64,000 nt of DNA. Origin: Rhodoglobus vestalii. GTDB taxonomy: Bacteria > Actinomycetota > Actinomycetes > Actinomycetales > Microbacteriaceae. The DNA lies in assembly GCF_006788895.1 (NCBI RefSeq), contig NZ_VFRA01000001.1:1736001-1800000 (forward strand). The letters are read 5' to 3'. Position 1 is the stretch's first letter, and every line of letters begins with the position of its first letter. Shown here piece by piece: positions 1-64,000 of the stretch. Made by a program: the position numbers and the translations under genes. Below the pieces are notes generated by a model. The model ran no database searches. It was not told where the DNA came from and worked only from the letters and a program-made list of their open reading frames with translations.

Positions 1-277
1 CGCGCTTTCGATTCAGGAGATTGGCGCGCGCGCGGCCAAGATCCGTGCGCAATGGGTCTGTTGCAGCAGCGATGCTGTCGAGGATGCCCAGAGCCCGCGC
101 GACCTGTAGCGCGCTTTCGAGACGTACATTTCCTTGGCCCCGTTCCAGCTTGCGCAGTGTTGTCAAGGAAATATCGGCGCGCTCGCAGACCTGCTGGGCG
201 GTGAGCCCTTGCACCATGCGCCACGAGCGAAGGTGCTCGCCGAAAGTCGCCTGCTGCTTCTGGATGTCGTACGGCAT
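1..277 (-). CDS. XRE-family HTH regulator, HipB-like (3' end outside window)
   Basis: Read on the minus strand from ATG at 277, preceded by GGGAG. At least 92 residues are open to the window edge with no stop. The start MPYDIQKQQATFGEHLRSWR is followed by an HTH_3-type segment (LTAQQVCERADISLTTLRKLE) near residues 25-45. Proteins of this shape act as DNA-binding autoregulators and often as antitoxins encoded just before a HipA kinase; that partner would lie beyond the left edge, so the toxin-antitoxin role is inference. A palindrome at 309-327 lies just upstream and is the likely self-operator. The HTH call is firm; the HipB assignment is tentative. Confidence 0.75.
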   Translation of the reverse strand, partial: MPYDIQKQQATFGEHLRSWRMVQGLTAQQVCERADISLTTLRKLERGQGNVRLESALQVARALGILDSIAAATDPLRTDLGRARANLLNRKR

Positions 278-308
278 AGTTCTCCCACCGCTAATGCCAT
301 GACGATAG

Positions 309-327
309 CACCTATAGGCTATAAGTG
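309..327. promoter_or_regulatory. 19-bp palindrome, probable operator of the XRE regulator
   Basis: CACCTATAGGCTATAAGTG is a palindrome around G318 with one mismatched pair; the core TATAG-G-CTATA is perfect. It lies 32-50 bp upstream of the regulator start at 277, where a promoter-overlapping autoregulatory site would be expected. Confidence 0.5.
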
Positions 328-400
328 TTAGATCCACGGCAGTACCATCGGAAAAGAGCGGCCCTAGTTTCCGTGCGATGAAGTCGGTGGACCGGGGGCT

Positions 401-434
401 GCACCGGCACCGGCACCGGCACCGGCACCGGCAC
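401..434. repeat. GCACCG hexanucleotide tandem repeat
   Basis: Five full copies of GCACCG plus GCAC, uninterrupted. It lies just beyond the stop of the broken Fic gene (447) and in no supported reading frame. The tract could vary in length by slippage. Confidence 0.85.
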
Positions 435-446
435 AGAGCGCGTGCG

Positions 447-1599
447 TCAGCGCCCAGCACGTCGACGGCGGGCGCGAGCACCGAACTCGTCGAGGGCGCT
501 CAAGACTTCCGTGGCCCGCCAATGCCTGTTGCGGCGACCGGCGGTTGACTGAAGCAGGATCCCGGTCTCGACCAGCTTAACGATGGAGGTGTATGCTGCT
601 GAGTCGCTCACGCCGAGAGCGCGCGCGACGATCGCGACGGTGACAACTGGTTGGCGCAGAAGCAGGTTTTTCAGTCTGTGCACCGAAGAATCACTACGCG
701 CCTGGATGGCGTGATCCCAGCCGGTGGCGATGGCGACGATCTGACTCTCCAGCGCGCGGCCGTTGTTGATGGCGGCGAATGCAGCATCACAGATGGTCTC
801 GATGATGGCGCGAACGTCACCGCGGCGGTAGGCAGTCAAGGCTCGGAAGTAGCCTTCGGTATCGCCCAGCAGCCCGGCCGGCACGACCATTGCCATCGGG
901 GAACGGGTGGATGGTTTCAAACTGCGCGTGGGCGATCGCGAGCTGTGCGATCACGGGAAGATCAGTACGTCGTGCGAACTGCATGATGTCATCCATCAGC
1001 GCCGGCACCCTGTCATGGTGAGGGGGAATGAAGTCAGCGTTGTGAGGGGAGATGGAGCCTCCGCCGATCCAGACCTGATCACTGCGCCAGGAGCCCACGA
1101 TGCCCGGATTCGACTTCTCGAGCAGCGCCCGGTGCATCGTGAGGATCGCCTCCGGGTTGAGGTCGTCTGCCAGATCGATCGCAGCCGTCATTGCGGCAAC
1201 GTTGCCCACCACCAACTGGGCGTTGCCAGACGACGCATCGCCGATCTCGGCCAGGGCGACTTGCTGAGCGCTGGAGGTGAGGTTCTCGACTTCAGAACTC
1301 GAGGCGCTTTCTGAGCGCAGCAGGATCGAGGCAAATGGTGCCGTCAAGGCACCCACTTGGGCATCAAACCTCGTAAGCTCTCGGCCGACGTCATCTGCCA
1401 GCGCAATTAGATCGTTGGGCAGGCTTGGGGAAAGCTGGGCAATGAACGGTGGCACGGCGGCGTCACAGGGGCCAAGGGCCGCGCGGGTTTGTCGGCGTGA
1501 TCCGGCTTCGTGGCCGGAGCGCGACCATGGTCGAGACTCATATTCGGTGGCAGTCCGCACCGATTCGACGTTGTCCAATGGATGCTTTTGCTGTGCCAT
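447..1599 (-). pseudogene. Fic-family AMP-transferase gene, broken by internal deletion
   Basis: Two overlapping minus-strand frames make one Fic protein. The first (817-1599) has the inhibitory-helix type motif SSSEVEN and the full active-site motif HPFPDGNGRAGRA. Directly after that motif the family sequence jumps: the continuation VPAGLLGDTEGYFRALTAYR is in another frame (447 to about 895) and runs into a C-terminal winged-helix domain (RALGVSDSAAYTSIVKLVE). About 15 residues normally found between the motif and VPxSAGLLGD are missing, so an out-of-frame deletion destroyed the gene. Fic proteins transfer AMP to protein hydroxyl groups. The 5' frame could still give a 260-residue truncated product; activity is doubtful. 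Confidence 0.8.
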
Positions 1600-1607
1600 T
1601 GGGCCGG

Positions 1608-1641
1608 CATATCCAAGATTATGTCAATAGCCTTGGATATG
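1608..1641. promoter_or_regulatory. 10-bp-arm inverted repeat upstream of the Fic gene
   Basis: CATATCCAAG (1608-1617) and CTTGGATATG (1632-1641) are perfect inverted arms 14 bp apart, ending 9 bp before the Fic start at 1599. A TTGACA (minus strand, 1621-1626) lies between the arms. Probably operator plus promoter. Confidence 0.45.
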
Positions 1642-1757
1642 GCCCCTTTAGTTGTGGCTAAAAACGCGTCTTGATGGATGTGCCGAGTTGCCCACTGGTG
1701 TGAAGATCCGTGTTCGGGATGCGTTGGTTTGTTCTCAGCGGAAAATGAAAGCCCAGC

Positions 1758-2297
1758 TCATCGAGTGGCTGGCTTCCCTCCCAGATGCAGAATGGGCACG
1801 AAAACAGCGAATATGCCCGCGCCGATCCAGCCGCTAACCGGCCCTAGCGAGGGCATGAAGAAGATTGCGATGGTTCCTAGGAGCACGAGCGCGCCCGCAA
1901 TCACTCCGAACGATTTCATTCCGTACAGCGAGATGAACGTCAGGTAGTGGGCGCCGACGATGATCAGCGATGCCGGGAAGAACAGCTCGGGAGCGTAAGT
2001 CCCCAACGCGATGGCGACGAGTAGTCCAAGGGGAACGGTGAATGCGGATTGCATGGCTAAGGCAGTCGAGGGGTGACCCTTCGGAAGTGGACCCTCGCCG
2101 GTCACTAGTTTCAGGATCACTGCGGAGAGCGGGAAGATCAGCATTCCTCCGAAGAACAGCGTGGCCATCGCTGCGCCCGGCGACACGAGAAAGTAGACGG
2201 CATTTGCGGCCACCCAGAGAATGGCCGATACGAGCGGGCCGCTATATCCACCACGGTAGATTCGACGGACATCTGCTTGAGCCTCAGTTATTGTCAT
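1758..2297 (-). CDS. DUF7010-type integral membrane protein
   Basis: A 179-residue protein starting MTITEAQADVRRIYRGGYSG, followed by about five to six hydrophobic segments (VSAILWVAANAVYFLV, MATLFFGGMLIF, FTVPLGLLVAIALG, ASLIIVGAHYLTFI, GALVLLGTIAIFF, WIGAGIFAVFVPIL). The soluble N-terminal EAQADVRRxYRGG stretch before the first helix matches my recollection of DUF7010 proteins; no biochemical role is known to me. It is monocistronic here, between the Fic remnant and an empty stretch up to 2700. Full length for the family as far as can be judged. Confidence 0.65.
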   Translation of the reverse strand: MTITEAQADVRRIYRGGYSGPLVSAILWVAANAVYFLVSPGAAMATLFFGGMLIFPLSAVILKLVTGEGPLPKGHPSTALAMQSAFTVPLGLLVAIALGTYAPELFFPASLIIVGAHYLTFISLYGMKSFGVIAGALVLLGTIAIFFMPSLGPVSGWIGAGIFAVFVPILHLGGKPATR

Positions 2298-2707
2298 GCC
2301 CTATTGATAACAGCATATTCGGAGTTCTCGGGCTCATCGTGTGTTGGAACCCTTGGGGTTCACGACGGAAACGCCCCTGACTGCGACACCGAGTGATCGC
2401 AGGACACCGGCACCTATCGGCCAACTCCACCCAATTTCTTATTGCAAATGTCGGTCAAGTCATCGCAAATCGTGCCGTTTGTAAATCCCCTGCGGGCGCC
2501 CTGTCAACGTCGATCACACTTGCGCCATCACCCGAGGGGAGTTCTATGGAGGACTTTTTTATCGAGGTCCACGAGATGACAGGGGAAACAGGATGAAGCG
2601 GAACAACGGCGTCTTCGACCGCGCGGCGGATCGACGTCGCCGAGCTGGCCGGCCGGGCGTCGGCGCGTTCGCGGACGACCATCGCCGTCGTCACCTTCGG
2701 CGGTATC

Positions 2708-2923
2708 GTGCTCGTCATGGCGGCGATGATCTTCGCCGTCTCGACCGGCCACGGTGTGATCCCGGTGCCGGAGATTGATATGACCGTCGGCGCTGGCGAG
2801 AGCTTCTTGCGCGGTGCGCTTGGCGGCGGTGCAGTCGGTGGGGCTATGGGCGCGGTGTTCGCCCTCATCGCGATGGCACGACGATCGCATCCCACCTGGA
2901 ACGACGACACCATCGACAACTGA
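2708..2923 (+). CDS. small two-helix membrane protein, start uncertain
   Basis: From GTG at 2708 a 71-residue product has one helix at its start (LVMAAMIFAVS) and a second, glycine-rich one (GALGGGAVGGAMGAVFALIAMA). The same frame is open back to the TGA at 2594-2596, and the residues just upstream (TIAVVTFGGIVLVM) complete a typical first helix, so the true start may be further upstream. A frame beginning at ATG 2593 carries plausible N-terminal residues but is one base out, so the gene may be frameshifted. Not recognised as a named family. Confidence 0.4.
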   Translation: MLVMAAMIFAVSTGHGVIPVPEIDMTVGAGESFLRGALGGGAVGGAMGAVFALIAMARRSHPTWNDDTIDN

Positions 2924-2997
2924 ACCTGCACTTAGGTCGCCGCCCCGCCGCCGTCCTCTGTACCGGGAAAGCATGCGGTCGGCGATCCTATTGCGAC

Positions 2998-3215
2998 TCA
3001 AAATGTTGTGTCGGTAAACACCGTCCCGCGGAGGGATGGTTCAGCGAAGAACTTCGGTACGCGCCCGAAGACGACAACCTTTTGGCCTGAGTTGAACTCG
3101 ACGATGACGTCTCCTGGGTGCAGCCGGAACCGAGGATGCTGGCACAGTCCAATGCGGCGACCGTGATCACTTCGTCCCCGTTGGGACGGTCACATCGGTA
3201 GAGCTTTCGTCGCTG
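2998..3215 (-). pseudogene. frameshifted remnant of an unknown small protein
   Basis: Minus strand: one frame gives LYRCDRPNGDEVITVAALDCAS and the next gives FRLHPGDVIVEFNSGQKVVV followed by FGRVPKFFAEPSLRGTVF and a stop at 2998-3000. Joined across a frameshift near 3120 they read like one compact beta-rich protein. I do not recognise it. It sits beside a resolvase remnant in a visibly decayed stretch. Confidence 0.3.
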
Positions 3216-3529
3216 ATGTTGAGGTCGCCACGGCCAGTGCGCGCCGTCAAAGTTGCGGTCACCGCCAGAATAATGAGTCCGCTTCGCGCGACCCGTTCCG
3301 ATGTCCGATCAAAACCACTGCCAATGGTCGCCCAATCAATTCGTTGACGGCGATTGTGCGCGGTCTCAAGTCGGAGACGATCGTGAGATGCACGACAGTT
3401 GTCGCGCCCGCCACCGAAGTACCTGTAACGCTCGAGGTGCCCGTGCGGGCACTTGATCAACGTCGAAATCCGATGTTGATAGCACTCTCCCGATCACCTG
3501 AAAAGCCGCCCGGTGATCGACCGATAGCC

Positions 3530-3610
3530 GGCGTTAATCCGCCCGACCCGGTCGGACGTCTGCTATTCAACGTTTTGGCGATGGTGGCCGAGTTCGCCCC
3601 GGAGCTGGCC
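3530..3610 (+). pseudogene. serine resolvase/invertase fragment
   Basis: The plus strand encodes DPVGRLLFNVLAMVAEF, which closely matches the conserved TPxGRLLFxVLxxxAEFE block of the catalytic domain of Tn3-type serine resolvases. Neither the catalytic-serine N-terminus nor the C-terminal HTH can be read around it, so only a scar remains. It implies a past site-specific recombination element to the left of the toxin-antitoxin module. Confidence 0.55.
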
Positions 3611-3634
3611 GGTCGCAAACCAGAGTCAACTGAA

Positions 3635-3680
3635 TGTACAGCAACGGCGTGAGTTGTACAGTTTAGTGTTTAGATGTACC
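3635..3680. promoter_or_regulatory. three TGTAC(A/C) sites at exact 20-bp spacing
   Basis: TGTACA at 3635 and 3655 and TGTACC at 3675 repeat every 20 bp, about two helical turns, immediately before the antitoxin start. TGTACA is itself palindromic. This is the layout of a cooperative autoregulatory operator for a Phd/YefM-type antitoxin. The ATG at 3674 lies inside the third site, which favours the next ATG at 3689 as the real start. Confidence 0.55.
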
Positions 3681-3688
3681 CTCTTACC

Positions 3689-3964
3689 ATGTCTGTTACC
3701 GAGCCACTCAGCGTCTCAGACGCACGTAACCAACTCGCCGCGATCATCAACCGCGCTCACAGGGATCACGAACCCGTCTTCCTCTCGCGTCGAGGACGCC
3801 GCGTCGCTGCCGTCATCGACGCAGACGACCTAGAGCGCCTGATCGACTTGGCTGAAGATATGGCGGATATTCGTGCGGCGCAGGAATCACGCCAAGAGAT
3901 GCAACGCACGCAGGTGGAACCCACGCCCTGGGATCAAGTGAAGGCAGATCTTGGCCTCGTATGA
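3689..3964 (+). CDS. Phd/YefM-family antitoxin
   Basis: A 91-residue protein from ATG 3689 (MSVTEPLSVSDARNQLAAII), with the typical Phd/YefM N-terminal fold: a SVSDAR DNA-binding start, then HEPVFLSRRGRRVAAVIDADDLERL. Its acidic tail (EPTPWDQVKADLGLV) would bind the toxin. The stop overlaps the toxin start by 4 bp (ATGA), the usual translational coupling. An in-frame ATG at 3674 would add five residues but lies in the operator array. It neutralises the RelE-like partner and represses its own promoter (known of the family). Confidence 0.85.
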   Translation: MSVTEPLSVSDARNQLAAIINRAHRDHEPVFLSRRGRRVAAVIDADDLERLIDLAEDMADIRAAQESRQEMQRTQVEPTPWDQVKADLGLV

Positions 3965-4224
3965 CGTACTCGGTGACGATCGCGCCCGCCGCGGAACGGC
4001 AACTACACAAGTTCGACCCACAAGTTCGGCGCAGAGTCCAAGCCGCAATTGAGCTACTAGGGGCCAACCCACGACCACCCAAGGCGATCCAACTCGTTGG
4101 AGGCGCCGGCGAATGGCGAGTGCGAACGGGGGACTATCGCATCATCTACGAAATCCGTGACGACGAACTGCTAATTCTCGTCCTCCGGGTGGGTCACCGA
4201 CGAGAGATTTACGAATCGCGATAG
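3961..4224 (+). CDS. RelE/ParE-family toxin
   Basis: An 87-residue toxin: MTYSVTIAPAAERQLHKFDP opens the RelE fold, and GEWRVRTGDYRIIYEI and VGHRREIYES carry the conserved C-terminal block with the basic and tyrosine residues used for ribosome-dependent mRNA cleavage in RelE-type enzymes. It is preceded by its antitoxin with an ATGA overlap. Full length for the family, with no sign of damage, in contrast to the broken genes around it. Confidence 0.87.
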   Translation: MTYSVTIAPAAERQLHKFDPQVRRRVQAAIELLGANPRPPKAIQLVGGAGEWRVRTGDYRIIYEIRDDELLILVLRVGHRREIYESR

Positions 4225-4551
4225 ACGATCCTCTGAGGGCGCCCGTCCCGAGTTGAAATCGGCTCTTAACCGCGCTGTGGTGAGCGTCCGAAACTGCGTA
4301 CGGTCATGGACCTGCGGGCAGCTTGCAGTGTCGTTTGGCAGCTTCAATCCGCCTCCCCGGAGCACAGCAAAATATCGCCAGGCGATCGCCCGACTTGGCC
4401 TTGCCCCCGGTTGGTGGATATGGAGTTAGGGCCACTGTTTCGTGAGGAAGTAGTTGAGCCCACACGGGATGACCCGGCCGCCGCGAGCAAGATGGCTGGT
4501 AAGGGTTCTGATTTCTCGCCGGATCGTACTTGCACTCATGATGCGGGTCGG
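4225..4551. other. non-coding stretch
   Basis: No supported gene. Open frames here lack family resemblance and ribosome sites, and most are antisense to the SDR gene. I see no tRNA or strong hairpin. Confidence 0.6.
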
Positions 4552-5304
4552 CTACCGACTTGTGTAACCGCCGTCCACTGTGTACTGCGCGCCGGTCACG
4601 AAGCTTGCCTTGTCGGAGAGCAGGAAAAGAACAACGTCCGCAACCTCTTCGACAGAGCCCAAACGTCCAATCGGGTGCAGTGCAACGAGGCCATCACGCA
4701 TCTCCTGTGGTGCATTGTCCAATAGCGGTGTCTCGATGTAGCCGGGGTGCACCGAGTTGACGCGGATTCCTTGGCTGGCGTACGCGAGCGCCGTCCCCTT
4801 GGTCATGCCGGCCACACCGTGCTTCGCCGTCACGTAGGGAATGGCCATTGCTTCGCCGACCAAACCGAGAATCGAGGAAGTATTCACGATTGATCCGCCC
4901 CCGGCTTTCAGCATCTCCGGCACCTGAAAATGCATGCCGTAGAACACGGAGTGGAGGTTCACATCCATTAACTTCAGGTATTCATTGAGATCCATGTCTT
5001 CAATTGGGCCCTGCGGCCCGCCGATACCGGCGTTGTTGAATGCAAGATGCAGGGCGCCGTATTCTCGAACTGCTGTGTCTACTGCGGCCTTGACATCGTC
5101 GGGTTTTCCGACGTCGCCGACGGATGTAGTGGCAGTCCCGCCTGCCGAGACAATATCGTCCACGGTAGCTTGCGCGGATTCAAGCGTGAGATCATTCACG
5201 ACCACGTTTGCGCCCTCAACGGCCAGCGCGAGGGCCACGCCTTTACCGATGCCAGAACCGCCACCGGTAACTAATGCTGTTTTACCTTCGAATTGGGTAG
5301 CCAT
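4552..5304 (-). CDS. short-chain dehydrogenase/reductase (SDR)
   Basis: A 250-residue classical SDR. The ATG at 5304 is chosen because AAGGAG lies 8 bp upstream, although the frame is open to 5418. The NAD(P)-binding motif TGGGSGIG is at residues 13-20, NNAG near 90, and the catalytic Ser (NTSSILG) and YVTAK follow in the usual order. VNDLTLESA after beta-2 has an acidic residue at the cofactor-selecting position, suggesting NAD. The C-terminus ends VTGAQYTVDGGYTSR, the standard family ending. The substrate cannot be told; neighbours give no pathway. Confidence 0.9.
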   Translation of the reverse strand: MATQFEGKTALVTGGGSGIGKGVALALAVEGANVVVNDLTLESAQATVDDIVSAGGTATTSVGDVGKPDDVKAAVDTAVREYGALHLAFNNAGIGGPQGPIEDMDLNEYLKLMDVNLHSVFYGMHFQVPEMLKAGGGSIVNTSSILGLVGEAMAIPYVTAKHGVAGMTKGTALAYASQGIRVNSVHPGYIETPLLDNAPQEMRDGLVALHPIGRLGSVEEVADVVLFLLSDKASFVTGAQYTVDGGYTSR

Positions 5305-5757
5305 TTTCACTCCTTCGATCGAGGGCATGTAAGTCGCGTTGTTTCGCTCCCCGACTGGGGCGCGTTCTCGGCGCATGCCCGTCTTTCCATGCTCACACTG
5401 ATCGTGCGGAAAAGCCACCGCGATGCTTACGTTTACTCAGAAACTGTCTAGATGGGCTGCTAGATGAGACGAACCGATCTTATGAAAGGCGTCTCATGCT
5501 GGACGATTACGATCGAACCTGTCGAACTGAACTGATGCAGACTCCGCGCCTCTTTCGCTTGTGAGGGCCCGTCTTGGAATTGGCTGAGCTTTCTGGAGTG
5601 AATGGTCAGGAGTATCGGTTCGGCTCTGCGAGCGGACATTAACACGCCCATATTCCTATTTTTGCATCCTTCTCCAACTGTTCTTTTGTCCCTTTCTGTT
5701 TTTATCGGCGAATTCAGTTGGTGAGTGCAGCGCCCTGAGTTGTAGTGGGTGTTGTCG
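5305..5757. other. non-coding stretch
   Basis: Upstream region of the SDR gene followed by low-complexity sequence up to the IS30-like fragment. No gene, RNA or convincing repeat seen. Confidence 0.55.
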
Positions 5758-5896
5758 ATGGGTAGACCGTGGTCTCCGTTGAGTGTTCGGTTGGCGTTCT
5801 GGAAAGGGTTGGACGAGGGTCGGCCGACGTCGGTCGCTGCGCGGGCCGCGGGGGTGTCGCGGGCAACCGCATACCGGTGGCTCGGCGAAGGACGCA
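5758..5896 (+). pseudogene. IS30-like transposase N-terminal fragment
   Basis: ATG at 5758 begins MGRPWSPLSVRLAFWKGLDE, then GRPTSVAARAAGVSRATAYR, the N-terminal HTH of actinobacterial IS30-type transposases. The frame leaves the family at about codon 45 and runs antisense into the GNAT gene (ending 5897). Only the DNA-binding head remains and no terminal repeats were recognised. A stray HTH protein is the alternative. Confidence 0.5.
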
Positions 5897-6651
5897 TCAA
5901 AGAGGAAGCTGGAGCCAACCACCGACGTCGTCACGGCCAACTCGGCGCGCTGCCTCCAGAGCACCTCGGTTGGAGGCGTGGATCGTGCCCATCAATATCC
6001 ACTCACGGTCAGGCAGTTCGTGGGCCAACAGTCGGTTCAGGTGGGGGCCGTAGCCGTGCCCTCGGTGCTGGGGAGACAAGATGATTTCCACCACTTCGTA
6101 ACACGGTAGACCCAGTGACGAGCTTGTTTCGGTGGTCACGCCGATCCAGCCTGCCCAGGAGTCGTCAACGATGATGTCGAACAGTGTGCCTGCGTCGATG
6201 CTTTGCTGGAAGCCCTCTGCGTCTGCGATCTGGGCCTGTTCAGAGTGTCCGGGATGCTCAGCGTCGACCGCGTCATACGCGGCGGCGGCCGCGTCCCAGC
6301 CGGACAGGTCCGTGGCCGCTGTGAGCGACAACTCGACCGGAATGTTCTCCCTGCCATCGGCAACAAGATTACGCACCGGAGCGGCCAAGAACCGCCTGTC
6401 GCAGTGGGTGCCGACGAAAGCATCCGTGGGAGCGGCACTCCACATTCGCAAGTAGTGAGGATCAAAAGAACCAAAGACCTCAACGGCGGCGGCGCCCAAC
6501 GCGGCCACGTCGCTCTCGAAGAGGGGGTGGGAGAGCACCGAGGCGTCGACGAACGGTTTAGTCGGGTCAAGGCCTTCGAAGCGGATGCTGAGCTGTGAGA
6601 GTCCAGTGCGCCATTTCTATCGCACTCGGCAAAGGTGAACTCATAAGCCAT
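5897..6651 (-). pseudogene. GNAT N-acetyltransferase with a 1-bp frameshift
   Basis: From ATG 6651 the frame reads MAYEFTFAECDR and then loses register. The frame open to 5897 carries the continuation WRTGLSQLSIRFEGLDPTK and the GNAT core, with the acetyl-CoA loop HRGHGYGPHLNRLLAHEL near the C-terminus and the family ending HASNRGALEAARRVG. The break lies at GATAGAAATGG (about 6611-6622); one extra A in the A run would restore CDRKWRTG. It is either a genuine frameshift or an assembly error. An internal start at 6538 would leave a 213-residue product. Acceptor substrate unknown. Confidence 0.65.
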
Positions 6652-7012
6652 CACCGTATCAATACGATTCCTACTCCGTCGCCCAATCGTCCATGCCACC
6701 GCCTTGCTGGGAGATATGCGGCGTAACTGGTCCTTGCCCCGGCCCCGGCAGTAAGGATGGCGGGTCCACATGTAGAGATCTGCGACCTTCATTGTGGCTT
6801 TCGTCGCCTGATGGCGGTGTTCTTGCGTTGTTGCGTGTCGTACCTCCCGCGTTTTGAGGCACTCAGGTTATGCCACAGATTGCGCAACCTGATCGCTTAG
6901 ATGCACTGATCTGAGCACCTCGGCAGCTATCGCGGTCTGGACCGGCGGGGTCGCCGGCGGGTTGCCGCACACATCGCGGCGAATACCATTGACGGGTTTA
7001 TCTATCCAGTTT
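6652..7012. other. non-coding stretch
   Basis: No supported gene, RNA or repeat; it separates the two broken genes on either side. Confidence 0.55.
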
Positions 7013-8103
7013 TCAGCTGAGGCCACTGGGGAGAAACCTGGCGATGCCGAGGGCCGTGGCGACGATTGCCTTCATCAGGTTTGGCTTGCCGGTCGCATCA
7101 GTTGGCAGTCGGTTTCTGTCGAGGGCCCCGGTATCGCCGATGCTTGTGGTCACCGCCCGCATGACTGCGAGGGCGAGCTCGTTCTGAACATCGAGCACGC
7201 TGTGGCCGTGGCTGCGGACAGGGATCAGGACGGCGTCCGGAACAAGCGCAACGATCTGCTCTGCAACAGGTCGCGGGGTGCGGATGTCGTGGTCGCCGGA
7301 GATGACAACCGTGGGCCAGGCGAATGAGGGGAGTGCTTAGCGCAGTGGGAACGGTTCACCTTCGTAACCTCGCGTGAACCGAGCCGATTGATTCGCCCCC
7401 AGAGGCGCTTTCCCCGTCCTACTTCGAGGAGGGAGAGCATGCGGTGCACCATACGCGGACCGCCGAGCTCGTAAAGAAACTGCAAGGCGAACATCTCTTG
7501 GGGGTCAACCACACCCTTCTCGACGAGCCGTCGGACAGCATCAGCGTGGGTACGGGTGACGGCGGTCCCGTCCCAGAACAAGGAGTAAAGTTCACGGATT
7601 GAAGCCTCTTCGAACCCGGTGCCGGTCATCGCCGAGTCAAGGATCATTCCGGCGACTAGCTCGGGGTTCTTCACGCCGAACCCTTGCGCTAGGTAACTTC
7701 CGTATGAAGTCCCATAGACGACGACCTGATCGAGCCCTTCCGCTGCACGGATCGCTGCTGCATCATCAATCACATCAGTGATCGTGATGTGAGCGTGTGT
7801 GATATCGGCACCTGTGGTGTCTGTGCGAGAGAGGCCTACTCCACGATGTTCCATCATGACAAGATCTAGGCCCAGTCTTGTGCCCTTTGTCCTCAACCCC
7901 TGATAGGGAACCACCGACGCGAGACCCGGGCCGCCGACGAAGACCAAGACGGGGAGTCCGCACTTGGGCCCGGTGCGGGTGTAGCTCAACTGGAACGATC
8001 CGCCACCGCGAAGCGGACGTTCCACAAAGTGCACTCCTGGGATTCGGGCGAGCTGGGCGTACCACTTATTTCTGGCAATTCCTGCTTGAATGCTCGTGGC
8101 CAT
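7013..8103 (-). pseudogene. S33-type alpha/beta hydrolase, frameshift plus nonsense
   Basis: ATG 8103 (MATSIQAGIARNKWYAQLAR) follows a purine-rich ribosome site. The oxyanion motif FVGGPG, the EHRGVGLS loop and the nucleophile elbow YGTSYGS identify a prolyl-aminopeptidase-like S33 hydrolase. After the lid region the frame is lost near 7375. The next frame gives GYEGEPFPLR, a TAA at 7337-7339, and then the acid and histidine blocks (VVISGDHDIRTPRPV, RSHGHSVLD), ending at 7013. The catalytic Asp and His are therefore out of frame with the Ser, and two lesions argue against a simple sequencing error. Confidence 0.75.
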
Positions 8104-8205
8104 TGCTTCTCTTCCCTCTCCTCGAATTTGGTCATCCGTCATCGTTGGACAAGCGGCGTATCGGTGATGGATGGTCAATTTGAATAGTCGTGACACCCGA
8201 GCCGG

Positions 8206-8673
8206 TCAGCGCCAGGTTTCCGCGGTCAGTCGATCGCTAACTTCCTGCGGCTCGATAGAGAGCGACTCGAAAAGTGCGAAGACTGGGTCGGGCGCTTGTC
8301 GATCAAGCAGCGCGAGCATGATGTGTCGTGAGGTGATTGTTCGCGCTTTCTCCGCCGACGCGTGCGCAAGGGTTTGCTGAAGAACGGCCTTGGCGCCCGC
8401 GGTGAAAGGAGCCCGCTTCTGGAGCACGACGTTGGCAGCCGGTTTGTAGACGCTGAGTTCTAACCCGATTGACCTGAGTGCTCCGCGGTCCAGTTCGTCG
8501 GCGGCTTCGGCGACGCTATCGGCGTCAACGCCGACGGCTCTTGCCAGATCCTCGTCGCGTAGAAGCGCGAGCAGCAGATGGTCGGTGCCGATACGTCGAT
8601 CCCCGCGGCGTCCCGCCTCAAACCTTGCGTCCCCGACTGCGCTCCGGGCGGTCTGTGCAAACTTCTCAAACAT
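8206..8673 (-). CDS. free-standing Clp N-domain protein
   Basis: From ATG 8673 (MFEKFAQTARSAVGDARFEA) a 155-residue protein consists of two Clp-N repeats and nothing else: RRIGTDHLLLALLRDEDLA in the first and SAEKARTITSRHIMLALLD in the second. In ClpA/B/C this domain binds substrates or adaptors; here no AAA+ module follows. It overlaps the stop of the upstream HTH gene, so the two are co-transcribed. A start at 8691 would add six residues. Role inferred: adaptor or competitor for a Clp ATPase, or a redox or ligand sensor. Confidence 0.8.
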   Translation of the reverse strand: MFEKFAQTARSAVGDARFEAGRRGDRRIGTDHLLLALLRDEDLARAVGVDADSVAEAADELDRGALRSIGLELSVYKPAANVVLQKRAPFTAGAKAVLQQTLAHASAEKARTITSRHIMLALLDRQAPDPVFALFESLSIEPQEVSDRLTAETWR

Positions 8674-8884
8674 CGTTCCTCGGCCTTCCATGCTTCAGGT
8701 GAACGGACTGACGCGTGACCCCGAGGGCGTCGCCGATCTGTTCCCACGACCAACCTTCGTACCGCGCCTCAGCAACATGCATTGCCTCAACACGTTCAGC
8801 CAGACGGTGCAACGCACCGACCGCGCGCAGCCCGATTGCCGGAGCGGCGATATGAAATTGCTCGTCTAGATCGCTTGATTCCAT
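8666..8884 (-). CDS. small helix-turn-helix regulator paired with the Clp-N protein
   Basis: A 72-residue protein from ATG 8884 (MESSDLDEQFHIAAPAIGLR). The C-terminal half, YEGWSWEQIGDALGVTRQSV, is a sigma-like/HTH recognition unit. It is first in a two-gene operon with the Clp-N protein, overlapping it by 8 bp. A large inverted repeat (8888-8931) begins only 3 bp upstream of the start, so the transcript is probably leaderless or nearly so and the protein may regulate itself. Such HTH plus Clp-N pairs recur in actinobacteria to my recollection; their job is not established. Confidence 0.75.
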   Translation of the reverse strand: MESSDLDEQFHIAAPAIGLRAVGALHRLAERVEAMHVAEARYEGWSWEQIGDALGVTRQSVHLKHGRPRNDV

Positions 8885-8887
8885 ACT

Positions 8888-8931
8888 GTCAGTTTGGTTT
8901 GACAACCAACATTTTGTCAAGTCAAACTGAC
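8888..8931. promoter_or_regulatory. 18-bp-arm inverted repeat, operator/promoter of HTH-ClpN operon
   Basis: Arms GTCAGTTTGGTTTGACAA (8888-8905) and TTGTCAAGTCAAACTGAC (8914-8931) match at 16 of 18 positions around an 8-bp centre. A TTGACA on the minus strand within the right arm could serve as a -35 element. It directly abuts the start codon. Confidence 0.6.
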
Positions 8932-9182
8932 GGACGGGCCGTCTCTATACGTAGGCCGATAGTGCCCGCGAAGAAAGTCTTGCAACCCTAGGGACGCCTC
9001 ACCCGCCACACGCGACTTTCGTGCGCTGTCGTGAATGACTGCGAGACGCAGATTCTTATAATCACGTCTCTTAACTTCGCGGCCGATTTCGGGAGCACGT
9101 CGTTAGTGACGGGACACCCTAAATCGAGCGAGCAGCGCAATGCGCGAGTGCGGCAGAGCGCATGCCGCCGGCAACCAGCGCG

Positions 9183-10319
9183 CTACGCGCGCACCGAAAC
9201 GGCGACGGTGAATTTGCTGTTGCGTCCGGCCTGGCGGGTGGGCCCGACAGTGCGGTTCAGGTAGTCGCGATACCCGAGGTAGGTATTGAAAACCACCCAC
9301 AGTTCGCCGCCGGGTTTGAGTACGCGGCGGGCGTCAGCCAGCATCCGCAAAGCAACAGCGGCGTGCACGGTGGCTCCGCTGTGAAAGGGCGGGTTGCAGA
9401 CGATGAGGTCGGCGCTCGCGGTGGGGCGTTCGGTGAGGGCGTCTTCGCGAAAAGCGTCAATGCGCGCGCCGACACCGTTCGCATTGGCGGTTTCGCGCGT
9501 CGACGCAACAGCAGCGGTGGACTGGTCGATCGCCACCACGTGCAGGTCGGGCCGGGCAAGAGCGAGCGAAGCGGCGAGCACTCCGGTGCCGCTGCCGAGG
9601 TCGATCGCGCTTGCAGCATCCGACTTCATCTCGGGCAGGAAGGTAAGCAAGAAACGTGTGCCGATGTCGAGAGTTGCGCCGGCAAAGGCGCCACCGTGGG
9701 CGCTGACAGCTAACTCAACAACGGGGATCTCGGGTTCGCGCAAGACCGAGGTTGCGGGGTAGCGCGGGCGTTCCAGGCTGCGGCGTGCACCCATCGCGGT
9801 GAGGGTGCGTGACTTTTGGCGTGCCCGGCCGACGTTCACTACGTCGAAGGAGCGGACGAGTACCTCGTTCATCGCGAGAGTCATGTGTTTGATGCGACCA
9901 CCAGCAATGACAGTGACATCGGGGGCGGCAAAGCGGGCAATCGCTTGCGCCCATTCGTCGAGCTCCGCAAGGCTCCGCGGCAACTGCAGAAGAACGAGTC
10001 GTGCGTCGGCGAGTAAAGCCCGGTCGAGGGTGTGTGTTCGATAGCGGTCAGCAAGGTCGCCGGCATTCGACGCGAGGGCGAGTTCTCCCACCAACGAATC
10101 CTGAAAGACGCGGATGCCGGTGCAACCATGCAGCGCAGCAGCACCGAGCGTGAGCGCCCCATAGTTATCGCCCATGATCACGAGCTCACCCGGTTGAATG
10201 TCGGCCAACTGCGATTCGGCCTCATCAAGGATCAGGCGATCGCTCGCGTCGACAGCAAAAAGGTTGGGAGCTTCGATGTCTGGCCAGCGGCGCAGTGCGC
10301 TAAAGAGGTGCTCCGACAT
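9183..10319 (-). CDS. RlmG/RsmC-like rRNA guanine-N2 methyltransferase
   Basis: A 378-residue two-domain protein from ATG 10319 (MSEHLFSALRRWPDIEAPNL). The N-terminal half is the degenerate Rossmann domain of this family; the C-terminal half has SAM motif I AIDLGSGTGVLAASLALA and the catalytic motif IV NPPFHSG, typical of N2-guanine methylases acting on G1207 of 16S or G1835 of 23S rRNA. The length matches RlmG more than RsmC; which rRNA is the target is not decided. The frame is open upstream to 10478 but that part overlaps the gabD end and has no family match. Confidence 0.82.
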   Translation of the reverse strand: MSEHLFSALRRWPDIEAPNLFAVDASDRLILDEAESQLADIQPGELVIMGDNYGALTLGAAALHGCTGIRVFQDSLVGELALASNAGDLADRYRTHTLDRALLADARLVLLQLPRSLAELDEWAQAIARFAAPDVTVIAGGRIKHMTLAMNEVLVRSFDVVNVGRARQKSRTLTAMGARRSLERPRYPATSVLREPEIPVVELAVSAHGGAFAGATLDIGTRFLLTFLPEMKSDAASAIDLGSGTGVLAASLALARPDLHVVAIDQSTAAVASTRETANANGVGARIDAFREDALTERPTASADLIVCNPPFHSGATVHAAVALRMLADARRVLKPGGELWVVFNTYLGYRDYLNRTVGPTRQAGRNSKFTVAVSVRA

Positions 10320-10383
10320 GGGGCAATCGTAACTGAGCGCCCGGCCCGACTGAGTGCCCAACCAGGCCGAGCGCTCCGGCGCG

Positions 10384-11850
10384 CTAGCTGTTGGGGACGA
10401 GTGTGTACTTGGGGGAGAGGTACTCGTGGATACCCTCCGAGCCACCCTCGCGACCGATGCCGGACTGCTTGACGCCACCGAAGGGGGCAGCCGCGTTGGA
10501 GAGCACGCCCACGTTGAGGCCCATCATTCCGGTATCGAGGGCGTCAATCATCCGGTTTCCGCGCGCCAAGCTTTCGGTGAACACGTACGAGACGAGACCA
10601 TATTCGGTGTCGTTCGCCAAGCGCACGCCCTCAGCTTCGTCGGTGAACTCAACGATGGAGACAACCGGGCCAAAAATTTCTTCCCGCAGGATGTCGCTGT
10701 CAGCCGGAACACCCGAGACGATCGTGGGCTCATAGAAGCTTCCTTCACCCTCAACGCGCTTGCCGCCGGAGACGAGAGTCGCGCCGCGCTTCACGGCATC
10801 CTGAACCAACTCGTCTGCCTTGTCGACGGCCTTGTCATTGATGAGTGGGCCGATGGTGACGCCATCTTCGGTGCCGCGACCGATCTTCATGTCGGCGACG
10901 CGGGCGGCGACCTTTTCGGCGAACTCGGCCGCAACCGAGCTGTGCACGATGAAACGGTTTGCTGCAGTGCAGGCCTGACCGATGTTGCGGAACTTCGCGG
11001 CCATCGCCCCATCGACGGCCTTGTCGAGGTCAGCATCGTCGAAGACCACGAACGGGGCATTGCCGCCGAGTTCCATCGACGTACGCAAGACATTCTCGGA
11101 CGCCTGTTTGATGAGCGCCTTGCCGACCGGCGTGGAACCGGTGAAGGAGAGCTTGCGCAGCCGCGAGTCGGCGATGATCGGCTCCGACACCTCAGAGGAG
11201 CTGGAGGTCGTCACAACGTTGAGCACGCCGGCAGGAAGGCCGGCCTCTTCGAAGAGTTTCGCGAGGAACAGGGTGCTGAGCGGCGTGAGCGCGGCAGGCT
11301 TCACGACGACCGTGCAGCCTGCGGCCAGCGCTGGAGCAATCTTGCGGGTAGCCATTGCGAGCGGAAAGTTCCACGGCGTAATAAGGAAGCAGGGCCCCAC
11401 CGGGCGCTGCGACACAATCATGCGGCCGGTGCCCTCAGGCGTGTTGCCGAAGCGACCCGAAATGCGCACAGCCTCTTCGCTGAACCAGCGCAAGAACTCG
11501 CCACCATAGGTGACCTCACCGTTGGCCTCCGCGAGCGGCTTACCCATCTCGAGTGTCATCAGCAGGGCGATGTCATCGCGGTGCTTCTGGACGAGATCGA
11601 AGGTACGGCGCAGAATTTCGCCACGCTCACGGGCAGGCGTTGCGGCCCAGGCATCCTGAGCCGCAACCGCAGCGTCGAGGGCACGCATTCCGTCGCCAGC
11701 TGAAGCGTCCGAAATGCTGCGGATGACCTTACCAGTAGCGGGGTCGGTCACGTCGAGCATCTTGTTGCCTGAAGCTGCAACCCACTGACCGCCGATGAAG
11801 AGCTGATTTGGAACAGCGTTGAGAAGCTGGGTTTCAGTGGAGTGGCTCAT
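10384..11850 (-). CDS. gabD: NAD(P)-dependent succinate-semialdehyde dehydrogenase
   Basis: 488 residues with the full aldehyde dehydrogenase signature: Glu in SMELGGNAP, catalytic Cys in GQACTAANRF, cofactor segment ITPWNFPLAM and FTGSTPVGK, and the C-terminal block PFGGVKQSGIGREGG. It oxidises succinic semialdehyde to succinate, the second step of GABA degradation. It lies 80 bp downstream of gabT on the same strand, so the two form an operon with an AAGGTGCACC-type ribosome site. Full length. The substrate call rests on sequence resemblance to GabD and on the gabT neighbour. Confidence 0.92.
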   Translation of the reverse strand: MSHSTETQLLNAVPNQLFIGGQWVAASGNKMLDVTDPATGKVIRSISDASAGDGMRALDAAVAAQDAWAATPARERGEILRRTFDLVQKHRDDIALLMTLEMGKPLAEANGEVTYGGEFLRWFSEEAVRISGRFGNTPEGTGRMIVSQRPVGPCFLITPWNFPLAMATRKIAPALAAGCTVVVKPAALTPLSTLFLAKLFEEAGLPAGVLNVVTTSSSSEVSEPIIADSRLRKLSFTGSTPVGKALIKQASENVLRTSMELGGNAPFVVFDDADLDKAVDGAMAAKFRNIGQACTAANRFIVHSSVAAEFAEKVAARVADMKIGRGTEDGVTIGPLINDKAVDKADELVQDAVKRGATLVSGGKRVEGEGSFYEPTIVSGVPADSDILREEIFGPVVSIVEFTDEAEGVRLANDTEYGLVSYVFTESLARGNRMIDALDTGMMGLNVGVLSNAAAPFGGVKQSGIGREGGSEGIHEYLSPKYTLVPNS

Positions 11851-11930
11851 GGGGGTGCACCTTTCGGAGTGGTGAAATTGGCGTGCTCAGTCAAACAGCG
11901 TTGGCTGTGCTCGGACTCAGCAGCCGAAAG

Positions 11931-13292
11931 TTAAGCGTTGGCGAGGGCGTCGCGCACGACGTTGAGGCCGTCGGCGATGAGTTCGTCAGAAATCGACAGT
12001 GGCGGCAGGAACCGGATGACGTTTCCATAGGTTCCGCAGGTCAGCACGATGACGCCGGCGGCGTGGCATGCGGCCGCTACTTTCGAGGTGAGGGCGGCGT
12101 CGGGTTCTTTTGTCGTGGGGTCGACGAGTTCCATGGCGATCATGGCGCCCCGGCCGCGCACGTCTCCGATGCGGGGGTCGCCGGCGCGGAGTCCGTTGAG
12201 GCGGCCACGGAAGATGGTTCCGATGTCGCGGGCGCGCTGGATGGCGCCGGTCTCTTGGAAGGTGCGGATGGTGGCGAGCGCTGCGGCGCAGGCGATGGGG
12301 TTTCCGCCGTAGGTTCCGCCGAGGCCGCCGACGTGGGCGGCATCCATGACGTCGGCACGGCCGGTGACGGCCGAGAGCGGCAGGCCGCCGGCGATGCCTT
12401 TGGCGGTCACGATGAGGTCGGGAACCAGGTTTTCGTGGTTGGAGGCGAAGAGGTCACCGGTGCGGGCGAAACCGGTTTGCACTTCGTCGGCAATGAAGAT
12501 CACCTTGTTGGCGGTGCACCATTCGAGCAGTGCGGGCAGGAATCCGGGGGCGGGTTCAACGAAGCCACCTTCACCCTGGATGGGCTCAATGATGATGGCG
12601 GCTAGGTTGGTGGCGCCGATCTGCTTCTCGATTTGCAGGATGGCGCGGGCAGCGGCTTGTTCGCCGGTGATTCCGCCGTCACGGAACGGGTAAGACATGG
12701 GGGCGCGGTAGATTTCGGAGGCGAACGGCCCAAATCCACTCTTGTATGGCATCGATTTGGAGGTGAGCGCCATCGTGAGGTTGGTGCGCCCGTGGTAGCC
12801 GTGATCGAAGGCAACAACCGCCTGCTTGCCGGTGAAGTAGCGGGCAACCTTGACGGCGTTTTCGACGGCTTCGGCGCCGGAGTTGAAGAGGGCGGTGCGC
12901 TTGTCGTGATCGCCAGGGGTGATCTCGTTGAGCTTCTCGGCGACCTCAATGTAGCTTTCGTAACCGTTGATCATGAAGCAGGTATGGGTGAACTGGGCGA
13001 CCTGCTGGCTGACGGCTTCGACAACGGCGGGGGCCGCGTTACCCACGCCGGTGACGGCGATGCCGGAGCCGAAGTCGATGAGGGTGTTGCCGTCGACGTC
13101 GCGAACAACGCCCCCACCTGCTGCTTCAACGAAGATGGGGAGGGTGATGCCAATAGCGGCGGCAACGGACTGCTTCTTGCGCTCCAAAAGTTCGAGCGAG
13201 CGCGGTCCGGGAATTGCCGTCACGAGCTCGCGCTTTTGCGTGAGAGTGGGGCCGCCAATCGGGGCCGTGGGGGCGAGTGTGGAAGTAGTCAT
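11931..13292 (-). CDS. gabT: 4-aminobutyrate (GABA) aminotransferase
   Basis: A class III PLP transaminase of about 453 residues. NSGAEAVENAVKVAR binds the cofactor phosphate side, DHGYHGRTNLTMALTSK follows, IFIADEVQTGFARTG supplies the PLP Asp, and the Schiff-base lysine is in IVTAKGIAGGLPLSA. It converts GABA and 2-oxoglutarate to succinic semialdehyde and glutamate in the cytoplasm. ATG 13292 is used; a GTG two codons upstream (13298) is equally plausible. First gene of gabT-gabD, divergent from the PucR regulator gene, which probably controls it. Confidence 0.93.
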   Translation of the reverse strand: MTTSTLAPTAPIGGPTLTQKRELVTAIPGPRSLELLERKKQSVAAAIGITLPIFVEAAGGGVVRDVDGNTLIDFGSGIAVTGVGNAAPAVVEAVSQQVAQFTHTCFMINGYESYIEVAEKLNEITPGDHDKRTALFNSGAEAVENAVKVARYFTGKQAVVAFDHGYHGRTNLTMALTSKSMPYKSGFGPFASEIYRAPMSYPFRDGGITGEQAAARAILQIEKQIGATNLAAIIIEPIQGEGGFVEPAPGFLPALLEWCTANKVIFIADEVQTGFARTGDLFASNHENLVPDLIVTAKGIAGGLPLSAVTGRADVMDAAHVGGLGGTYGGNPIACAAALATIRTFQETGAIQRARDIGTIFRGRLNGLRAGDPRIGDVRGRGAMIAMELVDPTTKEPDAALTSKVAAACHAAGVIVLTCGTYGNVIRFLPPLSISDELIADGLNVVRDALANA

Positions 13293-13369
13293 GGCCACCG
13301 CTATCCAATCTGTGAAGAATGTGTTTGCCCCAACCTAGCGCTCGAACGCTGACGGCAGAAGGAACAGAC

Positions 13370-13404
13370 TGGCACGTTGGTGGCGTCATAGTGCCAGAAT
13401 GGCA
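13370..13404. promoter_or_regulatory. TGCCA half-site cluster between gabT and the PucR gene
   Basis: TGGCA at 13370, then the palindrome TGCCA-GAA-TGGCA at 13392-13404; with the flanking C and G the outer sites form TGGCAC/GTGCCA, 21 bp apart. They lie in the 128-bp divergent promoter region. This is the natural place for the PucR-type regulator to bind; the motif is not claimed from literature. Confidence 0.45.
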
Positions 13405-13420
13405 TCAGGGAGGATTCATC

Positions 13421-14938
13421 ATGCCAACACCGCTCTGGGACATCGTCACAACGCCACAATTGGCGCTGCGCGCGCTCACCTCGCACGACACCTTTGACCG
13501 CTCAGTGAACTGGGTTCACAACTCCGACCTCGACGACCCGACACCATTTCTCACCGAGGGCCAACTGCTGCTGACGACCGGCCGCCAATTCGTCGACAAC
13601 CCGGCCCCCGACTTTGACTCCTACGTTGCGCGGCTGCTCACAGCCGGAGTCGCAGCCCTCGGGTTCGGAACCGAAGTGATCACCCACGGGGTTCCCGACA
13701 AGCTCATTGACGCCTGTGTCGCTGTCGGTCTGCCGCTGTTCGAAGTTCCCTACCGCATCCCGTTCATCGCCATCAGTCGCCTGGTTGCCGACAACGAAGC
13801 CGAACAGACCAGAGCCGGATTCGATCGCGCGCTCGCCGCCCAAAACGACATCGCGCGTGCCGCCGTCGGCAAAGGGCGCCTGGGTGCTGCCGCCGCGCGC
13901 GCGGCCGAGCATCTTGACTGCCACGTGTGGATTTTCGACGCCGACGGCGAAGTGGTGGGTGATCCAAGCGAGACCAGCATGCCCGACTGCCCTCCCGACA
14001 TCCGATCCTCAGTGAACACACTCCTGGCACGAGCGCGCCGCGCCCGCGTCGCCGACGTCGCCGACAACACCCCCGACGCGCACCGCATCGTTCAGACGCT
14101 GGGCGCGAGCAGTCGACTCTGTGGCGCCGTAGCGTGGTCGCGCAGCAGCGAATTTGGTGACCTTGATCGGTCAGTGATGACGGTGCTGGCGGCGCTTGCC
14201 GAGGTGTCGCTCGAGCAGACCGAAAATCTGCGGGTGGGTCACCGTGCGATTCTCGAGCAACTGTTTCAGCTTCTGAAAGATGGCCGTGTCGACAGTGTGC
14301 GCCGTGCCGTGCGGGTTGCCGGCATTGAGCTTCCGGTACAGCGGTTTGCTGTTGCCGCGCTCAACCTCAGCGACACGAGCGCCAGTGTGCGTGATGTGCT
14401 CGAACGCCGCGCAGCCCGACCCGAGAGCCGCTTCTTTGCGGTAGCGGATGGTCGGCACCTGCTTGTGCTCATCGACGCCGGTCAGCTTGCCGCCGAACGG
14501 CGCTTCTTCAGCATCAACAACCTCACCGTGGGGCTGTCGGGTGAGGTCGGCTGGACCGAACTTACCGGCGCCATCACGCAGGCGACACGCTCCCTCGACG
14601 CGGCCCAACCCGGCACGATCACCGAGTTCGAGAGTCTGGTGGGAGAAAGCTTCTTCGGGCTTCTCGCTACCAGTTCGGTCGCCGATATTGCCCACGCACG
14701 ACTGGCCCGCGTGATCGATTCACCGGAGGGCTTGGCGCTGCTGCGCGCCGCGCAGGTGTGGCTTCGGCACAATGGGCAGTGGGATCCGGCGGCACGAGAG
14801 TTGGGCATCCACCGACACGGGTTGAAGACGAGGATGCAGCGACTCGCCGATCTCACCAATTTGGGCCTCGACAGCTTTCAGGGTCGCGCCGAATTGTGGG
14901 CAATGTTGGCCGCGATCGATCTCAACGAGAAGCCATAA
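13421..14938 (+). CDS. PucR-family regulator of GABA genes (GabR-like)
   Basis: From ATG 13421 (AGGGAGGA just upstream) a 505-residue protein. MPTPLWDIVTTPQLALRALT followed by the LTEGQLLLTTG block is the PucR N-terminal sensory domain; a GGDEF-like middle region follows; the C-terminal HTH_30 reads LRHNGQWDPAARELGIHRHG. Proteins of this class activate amino-acid and purine catabolic genes in response to pathway intermediates. Its position, divergent from gabT-gabD and upstream of a second semialdehyde dehydrogenase, points to control of GABA use (inference). Confidence 0.87.
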   Translation: MPTPLWDIVTTPQLALRALTSHDTFDRSVNWVHNSDLDDPTPFLTEGQLLLTTGRQFVDNPAPDFDSYVARLLTAGVAALGFGTEVITHGVPDKLIDACVAVGLPLFEVPYRIPFIAISRLVADNEAEQTRAGFDRALAAQNDIARAAVGKGRLGAAAARAAEHLDCHVWIFDADGEVVGDPSETSMPDCPPDIRSSVNTLLARARRARVADVADNTPDAHRIVQTLGASSRLCGAVAWSRSSEFGDLDRSVMTVLAALAEVSLEQTENLRVGHRAILEQLFQLLKDGRVDSVRRAVRVAGIELPVQRFAVAALNLSDTSASVRDVLERRAARPESRFFAVADGRHLLVLIDAGQLAAERRFFSINNLTVGLSGEVGWTELTGAITQATRSLDAAQPGTITEFESLVGESFFGLLATSSVADIAHARLARVIDSPEGLALLRAAQVWLRHNGQWDPAARELGIHRHGLKTRMQRLADLTNLGLDSFQGRAELWAMLAAIDLNEKP

Positions 14939-15055
14939 TCGCTGAGAAGAGTCTCTGACCGCGAAGGCTTACTCCCACATTGTGTGGTTTGGCCTGTAGC
15001 CTACGAACAATTCTTGGCGGCGTCGCCAGTGACTTCAAGGAGCGAGGAACACGTA

Positions 15056-16420
15056 ATGAAGATCTACCAGTTGGTCAATCCGTACACCGGCGAAGCGGGC
15101 GAAGCTCATCCCGCTGTCAGTGATGAAGTTGTGGAGCAGGTTGTTGCGGCCGCCGCCTCCGAATATGCCACCGGATCGCACCGTGATCAGGTAAAAGAGC
15201 GAGCAGCGATCGTGGCGCGCGTGGCCGACCTGTTGGCCGAACGAGCAGCAGAGTTCGGTGAGATTATTGTGCGCGAGATGGGCAAACCACTGGCGCAGGC
15301 CGTCGGCGAGGTTGAGTTCTCCGCCGACATTTTCCGCTACTTCGCAGACAACGCCGAAGAGTTTCTGGCCGACGAAAAAATTGACGCCGGTGCGGGAACG
15401 GCGTGGATTCGCAAAGCCCCCATCGGGCCCATTGTGGGCATTATGCCGTGGAACTTTCCGATCTACCAGATCGCCCGATTTGCCGGCCCCAGCATGATTC
15501 TCGGCAACCCTGTGATCATCAAGCCGGCCCAGCAGTGCCCCGAGTCGTCGGCGGCGCTCGAAAAGCTGATTCGGGATGCCGGATACCCGGTCGGCGGATA
15601 CCAGAACTTGTTCGCCGATAGCGACCAGATCGCCAAGATGATCGACGACCCGCGCATTCACGGAGTTTCACTGACCGGCTCGGAACGGGCTGGCGGAATC
15701 GTCGCTGCCGCAGCGGGGGCAAGCCTCAAGAAGAGCGTGCTCGAGCTGGGTGGTTCTGACCCCTTCATTCTGATGTCGACCGACGACATCGATGCCACGG
15801 TTGAGGCCGCCGTTGCGGCACGCATCGACAACAATGGTCAGGCCTGCAACGGGGCCAAGCGCTTCATCGTGATTGACGATCTCTACGAAGAATTCGCCGA
15901 GAAATTCAGCGCCGCAATGGGGGCGATCACCGTGGGCGACCCCATGGAGGAGGGCACCGAACTGGGTCCGCTGTCATCCGAGTCAGCGGCCAAGAGCCTA
16001 GAGGAGCAGGTTGCTGAAGCGGTCGCTGCCGGCGCAACGCTGCGGGTAGGAACGGGCAAGCGCGACGGCAACAAGTTTGCCCCGGCCGTGCTCGAAAACA
16101 TTAGCGCCGACAACCCCGCGTTCATCACCGAGTTCTTCGGTCCGGTTGCCCACCTTCACCGCGTGAACAGTGAAGAAGAGGCGGTGGAGCTGGCCAACGC
16201 CACACCCTTCGGTCTTGGTTCGTACGTGTTTACGACGGATGCCGACCAGGCCGATCGCATCGCCGACGGCATTGACGCGGGCATGGTCTACATCAACGAG
16301 GTGGGGGCGGATGCTCCCGAGCTGCCATTTGGTGGAGTCAAGAATTCCGGCACCGGTCGCGAACTCGGCCCGCACGGTGTTGAGGAGTTCATGAACCGCA
16401 AGCTGGTGAAGCGCCCGTAG
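15056..16420 (+). CDS. second succinate-semialdehyde dehydrogenase-type ALDH
   Basis: 454 residues from ATG 15056, chosen for the AAGGAGCGAGGA ribosome site; the frame is open from 14984. Motifs: IMPWNFPIYQIARF, LTGSERAGG, Glu in VLELGGSDPF, catalytic Cys in NNGQACNGAKRF, end FGGVKNSGTGRELG. It is shorter than GabD and of the GabD2/NADP type by appearance. It follows the PucR gene by about 115 bp on the same strand, giving the cluster two dehydrogenases for the same or a related semialdehyde. Exact substrate uncertain. Confidence 0.85.
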   Translation: MKIYQLVNPYTGEAGEAHPAVSDEVVEQVVAAAASEYATGSHRDQVKERAAIVARVADLLAERAAEFGEIIVREMGKPLAQAVGEVEFSADIFRYFADNAEEFLADEKIDAGAGTAWIRKAPIGPIVGIMPWNFPIYQIARFAGPSMILGNPVIIKPAQQCPESSAALEKLIRDAGYPVGGYQNLFADSDQIAKMIDDPRIHGVSLTGSERAGGIVAAAAGASLKKSVLELGGSDPFILMSTDDIDATVEAAVAARIDNNGQACNGAKRFIVIDDLYEEFAEKFSAAMGAITVGDPMEEGTELGPLSSESAAKSLEEQVAEAVAAGATLRVGTGKRDGNKFAPAVLENISADNPAFITEFFGPVAHLHRVNSEEEAVELANATPFGLGSYVFTTDADQADRIADGIDAGMVYINEVGADAPELPFGGVKNSGTGRELGPHGVEEFMNRKLVKRP

Positions 16421-16481
16421 CCTCGGACGGGGGCGGGCGCCCCACGCTGCGCTAGCCACGGGTGCACTCCGCGGTGTAAAA

Positions 16482-16500
16482 TTGAGTCGTTCTAACTCAA
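16482..16500. promoter_or_regulatory. HAIR element (HspR operator) of clpB
   Basis: TTGAGT-N7-ACTCAA, the core of the HAIR consensus CTTGAGT-N7-ACTCAAG known as the HspR binding site in actinobacteria. It lies 20 bp upstream of the clpB start, so clpB should be repressed by HspR and induced by heat. hspR itself is not in the window. Confidence 0.85.
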
Positions 16501-16519
16501 CTTTTGTGGAGGGTTTGCA

Positions 16520-18679
16520 ATGGCAAACATGCAGGGTGCCCCCGGTACCGATGAAGAACAAGAGAGTGCTCTCGAAAAGTACGGGGTCAATCTCACAGAG
16601 ATCGCCCGAAGCGGCAAGTTAGACCCGGTGATCGGGCGTGATTCAGAGATCCGCCGCGTGAGCCAAGTCTTGACTCGGCGCACCAAGAACAACCCTGTGC
16701 TCATCGGCGAGCCCGGTGTCGGTAAGACCGCTGTTGTCGAGGGTCTCGCCCAACGCATCATCGCTGGTGACGTCGCCGACTCACTCAAGGGCAAACAACT
16801 GATCTCGCTCGACCTTGCTGCCCTAGTGGCCGGGGCAAAATACCGCGGCGAATTCGAAGAGCGACTCAAAGCGGTGCTGAAAGAGATTAAAGAGTCTGAC
16901 GGTGAGGTCATCACCTTCATCGACGAACTCCACACGCTCATGGGTGCCGGCGGTGGCGACGGCTCCGTTGCCGCCTCCAACATGCTCAAGCCAATGCTGG
17001 CCCGCGGCGAGCTGCGCCTGATTGGGGCAACCACTCTCGACGAATACCGCCAGTACATTGAGAAAGATGCCGCCCTCGAACGACGCTTTCAGCAGGTGTT
17101 CGTGGGGGAACCATCCGTCGAAGACACGGTTGCCATCTTGCGCGGGCTAAAAGAACGGTACGAAGCCCACCACAAAGTGGCGATCGCCGACTCTGCGCTC
17201 GTGGCTGCCGCAACGCTCAGCAACCGCTACATTTCTGGCCGCAAACTTCCGGATAAGGCCATCGACCTTATTGATGAGGCAGCGAGCCGGCTCAAGATGG
17301 AAATTGATTCCTCGCCGGTCGAGATCGATCAGCTCAAGCGTGCCGTTGACCGGCTCCGCATCGAAGAGCTCGCACTGAAGAAAGAGAAAGACGAGGCTTC
17401 CAAAGCACGCTTGACAAAGCTGCGTGAAGATCTGGCGAGCCAGGGCAAAAAGCTCAGCGAACTCGAGGCGCGCTGGAAGATTGAGAAGTCGAGCCTGAAC
17501 GGTATCGGTGAACTCAAGACCCGACTCAACGATGCCCGCATCCAACTCGACCGTGCCATGCGTGATGGCGAATATCAGAGGGCGTCGAAGCTCAACTACG
17601 AAACAATTCCCTCGATCGAAGAGGCACTGGTCACCGCCGAGAGTAACGAACCGGCTGGCCCGCGCATGGTCAATGACCAGGTGACAGAAGAAGATATTGC
17701 TTCTGTGGTGGCAGCCTGGACGGGCATCCCCGTCGACAGCCTCACCGAAGGCGAAACCGAAAAGCTTTTGCACCTTGAAGCTGAGCTGGGCAAGCGCCTC
17801 ATTGGTCAGAAGGATGCCGTGCAGGCCGTCTCTGAAGCGGTGCGCCGCACCCGCGCTGGCATCTCCGATCCCGACCGCCCCACCGGCTCGTTCCTGTTCC
17901 TCGGCCCCACCGGCGTGGGCAAAACCGAGCTCGCGAAGGCGCTCGCGAAGTACCTTTTCAATGACGAAAAAGCTCTCGTTCGCATCGACATGAGCGAATA
18001 CGGCGAGAAGTTCTCTGTCTCGCGCCTGGTCGGTGCCCCTCCCGGCTACATCGGCTATGAGCAGGGCGGTCAGTTGACCGAGGCCGTGCGACGTCGACCG
18101 TATTCGGTGATCCTGCTCGATGAGGTTGAGAAAGCGCATCCCGAAGTCTTCGATGTGCTGTTGCAGGTGCTCGACGATGGCCGGCTCACCGATGGCCAGG
18201 GTCGCACCGTTGACTTTCGCAACGTCATCATGATTCTGACCAGCAACCTGGGCAGCCAGTTCATCACCGAGCAGGCACTGCCGTGGGAGGCCCGCAAATC
18301 TGCCGTTCACGATCTGGTGCGCAAGTCATTCAAGCCAGAGTTCATCAACCGACTCGACGACATTGTGGTGTTCCAGCCGCTCTCAACCGATGATCTCAGC
18401 CAGATTGTTGAGCTCGACATTGATCGACTCAGCAAGCGACTAGTCGATCGTCGACTTGAGTTGGCAGTGACCCCGGATGCTCGCACCTGGCTTGCTGAGC
18501 GCGGCTACGACCCAATTTATGGTGCGCGTCCGCTGCGCAGACTCATGCAGCGCGAGATCGACGACAGGCTCGCCAAAGCTCTGCTCGCCGGAGACATTCG
18601 CGATGGGGACACGGTGCTGGTGGCCCTCGCCTCCGATGGAGACGCCCTGGTCGTCACCCGCATGCAGCCCGACAGCTAA
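16520..18679 (+). CDS. clpB: ClpB-type AAA+ disaggregase lacking the N-domain
   Basis: 719 residues. NBD1 has Walker A GEPGVGKT (63-70) and Walker B ITFIDE (131-136); a charged coiled-coil middle domain spans about 270-375; NBD2 has Walker A GPTGVGKT (462-469), VILLDE and the C-terminal domain ending about 715. The usual 140-residue Clp-N domain is absent: the protein starts [20 protein letters not shown] just before the [11 protein letters not shown] linker. No ClpP-binding IGF/IGL loop was noticed, consistent with protein disaggregation with DnaK rather than proteolysis. GGAGGG lies upstream of ATG 16520 and a HAIR operator at 16482. Confidence 0.88.
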
Positions 18680-19512
18680 AGGAACATCGGCCGATCGTCA
18701 CCGTTTTCGGTGTCGATCGCAAGGTCAACGACCACGGGAACGTGGTCGCTCGGGCCATCACCCTTGCGCTCCTCCCGGTGAATGGATGCCCCGGTGACGA
18801 GATCGTCAAAGGCGGGCGAGCCCAAAATGAAATCAATGCGCATGCCCTCGTCGCGGGGAAAGCGCAGGCGTTGGTAATCCCAGTAGGTGTACCCCTCGAC
18901 GCCCCGACTCCGCAGCGCATCAACGAGTCCGGCCTCTTCGAATGCGGCGAAGGCGGCACGTTCGGGCGCGCTGATGTGCGTTTTGCCCTCAAAAGCGGCC
19001 ACATCCCAGACGTCGATATCGAACGGCGCAATATTGAAGTCGCCCATTAGGGCAAGCGGCTGCTCAGGGTTGTCGCGCATCCAGTTGCTGGTCTGCTGGG
19101 CGAGATTGGCGAGCCACTCCAGCTTGTAGGCGTAGTGCGGGTTGTCGAGTTCGCGACCATTGGGAACATAGAGACTCCAAAGGCGTGTGCCCTCAACTGT
19201 GACCCCGAGGGCGCGCGCCTCAATGGGCACGGTTCCGTCATCAAGCGGTTTACCGAACCCGGGTTGGGTGTCGAAGCCGACTGTCACCTCATCCATCCCC
19301 AGCCTGCTGGCGAACGCTACACCGTTCCACTGGCTCAGGCCGTGAAGCTGCACTTCGTAGCCGGCTTCGGCAAAAGCGTCGTGTGGAAATTGTTCTGGTT
19401 TGCACTTGATTTCTTGCATTGCCAGCACGTCTATGTCTTCGCGCAGCATCCAATCGACGACGCGGCTCACGCGGGTTCGGATTGAGTTCACGTTCCAAGT
19501 GGCAATGCGCAT
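18676..19512 (-). CDS. xthA: exodeoxyribonuclease III
   Basis: 278 residues of the exonuclease/endonuclease/phosphatase fold: [14 protein letters not shown] (metal-site Asn), MQEIKC (metal Glu), [17 protein letters not shown] (Asp and Asn), and the C-terminal [12 protein letters not shown] with the catalytic Asp-His. It removes 3' blocks and cuts abasic sites during base excision repair. Its stop overlaps the end of clpB tail to tail by 4 bp; it is divergent from pyrE with a 57-bp gap. Confidence 0.92.
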
Positions 19513-19569
19513 ACCTCAACGCTAATAGTTCCGCCTCGCGATTGGGCGCCGCTTCGGTATTCTGTACAC

Positions 19570-20121
19570 GTGACCGACGCCAAGAAGCAGCTCATTGACT
19601 ATATTTCCGCCGACGCCGTCTTCCACGGCGACTTCATGCTGACCAGCGGCAAGCAGGCGAGCTACTACGTCGACCTGCGCCGAGTGAGCCTTGACCACCG
19701 TGTTGCTCCGCTGATCGGCCAGGTGATGCTCGATCTCATTGCCGATATTCCCGATATTTCTGCGGTGGGGGGGATGACGATGGGTGCTGACCCTGTTGCC
19801 GCCGCGATCCTTCACCAGGGTGCCGCCCGCGGCGCAAACTATGACGCCTTCGTTGTGCGCAAGGAGCCCAAAGATCACGGCCGCGGTCGCCAGGTTGAGG
19901 GCCCGGAGCTTGACGGCAAACGAGTGATCGTGCTCGAAGATACGTCAACCACGGGCGGATCGCCGCTCGCTGCGATCGAGGCCCTGGAGAAGGTCGGCGC
20001 GATCATCGCCGGCGTCGCCGTGGTCGTTGACCGCGACACGGGGGCCAAGGAGCGCATCGAAGCGGCCGGCTACCCGTACTTTTCTGCCATCGGGCTCGAT
20101 GATTTGGGGTTGCCCCGGTGA
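19570..20121 (+). CDS. pyrE: orotate phosphoribosyltransferase
   Basis: 183 residues from GTG 19570. LTSGKQASYYVDLRRVSLD forms the orotate side, GGMTMGADPVAAAI follows, and VIVLEDTSTTGGSPLAAIEA is the PRPP-binding loop. It makes orotidine 5'-phosphate from orotate and PRPP in pyrimidine synthesis. The TGA overlaps the GTG of the next gene, so the two are translationally coupled. The shorter actinobacterial form is complete. Confidence 0.92.
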   Translation: MTDAKKQLIDYISADAVFHGDFMLTSGKQASYYVDLRRVSLDHRVAPLIGQVMLDLIADIPDISAVGGMTMGADPVAAAILHQGAARGANYDAFVVRKEPKDHGRGRQVEGPELDGKRVIVLEDTSTTGGSPLAAIEALEKVGAIIAGVAVVVDRDTGAKERIEAAGYPYFSAIGLDDLGLPR

Positions 20122-21176
20122 CTCCCGGCGATAACCCTTCAGGCTCGGATGACGAGCAGCCCCCACGCGAGCCAGCGTTCAATTGGGAACTGACCCCTAG
20201 CGAGCCTGAGCCTGAGCCTGAGCGCGACCGAACGGAGCCTCCAGCGACCGAAGCGCTCACCGCGGCCGATCTGCCTACGGGTCTTATGGATGTCGCCGAT
20301 ATGCCGACTGCGGCAATCAACGCGGCTGATCTTCCGACGGCGGCCATGCAGATGCCGACCCGTCGAGAACTTCGGATGCCGGCAGCCGTCGACCCCGCCC
20401 TTGAGGGCGCAACCGAGGTTCTTGGCGCGCATCCGGTGTCATCGGCCGGGCCAGAAGGTGAATCTGTCGATCACGATGCGGTGACCGCACTCTTTGGTGA
20501 AGACCGATTTGTTGAGTACGAAGAGCAACCGGGAAGCGCCCTGGTTCCTGCCGCACTGATTCGGTCGCGCGCACCCCAAGCACCACGTCCGCCGATTCCG
20601 CGCGGGCAGCTCATCGCAATTTCTATTGCCGCGGGGCTGGTGGCCGCCCTGGCGCTCGCTGCCCTCTTCTTGGCCGGTACCCGCATTGGCGATTCGCTGC
20701 CGGCGGTTGCGGTGTCGACACCGATTCCGACCGATTCGTCGACGGCAGTACCGACCGTGGGCCCGCTCCCTGCGGGAACGCACGGATGGAACACCTTGCT
20801 GGGGGGCGAATGCCTTGAGCCATTCGAATCCGCATGGCAAGACGAGTACACCGTCATTGACTGTGCCGAGCCACATGCCGGTCAACTTCTAGTTCGTGGC
20901 GAGTTCGACGATGTCGTTTCGGCCCCCTACCCGGAGATTGACGAGCTCGTGGCGCGAACTACCGCACTTTGCTCCACGGACGCGGTCATTAACTTTGCGG
21001 CCGCTCAGGCATTTACCGATCTTCAGCTGGTGACAAGTTTTGCGCCCACCGCCAAGGATTGGGAATCCGGTCAGCGCACCTACTTCTGCTATGCGACCCG
21101 CAGTGGCGATGACGCTCTCACTGAATCGGTCGCGCAACCGCCTGCGGCAGCCGAGGCTGCAGCCACCGCCGAGTAG
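20118..21176 (+). CDS. septum-formation-domain membrane protein with decapeptide repeats
   Basis: 352 residues from GTG 20118. A long acidic cytoplasmic part contains an EPEPEPER run and three tandem decapeptides (residues 50-79: ADLPTGLMDV, ADMPTAAINA, ADLPTAAMQM). One membrane helix lies at about 170-192 (LIAISIAAGLVAALALAALF). The extracytoplasmic part has paired cysteines and the ECLEPF...VIDCAEPHAGQLL block of the Septum_form family, linked in actinobacteria to cell division or wall processes. Coupled to pyrE by overlap. The function of the repeats is unknown. Confidence 0.72.
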   Translation: MTPGDNPSGSDDEQPPREPAFNWELTPSEPEPEPERDRTEPPATEALTAADLPTGLMDVADMPTAAINAADLPTAAMQMPTRRELRMPAAVDPALEGATEVLGAHPVSSAGPEGESVDHDAVTALFGEDRFVEYEEQPGSALVPAALIRSRAPQAPRPPIPRGQLIAISIAAGLVAALALAALFLAGTRIGDSLPAVAVSTPIPTDSSTAVPTVGPLPAGTHGWNTLLGGECLEPFESAWQDEYTVIDCAEPHAGQLLVRGEFDDVVSAPYPEIDELVARTTALCSTDAVINFAAAQAFTDLQLVTSFAPTAKDWESGQRTYFCYATRSGDDALTESVAQPPAAAEAAATAE

Positions 21177-21182
21177 CTTGCG

Positions 21183-21959
21183 CTATTTATTGAGCAGGTC
21201 AGCCACGCTGTCAAGCACCTCGTGCGGGCGGAACGGGTAACGGTCGATCTCGCGCTCATCGCTGATGCCGGTCAGCACCAGCACGGTGTGGAGCCCTGCT
21301 TCAATTCCGGCGACGATGTCGGTGTCCATGCGGTCACCGATCATTCCCGTGGTCTCGCTGTGGGCGCCAATCTTGTTGAGTGCTGAGCGGAACATCATCG
21401 GGTTCGGCTTGCCGACGACATACGGTTCCCGGCCGGTGGCTTTGCTGATGAGCGCGGCAACGGCGCCCGTGGCAGGTAGGGGGCCATCTGCGCTGGGGCC
21501 GGTGGCATCCGGGTTGGTGGCAATAAAGCGGCTTCCGTTGCCGATGAGGCGGATGGCCTTGGTGATTGCTTCAAACGAGTAGTTGCGGGTCTCACCGATC
21601 ACGACATAGTCGGGGTCGGTTTCGGTCATGATGAAACCGGCCTCATGGAGGGCGGTCGTGATGCCCGCCTCGCCGATGACGAACGCGCTGCCGCCGGGAA
21701 TCTGTTCTTTCAAGAAGTCTGCTGTTGCCAGCGCTGAGGTCCAGATTGATTCCTCGGGAACGTCAAGACCGGCCGACTTAAGGCGTGCGCTCAGATCGCG
21801 GGGCGTAAAGATCGAGTTGTTGGTGAGCACCAGATAGGGCTTGCCTTCGTCTCGCCACTGCCGAAGAAGCTCGGCGGCGCCCGGTACGGGTTCGTTCTCA
21901 TGAACGAGAACACCATCCATATCGGTGAGCCAGCATTCGATTTCGTCGCGATTAATCAT
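21183..21959 (-). CDS. HAD-IIA family phosphatase (NagD-like)
   Basis: 258 residues with LTDMDGVLVHENEPVPGA (nucleophile Asp13, acid Asp15), VLTNNSIFTPRDL (motif II) and the C-terminal VGKPNPMMF and GDRMDTDIVAGIEAGL (motifs III and IV). HAD-IIA enzymes hydrolyse small phosphoesters such as nucleotides or 4-nitrophenyl phosphate; the true substrate is not shown. The ATG overlaps the stop of the DNA methyltransferase by 4 bp, so the pair is one operon. Confidence 0.87.
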   Translation of the reverse strand: MINRDEIECWLTDMDGVLVHENEPVPGAAELLRQWRDEGKPYLVLTNNSIFTPRDLSARLKSAGLDVPEESIWTSALATADFLKEQIPGGSAFVIGEAGITTALHEAGFIMTETDPDYVVIGETRNYSFEAITKAIRLIGNGSRFIATNPDATGPSADGPLPATGAVAALISKATGREPYVVGKPNPMMFRSALNKIGAHSETTGMIGDRMDTDIVAGIEAGLHTVLVLTGISDEREIDRYPFRPHEVLDSVADLLNK

Positions 21960-22816
21960 ACGCTCATGTTAGCGAACACGGTCTCGTTTGTGAGGCGCTT
22001 GGTGACGATTTCGATCGCAGCCGGATTCTGCTCAACGAGCATGACGCGACGTTTCAGGGCTTGCGCGACGGCGCCGGTCGTGCCACTGCCCGCGAAGAAA
22101 TCGAGCACCCAGTCGCCGGGTTGGCTGGATGCCTGAATAATGCGTCGCAGAATACCTTCCGGTTTCTGGGTCGCGTAGCCGGTCTTCTCTTTGCCGGTCG
22201 GGGAGACGATGGTGTGCCACCAGACATCCGTCGGCAGCTTGCCCCGCGCAGCCTTCTCGGGAGTGACTAGCCCCGGCGCCATGTACGGTTCGCGGTCGAC
22301 TTCTTCGTTATTGAAATAGTAGTTCTTGGGGTTCTTGACGTAGACGAGGATCGTGTCGTGCTTCGATGGCCACTTTTTGGTCGCACGGGCACCATAGTCG
22401 TAGGCCCAGATGATCTCGTTGAGAAAGCTGTCCCTACCGAAGAGCGCGTCGAGAGCGACTTTGGCGTAGTGAACTTCGCGAAAGTCGAGGTGCAAGTAGA
22501 GGGTGCCGCGGTCGTCGAGCAGGCGCCAGGCTTCTAGGAGTCGCGGTTCGAGAAACTCCCAATAGTCGGCGAAACGGTCGTCGTATGAGTAGAGAGCACC
22601 TTTGACTGTCTCGTAGGTGTTGCCCCCGAACCCGATCCGGGTGCCATCCGCAGAGCGCGTGGTCACCAATGCTTGTCGTGACTGTGTACGACCGGTGTTG
22701 AAGGGTGGGTCGATGTAGATCAACCGAAAGCTTTCGTCGGGAAGGGTGCCGATAACACGGAGGTTGTCTCCGTGAACGACAAGATCGGGGCCATCCGGGC
22801 TCCACAGTGGCTGCAT
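21956..22816 (-). CDS. orphan DNA methyltransferase, beta class
   Basis: 286 residues. The catalytic motif DPPFN (36-40) precedes the SAM motif DFFAGSGTTGAV (about 239-250), the order of beta-class amino-methyltransferases (N6-adenine or N4-cytosine). YATQKPEGILRRII lies just before motif I, as usual. No restriction endonuclease gene is adjacent, so it looks solitary. It is first in the operon with the HAD phosphatase. A run of ten G (22855-22864) and an IS481 insertion lie within 60 bp upstream of its start. Confidence 0.87.
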   Translation of the reverse strand: MQPLWSPDGPDLVVHGDNLRVIGTLPDESFRLIYIDPPFNTGRTQSRQALVTTRSADGTRIGFGGNTYETVKGALYSYDDRFADYWEFLEPRLLEAWRLLDDRGTLYLHLDFREVHYAKVALDALFGRDSFLNEIIWAYDYGARATKKWPSKHDTILVYVKNPKNYYFNNEEVDREPYMAPGLVTPEKAARGKLPTDVWWHTIVSPTGKEKTGYATQKPEGILRRIIQASSQPGDWVLDFFAGSGTTGAVAQALKRRVMLVEQNPAAIEIVTKRLTNETVFANMSV

Positions 22817-22854
22817 GCTTTCAGATTAACAGTCGGCGAGCGGTTGCGTGGTCA

Positions 22855-22864
22855 GGGGGGGGGG
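22855..22864. repeat. poly-G tract (10 G) upstream of the methyltransferase
   Basis: Ten consecutive G on the plus strand, 39-48 bp upstream of the methyltransferase start at 22816, in its promoter region and 9 bp from the IS481 end. Tracts of this length can vary by slippage. Confidence 0.8.
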
Positions 22865-22868
22865 CGCA

Positions 22869-23834
22869 CTAGCTGTAGTTCCCTGTGAGGTTGTGGACGC
22901 GGTCTGATGGTGTTTGGCCGCCGATGCCGGTGTGGGGTCTGTGGTGATTGTAGCTGTGGAGCCAGGCTGGGTAGTTTGCCGCGCGTGCTTCGTCGCTGAG
23001 GTAGGTGTGGGCGTAGGCCCATTCCTCGGCGAGGGTGCGGTTGAAGCGTTCGACTTTCCCGTTGGTTTGCGGGCGGTAGGGGCGGGTGAATTTGTGGTTG
23101 ATTACGGGGCCGAGGGCTGTGGTGAAGGCGGCTGACCGGTAGCAGGAACCGTTGTCGGTCATCACGGCGGTCACGGTGATGCCGGCATCGACGAAGAACT
23201 GGTTCGCGCGGCGCCAGAACCCGGACGCGGTTTCCTTCTTCTCATCGTCGAGGATCTCTGAATATGCCAGTCGGGAGTGGTCGTCGACGGCGTGATGCAG
23301 GAACGAGTATCCGCGGCCGCCTTTCTGGTTGTTGTGGTTGCCGATGGTGCGGCCTAACTTTCGGTGGCCGCCCCCGTTAGGGATACGTCCTTGTTTCTTG
23401 ATATCAACGTGCACCAGCTCGCCCGGTATCGCTTTCTCATAGCGCACGGGTTTTGATCGTCGGACGAGGAGTCCCGTGCTTTGATCGAGCCAGGCGAGTT
23501 TTGGCATCCGATAGCGGGCTAGTACCCGCTCGACTGTGGAGCGATTGAGGTGCAGGTGGTAACTGATCCGATGTGGTCCCCACCGACGGGTGAATCGCAA
23601 CGCGATGATGCGTCGCTCAAGGCGGCGCGAGGTGCGCGCCGGTGAACGATTCGGTCGTGAGGAGCGGTCAGTCAGGGGCTGACAAGCGCGAAAACGTGCA
23701 GCCCATTTCGATGCTGTTGATGGTGAACATTGGAATCGTTCTGCGGCACGACGAGCGGACCAGCCGCCTTCCACGATCAGACGAGCAAGACGAAGCCGCC
23801 CCTCCGGGGCGAACGGGGCGTTAGCGTGAGTCAT
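22869..23834 (-). CDS. IS481 transposase
   Basis: About 321 residues from ATG 23834 (MTHANAPFAPEGRLRLARLI). N-terminal HTH (SARRAAERFQCSPSTASKW), then the DDE integrase core: Asp in LVHVDIKKQG, Asp in AVMTDNGSCY, Glu in NGKVERFNRTLAEEW. The last serine codon and the TAG stop are completed by the target duplication outside the left terminal repeat. No frameshift, so it is likely active. Confidence 0.93.
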   Translation of the reverse strand: MTHANAPFAPEGRLRLARLIVEGGWSARRAAERFQCSPSTASKWAARFRACQPLTDRSSRPNRSPARTSRRLERRIIALRFTRRWGPHRISYHLHLNRSTVERVLARYRMPKLAWLDQSTGLLVRRSKPVRYEKAIPGELVHVDIKKQGRIPNGGGHRKLGRTIGNHNNQKGGRGYSFLHHAVDDHSRLAYSEILDDEKKETASGFWRRANQFFVDAGITVTAVMTDNGSCYRSAAFTTALGPVINHKFTRPYRPQTNGKVERFNRTLAEEWAYAHTYLSDEARAANYPAWLHSYNHHRPHTGIGGQTPSDRVHNLTGNYS

Positions 23835-23926
23835 GAAGACCTTCGGTTGGGGATGTGAGGGTGGTACCCACATCCTGCCGGAGGTCTTCGCTAACTCACG
23901 CGATCACAACGTCCCGGGGAACTACA
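22874..23926 (-). mobile_element. complete IS481-family insertion sequence
   Basis: A 1053-bp element with terminal inverted repeats starting TGTAGTTCCC: left 22874-22899, right 23901-23926, about 21 of 26 positions matching. It is flanked by the 6-bp direct repeat ACTAGC (22868-22873 and 23927-23932), a target duplication fitting the NCTAGN preference reported for Bordetella IS481. It sits in the short gap between the DNA methyltransferase and the TrmH-family gene. Intact and probably recent. Confidence 0.9.
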
Positions 23927-23968
23927 ACTAGCTGGTACGAATGCTCCCCTGACGGGGACTATCGTGGA

Positions 23969-24607
23969 ATGGTGACTGAACCAAACCCCAGCGTCGAGCT
24001 ATCGACCAACGGGGTGGGGCCGTGGCGAGGCGAAATGCCCACCGAGCCCCACTACGATCCGGCGCTGCTTGAGCGTGGCGATAGCCGCAACGTCATCGAC
24101 CGGTATCGCTACTGGGCCATGGACGCTATCGTTGCCGATCTCGACGTGACACGGCATCCATTCCATGTCGCCATTGAGAACTGGCAGCACGACATGAACA
24201 TTGGTTCTATCGTGCGCAGCGCTAACGCGTTCGGCGCCGACACTGTGCACATAATTGGGCGCCGGCGCTGGAACAAACGCGGCGCCATGGTTACTGACCG
24301 CTACCAGCACGTGCTCCACCATCCGGATGTCGCGGCCTTCGTGGAGTGGACAACAGCAAAAGACCTGCCGATTATTGCGATCGACAATGTGCCCGGCAGC
24401 GTCATTATTGAGACCTTTGACATTCCCCAGCGGTGCGTGCTGCTGTTTGGCCAAGAAGGGCCTGGGTTGTCGCCCGAAGCCATCGAAGCGGCTACGGATG
24501 TTGTGGAGATCAGCCAGTTCGGTTCCACACGGTCGATCAATGCTTCAGCCGCGGCCGCCGTAGCGATGCACAACTGGATCACCCAGCACGTCAGCTTCTC
24601 GAAGTAG
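23969..24607 (+). CDS. TrmH/SpoU-family RNA 2'-O-methyltransferase
   Basis: 212 residues from ATG 23969. The three SPOUT motifs are clear: NIGSIVRSANAFGADTVHII, LLFGQEGPGLSPEAI and STRSINASAAAAVAMHNWI; these form the knotted SAM site. The family methylates ribose 2'-OH in tRNA or rRNA; the target is not evident. The IS481 copy ends 36 bp upstream of this start, so its native promoter has been displaced and it may now be read from sequence at the IS end. Confidence 0.85.
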   Translation: MVTEPNPSVELSTNGVGPWRGEMPTEPHYDPALLERGDSRNVIDRYRYWAMDAIVADLDVTRHPFHVAIENWQHDMNIGSIVRSANAFGADTVHIIGRRRWNKRGAMVTDRYQHVLHHPDVAAFVEWTTAKDLPIIAIDNVPGSVIIETFDIPQRCVLLFGQEGPGLSPEAIEAATDVVEISQFGSTRSINASAAAAVAMHNWITQHVSFSK

Positions 24608-24675
24608 GGTGCTGCAGCGCTTCGGGCAGGCCCCGAGCGCTAGTCTGAAGTCGTCGTTCACTGAGGAGGGTGCCC

Positions 24676-25923
24676 GTGTCAAAGCCTGCCCATGTCACTA
24701 TTGTCGGCGCCGGAATTGTGGGGCTCTGCACGGCCTGGTTCTTGCAGGAGCGTGGGGTCACGGTCACCGTTCTGGACCGCACCGGAGTTGCTGCCGGTGC
24801 CTCGTGGGGCAACGCCGGCTGGGTTGCTCCCGCGCTGACGCTCCCACTGCCTGAGCCATCAATTTTCCGTTACGGACTCAAGGCTGTCGTTGACCCGGCA
24901 TCGCCCGTGTACGTTCCGATCGCCGCCAACTCCACACTGCTTCGCTTTCTTGCAGGTTTCGCTCGGCATTCGACGCCGCGCATGTGGCGCAGAAATATGG
25001 TCACCTTTGCGGAGATCAACAAGTGGAGCCTCGAATCGTTTGACCGCATGGAAGACGGTGGGGTCGCTTCGGCGCTGGGCCACGCCGACCCCTTTCTTGC
25101 CGCGTTTGTGAACGAGCACGACCGACAGGCGATCACCCACGAATTTGATGAGGTCGCTGCGGGCGGCGGTCACGTGAGCTTCGAGAAGATCACGGGCGAC
25201 GAACTGCGTGAGTTCGAGCCGAGTGTCTCGACGCTTGTGACGCATGGGCTGCGCGTGAACGGCCAACGCTTCATCAACCCGCCCGCATTCATGGACGTGC
25301 TTGCGGCATCCGTTCGGGCACGGGGCGCTCGCATTATTGAGGGTGCGAACGTGATGGGCATCCGCGATCTCGGTGCCGCTGGTGTCGCTGTTGAGGTTGC
25401 GGGGCAGGATGCGGTGCTCAGCAACGAGGTCGTGATCGCTACGGGGGCCTGGCTCGGTAGCCTCGCCCGCCAGTTCGGCGTGCGTCAGGTGGTGCAGGCT
25501 GGTCGCGGCTACAGCTTCAGTGTGAAACCACCCGTGATCCCGACGCACCCCATCTACCTGCCCGCGCAACGTGTAGCCTGCACACCGCTTGGCGATCGGC
25601 TGCGGGTGGGAGGCATGATGGAGTTTCGTCCGGCTGACTCACCAGCCGACTCTCGCCGTATTCAGACCATCATCAACGCCGCGAGCCCCATGTTCGACGG
25701 TGTCGACTGGGATGCCCGCGAAGAAGAATGGGTCGGCTCGCGCCCGTGCACGCCCGACGGGTTGCCGCTTGTCGGTGCCACGCGCTCTCCTCGGGTGCAC
25801 ATTGCTGGCGGCCACGGCATGTGGGGCGTTACCCTCGGCCCACTGACGGGGCGGATGCTCGCTGACTCCATTACCGGCAACGACGAGCACCCCCTACTCG
25901 CCGCCTTCGACCCGCTGCGTTAG
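24676..25923 (+). CDS. FAD-dependent amino-acid dehydrogenase (DadA-like)
   Basis: About 415 residues. VTIVGAGIVGLCTAWFLQER is the N-terminal dinucleotide-binding motif, followed by DRTGVAAGASWGNAGW as in D-amino-acid dehydrogenases. The C-terminal part has WVGSRPCTPDGLPLVGATR and GGHGMWGVTLGPLTG. GTG 24676 is preferred because GAGGAGG lies 7 bp upstream; GTG 24670 is inside that site's spacing. Likely oxidises a D-amino acid or a related secondary amine. Terminated by the hairpin at 25981. Confidence 0.83.
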   Translation: MSKPAHVTIVGAGIVGLCTAWFLQERGVTVTVLDRTGVAAGASWGNAGWVAPALTLPLPEPSIFRYGLKAVVDPASPVYVPIAANSTLLRFLAGFARHSTPRMWRRNMVTFAEINKWSLESFDRMEDGGVASALGHADPFLAAFVNEHDRQAITHEFDEVAAGGGHVSFEKITGDELREFEPSVSTLVTHGLRVNGQRFINPPAFMDVLAASVRARGARIIEGANVMGIRDLGAAGVAVEVAGQDAVLSNEVVIATGAWLGSLARQFGVRQVVQAGRGYSFSVKPPVIPTHPIYLPAQRVACTPLGDRLRVGGMMEFRPADSPADSRRIQTIINAASPMFDGVDWDAREEEWVGSRPCTPDGLPLVGATRSPRVHIAGGHGMWGVTLGPLTGRMLADSITGNDEHPLLAAFDPLR

Positions 25924-25980
25924 CGCCACCGCGGGCCGAAGGGTCAGCATGACTCACGACTTCGACCCCCAAAGACGAAA

Positions 25981-26011
25981 GCGGACCCCGGCCCAAAGGG
26001 CCGGGGTCCGC
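25981..26011. terminator. bidirectional terminator hairpin
   Basis: GCGGACCCCGGCCC and its exact complement form a 14-bp stem with an AAA loop between the convergent DadA-like and rhodopsin genes. On the minus strand the stem is followed by a T-rich stretch (TTTCGTCTTT), favouring termination of the rhodopsin transcript. Confidence 0.85.
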
Positions 26012-26022
26012 TAACCAGCTAC

Positions 26023-26844
26023 TTACCTTCTAGCGTAGACTGCGGCGTCTTCCTTGGAGTTCTCCCGAAGGGCGAACTCGGGGTCATCATCGTACGACTT
26101 CATCCGGGCCACGTAGAAGATGATCAGGGCGTAAACGGCCTTCGCGAGGATGTCTGCCACCGAGTATCCGACTTGCATAGCAACCCACGCGTCGGAACCT
26201 TCGATGTTCAGGATCGGGAGCAGGAACGCGATCGGGTAGACACCCCAGCTGAGGAGGATCAGGAAGCGAAGCTGGCTGAGTGTCCGGCGCACTGAGGCGG
26301 GTTGACTGGCGAGCGACTTCGTCAGCTGAGTGAACAGGACGAAGAGGATGTACAGGAACGGAATGGTCGACAGGAGACCAAAAATTCCGCGAACCATGTT
26401 GTCGTCACTCATCTCTCCCGGGTATCCGAGAATGATCATCAGAGCGGCAGCGGGCAGCAGGCGCAGGAGCAGGCTGGTTTGCACCTTGCGGGCGAGCGCG
26501 AGAATCGCGATGAGTTCCAGTAGCAGCAGCGGTACCGTCAGAAGCCAGTCAACGTACCGGTAACCTTCGTTGAAGGAGGCCCCGACAGCCTGTGTGTACA
26601 CTCCGGCGCCGCCGGCGGCGTCAGATACGAATGCTTCCTTGAAGGAATCGAAGATTCGGAAGTAGTGGTAGGCAGCAATTCCGCAGACCACGATCGCTAC
26701 CGTGATTGCCTGCCGGTAACGTGGCAGGATTCTCGGCATTGCGATCACCAAGAACACAGCGGTGAACAGCTGTGAAGCGATCACGAGGGATAGGAAATTG
26801 TAGACGGTGTCGTACTGTCCCTGTGTCAGGGTGTCAGGAATCAT
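26023..26844 (-). CDS. actinorhodopsin-type light-driven proton pump
   Basis: 273 residues, seven helices, ATG 26844 with GGAGG upstream. Helix C reads RYVDWLLTVPLLLLE: Arg96, proton acceptor Asp99, Thr103, green-tuning Leu107, proton donor Glu110. Helix G has counter-ion Asp231 and retinal Lys235 in SVADILAKAVYALII. His60 on helix B matches the acceptor-linked His of proteorhodopsin. GYPGEMSDDN before helix E is typical of the xanthorhodopsin/actinorhodopsin branch. By hand alignment Gly156 falls where xanthorhodopsin has Gly156, which opens a window for a carotenoid antenna. No retinal or carotenoid genes are nearby. Divergent from a MarR regulator gene. Confidence 0.93.
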   Translation of the reverse strand: MIPDTLTQGQYDTVYNFLSLVIASQLFTAVFLVIAMPRILPRYRQAITVAIVVCGIAAYHYFRIFDSFKEAFVSDAAGGAGVYTQAVGASFNEGYRYVDWLLTVPLLLLELIAILALARKVQTSLLLRLLPAAALMIILGYPGEMSDDNMVRGIFGLLSTIPFLYILFVLFTQLTKSLASQPASVRRTLSQLRFLILLSWGVYPIAFLLPILNIEGSDAWVAMQVGYSVADILAKAVYALIIFYVARMKSYDDDPEFALRENSKEDAAVYARR

Positions 26845-26910
26845 GAGAGCCTCCGATAGAGCGTAAATGGTAACAATCAGCAGCGTACATCAAACACTAA
26901 GTAAGTTACT

Positions 26911-26931
26911 AGATAAGTTCTCTATTTATCT
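26911..26931. promoter_or_regulatory. inverted repeat between rhodopsin and MarR genes
   Basis: AGATAA (26911-26916), 9 bp, TTATCT (26926-26931), in an AT-rich 115-bp divergent region. Size and AT-richness suit a MarR-dimer operator that could control both genes. Candidate only. Confidence 0.45.
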
Positions 26932-26959
26932 CTAGGTTTCTGCAATAAAATCACTCCTT

Positions 26960-27412
26960 ATGAGCAGCGCCAATGAGAAGCATGCCCTTGCGGGGTTCCC
27001 TGCCTCGGCGATCCGTTTTGTTCGCGCCCTCGAACGGAACCGCGAGCAGATCGCAATCAGCAACGGATTAACCGCAAGTGAGCTTCGTGCACTCTTTTGG
27101 ATCGCCGAACATGCCAGCGTGACACCCAAGGCTGTGGCGGAACACATGGAGATGACGACGGGCGCCATTACGGCGATCACTAACCGCCTTTCGGACCGGG
27201 GGTCTCTGCACCGGATCGCGCATCCGCATGATCGCAGGAGCGTCCTTCTGGAACTTACTGAGAGTGGCCACGTTATGATGCGCAGCATCCACGCTGACTT
27301 TACTCGAATGGTGTCGGAATCGACTTCGAGCCTCACCGAGGAGGAGCTGATCGCGTTCGAGTCGGCGCTCACGCGCGTCGCCGATGAGGTGCGGATCCGA
27401 ACGGGCCGCTAG
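26960..27412 (+). CDS. MarR-family transcriptional regulator
   Basis: 150 residues from ATG 26960. ASELRALFWIAEHASVTPKA then VAEHMEMTTGAITAITNRLS is the winged-helix recognition region, followed by the wing RIAHPHDRRSVLLELTESG, all standard MarR. Such proteins bind as dimers to short AT-rich palindromes and are released by small ligands. Divergent from the rhodopsin gene, so a role in its control is a reasonable guess. A purA gene follows 53 bp downstream but has its own ribosome site. Confidence 0.9.
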   Translation: MSSANEKHALAGFPASAIRFVRALERNREQIAISNGLTASELRALFWIAEHASVTPKAVAEHMEMTTGAITAITNRLSDRGSLHRIAHPHDRRSVLLELTESGHVMMRSIHADFTRMVSESTSSLTEEELIAFESALTRVADEVRIRTGR

Positions 27413-27465
27413 ATCCTTGAAGTAGACTGAGGTGTAATCCCCCTACCTCTTCGAAGGGATCCACC

Positions 27466-28752
27466 ATGCCAGCAATCGTGATCATCGGCGCCCAATGGGG
27501 CGACGAGGGCAAGGGAAAAGCCACCGACCTCCTCGGTAGCCGCATCGACTATGTGGTGAAGTTCAATGGCGGCAACAATGCCGGCCACACCGTCGTCGTG
27601 GGCAGTGAAAAGTATGCGCTGCACCTGTTGCCGTCTGGCATCCTCACCGACGGTGTCACCCCGATTATCTCGAACGGTGTCGTGGTTGACATTGAGGTTC
27701 TTTTCGAAGAGCTCGACGCGCTCATCGCCCGCGGCGTTGACGTCTCGAAGCTGCTGGTCAGCGCCAACGCGCACGTCATTACCAACTACCACCGCACCCT
27801 CGACAAGGTGACGGAACGCTTCCTCGGTAAGCGTCAGATCGGCACCACCGGTCGCGGAATTGGGCCAGCGTATGCCGACAAAATCAACCGGGTCGGCATC
27901 CGGATCCAAGACCTTTTTGATGAAAAAATTCTGCGTCAAAAAGTTGAGGGTGCTCTCGATCAGAAAAACCATTTGCTCGTCAAGGTCTATAACCGCCGCG
28001 CGATTGAGGTCGAAGAGATTGTCACCGAGCTGCTGAGCTACGCTGAGCGCCTGCGCCCCATGGTCTCCGACACCGGGCTGCTACTCAATCAGGCGCTCGA
28101 TCGCGGCGAAGTTGTGCTCTTTGAGGGCGGCCAGGCCACGATGTTGGATGTCGACCACGGAACGTACCCGTTCGTCACGTCATCCAGTTCCACGTCTGGT
28201 GGCGCGGCTACCGGTTCGGGAGTGGCCCCCAACCGTCTCGAGCGTGTCATCGGTATCGTCAAGGCTTACACGACTCGTGTCGGGTCAGGCCCTTTCCCGA
28301 CGGAGCTGTTCGACGATTCGGGCGAGTTTTTGCGCGAAAACGGATTTGAATTCGGAACAACCACGGGGCGCCCGCGTCGCTGTGGTTGGTATGACGCCCC
28401 CATCGCTCGCTACTCGGCGCGCATCAACGGAGTCACCGACTTCGTGCTCACCAAGCTCGATGTGCTCACTGGCTTGAAGACAATTCCCGTGTGTGTTGCC
28501 TACGACGTGGATGGCGAGCGGCACGATGAGATGCCGGTCTCGCAGTCAGACTTTCACCATGCGGTGCCAATCTATGAAGAGTTTCCCGGCTGGCAAGAAG
28601 ACATTACCGGTGCCCGCACCTTTGATGGTCTGCCGAAAAACGCGCAAGACTATGCGCTCGCCATCGAACGGATGAGTGGTGCCCGCATATCCGCGATCGG
28701 TGTCGGTCCGGGCCGCGACGAGATTATCGTGCGTCACGACCTCATCGACTAG
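27466..28752 (+). CDS. purA: adenylosuccinate synthetase
   Basis: 428 residues, complete. N-terminal [17 protein letters not shown] is the GTP/IMP loop with the catalytic Asp; [27 protein letters not shown] and [20 protein letters not shown] follow. Converts IMP and aspartate to adenylosuccinate using GTP, the first committed step to AMP. Monocistronic here. Confidence 0.96.
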
Positions 28753-28924
28753 AAACTGCAGCGATCGGCTCACTCACGAAAGCGGCACGCACCGGAGAAA
28801 TCTTGGGGTGTGTTGCTTTTTCTTTCTGGAAGCCAGGATTTCGAGGGGCTGCGTAGCCAATCCGACACTGCTGGACTGAACCCCTGATTTGCGCGGGTGC
28901 AGAACGCTGGCGAGGTGCGACGAT

Positions 28925-29551
28925 TTGACAGTGACTGTAACGCGCCCTGAACCGGGAACCTTCACCGGAACCCACGTTGTGCTTGAACCGCTGATGGAGG
29001 CTCACCTCGCCGAGCTCTGGCCTGCGATCGGCGTGCCCGAAGTCTTTGCTGGTGGCTACGGGGGAGGCTCAGGCGGACTGCCGTCCGACGCTGAATCGTT
29101 CGTCGAGTGGATGCGCGGCTCCTACCTTGGCCACGCCGACCGTTTCCCCTTTGCTGTACGTCTCGTGGGTGGTGTGGAAGCTGGCCGCCTCGTCGGGGTC
29201 AGCACGCTCGGAGATCTTGACGACACCAATGCGGGTCTCCAGCTCGGCTGGACGGCCTACGATCCGCGAGTGTGGGGCACTGCTGTCAACCCCGAGACCA
29301 AGCTGCTCCTTCTTGGCTTCGCTTTCGACAGCGGCTATGTTCGCGTGAAGATTCAGGCGGATGCGATCAACGCGCGTTCGCGAGCGGCGATCCTGAAGCT
29401 GGGTGCTACGTTCGAGGGCATCCAGCGCAAGCACCGCATCCGTGCTGACGGATCGTGGCGAGACACCGCGGTCTATTCGATTCTCGACACCGAGTGGCCC
29501 GCCATACGGGCTGGCCTGCTTGAGCGCCTCGGGCAGGAGCCGCGCTCGTGA
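28925..29551 (+). CDS. GNAT acetyltransferase, RimJ/RimL type
   Basis: About 208 residues. GTHVVLEPLMEAHLAELWPA opens the fold; LQLGWTAYDPRVWGTAVNPETKLLL is the RimL-type beta-4/acetyl-CoA region; ARSRAAILKLGATFEGIQRK is the standard end. The TTG at 28925 is favoured by GAGG at 28912-28915; GTG 28931 is an alternative. Its stop overlaps the GTG of an EamA exporter gene, suggesting a joint role, for instance acetylating and exporting a metabolite (inference). Confidence 0.8.
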   Translation: MTVTVTRPEPGTFTGTHVVLEPLMEAHLAELWPAIGVPEVFAGGYGGGSGGLPSDAESFVEWMRGSYLGHADRFPFAVRLVGGVEAGRLVGVSTLGDLDDTNAGLQLGWTAYDPRVWGTAVNPETKLLLLGFAFDSGYVRVKIQADAINARSRAAILKLGATFEGIQRKHRIRADGSWRDTAVYSILDTEWPAIRAGLLERLGQEPRS

Positions 29552-30501
29552 GCATACCCATCGCGCCACCGGAGCGCACAGAGAAGCACGACCAGGCCTC
29601 CACCCTGGGTACCTCGCTGCGGTTTGCTGCTGCCGGATTGGTGTGGGGCTCAAGTTTTCTCTTCATGAAAGTGGCGCTGGATGGTGTGAGCTTCGGGCAG
29701 GTTGCCTGGAGCCGGGCCGTACTCGGTGCCCTTACGCTGGTAGTGATCTTTGCGCTCAGCCGTCGCCGGCTGCCGCGCCAGCCCATCGTGTGGGCCCACT
29801 TCGCTGTGCTCTCGCTCTTTTTCGCAGTGTTCCCGTATCTGCTTTTCGCGTGGGCTGAGCAGTTCGTGAGTTCCGGTCTCGCGAGTATTTACAACGCGAC
29901 GACGCCGATCATGACGGCAGTGTTCGCGACCCTTGTTTTTCGGGTCGAGAAACTAACGCGCGCGCAGATTCTGGGCATTACGCTCGGAATTTTTGGTGTT
30001 CTCGTGATCATCTCTCCGTGGCAGGCCGGCGACATCAGGGGAAGCCTGCTGGGCCAACTGGCCTGTTTGGGAGCCGCCAGTTGCTACGGAATTGCGATGA
30101 GTTACCAGCGCCGTTTTGTAACCCCGTACCGCGTTGCGGGTGTCACCTCAGCCACGTTGACCATCGGCATCGCCGCCGCCATCTTTTTGATTCTCACGCC
30201 GCTCGTCGCCATTGGTCCAGTGACCCTCACCCTGCCCGTTGTTGCAAGCCTGCTCGCGCTTGGCATCCTGGGAACCGGAGTTGCCTACGTGTGGAACTAC
30301 CGAGTGCTCGCCGAGTGGGGGCCCACCCGCACCTCAACAGTCACCTACATCACGCCGGTGATCGGGGTGATTCTGGGCTTCATTGTGCTTAAAGAAACTC
30401 TGTCGTGGCATGAGCCCGTTGGGGCCGTTCTGGTCATTCTTGGGGTGTTGTTGACGCAGGGCCGGCTGCGGTTGCCCGCGCGAAAAGTGGATCCGATTTA
30501 G
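29548..30501 (+). CDS. EamA/DMT-family exporter
   Basis: 317 residues, ten predicted helices in two EamA repeats: repeat 1 starts FAAAGLVWGSSFLFMKVALD, repeat 2 starts LGQLACLGAASCYGIAMSYQ. The last helix ends PVGAVLVILGVLLTQGRL. DMT exporters of this type export amino acids or other small metabolites; the substrate is unknown. Translationally coupled to the GNAT gene by GTGA overlap. Confidence 0.88.
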   Translation: MSIPIAPPERTEKHDQASTLGTSLRFAAAGLVWGSSFLFMKVALDGVSFGQVAWSRAVLGALTLVVIFALSRRRLPRQPIVWAHFAVLSLFFAVFPYLLFAWAEQFVSSGLASIYNATTPIMTAVFATLVFRVEKLTRAQILGITLGIFGVLVIISPWQAGDIRGSLLGQLACLGAASCYGIAMSYQRRFVTPYRVAGVTSATLTIGIAAAIFLILTPLVAIGPVTLTLPVVASLLALGILGTGVAYVWNYRVLAEWGPTRTSTVTYITPVIGVILGFIVLKETLSWHEPVGAVLVILGVLLTQGRLRLPARKVDPI

Positions 30502-30563
30502 CTTCGCGGTCACCATGGCCTAATTGGTATGCAGAACCGGCTGCTATCTGAGAAACTGCCAGA

Positions 30564-31469
30564 ATGACTTCTCCAATTCTTCTTCGCCGCTGGGGCGTCT
30601 CTGCTGCCGTGCTCGGGCTTGCCGCAACGGTGACCGCATTTGTTGTCATCGCGGCGCCTGTTCCACAAAATGCATCGACGAGCCAGCAGGAGGAAGCCGA
30701 AGTCGTTACCCCTCCCGAGCCTGAGGTGCTTTCGGTGAGTGCCCAGTCGGGGTCCCTCACGGGAGGCGAGTCGATCGTTATTGCGGGCACGGCGCTGACC
30801 TCCGTTACCGAGGTAACTTTCGGGGGCGTGCCGGCGACCGAAATCGCATTGACTGACGGTGAAAGTCTGACGGTGACGGTGCCGGCCAGCACCGACTACC
30901 AACCGGCGACCGTCACCGTTGAAGTAATCGCGGCTGCGACGCCGGTGCCTTCCTCTGCGGCTCTCGAATACACCTATGCGGCCTCCAGCCCGGTGGATTC
31001 CCAGATGCAGTACTTGATGGCGCACTGGAACAACTACAACGCCGAGGAGTTCGGTGACCTTAACCCGGTCGGCGGAGACTGCGCAAATTTCGCTAGCCAG
31101 TCTCTGATCAAGCGTGGCTGGACGATGACCGACAGCTGGTTCAACTTCGACGCGGGAGGCAACTGGAGCAGTGCGTGGGGTTACGTGCCAAGTTTTGAAA
31201 CCTGGCTGACCGCGAATCCCCAACTCGGCGCAAGCAAGCTGAGTTTCGATGAGCGATCGAAAGTCAAGGTTGGCGACCTCGCGGTGTTCGACTGGAACAA
31301 CAACGATTATCTTGACCACATCCAGGTGGTCTCTGCGGTGACAACAGTGGATGGGGTCACCACAATCAAGATGGTTGGCCACAACTTAGACACGAATTAT
31401 CGCGATCTTGACGAGACCATCACGGTCGATCATCCGGGTGCCACCGGGCACTTTTGGAGTATTCCCTAG
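30564..31469 (+). CDS. secreted amidase_6-domain protein with IPT/TIG module
   Basis: 301 residues. An N-terminal signal segment (WGVSAAVLGLAATVTAFVVI) is followed by a Ser/Glu linker. Residues about 55-125 form an IPT/TIG fold (VLSVSAQSGSLTGGESIVIA). The C-terminal amidase_6-type domain begins SQMQYLMAHWNNYNAEEF, with catalytic Cys in GGDCANFASQSL and later His in NDYLDHIQVVSA. Probably surface-located; a role in wall or peptide hydrolysis is inferred. Single gene with its own promoter region. Confidence 0.82.
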   Translation: MTSPILLRRWGVSAAVLGLAATVTAFVVIAAPVPQNASTSQQEEAEVVTPPEPEVLSVSAQSGSLTGGESIVIAGTALTSVTEVTFGGVPATEIALTDGESLTVTVPASTDYQPATVTVEVIAAATPVPSSAALEYTYAASSPVDSQMQYLMAHWNNYNAEEFGDLNPVGGDCANFASQSLIKRGWTMTDSWFNFDAGGNWSSAWGYVPSFETWLTANPQLGASKLSFDERSKVKVGDLAVFDWNNNDYLDHIQVVSAVTTVDGVTTIKMVGHNLDTNYRDLDETITVDHPGATGHFWSIP

Positions 31470-31522
31470 CGCTGTGACCCTCATATTCGCTGGTGCGTGC
31501 GGGTACGCCCTAAAGTCGTTGT

Positions 31523-31885
31523 ATGGCAGCAGGAGATCAGGCCCCCGAGCCCACCCCCACCGAGATTGATCCCGAGGTGCGGGAGCAACTGTTGGGCGCA
31601 CGACGCAGCATCGACAACATCGACGCCGCCCTCATCCACTTGCTCGCTGAGCGCTTCAAATACACCCAGCAGGTCGGGCGACTCAAAGCCACCAAAGGGT
31701 TGCCAGCATCCGACCCCACTCGTGAACGCACCCAAATTGCTCGTTTGCGTTTGCTGGCCGAAGAGTCCCACCTCGACCCCGCCTTTGCCGAGAAGTGGTT
31801 TAACTTTGTGGTTGCTGAGGTGATCCACCACCACGAGCAGTTTGCGTCTGGTGGCGAGCCGGAGGCGGGTACCGCGGGGCACTAG
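31523..31885 (+). CDS. chorismate mutase, AroQ class
   Basis: 120 residues, one all-helical CM_2 domain: LLGARRSIDNIDAALIHLLA (catalytic Arg and Asp region), ERFKYTQQVGRLKA (Lys-containing helix), then TRERTQIARLRLLAEE. Makes prephenate from chorismate for Phe and Tyr. No aromatic-pathway neighbour. The end converges on purL with a 47-bp gap. Confidence 0.88.
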   Translation: MAAGDQAPEPTPTEIDPEVREQLLGARRSIDNIDAALIHLLAERFKYTQQVGRLKATKGLPASDPTRERTQIARLRLLAEESHLDPAFAEKWFNFVVAEVIHHHEQFASGGEPEAGTAGH

Positions 31886-31932
31886 CTAGCGGCACTCTGG
31901 CGCGATCCGCACTACCCGGTTTCGCGGTCTGG

Positions 31933-34242
31933 TTAGGCGCCGAATGCCTCCACGAGCGTTCCGCGGTGAGCAGTCTCGAGCTCGTCAAGGGTGAGCGTGA
32001 ACAGGTCCTGGACTTCGAGGGCGGGAGCCGCGGCATCCGTGACCCCAATGCGGATGGCCGGGTAGTTGCGCCCCTCGCAGAGCCCACGGAACTTCACGTC
32101 ATCTTCGCGCGGGATCGACACGATCATGCGGCCGGTTGATTCGCTGAAGAGGGCTGTTGCGGTGTCAATGCCGTCACGTTCGAGTAGTTCGCCGAGCCAG
32201 ACACGAGCGCCAACGCCAAAACGCATCACTGACTCTGCGAGTGTCTGGGCAAGACCGCCATCGGCGAGGTCGTGAGCGCTGGCGATAATGTTTTGTTCGT
32301 TGCCGGCGGTGATGAGCCCGGCGAGACGCACTTCGCCAGCAAGGTCGACCTTGGGCGGCAGGCCACCGAGGTGGTCGTGGATGGTGCCCGCCCACGCTGA
32401 ACCGTCAAGCTCAAGCGAGGTGGTGCCGAGCAGGTAAATGTTGTTGCCTTCGTCTTGCCAGCCGCTCGGGATGCGCTCAGCAACGTCGCGGATTAGCCCG
32501 AGCACCGCCACCACCGGGGTGGGGTGGATGGGCACATCGCCGGTCTGGTTGTAAAACGAAACGTTTCCACCGGTGACGGGGATTTCCATCTCAAGGCACC
32601 CATCGGCGAGGCCCTCAACGGCGCGACTGAACTGCCACATCACTTCAGGGTTTTCGGGGCTGCCAAAGTTGAGGCAGTCGCTGACGGCCACCGGGCGTGC
32701 CCCCGTAGCGGCAACATTGCGGAAGGCTTCGGCGAGGGCGATTTGCGCTCCGGCGTAGGGGTCGAGTTGGCAGAAGCGCCCATTGGCGTCGGTTGCGACC
32801 GAGAAGCCGAGACCGCTTTCTTCATCGATGCGCACCATGCCGGCGTCATCCGGAAAGCTGAGGGCGGTGTTGCCGAGCACGTAGCGGTCGTACTGGTTAG
32901 TGATCCAACTCTTGTCGGCCAGGTTGGGGCTCGCGAGAAGTTTCAGCATTTGCTCACGAAGTTCGAAACCTTCCTGCGGGCGGGCGAGCCCGGAGGCGCT
33001 GTCGGCCTGAAGCTTGTCAATCCACTTGGGGTATTCGACGGGGCGGTCATACACGGGGCCGTCGATCGCGACGGTGCGTGGCTCGACGTTGACGATTTCT
33101 TCGCCGTGCCAGTTGATGATGAGGCGGCCGGTGTCGGTGACGTCACCGAGCACACTGGTTTCGACATCCCACTTCTCGACAACTTTGAGAAAACCATCAA
33201 GCTTTTCGGGCTTCACGATCGCCATCATGCGCTCTTGGCTTTCAGACATCAGAATTTCTTCGGCTGTGAGGCTGGGGTCGCGCAGCAGAACTTTCTCAAG
33301 TTCGATGAACATGCCGCCGTCACCGTTGGAGGCGAGCTCGCTGGTGGCGCAGCTAATGCCGGCAGCACCTAGGTCTTGGATGCCTTCAACGAGTTCGTTC
33401 TTGAACAGTTCGAGGCAGCACTCGATGAGCACTTTTTCGGCGAAGGGGTCGCCGACCTGAACGGCGGGGCGCTTGGTGGGGCCGCCTTCGCTGAACGAAT
33501 CTGAGGCGAGGATGGATGCTCCGCCAATGCCATCGCCACCGGTGCGGGCGCCAAACAGCACAACTTTGTTGCCCACGCCGCGAGCGTTTGCCAGGTGCAG
33601 GTCTTCGTGGCGCAGCACTCCAACAGCCAGTGCGTTGACGAGTGGGTTGGCCTGGTAGACGGAGTCGAAGTAGGTTTCGCCGCCGATGTTGGGGAGGCCG
33701 AGGCAGTTGCCGTAGAAGCTGATGCCCGAAACGACACCCTTCACTACGCGGGCAGTATCGGGGTGATCGATGGCGCCGAAGCGGAGCGCATCCATGACCG
33801 CGACAGGGCGGGCTCCCATCGAGATGATGTCGCGGACGATTCCCCCAACACCCGTGGCAGCACCCTGAAAGGGTTCGATGAAGCTCGGGTGGTTGTGGCT
33901 TTCGATCTTGAAGGTCACAGCCCAGCCGTCGCCGACATCCACCACTCCCGCATTTTCGCCCATGCCGACCATGAGATTTTTCTTCATGGCGGGGCTGACC
34001 TTCTTGCCGAACTGGCGAAGGTAGTTCTTGGAGGATTTGTAGGAGCAGTGCTCGCTCCACATCACCGAATACATGGCCAACTCGCCACTGGTGGGGCGGC
34101 GGCCCAGAATCTCGCGGATCTTCGCGTACTCGTCATCTTTCAGCCCGAGGGCACCATACGGCTGCTCTTTCTCGGGGGTGGCTGCCGCATTCGAAACGGT
34201 GTCAGCCACATGCTGGCGGGAATTGGTTGAGACGTCAGTCAC
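31933..34242 (-). CDS. purL: phosphoribosylformylglycinamidine synthase subunit II
   Basis: 769 residues from GTG 34242; GGGAGAAG precedes it and the sequence upstream of V44 of the open frame has no family match. [20 protein letters not shown] is the purL signature; [31 protein letters not shown] (ATP site), [16 protein letters not shown] and [18 protein letters not shown] follow. It forms FGAM from FGAR with PurQ and PurS (not in the window). The frame upstream of 34242 (to 34371) is not part of it. Confidence 0.95.
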
Positions 34243-34400
34243 GGGGGGCTTCTCCCAGAAGATTATGGATGCCGGGGCGCTCTCGCCGGCGGCTCCCAGT
34301 CTATCTAGCCACGGGCGGGTGGGGCGCGGGGTGTGCAGGAATCGATGCCGACGGTCGCCGCACTGGAGCACTATGACTGGCTCGTGCTAGCAGCGCCGGA

Positions 34401-34989
34401 GTGATCCGACTCGGCTTCCCCTGCGGATTACGCACACAGAAATACTATGAAGCAATCCATTGTGCGTTTATGTTTACGCTCGCCGACGCCGCAGCGAGTG
34501 TGCATTATCTGCATGCATGCGCACATACGAAGGGAATCATGAGGAGGTTTCCCTCGCCTCGTCAGTTTGCTTTCGAAAGAGGCATCGGAGCAGCGCCGTG
34601 TGTAAAACCAGATGCGTTCTTGGCGGACCACGGTCAGAAGACCATCGTGCACCCCGATGTAAGCCGAGTTCAGTCGATTGACCTTGACGATGCCTCCGCA
34701 GCGGTAAAAGCAGTCAAGGGCTTAGGACTATTCGGGACGGAATTCGTCCTTATCCGAGGAGCCAACGCCCCCGATGAGCTCCCCCACCACGAACACCCAT
34801 GAATGGCCAACAGCAGTCGCGAGGGCGTGGCCTTCAACGATAAACCGAAACACTTTTCGCCGCCAAGCGGTGGTCATTGACGTTTCAGAAGAGGATCCCC
34901 TGCTCATCAGGGTTGTTCACGTCGGCAACCTCGTATCGCGCTTGTGTCTATACGGCTTGTTGCAGACCTCGCGGCGGCGCGGATGATCG
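34401..34989 (+). other. decayed or unassigned coding stretch
   Basis: An 817-bp gap between purL and the aldo-keto reductase. Frame 34401-34802 (133 codons) ends in a protein-like SIDLDDASAAVKAVKGLGLF and FVLIRGANAPDELPHH; another frame (34774-34986) contains QAVVIDVSEEDPLLIRVVHV. Together they may be pieces of one frameshifted gene. Base composition is more AT-rich than the neighbours near 34430-34500. I recognise no family. Confidence 0.3.
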
Positions 34990-35059
34990 AGCCGAGAAAG
35001 TCTTAGCTCACGCCCGCGACCGATAGGCCTGGCCGCCGTGCGAGACGTAGAGTTAAGGA

Positions 35060-36070
35060 ATGAAATTTCGCTACCTCGGAAACTCCGGCCTCAAAATCTC
35101 CGAAATCACCTACGGCAACTGGCTGACTCACGGCTCGCAAGTAGAGAATGATATTGCGACCCAGTGCGTTGAGGCTGCGATCGACAACGGCATCACCACC
35201 TTTGACACAGCTGATGTCTACGCGAATACTGCCGCCGAGTCCGTCCTCGGTGAGGCCCTCAAGGGTGAGCGTCGCCAGTCGGTCGAAATCTTCACCAAAG
35301 TCTTTGGGCCGACCGGGCCGAAGGGTCACAACGACGTGGGGTTGTCGCGCAAGCACATTATGGAGTCCATCGATGGGTCACTCGGCCGGCTCCAAACCGA
35401 CTACGTCGATCTGTACCAGGCGCACCGGTTCGACTATGAGACCCCGCTCGAGGAAACATTTCAGGCCTTCGCGGACGTTGTGCGTGCTGGCAAAGCGCTG
35501 TACATCGGCGTCAGCGAGTGGACGGCCGACCAACTCACGGCAGGCGCCGCTTTGGCGAAAGAGCTGAACATCCAGCTCATCTCCAACCAGCCACAGTACT
35601 CGGCGCTCTACCGGGTCATCGAGGCTGAGGTCGTGCCAGCCTCCAAGAAGCTCGGTATTTCCCAGATTGTCTGGTCGCCTATCGCGCAGGGCGTACTGAC
35701 GGGCAAGTACAAGCCAGGCGCGCCGATACCTGAAGGCTCGCGCGCCAACGATGATAAGGGCGGTGCCCAGATGATCTCCCGCTGGATGCAAGACGACATC
35801 CTGACCCGCGTGCAAGGCTTGGCACCGATTGCGTCCGAATTGAAGCTCACATCTGCGCAGCTTGCGGTTGCCTGGGTGCTACAGAACGAGAATGTCGCAT
35901 CGGCTATCATCGGCGCTTCGCGACCCGAGCAGGTGAAAGAGAACGTCGTAGCTTCTGATGTGCAGATTCCGGCCGAGCTGATGAAGCAAATCGACGACGT
36001 GCTCGGTAACGCGGTGGTGAGCGACCCAGCGCTCACTCTCGAGTCCTCGCCGAAGACCCGGGAGGCCTAG
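35060..36070 (+). CDS. aldo/keto reductase
   Basis: 336 residues. TFDTADVYANTAAESVLGEA (catalytic Asp and Tyr), EIFTKVFGPTGPKGHNDVGL (catalytic Lys), DYVDLYQAHRFDYETPLEET (catalytic His) and the NADPH end IIGASRPEQVKENV are all present. The Kv-beta/AKR6-like form is suggested by YGNWLTHG and by GHNDVGLSRKHI. Reduces aldehydes or ketones with NADPH; the substrate is unknown. Next comes the 28-bp repeat and a defective IS. Confidence 0.88.
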   Translation: MKFRYLGNSGLKISEITYGNWLTHGSQVENDIATQCVEAAIDNGITTFDTADVYANTAAESVLGEALKGERRQSVEIFTKVFGPTGPKGHNDVGLSRKHIMESIDGSLGRLQTDYVDLYQAHRFDYETPLEETFQAFADVVRAGKALYIGVSEWTADQLTAGAALAKELNIQLISNQPQYSALYRVIEAEVVPASKKLGISQIVWSPIAQGVLTGKYKPGAPIPEGSRANDDKGGAQMISRWMQDDILTRVQGLAPIASELKLTSAQLAVAWVLQNENVASAIIGASRPEQVKENVVASDVQIPAELMKQIDDVLGNAVVSDPALTLESSPKTREA

Positions 36071-36316
36071 ACCCGGGAGGCTCAGACGCGTCCCTAATCC
36101 CGCGCGACTGGCGGCTCACGTGGCGGAGGAATCGAAGGATGCCCGGGGACCTCACTGTTTCGAAAGCGGCTCGCCATCTGGCGTGCCTGCGATGGCGATG
36201 CGATTGCACTGCTTGGTATGGTGAGGTCACACGAAGAGTTGGGGAGGTGAGCCCGATTACCAAGGCAGTCCATTGGGCGAGCCAGTTCCTGTCCTCGTGT
36301 CCGCTGCCACTACAGT

Positions 36317-36344
36317 GTGATTTGGCCTGGGTTTAGTTCCGACC
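36317..36344. repeat. left copy of a 28-bp inverted repeat around the defective IS
   Basis: GTGATTTGGCCTGGGTTTAG followed by TTCCGACC; its exact reverse complement is at 37677-37704. It lies 18 bp outside the left IS481 end (17 bp on the right). Either part of unusually long element ends or the ends of an older element. Confidence 0.8.
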
Positions 36345-36362
36345 GGTTTGTCCGTTATGTGA

Positions 36363-37659
36363 TGTCTCAGGACTTCGGCGACGGAACTGTGTCAGGAGAT
36401 CGGTGACATTTGATGCGTCAGGACTTCGGTGACGAGTCGGCTGTGGGTGCTCTTCTCGGCCCGCGGGGTTTGCCGTTGCTGACGTAGCGGGTGCCTGGTT
36501 CGGGCCAGGGGTGCTCGATGAGGAGCGCGCCGGTCTTGACGTCGTAGAACGCGATGGTCGTGTCATCTCGGACGATCGTGACGAGTGTTCCGGCGAGGTG
36601 GCTGCCGATCTGGAACTTCACCCCTTTGACCTTGATTCCTCCGCTGACGGTGACGTGGCGGGTGTTCTCCGGCAGGAGCGCGCCCTCGGCCGCGACCGGT
36701 GACTGCGACGGGGAGGCGGGACTGAGTGGCCGGGGCGGGTCAGCCACGGGTGTCGCGTCCCAGGCCTGCTGCGGTGTGACATGCCCTGGCAGCCCCTGGT
36801 GTGGTCGTTCGGTGTTATAGATCCGGTCAAACTCATCGACTTGCGCCTGGAGCTCACCGAGGGTCGCAGCCATGGGCTGCTTGTCTAGGAAGCGGAACAG
36901 GGTCTGATGGAAACGCTCGTTCTTGCCCTGCGTGGTCGGCTTGTAGGGCTTTCCGGTGATCGGCTCGACACCGAGCCGGGTGACGTAATCGACGAGCTGG
37001 CCCACGATCCCTAGCCGGCAGCGACGTGCGATGCGACCGCGAGACGGGAGTGGTCGTCGAGGAGCTGGAAGATGACGCATTTGCGGCCACCGGTGAGAAC
37101 GTACTCGGTCGCGTCGAGTTGCCGGCATGCATTCGGTGCCGGATACACGAACCTGCGGAACGACGCACGCGGGCGTTTGTTCGGCGCCGCCCTAGCAACA
37201 CCCGCGTCGCGGAACACGCGCGACAGCGTCGCGTTCGATGGGGCAGGCAACCCCATCGCGATCATCTTTGCCTGCACGCTGATCGGCCCATAGTCCAGGC
37301 CAGACTGCTCCAACGCCGCCCGCACCTCCAGCGCCTGCCGCTTCACGTCCTCACTCACACGAGTCGGTGACGTTCGCGGGCGACGCGACTTCGGCTCGAG
37401 CACCGCTGCGGGCCCGTCAGCTACCGCTCGCGCACGCAGGAGATAGAACGTCTTCCGGGAGATGCCGTGCTCGGCGCAGAACGTCGTCACCGCGCCACGC
37501 GGAGCATCTGGCGGCCATTGCGAGATCGCAAGACGGACACGAGGGTCAACAGGGTTATTTCGGCTCATCCATCAAATCTGGGGGAGAAGTGTCACCACCA
37601 ACAACGTCGGCAACGTCACCGATGTCGTGACGCAGAACTGTCACCGAAGTCCTGAGACA
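36363..37659 (-). mobile_element. defective IS481-type element
   Basis: Ends TGTCTCAGGACTTCGG (36363 on) and its inverted copy up to 37659. Each end carries two to three degenerate direct copies of a TCAGGACTTCGGTGAC-like motif, typical transposase binding sites. About 1297 bp. The transposase is broken. No NCTAGN duplication at these borders. Confidence 0.8.
36418..37568 (-). pseudogene. IS481 transposase with internal deletion
   Basis: The 5' frame (37011-37568) gives MSRNNPVDPRVRLAISQWPP, an HTH, and the first catalytic Asp region ACRQLDATEYVLTGGRKCVI, ending DDHSRLAVASHVAAG. The 3' frame (36418 to about 37010) resumes at GQLVDYVTRLGVEPITGKPY and has the Glu (QGKNERFHQTLFRFL). The segment expected between them, including the second catalytic Asp (DNG), is absent and the frame changes, so the enzyme is dead. 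The C-terminus carries the usual extra beta-rich domain (GTLVTIVRDDTTIAFYDV). Confidence 0.88.
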
Positions 37660-37676
37660 CAACATCCTTGTCTAAA

Positions 37677-37704
37677 GGTCGGAACTAAACCCAGGCCAAA
37701 TCAC
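37677..37704. repeat. right copy of the 28-bp inverted repeat
   Basis: GGTCGGAACTAAACCCAGGC followed by CAAATCAC; exact inverse of 36317-36344. Confidence 0.8.
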
Positions 37705-37834
37705 TGGTCGATGTCCGCTTGGAGTGTTTTGGAGTTGCGTCCGTGCGAGTGGTGTGCTTTCGTTTCACCGGGTGGGGTCAGTGGTTTTAGGTTAGGTGGC
37801 AATCAGTTCGGGCAGTACGGACGCGGGAAGTTCG

Positions 37835-37983
37835 TACAAATCACCAAGGCAGGACGGGAGCTCCTAGACAAGGTGTTGCCCGACCACCTCACGACCGAGG
37901 AAACGATTCTCGCGCCACGATCGACGGATGAACGGAACATGCTCGCTCAGCTGCTTAGCAAACTTACCGCTACCGCCAACTAA
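37835..37983 (+). pseudogene. MarR-family regulator, 3' remnant
   Basis: The frame encodes VQITKAGRELLDKVLPDHLT then EERNMLAQLL-like residues (APRSTDERNMLAQLLSKLTA): the wing end and C-terminal dimer helix of a MarR protein. Upstream of about 37830 no DNA-binding part can be read; the gene was cut off near the 28-bp repeat. The missing half is not elsewhere in the window. Confidence 0.6.
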
Positions 37984-38083
37984 GCTTCGCCACTGAGCAC
38001 CGCTGCCGCTGCCCGCAGGGAATCGTCGAGCGGGACAGGAATGCTTGCTCGGGCACTAGCGCCCTCGAACCGTTCTCCTGTGT

Positions 38084-38350
38084 TTAGAGTTTTCTGTAAA
38101 CCTCGCGACGGTGCGCAACCTCAACAATAAGGATCAATATCTGGTCGTCATCAATGTTGGTGAGGATCCGATAATCACCGACTCGGTAGCGCCAGAATTC
38201 ATCATTCACAAGCTTCTTACCGAGAAGGCGCGGGTTATCAAGCTGCGCGAGCTTCTGCTCAAGAAAACCACGGATACGCTTCGCTGCCGCAGGATCAAGT
38301 TTTCCAACCTGTTTCGCTGCTTTCGGAGTGAACCTGATCGTGTAGCTCAC
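38084..38350 (-). CDS. RelE/ParE-family toxin (second TA pair)
   Basis: 88 residues: MSYTIRFTPKAAKQVGKLDP, then FWRYRVGDYRILTNIDDDQI and VEVAHRREVYRKL, the conserved RelE C-terminal block. The start overlaps the antitoxin stop by 4 bp. It is not closely similar to the first toxin (3961-4224), so the two pairs are independent acquisitions. Confidence 0.87.
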   Translation of the reverse strand: MSYTIRFTPKAAKQVGKLDPAAAKRIRGFLEQKLAQLDNPRLLGKKLVNDEFWRYRVGDYRILTNIDDDQILILIVEVAHRREVYRKL

Positions 38351-38565
38351 GCAGGCCAGATCACGTCTTCAAGATCGATAGCATCGTCATTTGATTGAGT
38401 GAATTCCTCCAACGCATCTTTCGCCAGAAGGTAGTCCTCATTCTCGTCCAGATACTGCGTCAATGCCTCGGTCGCATAGAACGTCTTCGATCTTCCCGTG
38501 CGTGAAGACAGGTACTGCAGGCGGTGCTCCGTCTCGTCATCAACGCGAAGATTGATTTGTGGCAT
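38347..38565 (-). CDS. ribbon-helix-helix (RelB/DUF6290-type) antitoxin
   Basis: 72 residues from ATG 38565 with AGGAGG upstream. MPQINLRVDDETEHRLQYLS then RTGRSKTFYATEALTQYLDE is a ribbon-helix-helix DNA-binding unit; the acidic tail (SNDDAIDLEDVIWPA) should wrap the toxin. A perfect palindrome lies 15 bp upstream of the start (38581-38600), the expected operator. Confidence 0.85.
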   Translation of the reverse strand: MPQINLRVDDETEHRLQYLSSRTGRSKTFYATEALTQYLDENEDYLLAKDALEEFTQSNDDAIDLEDVIWPA

Positions 38566-38580
38566 GGGATCCTCCTATGA

Positions 38581-38600
38581 ATGCTATACAAATATAGCAT
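38581..38600. promoter_or_regulatory. perfect 20-bp palindromic operator of the second TA pair
   Basis: ATGCTATA-CAAA-TATAGCAT: perfect 8-bp arms around 4 bp. It lies between promoter and ribosome site of the antitoxin gene, suited to a ribbon-helix-helix dimer of dimers. Confidence 0.65.
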
Positions 38601-38667
38601 ATTGTCGGACGATTGAGGCCCAATCTCGGCTTGCTATCGTGCCGTCGGGCGAACGTTCTCTGGGCGG

Positions 38668-39102
38668 TCAGTGGATGGCAGCGAGGCTTGCGAGCGTTTG
38701 CGCGACGGCGTCAGCTAATTCTCGGCCTTTGACCGCGAAGTGGCGCTCGAAGTAGTCTACGTGCTCCTGATGACCGTGGAAGTGATGCGGAGTCAACACG
38801 GCCGAGAACACCGGCACCTCGGTCTCCAACTGCACGCGCATTAGCGCGTCGACCACTGTCGACGCCACGAAGTCATGTCGGTAGATTCCCCCGTCCGCCA
38901 CGAGCGCACAGGCAGCGATAGCGTCGTAGCTGCCAGAGCGCGCAAGTCGCTGGATGTGCAGAGGGATTTCGAATGCACCCGGAACCCGGACGACGTCCAC
39001 ATCGCCGATCCCGACGTCCCGGAGGCGATCTGTGAATGCTTCGACGGCCCGTTCGACGATTTCCGAGTGCCATTGCGCGGCAACGATTACGACACTAGAC
39101 AT
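38668..39102 (-). CDS. ribH: type II lumazine synthase (RibH2)
   Basis: 144 residues. Ligand-site VPGAFEIPLHIQRLARSG and the signature DGGIYRHDFVASTVVDALMR then VQLETEVPVFSAVLTPHHFH match the type II enzyme known from Brucella and Mesorhizobium RibH2, not the usual actinobacterial RibH (which has GTxHFEYV). Condenses 5-amino-6-ribitylaminouracil with 3,4-dihydroxy-2-butanone 4-phosphate to 6,7-dimethyl-8-ribityllumazine. No other rib gene is nearby. An FMN riboswitch precedes it, confirming its place in flavin supply. Confidence 0.88.
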   Translation of the reverse strand: MSSVVIVAAQWHSEIVERAVEAFTDRLRDVGIGDVDVVRVPGAFEIPLHIQRLARSGSYDAIAACALVADGGIYRHDFVASTVVDALMRVQLETEVPVFSAVLTPHHFHGHQEHVDYFERHFAVKGRELADAVAQTLASLAAIH

Positions 39103-39118
39103 AGTGATTGCTCCTCCC

Positions 39119-39253
39119 GTCCTCTCTCATCCGGACTATAACCGTCGGCCCCGGAATCACACCGGGTCAGCACCCCCACAGTGGAGACACTCGCGGGCTT
39201 ACACGGATTCGCCGCGACACCGCCGGTGGGGAATCTCACCCCGCCCTGAGGAC
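39119..39253 (-). ncRNA. FMN riboswitch (RFN element)
   Basis: Minus strand: P1 arms GTCCTC (39248-39253) and GAGGAC (39119-39124) close the core. Between them are AGGGCGGGGTGAGATTCCCC, ACCGGCGGT, AGCCCGCGAG, GACCCGGTGTGATTCCGGGG, CCGACGGT and AGTCCGGATGAGAGAGG, the conserved RFN segments in order. FMN binding should reduce expression of the ribH2 gene whose ATG is 17 bp downstream; GGGAGGAG is the ribosome site just after P1. Confidence 0.96.
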
Positions 39254-39499
39254 GTACAAATGAGATATTACCAGCGCCAGCAGTGCGGTCAGGGTTGCAA
39301 CGTAGACGGTCGCTGGCCGCCATGTAAGGGAGCACGCGAGACTTACATCACAACGGCTTTTCACTTTCGCCCCAGGGGAAACCTTTAGCGGGGCGCATCG
39401 AGGATCGTGAGCTTTTATGGATCCGCCACTAACGAACACTTCGTTGCTTTGATGGCCCGCAAGCTGAGCCTCCTGCTCGGCTTGCCCTCTTATGAGGAG

Positions 39500-40462
39500 T
39501 CACCTTGCAGGGGCGCTCAACGTTGAGAGGAGTGCCGCGGGGGTTTCTGGAGTCTTGAGTGAGAGAGCGAACTGTTTGCCGTTGGTTGTATCGACGACGA
39601 TCCCAGGTCCGGTGCGGAGGATTATGGCCGATCGGCCAGGCATAACCCGGTAGCCCCATCCGCCCCATTGCTCTGGTTTCAGGGCTTCGGTGTGGACAGA
39701 CTTGACCGAGACGAGTGGAATTGTTTTCAGCGAGATACCCAATATCCAGGTAACGACTTTGAGGCCCCGCCAGTCCACACTGATGCGCACGCGAGCGAAT
39801 GCCACCATCGGCACTACCAGGACCAGCAGAATCGCTGCGCCCCATAGGTCGCCTCCCGTAGATTGTTCGCGGGAGGCAAGAACGAGCAAAGCGACTCCGC
39901 CGCTAAGCATGGCCACGCCGACTACTGCGAATATCGGGACGGTGACGGTGGAAATCCACGCGCCGGTTTCTGTCGGAGTAAAGAGCACTTCGACGGGAGG
40001 CTCCGTCGGCTCTGGCTCCACCCACTGGTGTGCGATCAGGAACGGAATCAGGCCGTACGCCAGCAACACCATGAAAAGCAACGGCCACGCGCCGACCTGC
40101 GGCACGGCGGTGGTTCCGGAGGTAATAGTCGAGCCGGCAGTCACCAGCCAGACCCCACATGCCAGACCGGCGGCGAACCCACTCCACAGGAAAGTTTTAC
40201 GGCGAATATAGGCCGCACTCTCTCGAAGCGCGAAGGTCGAGATGATGGCAGAGCCAACGCACACCAACGACACCAGAACTATCGCCAAGCCCGTCGGCCA
40301 CGTCGAGCTCACCCCGTTGCTACCCCATTGGCGCGGGAGATCCGACGGAAGCATCTCGCGCCAAAACAGCCACGTTATGACCGTGACGGCGAGGGGAACC
40401 CACAGCGTGAGCGCCGCAATGACATCTCGAACTCGCGCTCGGTCGGAGCTCTCGGTGTTCAT
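39500..40462 (-). CDS. DUF1648-type membrane protein
   Basis: 320 residues with about six helices. The N-terminal block LWVPLAVTVITWLFWREMLP then SDLPRQWGSNGVSSTWPTGL is the DUF1648 signature. A C-terminal PH-like domain follows the last helix (VRISVDWRGLKVVTWILGIS, GGWGYRVMPGRSAIILRTGP). ATG 40462 overlaps the GntR stop by 4 bp. Such proteins pair with small GntR repressors; their biochemical role is not known to me. Confidence 0.78.
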   Translation of the reverse strand: MNTESSDRARVRDVIAALTLWVPLAVTVITWLFWREMLPSDLPRQWGSNGVSSTWPTGLAIVLVSLVCVGSAIISTFALRESAAYIRRKTFLWSGFAAGLACGVWLVTAGSTITSGTTAVPQVGAWPLLFMVLLAYGLIPFLIAHQWVEPEPTEPPVEVLFTPTETGAWISTVTVPIFAVVGVAMLSGGVALLVLASREQSTGGDLWGAAILLVLVVPMVAFARVRISVDWRGLKVVTWILGISLKTIPLVSVKSVHTEALKPEQWGGWGYRVMPGRSAIILRTGPGIVVDTTNGKQFALSLKTPETPAALLSTLSAPAR

Positions 40463-40812
40463 GATGGCGTTCCTTCGATTATTCGACGAATCTCTGGCTG
40501 GGACAGTCCCAGTCTTCGCGCCTCTGCCCGGAACTGTTCGGCGATCGCTCCCAATCGCACAAAACCTGGTTCAACTTCGGGATGCACCCACGCTCCCCGG
40601 CCCTGCCGCATCTCGATGATGCGCTCATCACGCAAAACGCCATACGCACGGAGCACCGTGTGCATATTGATGCCCAAAGAAGTCGCCAACTCGCGAGCAG
40701 CCGGAAGTCGCTCGCTCGGAACCAGCTCGCCCTTGAGGACGGCCACCCGGATCTGAACAGCGATCTGCCCCGCAAGGGACACCGTGGATGCATGATCCAC
40801 CCGGAACAACAT
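40459..40812 (-). CDS. GntR-family regulator, YtrA type
   Basis: 117 residues. MLFRVDHASTVSLAGQIAVQ then LPAARELATSLGINMHTVLR form the GntR winged helix; the short C-terminal helix pair (FRAEARRLGLSQPEIRRI) is that of the YtrA subfamily. First gene of an operon with the DUF1648 protein. The ATG overlaps its own probable operator at 40812, so the mRNA is likely leaderless and self-repressed. Confidence 0.87.
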   Translation of the reverse strand: MLFRVDHASTVSLAGQIAVQIRVAVLKGELVPSERLPAARELATSLGINMHTVLRAYGVLRDERIIEMRQGRGAWVHPEVEPGFVRLGAIAEQFRAEARRLGLSQPEIRRIIEGTPS

Positions 40813-40833
40813 GTTCTAAACTCTAGTAGAACA
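40812..40833. promoter_or_regulatory. GntR operator candidate TGTTCTA-N8-TAGAACA
   Basis: Perfect 7-bp inverted arms 8 bp apart, touching the first base of the GntR start codon. Position and form suit autorepression. Confidence 0.6.
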
Positions 40834-41340
40834 ATCTGCCGGTTGTCCCGTCACCCGCTAAACAAGATTCGTATCGCGCAAGCGTGGCCCGATTGCAGCC
40901 AGAGGCGCCCGTAAGTGGGACGGCGTTCGAATACTTCCGTACCGTGATTGAGGCCTGAGCCGCCGACTGGATTGCGATGTCGCGGATAGCCTGCCCGCAT
41001 GGAATTGTCACTCAGGTGCGTCAAGTGCAACACTTTGCGGATTCGGCCTGACGGGTTCTGGCGGGCCGCCTCTCGTGGGCAAATCGGAGCCGGCTCAACG
41101 CGTTGTTCTTGACAACACACCTGTTCAGATAGATATCGTCGCCGGGTGGAGGGCGGCCGAACCAGACGCGATCAGAAGCGCCGCCACCGAAAACCCATAC
41201 GACCTTGCCACTGACACAGACGCAAAGCCCGACGGGCCCCTAAGCCCCTCACATTCTCCGGCTGACATCAACACATCGGACGGCGCACACGCCCGCGACT
41301 TGGTCTATACGGACCGCTTCCCGGCTGTTTTGTTAGGGAC
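40834..41340. other. non-coding stretch before the DprA leader
   Basis: The frame from 41075 is open into dprA, but its first 147 codons lack family resemblance and are better read as non-coding leader. No RNA gene was recognised before 41341. Confidence 0.55.
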
Positions 41341-41491
41341 TTTTTTGTCTGTCTGGCCGGTCATCGTAGTTCGCTTCGTGCCTCTCTTTGCGGGCTTTCG
41401 CGGCATATCCTCACTGCGTTCCGGTATTCCACGACCCTTCACTGCCGGCACTTTCGCTCTCAATCGATTCTCTTGCCAGACAGGCAAAAAA
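41341..41491 (+). ncRNA. stem-closed structured leader of the DprA gene (candidate)
   Basis: TTTTTTGTCTGTCTGGC (41341-41357) pairs with GCCAGACAGGCAAAAAA (41475-41491) along 17 bp if one G-U pair is allowed, closing a 117-nt interior. The interior has further GC-rich complementary pieces (for example TGCGGGC/GGCA and TGCCGGCA). GGAAGAGAGAA (41501-41511) and ATG 41516 follow. The leader of the DUF3560 gene has the same plan (42879-43077). Not a motif I recognise. Confidence 0.5.
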
Positions 41492-41515
41492 TCAGTTGAG
41501 GGAAGAGAGAACCCC

Positions 41516-42289
41516 ATGACTACCATTACTAGCAGCACCCTTGATAGCATTCACCAGCAGCACCACGGCCTCACGCTGGACACCCTCGCCCGCGTCGCGC
41601 TGTCCTCGATGAGCGAACCGGGAGATGGCGACATTGGGCGGCTCGTGGCAACCCTGATCACCCCCGAGCATCCACACTGGCCCACCCGCATGAACGATCT
41701 GGGCATAAACGCCCCGTTCGCACTGTGGGTGCGTGGCAACAGCGAGATCCTGATCGACGATAAGACCACGGCCATCGTCGGAGCCCGAGCCGCCACCGGC
41801 TACGGGGAACACATCACCATGGAAATTACTGCCGGGCTTGTCGAGCGCGGCCACACTATCGCTTCAGGTGCCGCGTATGGCATTGATGGGATGGCTCACC
41901 GGGCGGCGCTTGCCTCCGGTGGTCGTACTATCGCCTACCTTGCCGGAGGGGTCGACAGGTTCTACCCGTCAGGTCACGACGCACTCCTTGGTCGAATTGT
42001 TGAGCATGGCGTGGTGGTATCCGAGCTACCGTGCGGGGCCATGCCGACCCGGTGGCGTTTCCTGCAACGCAACCGACTGATAGCCGCCAACAGCGCCACC
42101 GTGGTCGTCACCGAGGCAGGGTGGCGTTCCGGATCGTTGAACACCGCGAGCCACGCCGCCGCCCTCGGCCGTCCAGTTGGCGCGGTGCCGGGACCGGTCA
42201 CCAGCGCGGCATCCGCCGGATGCCACCGCCTCATCCGGGAGAGCCGCGCCACCCTCATCACCAACACCGAGGAAGCTGCCACACTCTAA
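41516..42289 (+). CDS. short DprA/Smf-like protein, mobile-element type
   Basis: 257 residues from ATG 41516, strong purine ribosome site GGAAGAGAGAA. The Rossmann/SLOG core is complete: TAIVGARAATGYGEHITMEI, TIASGAAYGIDGMAHRAALA, YLAGGVDRFYPSGHDALLGR, PTRWRFLQRNRLIAANSATV, VTEAGWRSGSLNTASHAAAL. There is no C-terminal winged helix and only a short head, unlike the chromosomal DprA that loads RecA. Short forms like this travel on plasmids and integrative elements; the adjacent DUF3560 remnant agrees. DNA binding is likely, exact role open. Confidence 0.82.
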   Translation: MTTITSSTLDSIHQQHHGLTLDTLARVALSSMSEPGDGDIGRLVATLITPEHPHWPTRMNDLGINAPFALWVRGNSEILIDDKTTAIVGARAATGYGEHITMEITAGLVERGHTIASGAAYGIDGMAHRAALASGGRTIAYLAGGVDRFYPSGHDALLGRIVEHGVVVSELPCGAMPTRWRFLQRNRLIAANSATVVVTEAGWRSGSLNTASHAAALGRPVGAVPGPVTSAASAGCHRLIRESRATLITNTEEAATL

Positions 42290-42293
42290 CCAC

Positions 42294-42323
42294 GGTGGGC
42301 CGACCCAGCAGGGCCGGCCCACC
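42294..42323 (+). terminator. GC-rich hairpin after dprA
   Basis: GGTGGGCCG (42294-42302) and CGGCCCACC (42315-42323), 9-bp perfect stem, 12-nt loop, starting 4 bp after the stop. No T tract follows. Confidence 0.5.
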
Positions 42324-42362
42324 CCCCTAAGCAAGACAGAGACGCCAAACACAGACGGTCGA

Positions 42363-42382
42363 GGATCCCGTGCACGGGATCC
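42363..42382. repeat. perfect 20-bp palindrome
   Basis: GGATCCCGTGCACGGGATCC reads the same on both strands. Followed by another hairpin GGCCGGGC/GCCCGGCC at 42450-42471. Both are in the 210-bp non-coding gap after dprA. Confidence 0.85.
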
Positions 42383-42499
42383 GGCAGTTGCAAGCGATAC
42401 CGATGCTCTCACCGATGGCTTGCAGCTCAATACCCAGCTCGAGTCTGCAGGCCGGGCACCGAGGCCCGGCCCACCCGAAACCGCGTTCAACCTGGAGAT

Positions 42500-42646
42500 G
42501 TGAAGAGCCCCGAGAGGGAGGGTGACATCGTCAACGCTGCGCCGACCGAGCATGACGCGCTCGACTGGTCCACTTTGGGTGAGGCGAAATCCTTGGACTT
42601 GGCTGATCATGAGTATCGCGCGCTTCTCAATAAAGTCCTGAGTTGA
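42500..42646 (+). CDS. small hypothetical protein (48 aa)
   Basis: GTG 42500, preceded by CTGGAG, encodes VKSPEREGDIVNAAPTEHDA then LDWSTLGEAKSLDLADHEYR and ends LLNKVLS. It is charged, soluble and without a recognised family. It follows dprA in the mobile remnant and may be a small element protein or a fragment. Confidence 0.35.
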   Translation: MKSPEREGDIVNAAPTEHDALDWSTLGEAKSLDLADHEYRALLNKVLS

Positions 42647-42878
42647 GTTCGGCGGTTAAGTGGGACCACGAATCGCTCTCACGATCGGCTTGGGTCGTCG
42701 CATCACTGAAGGTTTCTCTTACGGACGATCGTGTCCCGAAGACGACTGCTGAAGTCTTTGCAACCGACTCTTGAGGATGACGTGGACTTATCCGTTGGGG
42801 TATGGCTCAAATAGGCACAATAAGAAGCAAAGGTCGACGGCGTAACGCCGCAGTTTCCCTGGTGAGCTGGCGCTCACG

Positions 42879-43077
42879 TTTTTGCCAAAGCGCTCTGCGA
42901 GCGATTTTACGGTCGGCTTTGCTCCACACAAGCGGCTTGCAGCCGCCTGCTCCTCCGAAGATTTTTTGTACGCGGTCGCAAGCTCCCTTATTTCGCACCA
43001 AAATTCTTCGCCCCGCAGTCCTACGGGTTGTGTTCCGCTTCACCTCCCATCGGCACGAAGCGCCGCTTTGGCAAAAA
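42879..43077 (+). ncRNA. stem-closed structured leader of the DUF3560 gene (candidate)
   Basis: TTTTTGCCAAAGCG (42879-42892) is exactly complementary to CGCTTTGGCAAAAA (43064-43077). Interior hairpin GCGGCT-TGC-AGCCGC at 42932-42946; hairpins CGGCG-TAA-CGCCG (42838-42850) and GTGAGC-TGGC-GCTCAC (42862-42877) stand just in front. GGAAGAGAGAA (43083-43093) and ATG 43101 follow. Same plan as the DprA leader. Confidence 0.5.
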
Positions 43078-43100
43078 AACGTGGAAGAGAGAAGAAGAAC

Positions 43101-43725
43101 ATGCTGACAATCACCCACACACACGAAGCCGGAACCATGGTTGAGGGCACAGTGCGCGGAGATGGAACGGCCGAAATCTTGAAGGCTCAGCGCTGGCGCT
43201 GGGGGCGTAGCATCGCGGCGTGGTTTGTGCCGCAGAGCCGCGACCGCCTGCCGAAGTGGCACACCATCAACGCCGCCGCCACAGCATTACGCGCGGCAGG
43301 GTTCGAGGTCGCAACAGAAATTGACGAGGCCACCCGATCCACCGCCGAAGTAGAGGCGGGAAAAATTGAGCGCCAAGAACAGCGCGCGGGCGCGCTTGAT
43401 TCCAAGGCCGACCGCAAAGCCACAGCCGCAGACCAGGCACAGGCGCGTGCAGACCGTCGCTAACCGCATCAAAAAGTTGGAAGCAGACACCCGACGCACT
43501 CAGCGCCACATCACCGGCAAGCGCGAATGGATCACCAACGATGCCGGGCAAAGTGCGTTCAGTGCCGAACCAATCGCAGCTACCGGTGCCTATCTTGACC
43601 GCCTCACCATTCTGCTGGCTGAGCAGCAAGACCAGCTGACCTACTGGCTGCAAGTTCGCGCTGACCAGATCGCCGGAGGCACCGCCACCAACTACAGCCG
43701 CGAAACAATCAGCAAGGGCCACTAG
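43101..43725 (+). pseudogene. DUF3560 mobile-element protein, internal deletion
   Basis: From ATG 43101, MLTITHTHEAGTMVEGTVRG then WRWGRSIAAWFVPQSRDRLP is the DUF3560 N-terminus, continuing to ATAADQAQARADRR and a stop at 43461-43463. The family's C-terminal part (TVANRIKKLEADTRRTQRHI, DRLTILLAEQQDQLTYWLQV) continues in another frame to the TAG at 43723-43725. The central segment normally between them (the IPFGQPILVGHHSE-like region) is missing. An out-of-frame deletion at about 43450 explains this. DUF3560 genes travel with plasmid and ICE modules; function unknown. Confidence 0.75.
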
Positions 43726-44342
43726 GGCGTGTCTCCTAATGCCTTAGCCCAGATGATTATGGCCCGGAGGACAACCCCGCCGCGGTAGGTGAGGGCGAGT
43801 TTGTCGTAGCGGGTGGCGATGCCACGCCACTGCTTGAAGACCTCGAAACACCGCTCAATGACGTTGCGGCGTTTGTAGGACACCTTGTCAAAAGTGGGAG
43901 GGCGACCTCCGGCTTGGCCACGTCGTTTCCGATTGGCGACCTGGTCCGATCGTTCCGGGATCACGGCATGAATGCCACGATCCCGGAGCATTTTCCGATT
44001 AGCTTTGGACGAATACGCTTTGTCACCCATCGCTCGATCCGGCGTCGTGCGAGGCCGACCCCCGCCGAGCCGAGGCACTCGCAGGCTCCCCAAGACTTCG
44101 GGGAACATCGGTGAGTCACCGCCCTGCCCCGGTCCCAGCAGAATCACCAACGGTCGAAGATTCGCGTCACACAACGCGTGAATCTTCGTCGTCAATCCGC
44201 CGCGTGACCGGCCAATTGCGTGGTCAGCAGGCTCAGTGAGCAGATTCGTGTAGTTCTGAAGTTCCCCCTGTGGTGCGCGGAAGATTGGTGCCGTGCTGGT
44301 GGGCGCGGTTGACCGTGGAGTCCACGGACACCTCCCAATCAA
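43722..44342 (-). CDS. IS5/IS427 transposase, ORF B
   Basis: The family sequence starts at about APQGELQNYTNLLTEPADHA and runs through HAIGRSRGGLTTKIHALCDA, the second catalytic Asp in AMGDKAYSSKANRKML and the Glu in RRNVIERCFEVFKQWRGIA. The nominal start at 44342 is inside ORF A; expression as an A-B fusion is expected. The TAG stop (43722-43724) is supplied by the CTAG target site. Confidence 0.9.
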   Translation of the reverse strand: MIGRCPWTPRSTAPTSTAPIFRAPQGELQNYTNLLTEPADHAIGRSRGGLTTKIHALCDANLRPLVILLGPGQGGDSPMFPEVLGSLRVPRLGGGRPRTTPDRAMGDKAYSSKANRKMLRDRGIHAVIPERSDQVANRKRRGQAGGRPPTFDKVSYKRRNVIERCFEVFKQWRGIATRYDKLALTYRGGVVLRAIIIWAKALGDTP

Positions 44343-44665
44343 TCAACCCAGCAGCGTCAGCCTGCGAAAGCAGCCGGGTCATAATGGCGTCCCACGTACC
44401 GTCGCCACTGAAACGCCGGTGACGTTTCCAGACGGTCTGCCACGGACCAAAAGATTCCGGCAAATCCCGCCAGGGAATCCCCGCCCGATACCGATAAATG
44501 ATGCCTTCCAGAATGCGGCGGTGGTCTTGGAACGGACGACCCGGGCAATTCTTCGAGGACGGCATCAACGGCTCAAGGCGAGCCCACTCACTGTCAGACA
44601 ACACGGCAGCACGAGACATGGATTAAGTCTGTCAGACAGGCCCGGCAGCATTAGGAGACACGCCC
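43725..44665 (-). mobile_element. IS5-family (IS427 group) insertion sequence
   Basis: Terminal repeats GGGCGTGTCTCCTAATGC at 43725 and inverted up to 44665, perfect over at least 18 bp. Both sides read CTAG across the border (43722-43725 and 44665-44668), so the target was CTAG with a 2- to 4-bp duplication. About 941 bp, two overlapping ORFs. It joins a mobile-element gene on the left to a sulfatase fragment on the right. Confidence 0.9.
44233..44619 (-). CDS. IS5/IS427 transposase, ORF A
   Basis: 128 residues. MSRAAVLSDSEWARLEPLMP is the DUF4096-type N-terminus; IIYRYRAGIPWRDLPESFGP follows, and the first catalytic Asp is in EVSVDSTVNRAHQHG. After NLPRTTGG the frame diverges from the family. 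The family continuation is in ORF B one base on, at the GGGGG run 44264-44268 (minus strand), so a single transposase is probably made by recoding there. Confidence 0.9.
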   Translation of the reverse strand: MSRAAVLSDSEWARLEPLMPSSKNCPGRPFQDHRRILEGIIYRYRAGIPWRDLPESFGPWQTVWKRHRRFSGDGTWDAIMTRLLSQADAAGLIDWEVSVDSTVNRAHQHGTNLPRTTGGTSELHESAH

Positions 44666-44670
44666 TAGGC

Positions 44671-45432
44671 GAGCATGAACGATCGTTCACAATCGCGAGC
44701 TTCTTTTCGCCGCACGCCCCCTATCACGTGCCCCAAAAATTTCTTGATCTTTATGACCGTGATGAGCTTCCTCTGCCCGCGCTGACTCCGCTTGAACAAG
44801 AGAACCAAGAGGCGATCGGGCTCAGCGATGATCAGCTGCGCGAAATCAAACACGGGTACTTTGCTGCCATCAGCGAAGTCGATTTCCACGTCGGCCGCAT
44901 CCTCACAACACTCAATGAACTGGGGCGAACAGATCGCACCCTCATCATGTTCGTGTCCGACCACGGCGAGTGGCTCGGCGACCACCTTCGACTCTCCAAG
45001 GGATACCCGGGAGACGACGCTGTTTCGCGGGTGCCGCTCATCGCAGCCCTTCCCGGCGGGATTAGTGGTCACCACGAATCCCAGATCGTTGAAGCGGTGG
45101 ATGTCGCGCCAACCATTCTTGAAGCTCTCGGCGTTCCCGTACCGACCGATATGCAGGGAAGGTCACTGCTTTCGGTGCTGCAGGGGAAACCCTTTGATGG
45201 CACCGATATTGCGGTCACCGAGCATGAGGGGTGGAGATCGATCAGAACGCCCCACCACCGATACGTAATTTCTGCCGATGGGACCGAGCAGCTCTGGGAG
45301 GTTTCTCACGATCCAAGCAGTGAGACGGAAGTGACGGTTGATCGCGACGAGATTCTCGCATCACATCGCAAACTATTCATTACCCATTTGCTGAATTCTG
45401 AGCGCACTCTGCCGCGACAATGGGCCTACTAG
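44671..45432 (+). pseudogene. sulfatase, 3' half only
   Basis: An open frame from the IS border to 45432 gives about 253 residues: SFFSPHAPYHVPQKFLDLYD, LIMFVSDHGEWLGDHLRLSK (metal-site Asp-His), SRVPLIAALPGGISGHHESQ, VEAVDVAPTILEALGVPVPT, the C-terminal half of a type I sulfatase. The N-terminal half with the CxPSR-type formylglycine site is absent; left of the IS lies an unrelated DUF3560 gene. It cannot be active. The LacI gene that follows may have been its regulator. Confidence 0.85.
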
Positions 45433-45446
45433 CAACCACAAGAGCA

Positions 45447-46487
45447 CTACCGCGGTGCAGGCCCAGTGGACTCCCGCACAATAAGCTCCGGGGTGGAATC
45501 CTTGAACGCTCCGGCTTCGGCGCCTGCGATCACGTCAAACAGCCGGCGCCCAACATGCGCCCCAAAAGCAACAATGTCGTGGCTCAGCGCCGTTAACGAT
45601 GGTGCGGTGTAGTCACACAGCACCGAATCATCCCAGCCAATAATTGACACGTCAGCAGGCACCGAGAAACCTTCCCTGCCTACTTCTCGTAGCCCCGCGA
45701 CAGCCATGATGTCGTTGTCGTAGATAAATGCTGTTGGTGGAGTATCACTGCGCAGCGCTGTGCGTGTTGCGGCGGCGCTCTCTTCTGCCGTGTAATCCGT
45801 TCGAAGTATCGTGGGTACGAGTCCCCGCGCGCTCATTTCATCCCGAAATGCTGCGTCACGGATGGTGGTGTGTGCGAGGTCGGTCAAGCCAGCCACTCGC
45901 GCAATGCGGCGATGCCCGAGTGACGACAGATAATCAACCGCCGATCTCATCGACGCATCGTCGTCCGTCCAGACAGATGACAGCGCACCAGCAACCGAAG
46001 GATCACCGACCGCGATTGCCGGGAGTGCACCGGGCTTCGAAAGCTGCGCCACTCGGCGGTCATCGACGGCGAGGTCGACCAGAATCACACCATCAACCTG
46101 TCGCGAGTTGCGCCATCGCTTGAGCGTGAGGAGTTCTTCATCTCTGTTCGGCGCCAGCTGGAGCAGCAGTGCGTAGCCTCGCTCAGCGAACTCAGACTCT
46201 AGCCCCGCAATGAACCGCATGTAAAAGGTCTCGACCCCCAACATGTACGGGTCGCGGGCAAGCACGAACCCGATGGTGTCGGTCTTCGCTTCAGCGAGGG
46301 ATCGCGCCGCGCGCGCCGGAGCCCAACCAAGTTCGTCAGCCACTTGCATCACACGCTCGCGAGTGGACTCAGACACTCCCTTGCGGCCGTTGAGCGCGAA
46401 CGACACTGCGCCGATCGACACACCCGAGGCACTCGCGATATCGGCGATGGTCACTCGTCGCAAGGATGACGGAGGCGAAGTGCTCAT
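45447..46487 (-). CDS. LacI-family sugar-responsive repressor
   Basis: 346 residues from ATG 46487; GGAGG is 14 bp upstream, rather far, and ATG 46508 is an alternative. RRVTIADIASASGVSIGAVS then FALNGRKGVSESTRERV is the LacI HTH and hinge. A periplasmic-binding-like domain follows (DTIGFVLARDPYMLGVETFY, RQVDGVILVDLAVDDR, FIYDNDIMAVAGLREVG, VSIIGWDDSVLCDYTAPSLT). Convergent with the sulfatase remnant, so it once probably controlled a sulfated-sugar locus (inference). AAAGCGCT lies just upstream of its start. Confidence 0.88.
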   Translation of the reverse strand: MSTSPPSSLRRVTIADIASASGVSIGAVSFALNGRKGVSESTRERVMQVADELGWAPARAARSLAEAKTDTIGFVLARDPYMLGVETFYMRFIAGLESEFAERGYALLLQLAPNRDEELLTLKRWRNSRQVDGVILVDLAVDDRRVAQLSKPGALPAIAVGDPSVAGALSSVWTDDDASMRSAVDYLSSLGHRRIARVAGLTDLAHTTIRDAAFRDEMSARGLVPTILRTDYTAEESAAATRTALRSDTPPTAFIYDNDIMAVAGLREVGREGFSVPADVSIIGWDDSVLCDYTAPSLTALSHDIVAFGAHVGRRLFDVIAGAEAGAFKDSTPELIVRESTGPAPR

Positions 46488-46560
46488 GTTACGACGATAG
46501 TCCTCCATCCGCTAAAGCGCTCGATCACCACCACACGCGCGACTCCGATATCCTTAGAAC

Positions 46561-46692
46561 ATGAACGCCATCTCTGTCATCACCGTCCTCGGCAAGCTTG
46601 CGCTCTACACGATGGGAGCGATCGTTGCACTCACCGGCATCATCCTGCTCATCAACCTTGCGGTGCCGAGCCTGCTCTCCGGGTTCCGCTAG
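46561..46692 (+). CDS. 43-residue single-helix membrane peptide
   Basis: ATG 46561 to TAG 46692: MNAISVITVLGKLALYTMGA, IVALTGIILLINLAVPSLLS, GFR. The peptide is almost entirely hydrophobic with one or two helices and one internal lysine. Divergent from the LacI gene (73 bp between starts) and upstream of the TspO-like gene. The gene is tidy (ATG, no internal rare break), but no clear AGGAG precedes it. No family recognised; small toxins, subunits or regulators look like this. Confidence 0.55.
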   Translation: MNAISVITVLGKLALYTMGAIVALTGIILLINLAVPSLLSGFR

Positions 46693-46855
46693 CCACCCGC
46701 CAATCGGGTCAGCGGCGCGCTACCCGCGCCTGCCCTGCGGTGCCCTGCAGCGCCCCGGCCCTCCTCTCACTTTGGCCGACACCTATGATTCAGCGATTCC
46801 TCGGTTGACTACCGCTCAAGAGTTCTAGGCTAGGGAGCGACTGAAGGGAAACGTG

Positions 46856-47650
46856 ATGCGTGAATCCAGAGATGTGGTCAGGCAGATTACCGTCGCCGCG
46901 AGCGCGACCTTTGCACTAATTGGAGCTTTTGTTGGCTCTGGGGCGTCGGGTGGCACACCGGTACAAAATGCTGCCGGGGGCGCACTCAGCGCGGATGCCA
47001 CCGTTATTGCCCCCGCCGGCGCCGCCTTCGGTATCTGGAGCGTCATTTACTTTGGGCTTGTGGCCTACGCCGTCTGGCAGATGCTACCGAAGCAAACCAG
47101 CACCGAACTTCACCGACGTATCGGCTACTGGGTTGCCGCATCCCTGGTGCTCAACGCGGCCTGGATTCTCTCCATCCAGTTCAACCAACTTGCACTCAGC
47201 GTTCCCGTGATCATTCTGCTGCTGATCATTCTCATCCGGGCGTTCTTCATCACCATAAAACTTCCCGCCGCCGGGGCGATCGATGCGATCGTTACCGACG
47301 GCACCATGGGCCTCTACCTCGGCTGGGTGTGTGTTGCGACTGCCGCCAACATCACAGCCTGGCTGGTTGCGATCGGATTCACCGGCTTTGGCATCCCCGA
47401 AGACGTGTGGGGTGTAATCATCGTCGCCGTTGCTGCCGCAGTGGGCATCGCTCTCGCCGCACGGGGGCGTGCCCACTTCGCTCCGGCACTCTCCCTCAGC
47501 TGGGGGCTCGCCTGGGTCGCCGTCGGCCGACTTAGTGGCGACCTGATCTCCCAACCCACCGCAATCGCCGCCATTGTTGCGGTGGTTCTCATCCTCGTCA
47601 GTGCAACCGCTTTCGCCATTTCACGGCTGCGCGCTGAGCAGACCGCCTAA
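46856..47650 (+). CDS. TspO/MBR-like tryptophan-rich sensory protein
   Basis: 264 residues, seven to eight hydrophobic segments, ATG 46856 with AAGGGA upstream. FGIWSVIYFGLVAYAVWQML, RRIGYWVAASLVLNAAWILS and GLYLGWVCVATAANITAWLV match the duplicated, longer TspO-related proteins of actinobacteria. TspO proteins bind porphyrins or steroid-like ligands. Its TAA overlaps the ATG of an MFS exporter, so the two are made together; a joint role in small-molecule efflux or sensing is inferred. Confidence 0.72.
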   Translation: MRESRDVVRQITVAASATFALIGAFVGSGASGGTPVQNAAGGALSADATVIAPAGAAFGIWSVIYFGLVAYAVWQMLPKQTSTELHRRIGYWVAASLVLNAAWILSIQFNQLALSVPVIILLLIILIRAFFITIKLPAAGAIDAIVTDGTMGLYLGWVCVATAANITAWLVAIGFTGFGIPEDVWGVIIVAVAAAVGIALAARGRAHFAPALSLSWGLAWVAVGRLSGDLISQPTAIAAIVAVVLILVSATAFAISRLRAEQTA

Positions 47651-49275
47651 TGAACGACATTCGGGCGTCGCGTCGGCGTTGGCTCGGCCTTCTCTTCATC
47701 AGCATCGCCGTCGCGCTCATCATCGTTGACTCCACCATCGTCAACGTTGCGATCCCCTCCGTCGTCGAAGATCTTGGCCTCAACTCCACCCAGGTGCAGT
47801 GGGTTCAGGAGAGTTACACCCTCGTCTTTGCTGCTCTGCTTCTCGTCTTCGGCACCCTCGCCGACCGTTACGGGCGCCGCCGAGTGCTCCTCATTGGTGT
47901 CGTCATCTTCGCACTCTCCTCGATTCTCGCCGCCACCGCAGCCAGCGGCGAACTGCTCATCGCGTCGCGCCTCGTGCAGGGCATCGGCGGGGCGATGATT
48001 CTCCCCGCCTCCCTCTCGACCATTAACGCCACCTTCCGTGGCCGTGAACGCGCCATCGCCTTCGCCGTCTGGGGCTCCACCATTGGCGGAATGGCGGCCG
48101 TTGGCCCTCTCCTCGGCGGCTGGCTCACCACCTACTTCTCGTGGCGATGGGCGTTCGGCATTAACGTGCCGCTCGGTGTCATCATCATCATCGGCATCCT
48201 CATCTTCACTATGGAGTCAAAAGAACCATCAGCCCAGCGACGCGTGGATATTGTTGGTGCGCTCCTCTCGGTGGTGCTGTTCGCGTCACTGGTGTTCGCC
48301 CTCATTGAGGGTCGCAGCTACGGCTGGTTCTTCAGCGACACCCCGCCCGATTTCTGGACCTGGGGCATCTCTCCCATCCCGTTCGTGTTTGCCCTTGCCC
48401 TCGCTGCCGGAATCGCTTTTGTGCGCTGGGGTTTTGCCCGCGAACGCGCCGGAAAATCAACCATGCTCGCCTTCGGCCTGCTGCGAATCCCGTCATTCCG
48501 CAATGGAAACATTGCCGCAATGATTGTTTCCCTTGGCGAATTCGGCATCATCCTGTCGCTGCCACTGTGGCTGCAAAATGTGCTCGGCTACGACGCGCTG
48601 CAAACCGGGTTCGTCATCCTCGCCCTCGCAATTGGTTCGTTCATGGCCAGTGGCTTTGCGGGTGCGTTTGGCAACAAGATCACGCCCGTCACGATCGTGC
48701 GGGTGGGTATTGCCGCCGAGATTGTGGGCATCCTGATTGTCGCACTGTCGCTCAACCCGGATGCTGCGTGGTGGCAGATCGCACCCGGGCTCTTCATTTA
48801 TGGTTTCGGTGTTGGTCTCGCGACGGCACTGCTCACCAGCGTTGTGCTGATGGATGTACCCCTCAGCCAGTCAGGTCAGGGATCTGGCACCCAGAGCACC
48901 GCTCGCCAGGTTGGTTCAGCTCTCGGAATCGCTATCCTCGGTACCGTGCTCTTTGCGAGCCTCGGCAGTGGGCTCGACGCCAAGCTCGCGAACCGTCCAG
49001 AGATCCCCGCTGAAGCCCGCACGCAGATCGTAGATCTTGTTGTCGATTCCGCTGGCACCGGCATCAGCACCCTCGACGAAAAGTTGCCGGATGCCGCAGC
49101 CGACGCCCGTGAAGCCTTCACCGATTCGACGCGGTACGCCGCATTCGCGGCTGCCGGATTCTTGGCGATCGGATTTCTCGCCAGCCTGCGCCTCGACGGC
49201 GCACGCCGCGGCGATGACGACGCTGAGGGCGAGGTCGAGCGCACCGTCAACGACGCCAAGTCGACGGACGGTTAG
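47650..49275 (+). CDS. MFS multidrug exporter, DHA2 (EmrB/QacA) family
   Basis: 541 residues, 14 predicted helices. IVDSTIVNVAIPSVVEDLGL is the DHA2 motif D1; GTLADRYGRRRVLLIGVVIF is motif A; GGAMILPASLSTINATF is motif C-like. The C-terminal tail is hydrophilic. Proton-driven export of hydrophobic cations or antibiotics is the family role. Coupled by overlap to the TspO-like gene. Its end overlaps acyl-CoA oxidase tail to tail by 4 bp. Confidence 0.9.
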   Translation: MNDIRASRRRWLGLLFISIAVALIIVDSTIVNVAIPSVVEDLGLNSTQVQWVQESYTLVFAALLLVFGTLADRYGRRRVLLIGVVIFALSSILAATAASGELLIASRLVQGIGGAMILPASLSTINATFRGRERAIAFAVWGSTIGGMAAVGPLLGGWLTTYFSWRWAFGINVPLGVIIIIGILIFTMESKEPSAQRRVDIVGALLSVVLFASLVFALIEGRSYGWFFSDTPPDFWTWGISPIPFVFALALAAGIAFVRWGFARERAGKSTMLAFGLLRIPSFRNGNIAAMIVSLGEFGIILSLPLWLQNVLGYDALQTGFVILALAIGSFMASGFAGAFGNKITPVTIVRVGIAAEIVGILIVALSLNPDAAWWQIAPGLFIYGFGVGLATALLTSVVLMDVPLSQSGQGSGTQSTARQVGSALGIAILGTVLFASLGSGLDAKLANRPEIPAEARTQIVDLVVDSAGTGISTLDEKLPDAAADAREAFTDSTRYAAFAAAGFLAIGFLASLRLDGARRGDDDAEGEVERTVNDAKSTDG

Positions 49276-51416
49276 CGGCGCTTCTTCTTCTTCAGATCCT
49301 TCTCGTGAACGGGCTCATCGCCGGAAGCCCGGCGGTCAGCGTAGTAGTCGCGAGCCTCGTTCTGACGAACAGCTTCGGCGCCGCTGGCGATCGGTGCACG
49401 CACCAACTCGTCGGTGAGACCGAACGCGGCCACTAGATCTAGGGCCTGCGGACGCAAGCGGGGTAGCAGTCGGTCGTCGATGTAGTCGGTAATCGCCTGA
49501 GCGCGGTTCGTCGAAATGCGACCGTGCATCAGGTACCAGGCGAGGTTCTTCTCGATCAGGGTGAAACCGAAGAGGTCACGCAACCAGGTCATGACCTGAG
49601 CGGTGTCTTTGTCCTCAATCTTTTCGAGAGCGCGGGTGAAGGCCTCCCACTGCAGCAGTTCGGCATGCGCGTAGGCGGTCATGATCAGCTGGTTCTGGTG
49701 ACTGTTGAAGAGCGCGGCGGCCTCAGCCTTGGGAAGCTTGGTTGCGGGCCGCAACTTGCCGGCGACATCCGCCACCATCGTCTCCACACGGTCGGTGAGC
49801 AGCTGGCGCTGCGAATCGGTGTCGCGCACATAACCGATCGAGCGGGCCGTTGACCCAAAGTCGACGACATTCTGGGCGAAGCGGCGCAGGCCTGAGCGGT
49901 TAACCGCCGCTTCGTTAACCTGGTCGGCAGCGTACTGGGCAAGAGTGCCCGGGCTCGCGCCCACAAATTTGCGCGAATAGTCGGTGAGGAGTCGCTTGGC
50001 AACCAACTGCAGCAGCACGTTATTGTCGCCCTCAAATGTGGCGTACACGTCGAGGTCGGCGCGCATCTGAGTGAGACGGTTCTCGGCCATAAAGCCGGCA
50101 CCGCCGCACGCTTCACGCGCTTCCTGCAGAGTGTCGAGCGCCGCCCACGTGCTCAGCGGCTTGAGGGCCGCCGCGATCGTTTCGAGGTCTTGGCGATCGG
50201 CTTCGGTATCGGTGCGCCCCGAGAACACTCCATCAAACTTCTCGAGGAATTCTTCATGCGCAAACGACATGGCATAGGTCTGAGCGAGGCGCGGCAACAG
50301 GCGGCGCTGGTGACGCTGGTAGTCGAGGATCACTTCTTCATGAGTGTCGCTGGCCGCCGTAAATTGGCGACGCTCCGACCCGTACTTGATAGCGATGGTG
50401 AGAGCGAGCTTGCTCGCGAGCACGGCCGCACCATCCAGTGAGACGCGGCCCTGAACGAGCGTGCCGAGCATCGTGAAAAAGCGGCGACCGGGGCTGTCGA
50501 TGTCGGAGGTGTAGTCGCCGTTCTCGTCGACGTTGCCGTAGCGGTTAAGCAGGTTGATGCGGGGCACGCGCACGTGGTCGAAGTGGAGCCGCCCGTTATC
50601 GATACCGTTCAGGCCACCCTTGAGGCCGTCATCCTCGCCCGAGACTCCGGTCAAAAAGCCATTGTCATCGCGCAGCGGAACATAGAACGCGTGCACTCCG
50701 TGGTTGACGCCCTTGGTGATGAGCTGCGCAAACACCGTCGCGGCTTTACCGTGAAGGGCCGCGTTGCCGAGGTAATCTTTCCACGCCGCCCGGAACGGGG
50801 TGTTGATGACGAACTCATCAGTCTCGGGGTCGTAGGTTGCGGTTGTCGCAATGCTGGCGACATCCGATCCGTGACCGATTTCGGTCATCGCGAAGGCGCC
50901 GGGGGTCTCAAGGCTCATGATGCTGGGCAGCCACTTGTCGTGGTGCTCTTTGGTGCCAAGGTGCAGAACTGCGGAACCGAAGAGGCCCCACTGAACACCA
51001 GATTTGATCTGGAGTGAGGGGTCGGCGAGCACAACTTCTTCGAAGGCCGCAATGTTGCCGCCGTGATCATCGCTGCCGCCCAGCTCAGCGGGGAAAGCGC
51101 GTTGAATGGCGTTGTTGTCCACCAGGATCGACAGCTGATTTAGCACCCGCTCGCGGTGGTCTGCCATCGACAGACCTCCAACCTGGTGCAGCTCAGGGTT
51201 AGCCATGAGCGCACGCGACTCTTTGCGGGCCGCGGCCCATTTGCCCAGAAGGTACTCCCCCAACCATTCGACATTGATAGCGGGCGTCGCGGAGGAGGCC
51301 TCAGCAGAAGCGGCAACCGCAGCGTTCGGCGCGGTCGTGGTCGGCGGCGCGGTCGTGGGCGTGGTCATGTCAGCGGGTGGCACCGTTTCGGTCGCCGTGT
51401 CGTGAACCTGGGTCAT
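49272..51416 (-). CDS. acyl-CoA oxidase
   Basis: 714 residues. A low-complexity Ala/Thr head (to about residue 48) may mean the real start is ATG 51368 (MTTPTTAPPT). The FAD/acyl-CoA fold shows LETPGAFAMTEIGHGSDVAS, then FVINTPFRAAWKDYLGNAAL, REACGGAGFMAENRLTQMR and YATFEGDNNVLLQLVAKRLL, diagnostic of peroxisomal-type acyl-CoA oxidases rather than dehydrogenases. It oxidises acyl-CoA to trans-2-enoyl-CoA, passing electrons to O2. The C-terminus is Lys/Arg-rich (KDLKKKKRR). No other beta-oxidation gene nearby. Confidence 0.9.
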   Translation of the reverse strand: MTQVHDTATETVPPADMTTPTTAPPTTTAPNAAVAASAEASSATPAINVEWLGEYLLGKWAAARKESRALMANPELHQVGGLSMADHRERVLNQLSILVDNNAIQRAFPAELGGSDDHGGNIAAFEEVVLADPSLQIKSGVQWGLFGSAVLHLGTKEHHDKWLPSIMSLETPGAFAMTEIGHGSDVASIATTATYDPETDEFVINTPFRAAWKDYLGNAALHGKAATVFAQLITKGVNHGVHAFYVPLRDDNGFLTGVSGEDDGLKGGLNGIDNGRLHFDHVRVPRINLLNRYGNVDENGDYTSDIDSPGRRFFTMLGTLVQGRVSLDGAAVLASKLALTIAIKYGSERRQFTAASDTHEEVILDYQRHQRRLLPRLAQTYAMSFAHEEFLEKFDGVFSGRTDTEADRQDLETIAAALKPLSTWAALDTLQEAREACGGAGFMAENRLTQMRADLDVYATFEGDNNVLLQLVAKRLLTDYSRKFVGASPGTLAQYAADQVNEAAVNRSGLRRFAQNVVDFGSTARSIGYVRDTDSQRQLLTDRVETMVADVAGKLRPATKLPKAEAAALFNSHQNQLIMTAYAHAELLQWEAFTRALEKIEDKDTAQVMTWLRDLFGFTLIEKNLAWYLMHGRISTNRAQAITDYIDDRLLPRLRPQALDLVAAFGLTDELVRAPIASGAEAVRQNEARDYYADRRASGDEPVHEKDLKKKKRR

Positions 51417-51645
51417 GGCTGTCTCGATTCGTGAAAGTTCGGTGACTACACGCTACGAGCCTTGTGTGCGGGTGCAAAGTGTCTCGTTCAGGGTCAACCA
51501 AGTGGATGCCAGGGCACGCCCCTGCTTTGTGGTAAAACTCAAAACAGCCGCCGTAGCGTTGTGGGAAGTCGTGCGCTCCACGCGAATTATGCCGCGGGAA
51601 TTCTTGCCCGGGAGACATTGTTGGTGTCCATGAAAGGATGTAATT

Positions 51646-52050
51646 ATGTCGACTATCACTCTCACCTCAGAAGACTTTGGCCAGACGGTCAGCAAAGAAG
51701 GAATCACGCTCGTAGATTTTTGGGCCGAATGGTGCGGCCCCTGTAAGCAGTTCGGGCCCATCTTTGAGACCGCAAGCGAAAACCACGCCGACATCACGTT
51801 CGGCAAGGTAGATACCGAAGCGCAGCAAGAACTTGCTGGCGCTGCAGGTATCTCCTCGATCCCGACCCTGATGGCATTCCGTGACGGCGTGCTCGTGTTT
51901 TCCCAGCCCGGCGCACTCCCCGCCCCTGCCCTCGAGCAGGTCATCGAGGGCGTCAAGAACCTCGACATGGACGAGGTTCACAAGCAGGTTGCCGCAGAGG
52001 CTGGCGAAGCGAGCGGCGCGAGCAGCCCCGAAGAGACACCCGCTAGCTAA
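51646..52050 (+). CDS. trxA: thioredoxin
   Basis: 134 residues with ITLVDFWAEWCGPCKQFGPI (active site WCGPC), ISSIPTLMAFRDGVLV (cis-Pro) and the usual fold. The final 30 residues form an extra acidic Ala/Glu tail (KQVAAEAGEASGASSPEETP) not found in minimal thioredoxins. Reduces protein disulfides with thioredoxin reductase. Followed by a strong intrinsic terminator; single-gene unit. Confidence 0.92.
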   Translation: MSTITLTSEDFGQTVSKEGITLVDFWAEWCGPCKQFGPIFETASENHADITFGKVDTEAQQELAGAAGISSIPTLMAFRDGVLVFSQPGALPAPALEQVIEGVKNLDMDEVHKQVAAEAGEASGASSPEETPAS

Positions 52051-52080
52051 TTAGCCGGTAGCCACACCGCAGACCACACA

Positions 52081-52117
52081 GGTCCCGCCGACGTTCATCG
52101 TCGGCGGGACCTTTTCT
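52081..52117 (+). terminator. intrinsic terminator of the thioredoxin gene
   Basis: GGTCCCGCCGACG, loop TTCAT, CGTCGGCGGGACC, then TTTTCT: perfect 13-bp stem and T tract. Confidence 0.93.
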
Positions 52118-52306
52118 GGTTCGGGAGGACCTTGTCATTTTCTGAGCGGGCGGAAATCTCTTCACTGATCGTGGCTGCGCTCCGTAAGTGACCTGCACGA
52201 CCATTTGCGACGTGGAAGGCCGTGTCGACATCAATTTCGCGAAGCTTAGGGCGCAGCGCGCGAATCCTGTAGGTGCGGAACCGGTCGAGGGGTCCGTCTG
52301 GCCGCT

Positions 52307-52813
52307 TCAACTCGCGCGCACCTTGGCTTCACGGCGCTTCTGTATTCGGCGAGCATGCCTGCTGCGCGAGCGGGGGAATTTGGCGTCGAGGAGCGGATCC
52401 AGATAGAGCCGTCTAAGTGCCAGAAAGATAAATGGGCCGCCGGCCCAGTACGCGACAAAGATCACCGAACCAAGCTGACCCAACGTGGCACCGAGCAGGA
52501 CGACCACAATGCCAACCCCGATGAAGAGCCAGAACCACCCACCACTCAGCCTGTCACGCGCAGCCTGCTGGTCGTTTGCTCGCGACTCAAACGAGTCGAC
52601 ACGACCACTGAGCTCATCGCTCTCGATCGTCGCGAAGAGCTCGCGAACCGGCACCCCTAATGTGTCAGCGACAAGAGACAGCGTCTCTAGGCTCGCATCG
52701 CTCCCCGCCTCAAGTCGCTGGATGGTTCTGATTCCAACACCGCACTCGTCAGCAAGTTTCTCTTGGGTCCATGCCCGCTCTCGGCGGAGTTCCACGATAC
52801 GTGTTTCATTCAT
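52307..52813 (-). CDS. HTH regulator with C-terminal membrane helices
   Basis: 168 residues from ATG 52813 (GGAG upstream); the frame is open to 52888. MNETRIVELRRERAWTQEKL then ADECGVGIRTIQRLEAGSDA is an XRE-type HTH. A linker and two helices follow (GWFWLFIGVGIVVVLLGATL, SVIFVAYWAGGPFIFLAL), and the tail is Arg/Lys-rich. A membrane-anchored transcription factor of unknown signal; the 2TM region resembles the 2TM domain linked to such HTH proteins. Confidence 0.8.
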   Translation of the reverse strand: MNETRIVELRRERAWTQEKLADECGVGIRTIQRLEAGSDASLETLSLVADTLGVPVRELFATIESDELSGRVDSFESRANDQQAARDRLSGGWFWLFIGVGIVVVLLGATLGQLGSVIFVAYWAGGPFIFLALRRLYLDPLLDAKFPRSRSRHARRIQKRREAKVRAS

Positions 52814-52945
52814 GTGACCAATACTCCATGGGTTGATAGATGGGCGCCACGCCAGCTGCACGACACTGAGACGCCAGCGCCGCGTCACCTACGCGACACA
52901 CGACCGCCAGCATCCCGGCGGCAACACGCCAACGCCGCCGCGAAC

Positions 52946-55018
52946 CTAGAACTCGGGCGGCCCGTCGTAGGGCGCGTCGTCGTCCGAGTAGAACGGGATG
53001 TCGTTCTCGTCGTCGGGGAGGGGTGCTGCCGGAGCGGCAGACTGTCGAGCTGCGGGGCGCGAAGCAGGCCGCGACGCGGCAGGTCGGGCCTGGCGCGCGG
53101 GCCCAGCCTTCGCCGCGGCAGAGGCTGACGGTGCGGTAGCCGCAGCCGCGGATGCGGACGATGTCACCGCCGAATCCCCGGCGCCAGCCGATTGGACAGA
53201 CTCTCCCGCAACAACCGCGAGTACGGCAGCGCCATAAGTCTCAAGCTTCTTTTCCCCAACACCGCTGATCTCAGCGAGCTCAGCCAACGACTCCGGCTTC
53301 GTGACAGCAATGCCGCGCAGGGTGGCATCCGCGAACACGACGTAGGCGGGTACACCGTTGTCGCGGGCAACTCCGGAACGCCACGACCGCAGATTTTCGA
53401 ACAGGTCCGTCGCCGACTCCGGAAGATCGGCCACCACCCTGCGCTTTGCCGAGCCCCCGGCTCCACCGCCGGAACCTCGCGCCTTGCGCGGTGCCTCCCG
53501 CCGCAGCTTCACGATGCGGTCGCCACTCAGTACCGCTGCACTCTCCGGAGTGATCGCCAAAGTGCCATACTCGCCCTGAACCGCGAGCAGCGACTGCGCC
53601 AACAGCTGCCGCACCACCGACCGCCAGTCCTGCTCGGACACATCCGAACCAACACCGAACGTCGCCAGATCATCGTGACGCTGCTGCGAAACCCTGGGAG
53701 TGATCTTGCCAATCAGAATGTCAACCAGATGGCCAGCGCCAAACCTCAGGTTGCGTTCGCGATCCAGCCGCACAATTGTTGACATCAGTTTTTGGGCCGC
53801 AACCGTGCCATCCCACGATTCCGGCGGCGACAGGCACGTGTCGCAATTGCCACACGCCGTCGATTCCTGCCCAAAGTAGCCCAGCAGTTGCACGCGGCGG
53901 CACTCCACGGTCTCGCAGAGCGCGAGCATCGCGTCGAGGTGCGCGCTGAGATTACGACGGTGAGCCAGATCGCCACCCGACTGATCGATCATGCGACGCT
54001 GCTGCATAACATCCTGCAAGCCATAGGCGAGCCACGCCGTTGCGGGCAGACCATCCCGGCCCGCACGACCCGTCTCCTGGTAATAGCCCTCAACGCTCTT
54101 GGGCAGATCGAGGTGGGCCACGAACCGCACATCAGGCTTGTCGATACCCATCCCGAAAGCGATCGTCGCCACCATCACCATGCCATCTTCCCGCAAGAAA
54201 CGACTCTGGTTGCTGGCCCGAATCTTGGAGTCGAGACCCGCATGATACGGGAGTGCGGGGATACCGTTCTCCACCAAGAACTGAGCAGTCTTCTCCACCG
54301 AAGCGCGCGACAGACAATACACAATTCCCGCGTCACCAGAATGTTCCGTATTCAGCAGTGTCAGCAACTGCTGCAGAGGCTGTGCTTTCGCCTCAATGCG
54401 GTACCGGATGTTGGGCCGGTCAAAACTAGAAACATACTGGGTGGCGTCAGTGAGCTTCAGTCGCTGCGCAATCTCTGTGCGCGTGGCTTCGGTCGCGGTG
54501 GCGGTCAGCGCAATGCGTGGCACGGCGGGCCAGCGGTCGTGCAGCACATCGAGCTGCAAGTAGTCGGGCCTAAAATCGTGCCCCCACTGCGATACGCAGT
54601 GCGCCTCGTCGATGGCGAAAAGCCCAATCTGACCCTGCTCCAGCAACGAAACAGTGGAGGACACCCGCAGTCGCTCGGGCGCGAGATAGAGCAGATCCAG
54701 CTCGCCGGCCCGGTACGCGTTTTCGACGCGAGTGCGTTCTTCGGCGGACTGGGTGGAGTTGAGAAAGGCGGCACGGGCGCCAACGGCGGCGAGAGCATCC
54801 ACCTGATCCTGCATCAAAGCAATCAGTGGGGAAATGACAACACCGGTGCCGTCACGAACGAGAGCGGGAATTTGGTAGCACAGCGATTTGCCGCCGCCGG
54901 TGGGCATCAGCACCAGCGCATCGCCACCGCCCACTATGGTGTCAATAATCTCGCCCTGCTGCCCCCGAAACGAGTCGTAACCGAACGTGGACTCGAGAAC
55001 AGACTGGGCAGACACCAT
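52946..55018 (-). CDS. recQ: RecQ-type DNA helicase
   Basis: 690 residues from ATG 55018. Helicase motifs: [20 protein letters not shown] (I), [17 protein letters not shown] (II), [10 protein letters not shown] (III), [18 protein letters not shown] and [12 protein letters not shown] (V, VI). Zn cysteines in VECRR and [11 protein letters not shown] winged-helix RQC and an HRDC domain ([20 protein letters not shown]) follow. An unusual 100-residue Ala/Ser/Pro-rich tail and an acidic end ([20 protein letters not shown]) extend it. Unwinds DNA 3' to 5' in repair and recombination. Confidence 0.93.
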
Positions 55019-55081
55019 GCCGAGAAGTCTAGGCGCAGCCACCGTCGCGCGAGGCGGCGGGGCTGCACCTGAGGACTACTG

Positions 55082-56050
55082 CTACCCCTTGGTGGAACCG
55101 GCGAGTAGACCGCGCACGAAATATCGCTGAAGGGCGAAGAACACGATCAGTGGCACCAGGATCGAGATGAAAGCACCCGCGGTAAGCAGGTTCCAATCTT
55201 GACCTCGGCTACCGGTGATCTCTGCCAACAGTTTCGTCATCGGCGCCACTCGTCCATCAGCAAATACCAGCGCCACAAGCAGGTCATTCCACACCCAAAG
55301 GAACTGGAAAATCGCGAACGATGCGATCGCCGGCATGGTGAGCGGTAGCACGATGCGGAAGAAGATCTGACCGTGACCGGCACCATCCACTCGTGCCGCT
55401 TCAATCAGCTCAGACGGAATCTGCGATACGAAGTTGTGCAACAGAAAGATTGCCAATGGTAGGGCGAAGATCGTGTGCGCGATCCACACCTGCGAGTACG
55501 CATTCGATGCATTCAAGCTGGCGAAGAGTTCTACATCACCAATCGAGAGTCCCCGAGAGAAGAGGCTCAGCAGCGGAACGAGTGCCATCTGCAGCGGAAC
55601 AATCTGCAGCGCAAAGACGCCGATAAACATCCAGTTGCGGCCGGGAAACTTGATCCACGCAAAAGCATACGCGGCGAGGCTCGCAAGGACGAGCGGAAAG
55701 ATCGTCGCCGGGAGCGTGATTGCGATCGAATTGATAAACGCGCCCGCCAGGTTAAGAGTGCTGTTGCCCGCAGCAAGCACCTCGACGTAGTTGTTGAGGG
55801 TGAAGCCGGGATTCTGGAAGATCGTCCACCAGCCGTTACGCAGAATCTCCTCGGGCGGACGGATGGAGGAGATGAACAGCCCGAAGGTCGGCGTTGTCCA
55901 CAGCACAGCAATAACCAGTGCCGCAATCGTCGCGCCTCGACTCGTGAGACGTTTCTTGGTGCGCTTGGCAGCACCAAACTTTTCTCCACGAGCCAGCTGC
56001 TTCTGGGTTTTCTTGTCAACCGCAACTCGTGCGGGGACTGTCGCGGTCAT
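55082..56050 (-). CDS. CUT1 sugar ABC permease (MalG-like)
   Basis: 322 residues, six helices, cytoplasmic Lys-rich head. The permease EAA loop reads ELIEAARVDGAGHGQIFFRI, then LPLTMPAIASFAIFQFLWVW. Ends in the MalG-type FFALQRYFVRGLLAGSTKG. Its start overlaps the upstream permease stop by 4 bp. Forms the membrane channel with the neighbouring MalF-like subunit; the ATPase subunit is not in the window, as is common when a shared MsiK-type ATPase is used. Confidence 0.92.
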   Translation of the reverse strand: MTATVPARVAVDKKTQKQLARGEKFGAAKRTKKRLTSRGATIAALVIAVLWTTPTFGLFISSIRPPEEILRNGWWTIFQNPGFTLNNYVEVLAAGNSTLNLAGAFINSIAITLPATIFPLVLASLAAYAFAWIKFPGRNWMFIGVFALQIVPLQMALVPLLSLFSRGLSIGDVELFASLNASNAYSQVWIAHTIFALPLAIFLLHNFVSQIPSELIEAARVDGAGHGQIFFRIVLPLTMPAIASFAIFQFLWVWNDLLVALVFADGRVAPMTKLLAEITGSRGQDWNLLTAGAFISILVPLIVFFALQRYFVRGLLAGSTKG

Positions 56051-57180
56051 CGGATCTCCCTCTGCTTCTGGATCTGTCGCGCGTTGTAAATGACGATCGG
56101 CAGCACCATGAGGAACAGCACCACCGCAAAGGCGGCGGACCTACCGACTTCGAATCCTTGCCACTGGGAATACATTTCGTTGGCGATGACGCTGGTCTCG
56201 TTAGCACCAGCAGTCATGGTGCGCACGATGTCAAACACCTTCAGAGAGGCGATTGAAATCGTAGTGAGCACCACAACGAGCGAACTTTGGATGCCGGGAA
56301 CGGTGACATTGATAAAGCGCTGCCAAGCGTTAGTGCCATCTAGCTCTGCAGCCTCCAGCTGCTCCGCCGGTACGCCCTTGATCGCCGCAGACAAGATCAC
56401 CATCGCAAAACCAGTCTGAATCCAGATGAGTACGACGATGAGAAACAACGTATTCCACGGTTCGTTCGAGAGCCACGAGATTGGCTCTCCACCGAGCCAG
56501 ACCACAACCTGGTTGAGGAGACCGATCTGTTCCTGCCCTGCAGGCCGAACCGCGTATACGAAGCGCCAGATAATGCTGGCGCCAACGAAGGAGATTGCCA
56601 TCGGCATGAAGACGAGCACTTTGAAGATTTTTTCGCCGCGTGACTTGTCGATGAACACCGCGTAGGCAAGCCCGAAGATTGTTGAGACGACGGGCACGAT
56701 CAGTACCCACACCACGGTGTTCAGCACTGTGCGAATACCGGTGTCTTGCGTGAAGATCCAGATGAAGTTCTCGAGGCCAACGAAGCGGGTTCCTCGGCTA
56801 TTCATGAATGCCTGAATAGTGGTTTGGATCGTGGGGTAGATGAGACCGATGGCGAGCAAGAAGATCGCAGGGCTCAGAAACCCGACCAGCTGAAAGAGGT
56901 AGCCAACACCCTGTTTTGACCGATAGTCAAGATAGAAAAAGAGGGCCCCAAAAAGGGTTGCGGCTCCAGCCGCCCAGAGCACAGATCCGAGAGCCAGAAA
57001 CACAAGCCCGGGGATGAGCACGCAGGCTGCAGCGCGGATGATGGTGAACTTGCGCCCGGTTCGCGGGGCAATCTCTAAAAAGAAGATGAGCAGTGCTATC
57101 ACTGCCAGGAAGGCGAGAAGCACCAGCGGTATTTGTGCGAGTGCGGGGAGGGTGGATATCCACCCTAGGAATGCTGACAT
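56047..57180 (-). CDS. CUT1 sugar ABC permease (MalF-like)
   Basis: 377 residues. Extra N-terminal helices as in MalF (LVLLAFLAVIALLIFFLEIA), then the permease core with EAA loop EQLEAAELDGTNAWQRFINV, TVPGIQSSLVVVLTTISIAS. Translated with the MalG-like partner. It begins 154 bp after the binding-protein gene, across the hairpin 57252-57300. Confidence 0.92.
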   Translation of the reverse strand: MSAFLGWISTLPALAQIPLVLLAFLAVIALLIFFLEIAPRTGRKFTIIRAAACVLIPGLVFLALGSVLWAAGAATLFGALFFYLDYRSKQGVGYLFQLVGFLSPAIFLLAIGLIYPTIQTTIQAFMNSRGTRFVGLENFIWIFTQDTGIRTVLNTVVWVLIVPVVSTIFGLAYAVFIDKSRGEKIFKVLVFMPMAISFVGASIIWRFVYAVRPAGQEQIGLLNQVVVWLGGEPISWLSNEPWNTLFLIVVLIWIQTGFAMVILSAAIKGVPAEQLEAAELDGTNAWQRFINVTVPGIQSSLVVVLTTISIASLKVFDIVRTMTAGANETSVIANEMYSQWQGFEVGRSAAFAVVLFLMVLPIVIYNARQIQKQREIR

Positions 57181-57251
57181 GTCAAACCTTTCGAGTGCGT
57201 CACTGAACTCTTTTATGTCTGTGACTCTACGCCGCCTCGGCCGTAGAGCTG

Positions 57252-57300
57252 TGGTGTGAGGTTCGGGCCGAGAGCATCTCTCGGCCCGAACCTCACACCA
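57252..57300 (-). promoter_or_regulatory. 23-bp perfect hairpin between binding-protein and permease genes
   Basis: TGGTGTGAGGTTCGGGCCGA... (57252-57274), loop CAT, and its exact complement (57278-57300): 23 bp without mismatch, no T tract. It lies between the stop of the solute-binding gene and the MalF-like start. Likely a 3' stabiliser/partial terminator that keeps binding protein in excess over permease. Confidence 0.8.
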
Positions 57301-57334
57301 CTATCGCCGTACGATATCGAACGGCAGGGTCACA

Positions 57335-58675
57335 CTATTCAGACGGCCACGAGGCATCGATTGTCGAGAGCACCTCGTCGGTTGACTTGCCGTTGATCCA
57401 ATCGACCATTCCGGTCCAGAACGCACCCGCGCCGACTACGCCGGGCATGAGGTCCGAGGCGTCAAAGCGGAAGGTCGTGCTCGGGTCCTGCAGGATCGTG
57501 ATTGCTTCCTGAAGGATCGGGCTGCTCGCACTGGCCGGGTCAAGACCGTTGTTTGCACTGATGACACCGCCCAGGCTCACGCGGCTGTTTGCCCACTCAG
57601 CGCTGGAGAGGTACTCCTGCACCGCGATGGTGTCTTCGTCGTTCGAGAAGGCACCGACAATTTCTCCACCACCGGTGACGGCGTTGCCGCCAGCCTCAAT
57701 AGATGGAGTAACGAAAGCCCAGATGTCAGCATCCGGCCCTACCGTAGCGTTTCCGTTCTTCGGGTCCTGAATGAACCCGTCATAGAACGATGCCTGGTGG
57801 TGAAGCGCACAGGTTCCATCTCCGAGTGCACGTGCCGGGTCACCGAATGGGGTGGTGTTGATGGACTCAACGCCACCGAATCCTGCGTTGACGTATTCCG
57901 GGTTCAATAGGATCTCGCCGACCGAGTCAAAGGCTGACTTGATCGCGGGATCGGTGAACGGAATCTCGTGGGATACCCACTGGTCGTAAACCTCGGGTCC
58001 TGCTTCACGGAGCACGAGGTCTTCGATCCAGTCAGTTCCGGGCCAACCCGTTGCCGCATCCGAACCGAACCCGACACACCATGGTGCGCTGCCGGTCGTG
58101 CTGGCAATGGTTTCGGTCAGAGTGAGCATTTCGTCCCACGTGGTAGGAACATCTACGCCCCACTCCGCAAACTGCGAAGGTGAATACCAGACAAAGCCCT
58201 TGACGCTGGCCATGAGAGGCGCGCCATACAGCGTGTCGCCGGTTGATGCGTAGGCCGCCCAGTCGTCTGACCAGTATTCTTCAACATTCGACGCGACGCC
58301 CTCGGGTGCCGGCTGAATGTAATCGCGTGATGCAAGGTCAGCGAGAAGCCCCGGCTGAGGGAAGATTGCGAGGTCAGGCGCGTTACCACCCTGTGCGCGG
58401 ATGCTGACCTGTGCCTCGAACTCTTTGCTGGCTTCGTACTGGATGTCGATATCGTTCTCGGTCTCCCAGTCAGCCCAGGATTCCTCGAGGAGCTCGGCCT
58501 CGGTGTCAGAAATGGTGCCGTAGATGGTGACAATACCGTCGGCCTCTCCGGCATCGCCGGGTCCGCTCGTGTCGCCAGTGCCGCCGGTGCTGGTTGCGCA
58601 ACCGCTAAGAACCATTCCCGCGATGCCGAGAACGGCAATCGGAACAATAGCTCGTCGATAGTGATGGGAAATCAT
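57335..58675 (-). CDS. CUT1 sugar-binding lipoprotein
   Basis: 446 residues. A lipobox (MVLSGC, Cys26) follows a signal helix; a Gly/Thr linker then leads to a type 1 solute-binding protein: GIVTIYGTISDTEAELLEES, APDLAIFPQPGLLADLASRD, LYGAPLMASVKGFVWYSPSQ, WCVGFGSDAATGWPGTDWIE. The last features resemble alpha-glucoside (AglE-type) binding proteins; the sugar is not certain. First gene of the importer operon, with a LacI-type palindrome at 58813. Confidence 0.9.
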   Translation of the reverse strand: MISHHYRRAIVPIAVLGIAGMVLSGCATSTGGTGDTSGPGDAGEADGIVTIYGTISDTEAELLEESWADWETENDIDIQYEASKEFEAQVSIRAQGGNAPDLAIFPQPGLLADLASRDYIQPAPEGVASNVEEYWSDDWAAYASTGDTLYGAPLMASVKGFVWYSPSQFAEWGVDVPTTWDEMLTLTETIASTTGSAPWCVGFGSDAATGWPGTDWIEDLVLREAGPEVYDQWVSHEIPFTDPAIKSAFDSVGEILLNPEYVNAGFGGVESINTTPFGDPARALGDGTCALHHQASFYDGFIQDPKNGNATVGPDADIWAFVTPSIEAGGNAVTGGGEIVGAFSNDEDTIAVQEYLSSAEWANSRVSLGGVISANNGLDPASASSPILQEAITILQDPSTTFRFDASDLMPGVVGAGAFWTGMVDWINGKSTDEVLSTIDASWPSE

Positions 58676-58812
58676 GCAAAGCCTCCTCGTCGAGGTTTAC
58701 CCGTACACCGATCGGTATGCGGGGAGATGCTGCTGGGGCGAACTCGTTCTTTGGTAACGGTGACCGTGAAAAGCGTGGTCATGTTTCACGTTAAGCTACG
58801 CCGCAAATTCAT

Positions 58813-58824
58813 GCAAGCGCTTGC
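58813..58824. promoter_or_regulatory. LacI-type operator GCAAGCGCTTGC upstream of the sugar importer
   Basis: A perfect 12-bp palindrome with a central CG, typical of LacI-family operators, about 140 bp upstream of the binding-protein start. The flanking bases T and G break the symmetry. Confidence 0.6.
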
Positions 58825-58896
58825 GGTCAAGTTTTCTCTACCGAAACCGGAATGAGACCTAAGAAAGATCGAACAATCCGAGGGGTCACAGAAATA

Positions 58897-59958
58897 TTAT
58901 GCAATGCGGCTACCACGGCTGAGTTTTGCGGCAGGAGTCTTAGTGCGAGCCCAGGCCCCCACCAATAGGACGCCCGCAAGAACCAGGTGAGTTGCGAGCC
59001 CCACAGCCCAACCGGGGGTCGTGGACTCAATGACGGTCCGCGCACTCGGGTACGGGGGCGGCTGCACAATTTGTCCAACGACACACTCGTTGTAACTGAC
59101 GGCGGGGGTTCCCGACAGCTGCACGGTGCGCACCGAAAGCTTGAAGAATCCGAAGAGATCTTTGGGCTGATCGTTTGCGTCGTAGGCGGTGGGAACGGCA
59201 TCCGCCAGAATCACATAAGGGTTGGCGACAAGCGCACCCCAAAACAGATCAAACCGGGGAACTTGATTTTCGTACTCCTCCGGCATCGAACACTCGCTCG
59301 GGGTGCCGTCGGCGTTGTACTCTATGGCATAACTCGACACTGACGTGGTGGTCGTTTGGAGCGCGAGCCCGCCCAGCGTGAACGCAATCAGGGTTCCCAC
59401 ACTGAGAGCCGCCACCACCAGGTAGGTGACAACGATGGAGAACAACGGGCGCACCATCAGCCCCGAAAGCCCCACACCAATCGCCGCAACAACACCGAGT
59501 TCGATGGCCAGAACAACAATCGAGACGATGATGGTGCTGGCCCGAAGTTGACCGACAATCGCCGCGTAGATGAGAAAAGGAACCGCCGCCGCTAAGAACG
59601 CGATCGCTGTGATCCACGCGGCAAGAAACTTGCCCGCGATTAATTGTCCCGTAGTGATGAGCGTCACCTGGGTGGTGGCGAGAGTTCCGGCATCCCGATC
59701 GCCATTGATGGCGTTACCGCTGAGCGCTGGTGCCACAAGTGTGCCCAGCAGCAAGACGAAATAGATGATGGTGGAATAGACGCCACCACCACCATCGTCA
59801 GCGCTGCCAAAGCCGGCAAGCGCGACCGACAGCAGCACGGTAACAACGAGGATGAGGCCAACGAACACCGCCAGCAAGATGTACCAACTGAGGGTGCGCA
59901 CTCGCTGTCGCAATTCGAGCGAAAGGATTACTCCGACCCCGGAGAAGAACATCGTCAT
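58897..59958 (-). CDS. ABC-2 type transporter permease
   Basis: 353 residues with six helices: LSWYILLAVFVGLILVVTVL, YFVLLLGTLVAPALSGNAIN, GDRDAGTLATTQVTLITTGQ (ABC-2 signature region), LVVAALSVGTLIAFTLGGLA. An extracytoplasmic segment sits between the fifth and sixth helices (about residues 215-320) with Cys residues. Its start overlaps the ATPase gene stop by 4 bp. Exports an unknown substrate with the following ATPase. Confidence 0.85.
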   Translation of the reverse strand: MTMFFSGVGVILSLELRQRVRTLSWYILLAVFVGLILVVTVLLSVALAGFGSADDGGGGVYSTIIYFVLLLGTLVAPALSGNAINGDRDAGTLATTQVTLITTGQLIAGKFLAAWITAIAFLAAAVPFLIYAAIVGQLRASTIIVSIVVLAIELGVVAAIGVGLSGLMVRPLFSIVVTYLVVAALSVGTLIAFTLGGLALQTTTTSVSSYAIEYNADGTPSECSMPEEYENQVPRFDLFWGALVANPYVILADAVPTAYDANDQPKDLFGFFKLSVRTVQLSGTPAVSYNECVVGQIVQPPPYPSARTVIESTTPGWAVGLATHLVLAGVLLVGAWARTKTPAAKLSRGSRIA

Positions 59959-60941
59959 TTCGGTTCCTCTGAGCTCAAGTCAATAAAGGCATGTTCAAGG
60001 TCGCCAACCGCCGGCGCGAAAGTGCTGATCGCGACCCCTGCCCCCACCAATCGAGACAACAGAACGGATGCCGTGGCTTCTGACTCAAGAGCAACAACCA
60101 GTTCCGTACGATCGGTGGCAATCGCAGTCTCCTCGATGCCGCAGGCAACGAGTGCCGCACGCAGGGCCTCCACGTCGCTCGAGCGGATACGCCAGGGTCG
60201 AGCGCTGGCGCGACTGCGCGCAAGTGCCTCTGCCGACGCTGTAACACCCCGCGAAATGTAGACCGCCCCATCAGCCATCTCATCGAGCTCAGAGAGCACA
60301 TGGCTCGACACCAGCAGCGTTTTTCCTTCGGAAGCGAGACGCCGAACAAGGAGTCGCAAATCGGCGCGAGCAACCGGGTCGAGGCCTGATGCCGGTTCGT
60401 CGAGCAACAGCACATCCGGCTCATGAACCAGAGCGCGGGCCAAACTCAACCGCTGCTTTTGCCCCCGTGACAGCACACGGGTGGGGCTATCAGCGAGCTC
60501 TGGAAGATCGACCAGGGTGATCAATTCTGCCGCCCGGGTGGCCGCCGCCGCCTTGTCGATCGCATACATTCGCGCCGTGAAGATGAGGGTGTCACGAACG
60601 CTGAGGCTCGACCATGAGCCGAGCACATCGGGCATCCACCCGAGCCGCGAGCGCACCGCCGCCGTTTCCGTCACAGGATCATGACCAGAAATACGGATGC
60701 TTCCGGCATCCGGTATCAGCAGTGAGGCCAGCATGAGCATGAGCGTCGTCTTACCCGAGCCATTGGGGCCGATCAGACCGGTGACCGTGCCCGGTGTCGC
60801 GATAAAACTTGCGTCGCGCACGGCGTGCACAGCGCCAAACGATCGACCCACATGCTCAACAAGGATTCCGTTTGGTGCAGGGACGCCGGATGCGAGATCA
60901 CTGTGCGCGCTGTCACCAGGTGCTGCCTCGACTGACGTCAT
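59955..60941 (-). CDS. ABC transporter ATP-binding protein (ABC-2 exporter)
   Basis: 328 residues from ATG 60941 (MTSVEAAPGD). Walker A GLIGPNGSGKTTLMLMLASL, signature VLSRGQKQRLSLARALVHEP, Walker B DVLLLDEPASGLDPVARADL and the His switch VSSHVL. A C-terminal regulatory part follows. Drives the ABC-2 permease encoded directly downstream. Like CcmA/NatA exporters; cargo unknown. Confidence 0.9.
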   Translation of the reverse strand: MTSVEAAPGDSAHSDLASGVPAPNGILVEHVGRSFGAVHAVRDASFIATPGTVTGLIGPNGSGKTTLMLMLASLLIPDAGSIRISGHDPVTETAAVRSRLGWMPDVLGSWSSLSVRDTLIFTARMYAIDKAAAATRAAELITLVDLPELADSPTRVLSRGQKQRLSLARALVHEPDVLLLDEPASGLDPVARADLRLLVRRLASEGKTLLVSSHVLSELDEMADGAVYISRGVTASAEALARSRASARPWRIRSSDVEALRAALVACGIEETAIATDRTELVVALESEATASVLLSRLVGAGVAISTFAPAVGDLEHAFIDLSSEEPK

Positions 60942-61001
60942 AAGCCTGAGCATAACTTACACACGTGCTGTTCGGGGCCCGTGCTCCACAGCACCCCGAA
61001 C

Positions 61002-61571
61002 CTAAATATAGATCGCGGGGTCGGTGTAGTTGAACGAGTCGGGCGGTGCCTGTGTGCCGTTCTTGGGTCGCGCAACGGCGGGTACTCCAACGAGCAACGA
61101 ATCCTCTGGAGCATCCGCAACGACCACAGCGCCGGCCCCCACAACGGAACCGGAGCCGAGCGTGATGTCACCAAGGATCGCAGCTCCTGCACCCACCACG
61201 ACATTGCTGCCGAGGGTGGGATGACGCTTGCCCCCCTCTGAGCTTGTTCCACCGAGGGTGACCCCGTGATAGATGAGCACGTCGTCACCAACAATGGCGG
61301 TCTCACCAATGACAACCCCGGAACCATGATCGATGATCACTCGGCGCCCAAGCTCGGCTGCCGGATGAATCTCTACCCCGGTAAGAAAGCGTACGTACTG
61401 GGAGACCGCGCGGGCAAGAAAACGCGCCCGTGCGGTCCATAACCAGTGACTAAAGCGGTAACCCCACACGGCGTGCATTCCCGAATAGGTCAACCAAATC
61501 TCGAAAGCTCCGCGAGCGGCGGGATCGCGCGTCCGCACGGCGGCAATATCTTCACGAGTTCGAGCAAACAA
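61002..61571 (-). CDS. cysE: serine O-acetyltransferase
   Basis: 189 residues: short N-terminal helical part ([20 protein letters not shown]), then a left-handed beta helix of hexapeptide repeats: [20 protein letters not shown] with the catalytic Asp-His, [40 protein letters not shown]. Acetylates serine for cysteine synthesis. The C-terminal tail ends in Ile (NYTDPAIYI), the CysK-docking residue. 50 bp downstream of cysK in one operon. Confidence 0.93.
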
Positions 61572-61621
61572 TGGCGTTATCCGTCAGTTGAGGTGAGCAG
61601 TGATGAAAGCGTGTGCCGCCC

Positions 61622-62560
61622 CTAGTCGACGAGGTCTTCGTAAAGCAGTGTCGACAGGTAACGCTCGCCGAAGCTTGCGATGACAACCACGATGGTTTTG
61701 CCCGCGTTCTCGGGGCGCTTGGCCACCTCAAGAGCAGCGTGCACGGTCGCACCCGACGAAATGCCGGCGAGGATGCCCTCTTCGGCTGCGAGACGACGCG
61801 CCATTGTTACGGACTGAGTGATGTTGACGTCAAAAACTTCGTCGTAGACTTCACGGTCAAGAATCTCGGGAACGAAGTTAGCGCCCAGACCCTGAATTTT
61901 GTGCGGACCGGGAGCACCGCTGTTGAGAATTGCCGACTCTTCTGGTTCGACGGCAATTACCTGCATTTCGGGCTTCTGCTCCTTGAGGTAGGCGCCGGCA
62001 CCACTGATGGTTCCACCGGTTCCGATGCCAGAAACGAAGATGTCGACGGTGCCGTCGGTGTCATTCCACACCTCGGGTCCGGTGGTGGCCCGGTGGATTG
62101 CTGGGTTCGCTGCGTTGGCAAACTGCCGGGCGGCGACGGCCCCTTCCGTGTTGGCAACAATTTCCGCGGCCTTGTCGACTGCACCGCGCATGCCATCAGC
62201 CGGGGCGGTCAGAACAAGTTCTGCGCCAAAAGCACGCAACAACATGCGGCGTTCCTTGCTCATACTCTCCGGCATGGTGAGAATAACGCGGTAGCCGCGC
62301 GCGGCACCGACCATCGCCAGCGCAATTCCGGTATTGCCGCTGGTGCCTTCGACAATGGTTCCGCCGGGCTTCAACGCACCCGACTTCTCTGCCGCGTCGA
62401 TGATGGCAACGCCGATACGGTCCTTCACGCTGGCGGAGGGATTCTGGAATTCGAGCTTGGCCAACACAGTTGCGCCAACACCCTCTGTTACGGCGTTGAG
62501 CCGAACCAGGGGGGTATTGCCGACAAGTTCGGTGACGTTGTTATAGATACGACTAGCCAT
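61622..62560 (-). CDS. cysK: cysteine synthase A
   Basis: 312 residues. PLP lysine in [20 protein letters not shown], substrate loop [15 protein letters not shown], cofactor phosphate [16 protein letters not shown]-terminal [20 protein letters not shown]. Joins O-acetylserine and sulfide to cysteine. Head of the cysK-cysE operon. Confidence 0.95.
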
Positions 62561-62665
62561 GATTCAGGGGTTCCTTCGCAGGTAGGAGATCGATGGGAGC
62601 GTGCTCACCTTAGTTAGTAGCAATCAGTGCGCCAAATTTATTTCATCAAACTGGGTAACACGCGA

Positions 62666-62694
62666 AAGAGGGCCCCACAGCGTGGGACCCTCTT
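62666..62694 (-). terminator. hairpin terminator downstream of the 5'-nucleotidase
   Basis: AAGAGGGCCCCAC, loop AGC, GTGGGACCCTCTT; 13-bp stem with one mismatch, placed 30 bp past the stop at 62724. Confidence 0.8.
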
Positions 62695-62723
62695 CACATT
62701 GTCCGGCTAGCGGTGACGGCTCG

Positions 62724-64000
62724 CTAGAACACGAACACCAGTCGCGGCCAGCTCGTGCTCGACTCCACTTGGTCGTTGCCGGAGTACTCGACCCAGATTA
62801 GGTGGATGCCGCGGCTGAGCTTCGGCAATGTCACCGATGCCTTGCCCTTGTTATTCACCTCGGTTGTCGCCACTGCGGAGCGGCCGTCGTACACGGTCAC
62901 CTCACCGGCTGTGGTGCCATCCTTGCCGACCTTAACTTTCGCATCGACCGTGAGTGAACGGTTGCCCCACACGAACCAGTCAGAGACGCTCGAGCTCACT
63001 CGCGACGAGATCTTCTCCACTGTTTGCGCATCAGACTCAGCAACACCAGCGGTGTAACCTTCCTTGCTCGCGGTGACCTGAACACTCAGCTCAGAGCCGA
63101 TGTCGCCGGTGGTGATGCGGTACCGGCGGTCGGTCGCATCGGCGATCGGTTCACCGTTGTGCAGCCACTGGTAGCTGAACTCTGCTCCGCGCTCGCTCCA
63201 GCGACCCGGCATTGCCTTGACAGTCTTGCCAACCTCCACCGTGCCGCGGATGCCCGGGGCTTGAGTGTTTTCGATGGCTTCCGCCGTTGCGGCGACCTCG
63301 ATCGGAACAACAATCGAGGTTTCCGTTCCCGGCACGGTCACGGTCAACGCGAGCACCCCTGATGGGGAACCGTCGGGGATCGTGATTGTCACCGCGGCTC
63401 GACCCTGCTCGTCTGTCGTGTCAACAATGGTGCGGTCGATCGTTGCCGATCCGAGCACGGTGCCGTCAACCGAGACCTCCACCGTGGCGGCATCTGAGCC
63501 ACCGCGGCTGAAGGTGAGCGATGACAGATCAAGCGTGACGTCATCTCCGGGGTTATAGCCGTCAGCATCCGGTGCCGAAACAACAGCACCAATAGCCCGC
63601 TGTTCGAACGGCGGAGAAGCCACCGGGGTGTCCTCGAAGTAGTCGACCATGGCCTGCAGGTCGACACGTCCCGTGTCGGTCGGGTTTGCACCCTCGCCGA
63701 GGGTGGCGAAGTTATCGCCACCGGCTGCGAGGAAGGAGTTAGCAACCACCTTGTAGTTGGCTGCGGCATCCACGGCCACATCGTTGAGGTATAGCGCCGA
63801 AACTCGTTCACCCTGCGCTGCAGTCGGGTCGTACGTGTACGTCAACCCTTCCGAAACGCCGAGCTTGAGGAACGGACGCTGAGCGCCAGCCGGCTGCCAC
63901 TGCTCTTCAAGAACCTGCTTGAGCTGGGCACCCGTGAGTGTCAGCGTGACAAGAGAGTTCGCGAAGGGCTGCACATTGGCTGCCTCCCGGTAGGTGACAT
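62724..64000 (-). CDS. secreted 5'-nucleotidase family protein, C-terminal part
   Basis: At least 425 residues, running off the right edge (frame VTYREAANVQPFANSLVTLT at the border). The 5'-nucleotidase C-terminal domain is clear: QPFANSLVTLTLTGAQLKQV, YLNDVAVDAAANYKVVANSF, AAGGDNFATLGEG. After it come an Ig-like/bacterial surface module, a Gly-rich PGxxGTVEVGKTVKA-type repeat (GIRGTVEVGKTVKAMPGRWS, WLHNGEPIADATDRRYRITT) and a final Big-like domain (VKVGKDGTTAGEVTVYDGRS). It acts on extracellular nucleotides. No LPXTG-type anchor at the end (SWPRLVFVF). Confidence 0.85.
   Translation of the reverse strand, partial: VTYREAANVQPFANSLVTLTLTGAQLKQVLEEQWQPAGAQRPFLKLGVSEGLTYTYDPTAAQGERVSALYLNDVAVDAAANYKVVANSFLAAGGDNFATLGEGANPTDTGRVDLQAMVDYFEDTPVASPPFEQRAIGAVVSAPDADGYNPGDDVTLDLSSLTFSRGGSDAATVEVSVDGTVLGSATIDRTIVDTTDEQGRAAVTITIPDGSPSGVLALTVTVPGTETSIVVPIEVAATAEAIENTQAPGIRGTVEVGKTVKAMPGRWSERGAEFSYQWLHNGEPIADATDRRYRITTGDIGSELSVQVTASKEGYTAGVAESDAQTVEKISSRVSSSVSDWFVWGNRSLTVDAKVKVGKDGTTAGEVTVYDGRSAVATTEVNNKGKASVTLPKLSRGIHLIWVEYSGNDQVESSTSWPRLVFVF

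Follow-up and report, generated by a model that had tools for sequence, protein, structure and literature searches.

Two leaders of Rhodoglobus vestalii, located upstream of a DprA-family gene and of a broken DUF3560-type gene, turned out to belong to a family of hairpin elements which stand before genes, fold on one defined strand, carry a DNA-type apical loop and are widely distributed. With moderate confidence, we consider these leaders to be promoter or priming sites of single-stranded DNA, similar to Frpo/ssi elements in their working but forming a separate, cross-phylum family. Plasmids of several bacterial phyla and some filamentous-phage-like sequences have such a hairpin element on one strand, which probably lets genes switch on while the entering DNA is still single-stranded.

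The features of the window (the whole stretch of 64,000 nucleotides that was analyzed) are the following.

41341..41357, + strand: 5′ closing arm (T-run) of leader 1, TTTTTTGTCTGTCTGGC, paired with 41475-41491 and covarying in 19 aligned leaders
41399..41433, - strand (the folded strand): module-B core of leader 1, matched nowhere else in the window and not at all in 100 shuffles, with cross-phylum relatives
41475..41491, + strand: 3′ closing arm (A-run) of leader 1, GCCAGACAGGCAAAAAA, read directly
41501..41511, + strand: shared word GGAAGAGAGAA, Shine-Dalgarno region of leader 1, read directly; ATG at 41516
41516..42289, + strand: DprA-family gene, 257 aa (PF02481, E 2.7e-65)
42879..42892, + strand: 5′ closing arm of leader 2, TTTTTGCCAAAGCG, read directly
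42971..42996, - strand: module-A core of leader 2, CGCGGTCGCAAGCTCCCTTATTTCGC on +, with genome matches in the order and BLASTN matches in plasmids
43064..43077, + strand: 3′ closing arm of leader 2, CGCTTTGGCAAAAA, read directly
43083..43093, + strand: shared word GGAAGAGAGAA, Shine-Dalgarno region of leader 2, read directly; ATG at 43101
43101..43463, + strand: start of the DUF3560-type gene, broken after 43463

Direct reading confirmed the paired outer arms, the common word and the two ATGs described in the first-pass annotation. The arms of leader 1 form 17 pairs, one of them T.G, and those of leader 2 are paired at 14 of 14 positions. The inner halves are different modules, B in leader 1 and A in leader 2. 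The module-B pattern CGCGGCATATCCT..GGTATTCCACG is readable on the + strand, while the folded strand is the - strand, where the apex is a GCA triloop within ACGCAGT, short of the full GCGNAGC. The module-A core was matched in this genome and in 4 of 296 other genomes of the order, and also by BLASTN in plasmids. Concerning the gene labels, the DprA assignment was upheld by Pfam; the name DUF3560 comes only from resemblance at the DNA level to plasmid copies annotated as such (82% over 64% of the query in the best record), the window protein encoded from 43101 having no DUF3560 match in Pfam. A related open reading frame of 337 aa lies elsewhere in the same genome, in which a search for the relaxase family PF03432 gave no match.

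As a whole, leader 1 folds with z -4.2 on the sense strand and -4.8 on the complement, and leader 2 with -2.7 and -3.5 (dinucleotide shuffles, RNA parameters); a fold of 41341-41475 excludes the 3′ arm and has no bearing on the whole of leader 1. The module-B core of the window by itself has no stability beyond that of shuffles (z +0.78), and the strand asymmetry of leaders 1 and 2 is not significant (zdiff -0.05 and -0.79 with RNA, -1.0 and +1.1 with DNA parameters). The window leaders are remnants of the hairpin element family.

Of 14 plasmid stretches, 11 yielded a total of 31 further elements with the leader plan, whose arms have changed yet still pair; the other three stretches (L004, L006, L011) gave none. 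The 33 leaders were chosen by eye on the basis of an A-run arm and family likeness, and all other stems were discarded, including near misses (L002 17145, L003 10480, L007 29896, L014 37533). The leaders are 150-210 nt long and occur in 1 to 5 copies per plasmid in these 11 stretches, each before its own gene. On actinobacterial plasmids their relatives precede establishment-type genes (ParB-like, ArdC, DprA, DUF3846, NrdH), and the gene blocks concerned contain SSB, ArdC, DprA, ParB-like, NrdH and methylase genes. These blocks are co-oriented with the relaxase in all 5 stretches having both (L001, L003, L005, L007, L012). In plasmid leaders the Shine-Dalgarno sequence comes directly after the closing stem. 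A gene start within 15-200 nt of the core is present in 12 of 16 plasmid clusters, and in these 12 it lies 76-106 nt behind the core; in genome clusters a start lies behind the core in 34 of 59 and in front in 12 of 59 (sites closer than 420 nt to a contig end were omitted from these counts).

At the family level, selection for the fold acts on the template strand. In the stems flanking the module-B core, A.C mismatches outnumber G.T by 65 to 8 on the mRNA-sense strand (101 clusters), where composition predicts 56% A.C (p 6.5e-10, pairs treated as independent); the wobble-type mismatches thus favour the strand complementary to the mRNA. Looser gapped counts are weaker but point in the same direction (94:69, 358:233, 58:27), and a symmetric count of common pairs gave 21 A.C to 11 G.T in 22 leader representatives, again weaker than 65:8. 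The template strand had the lower z in 29 of 33 leaders with RNA parameters and in 27 of 33 with DNA parameters, many of these leaders being related. Its consensus reached -37.7 kcal/mol with 35 pairs, 13 of them showing double changes, against -24.5 kcal/mol, 24 pairs and 9 double changes on the sense strand (19 of the 33 leaders aligned). The closing stem covaries, and the initial proposal of a structured element under selection in a mobile remnant is supported. Of the 101 clusters, 57 have the apex GCGNAGC on the folded strand and none has it on the other strand (shuffles, 2%). GNA loops with two G-C pairs are reported to form DNA mini-hairpins of extraordinary stability (PMC4686876).

The further idea of the first-pass annotation, a cis-regulatory RNA within the mRNA leader, did not hold for the family, whose fold is kept on the template strand with a DNA-type loop, and we judge it very unlikely. 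Folding of the sense strand, too, is better than in shuffles (mean z -3.6 over the 33 leaders), this strand keeps the doubly changed pairs given above, and the comparable element EGeRS1 of pLS20 stops read-through in its native orientation (PMC8708921); nevertheless, the opposite strand is favoured by its wobble pairs, by the energy of its consensus and by its apical loop, the leaders have no Rfam match, and most viral contigs, presented below, show a coding-strand fold with no common downstream gene start. The region 41250-43150 gave 0 Rfam matches at E 1, in agreement with the earlier remark that no named motif with this form is known. A riboswitch or other known RNA was rejected on the same ground, as the sole match of the window was an FMN riboswitch elsewhere; a Burkholderia copy gave just sub-threshold microRNA and cloverleaf matches, taken as hairpin noise. 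A terminator was also rejected, since the T-run is 5′ and the A-run 3′ in the arms, the reverse of an intrinsic terminator.

No sigma70-like promoter scored above chance on either strand of the 33 leaders, the best scores being at the level of shuffles, and hairpins with sigma70 -35/-10 boxes numbered 0 of 33 at a score of 9 or more. This absence agrees with the proposed silence of the leader in double-stranded DNA. The same search was unsupportive of an Frpo assignment by promoter boxes. An antisense non-coding RNA issued from the template-strand side would have exactly the folded sequence; we find it very unlikely, as GNA mini-hairpins were described for DNA, no such promoter stands out on the template side, and the folded strand is the sense strand in most viral contigs.

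Exact copies of the leader 1 core (41399-41433) are present in genomes from three phyla, and also in uncultured viral contigs that bear Zot genes. Module-B core matches were obtained in 297 plasmid records, 8 of them from Escherichia; in one E. coli plasmid the core adjoins a MobV gene, and it is also present in a 2.6-kb MOBV-typed RepL plasmid. In the viral contigs, the greater ORF length lies opposite to the pattern in 21 of 27 cases and on the pattern strand in 6 of 27. Walker-A ORFs, present in 13 of the 27 contigs (some near-identical), are opposite to the pattern in 13 of 13, and 8 of 10 that were scanned belong to the Zot family. For most viral contigs this places the fold on the coding strand, which in filamentous phages is the virion strand. 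GCGNAGC was found in 6 of 27 viral sites. Among 50,697 named phage records, searched with four module-B queries (three of them phage-contig cores), no filamentous phage was matched; the matches were one microvirus, whose coding strand carries the pattern, an orientation contrary to most Zot-bearing viral contigs, and one unannotated 1.9-kb E. coli record.

These distributions bear on another explanation, according to which the elements are second-strand priming sites alone (ssi/sso), where the host primes the complementary strand and the position before genes is secondary. The Zot-bearing viral contigs, in which a gene start behind the core is no commoner than one in front (3 and 3 of 10), speak for it, as do the copies beside the MobV gene and in the small RepL plasmid. 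The spacing of 76-106 nt, the Shine-Dalgarno after the closing stem and the up to five copies per plasmid, each preceding its own gene, do not, and priming alone seems unlikely.

Cores located more than 2 kb upstream of a relaxase gene are on the relaxase strand in 22 of 25 cases (14 genomes), the 3 exceptions coming from Lachnospiraceae-type genomes (G025, G032). The fold is thus on the relaxase template strand, which is the predicted transferred strand and the strand reported as nicked in pLS20 (PMC5313138). In contrast, cores within 2 kb of the relaxase are oppositely oriented in 15 of 15 cases (8 genomes, a single assembly accounting for 4 of the cases). In 14 of these 15 an ORF starts 10-420 nt behind the core; they show no clear strand asymmetry (symmetric count 4:3 in 9 representatives), yet GCGNAGC is kept in 15 of 15. 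EGeRS1 of pLS20 likewise folds better on the template strand, with a zdiff of -4.5 to -5.7 with DNA and -0.3 to -1.0 with RNA parameters (five near-identical copies); according to its authors, the transferred strand of pLS20 is the non-template strand there (PMC8708921). A reading limited to the transferred strand is weakened by these two observations.

Phage N4 virion RNA polymerase uses promoters whose hairpins are extruded from supercoiled double-stranded DNA. A template-strand hairpin promoter extruded in this manner would be independent of transfer direction, and would account for a fold that tracks the template strand even where it is not transferred (pLS20 EGeRS1, proximal cores) and for the GNA-type loop on that strand. 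We regard it as improbable, given the coding-strand location in Zot-bearing viral contigs and the lack of promoter activity of EGeRS1-B at a chromosomal locus in either orientation (PMC8708921).

Upstream of mobC, we also noticed by eye a conserved GAGCAAGCTATA together with an inverted repeat. The MOBP nic consensus is YATCCTG; upstream of mobC in 6 plasmids, a search for it gave only two YATCCCG words near oriT, both of which read into mobC.

According to our preferred explanation, the single-stranded promoter or priming site, the leader would work when the template strand of the gene behind it is single-stranded, as in the strand that conjugation brings into a cell. This strand would fold into a hairpin that has module A or B at its apex and is closed by the T-run and A-run arms. 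An RNA would be started there by the host, most likely by its RNA polymerase; it would extend through the Shine-Dalgarno region into the gene, and might in addition serve as primer for the second strand. Conversion to the double strand would remove the signal, leading to early and transient expression. We infer the single-stranded state in vivo, the polymerase as reader and this timing. The proximal cores, the strand of EGeRS1, the missing -35/-10 boxes and the missing filamentous phages count against this explanation, as do the 3 distal exceptions, the viral contigs with more ORF length on the pattern strand, the low share of viral sites with GCGNAGC, the two YATCCCG words, the absence of a PF03432 match in this genome and the unremarkable stability of the window core. 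More tentatively, CGTGGAATACC-(GNA mini-hairpin)-AGGATATGCCGCG may be a start code of incoming single-stranded DNA, read as promoter and/or primer start by machinery conserved in at least three phyla. If so, this code would span conjugative plasmids, mobilizable plasmids and filamentous-phage-like elements, and be exploited by anti-defence genes.

Two published scans for single-stranded promoters begin from five known sequences and derived candidates (PMC11541004, PMC12826799). Our search of the open-licence literature gave no fitting element in Actinobacteria or shared with phages; the core letters occurred there as primers or a CRISPR spacer in the plasmid and bacterial cases checked, the others being judged by title. 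A distinct element whose core is nearly invariant across three phyla would offer a sequence handle on early-entry genes in mobile elements, actinobacterial and other, and a way to test how host polymerases start on single-stranded DNA.

Several known systems resemble the leaders. The sso of rolling-circle plasmids and the complementary-strand origins of filamentous phages are strand-specific hairpins read by the host on the single-stranded form; unlike them, the leaders of plasmids are mostly tied to the start of a gene, and named filamentous phages have no match. The CUP elements of IncN plasmids are conserved repeats upstream of leading-region genes, and are alike in this respect by description. 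EGeRS1 of pLS20 and related Bacillus plasmids shares with the leaders its multiple copies per plasmid before establishment genes, including ardC (PMC8708921), and T-run/A-run inverted repeats directly before the Shine-Dalgarno; its length is 400-600 bp against 150-210 in the leaders. In the 49 of 66 kb of pLS20 searched (L195), module A was absent at up to 7 mismatches and module B had just one poor match (4 and 3 mismatches). Finally, Frpo/ssi single-stranded promoters have been described in F, ColIb-P9 and pESBL (PMC11541004, PMC7736820). The leaders differ from them by the lack of -35/-10 boxes, by their presence in three phyla, in Zot-bearing viral contigs and in a MOBV plasmid, and by a core which seems different (cf. 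the few Escherichia plasmid records). Both are repeated before leading-region genes (SSB, anti-restriction, methylases), and in both it is the template strand that folds; early expression from the single strand that is transferred, shown or proposed for Frpo/ssi, would be their common function.

Direct reading located the paired outer arms, the common word and the start codons of both leaders where the first-pass annotation had placed them (leader 1, 41341-41491; leader 2, 42879-43077). The common word, GGAAGAGAGAA, constitutes the Shine-Dalgarno region. It is followed in leader 1 by a gene of the DprA family, and in leader 2 by a broken copy whose plasmid counterparts are annotated DUF3560. 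Most leaders hold, within the closing stem, one of two cores, named modules A and B. Those of the window are:

41399-41433, leader 1, module-B core, a match to the exact pattern (none in 100 shuffles of the window)
42971-42996, leader 2, module-A core

Two further leaders lie in tandem in a second remnant of the same genome (G000:C1:1230815-1232413; L189 6816-8414). Their arms are identical to those of leader 2 (TTTTTGCCAAAGCG/CGCTTTGGCAAAAA). A DUF3560-type frame adjoining them is open over 337 aa. A search of this genome for the relaxase family PF03432 found none. The window also presents, on the minus strand, an FMN riboswitch (115 bits, 39115-39257) just 5' of ORF 38668-39102, which from reading alone resembles a riboflavin synthase beta subunit. 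On that strand too, a pair of small ORFs overlap at 38084-38565 and, on the same basis, look like a RelBE-type toxin-antitoxin system.

BLASTN with leader 1 revealed DNA-level relatives, often several per record, on plasmids of Cryobacterium, Mycetocola, Microbacterium, Herbiconiux and Clavibacter; wide searches also gave numerous short matches elsewhere. We read 14 stretches of actinobacterial plasmids and scanned them for stems ending before a Shine-Dalgarno and a start codon, G.T and A.C being scored equally. At the scan threshold, 3 of the 14 contained no leader; 31 elements chosen by eye from the other 11, with the two of the window, formed a set of 33. The closing arms vary (CAGACAGGC, CTTCACGGC, CACCAAGGG and others) and their pairing is kept. 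The genes behind plasmid leaders encode ParB-like, ArdC, DprA, DUF3846, glutaredoxin/NrdH and small unnamed proteins, in blocks that also carry SSB, ParA and DUF3560 genes. Leaders and annotated relaxase were co-oriented in all five stretches having both (L001, L003, L005, L007, L012).

Five genomes of the order, this one among them, carried module A in its exact form (297 searched). Module B is more widely distributed: BLASTN matched 297 of 72,556 plasmid records, including Burkholderia, Pseudomonas, Vibrio, Arsenophonus, Geobacillus and 2.6-kb Salmonella/Shigella plasmids, and a search for its exact pattern gave at least 118 genome-contig stretches and 27 viral-contig stretches. Among the genome-contig matches listed were Actinomycetota, Pseudomonadota and Bacillota, with numerous Lachnospiraceae. 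Module B also precedes a MobV relaxase gene on an IncF plasmid of E. coli (L020 6001-6071), and a Salmonella RepL plasmid of 2.6 kb, typed MOBV, carries it as well (L021 942-988).

The complement of the mRNA strand, i.e., the template strand of the gene behind, was lower in energy in 33/33 leaders with RNA parameters and 32/33 with DNA parameters, a difference for which composition accounts in part. Against dinucleotide shuffles, the complement had the lower z in 29/33 (RNA) and 27/33 (DNA), the leaders being often related and thus non-independent. In stems next to the module-B core (101 clusters from 187 sites), A.C outnumbered G.T by 65 to 8 on the mRNA-sense strand (plasmid clusters 9:0, genome 46:7, viral 10:1); a looser gapped alignment and a count of pairs common to both folds gave the same direction with weaker ratios. 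An alignment of 19 leaders gave 35 consensus pairs on the folded strand, of which 13 show double changes, vs. 24 and 9 on the other strand. On pBCJ2315, a Burkholderia plasmid, core and gene start both fall within a very long, little-interrupted hairpin of the complement (286-nt segment, zdiff -3.3 with RNA and -4.1 with DNA parameters).

The apex of the folded strand was GCGNAGC in 57 of 101 clusters, vs. 0 on the other strand and 2% expected from shuffled inserts. All four bases occur in the GNA triloop (GCA 29, GAA 11, GGA 8, GTA 5 of 101), a loop type described, in the part of the source consulted, as extraordinarily stable in DNA on two G-C pairs (PMC4686876). By site, GCGNAGC was found in 21/28 from plasmids and 81/136 from genomes, and was rarest in viral ones (6/27); in the window copy, the GCA triloop lies within ACGCAGT, short of the full motif. 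The first-pass annotation had proposed a structured RNA of the mRNA leader. Fold and apex favour instead the complementary strand with a DNA-type loop, and an Rfam search of the leaders gave no match. We regard template-strand DNA as the selected fold with clearly more confidence than we give the single-stranded promoter reading below.

A start codon preceded by a Shine-Dalgarno lay 15-200 nt behind the core in 12/16 plasmid and 34/59 genome clusters (medians 83.5 and 85 nt), and starts in front of it in 5/16 and 12/59; in viral clusters each case occurred in 3/10. Because the distance from core to gene start is fixed, the core may set the RNA start. PF03432 was present in 30 of the 49 genomes reached via their core loci, and 45 core-relaxase pairs were compared on the same contig within 60 kb. 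Distal cores, more than 2 kb upstream, were on the relaxase strand in 22/25 (14 genomes), as were downstream cores in 5/5. Proximal cores (0.87-1.39 kb upstream; 8 genomes; L169-L183) were on the opposite strand in 15/15, four of them from one assembly labelled Vibrio cholerae 35D. GCGNAGC was kept in all 15 and their strand asymmetry was not clear (A.C 5, G.T 1 in short stems; zdiff mixed). An ORF start followed 14 of them, the readable genes being glutaredoxin or small helix-turn-helix-like ones. The relaxase-region contigs of the 35D assembly (L087, L101, G045) resemble actinobacterial plasmids, and it is probably mixed DNA. In L001, L003, L004 and L005, the 130 nt or so preceding mobC contain a conserved GAGCAAGCTATA and, behind it, an inverted repeat, a likely oriT; L006 and L012 carry the variant GTAGCAAGCATA upstream of mobC.

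The viral contigs carrying the pattern all derive from uncultured viruses. ORF length was larger opposite to the pattern in 21/27 and on its strand in 6/27, and all 13 Walker-A ORFs, from 13 of the 27 contigs (some near-identical), were opposite; a profile scan of 10 gave 8 Zot family, 1 terminase and 1 unnamed. The fold therefore lies mostly on the coding strand, which in filamentous phages is the virion strand. Four module-B queries against 50,697 named phage records returned no filamentous phage; their only matches were a microvirus (77-79%) and an unannotated E. coli record of 1.9 kb. The microvirus match (L168 2501-2562) is weak (79%, E 2e-4), was recovered by three other queries, and is an exception in orientation, with the pattern on the coding strand. 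This null result slightly lowered the probability that we give to the leaders being single-stranded promoters, a reading that we still modestly favour.

Under the single-stranded promoter reading, distal elements would fold on the incoming strand, and this strand would, as with Frpo, also serve as template for the genes that follow. A distal fold on an incoming template strand would explain the gene content, the strand, the DNA loop and the missing sigma70 promoter, none being detectable in the leaders. The way of working would be similar to that of the single-stranded promoters Frpo/ssi of F, ColIb-P9 and pESBL, as far as the consulted parts of the sources describe it (PMC11541004, PMC7736820); we do not claim membership, because their promoter boxes were tested and not found and the strand evidence is split. 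The incoming strand leaves unexplained the proximal elements and the EGeRS1 copies of pLS20 (L195 28008-38432), the latter reported, in the portion of the source seen, on the non-transferred template strand and, from a chromosomal locus, not active as a promoter (PMC8708921). Either these act on DNA that is double-stranded or has just been synthesized, or the strand used as template counts for more than the strand transferred. EGeRS1 nevertheless resembles the leaders in its T-run/A-run closing plan before a Shine-Dalgarno, and in a template strand that folds better with DNA parameters.
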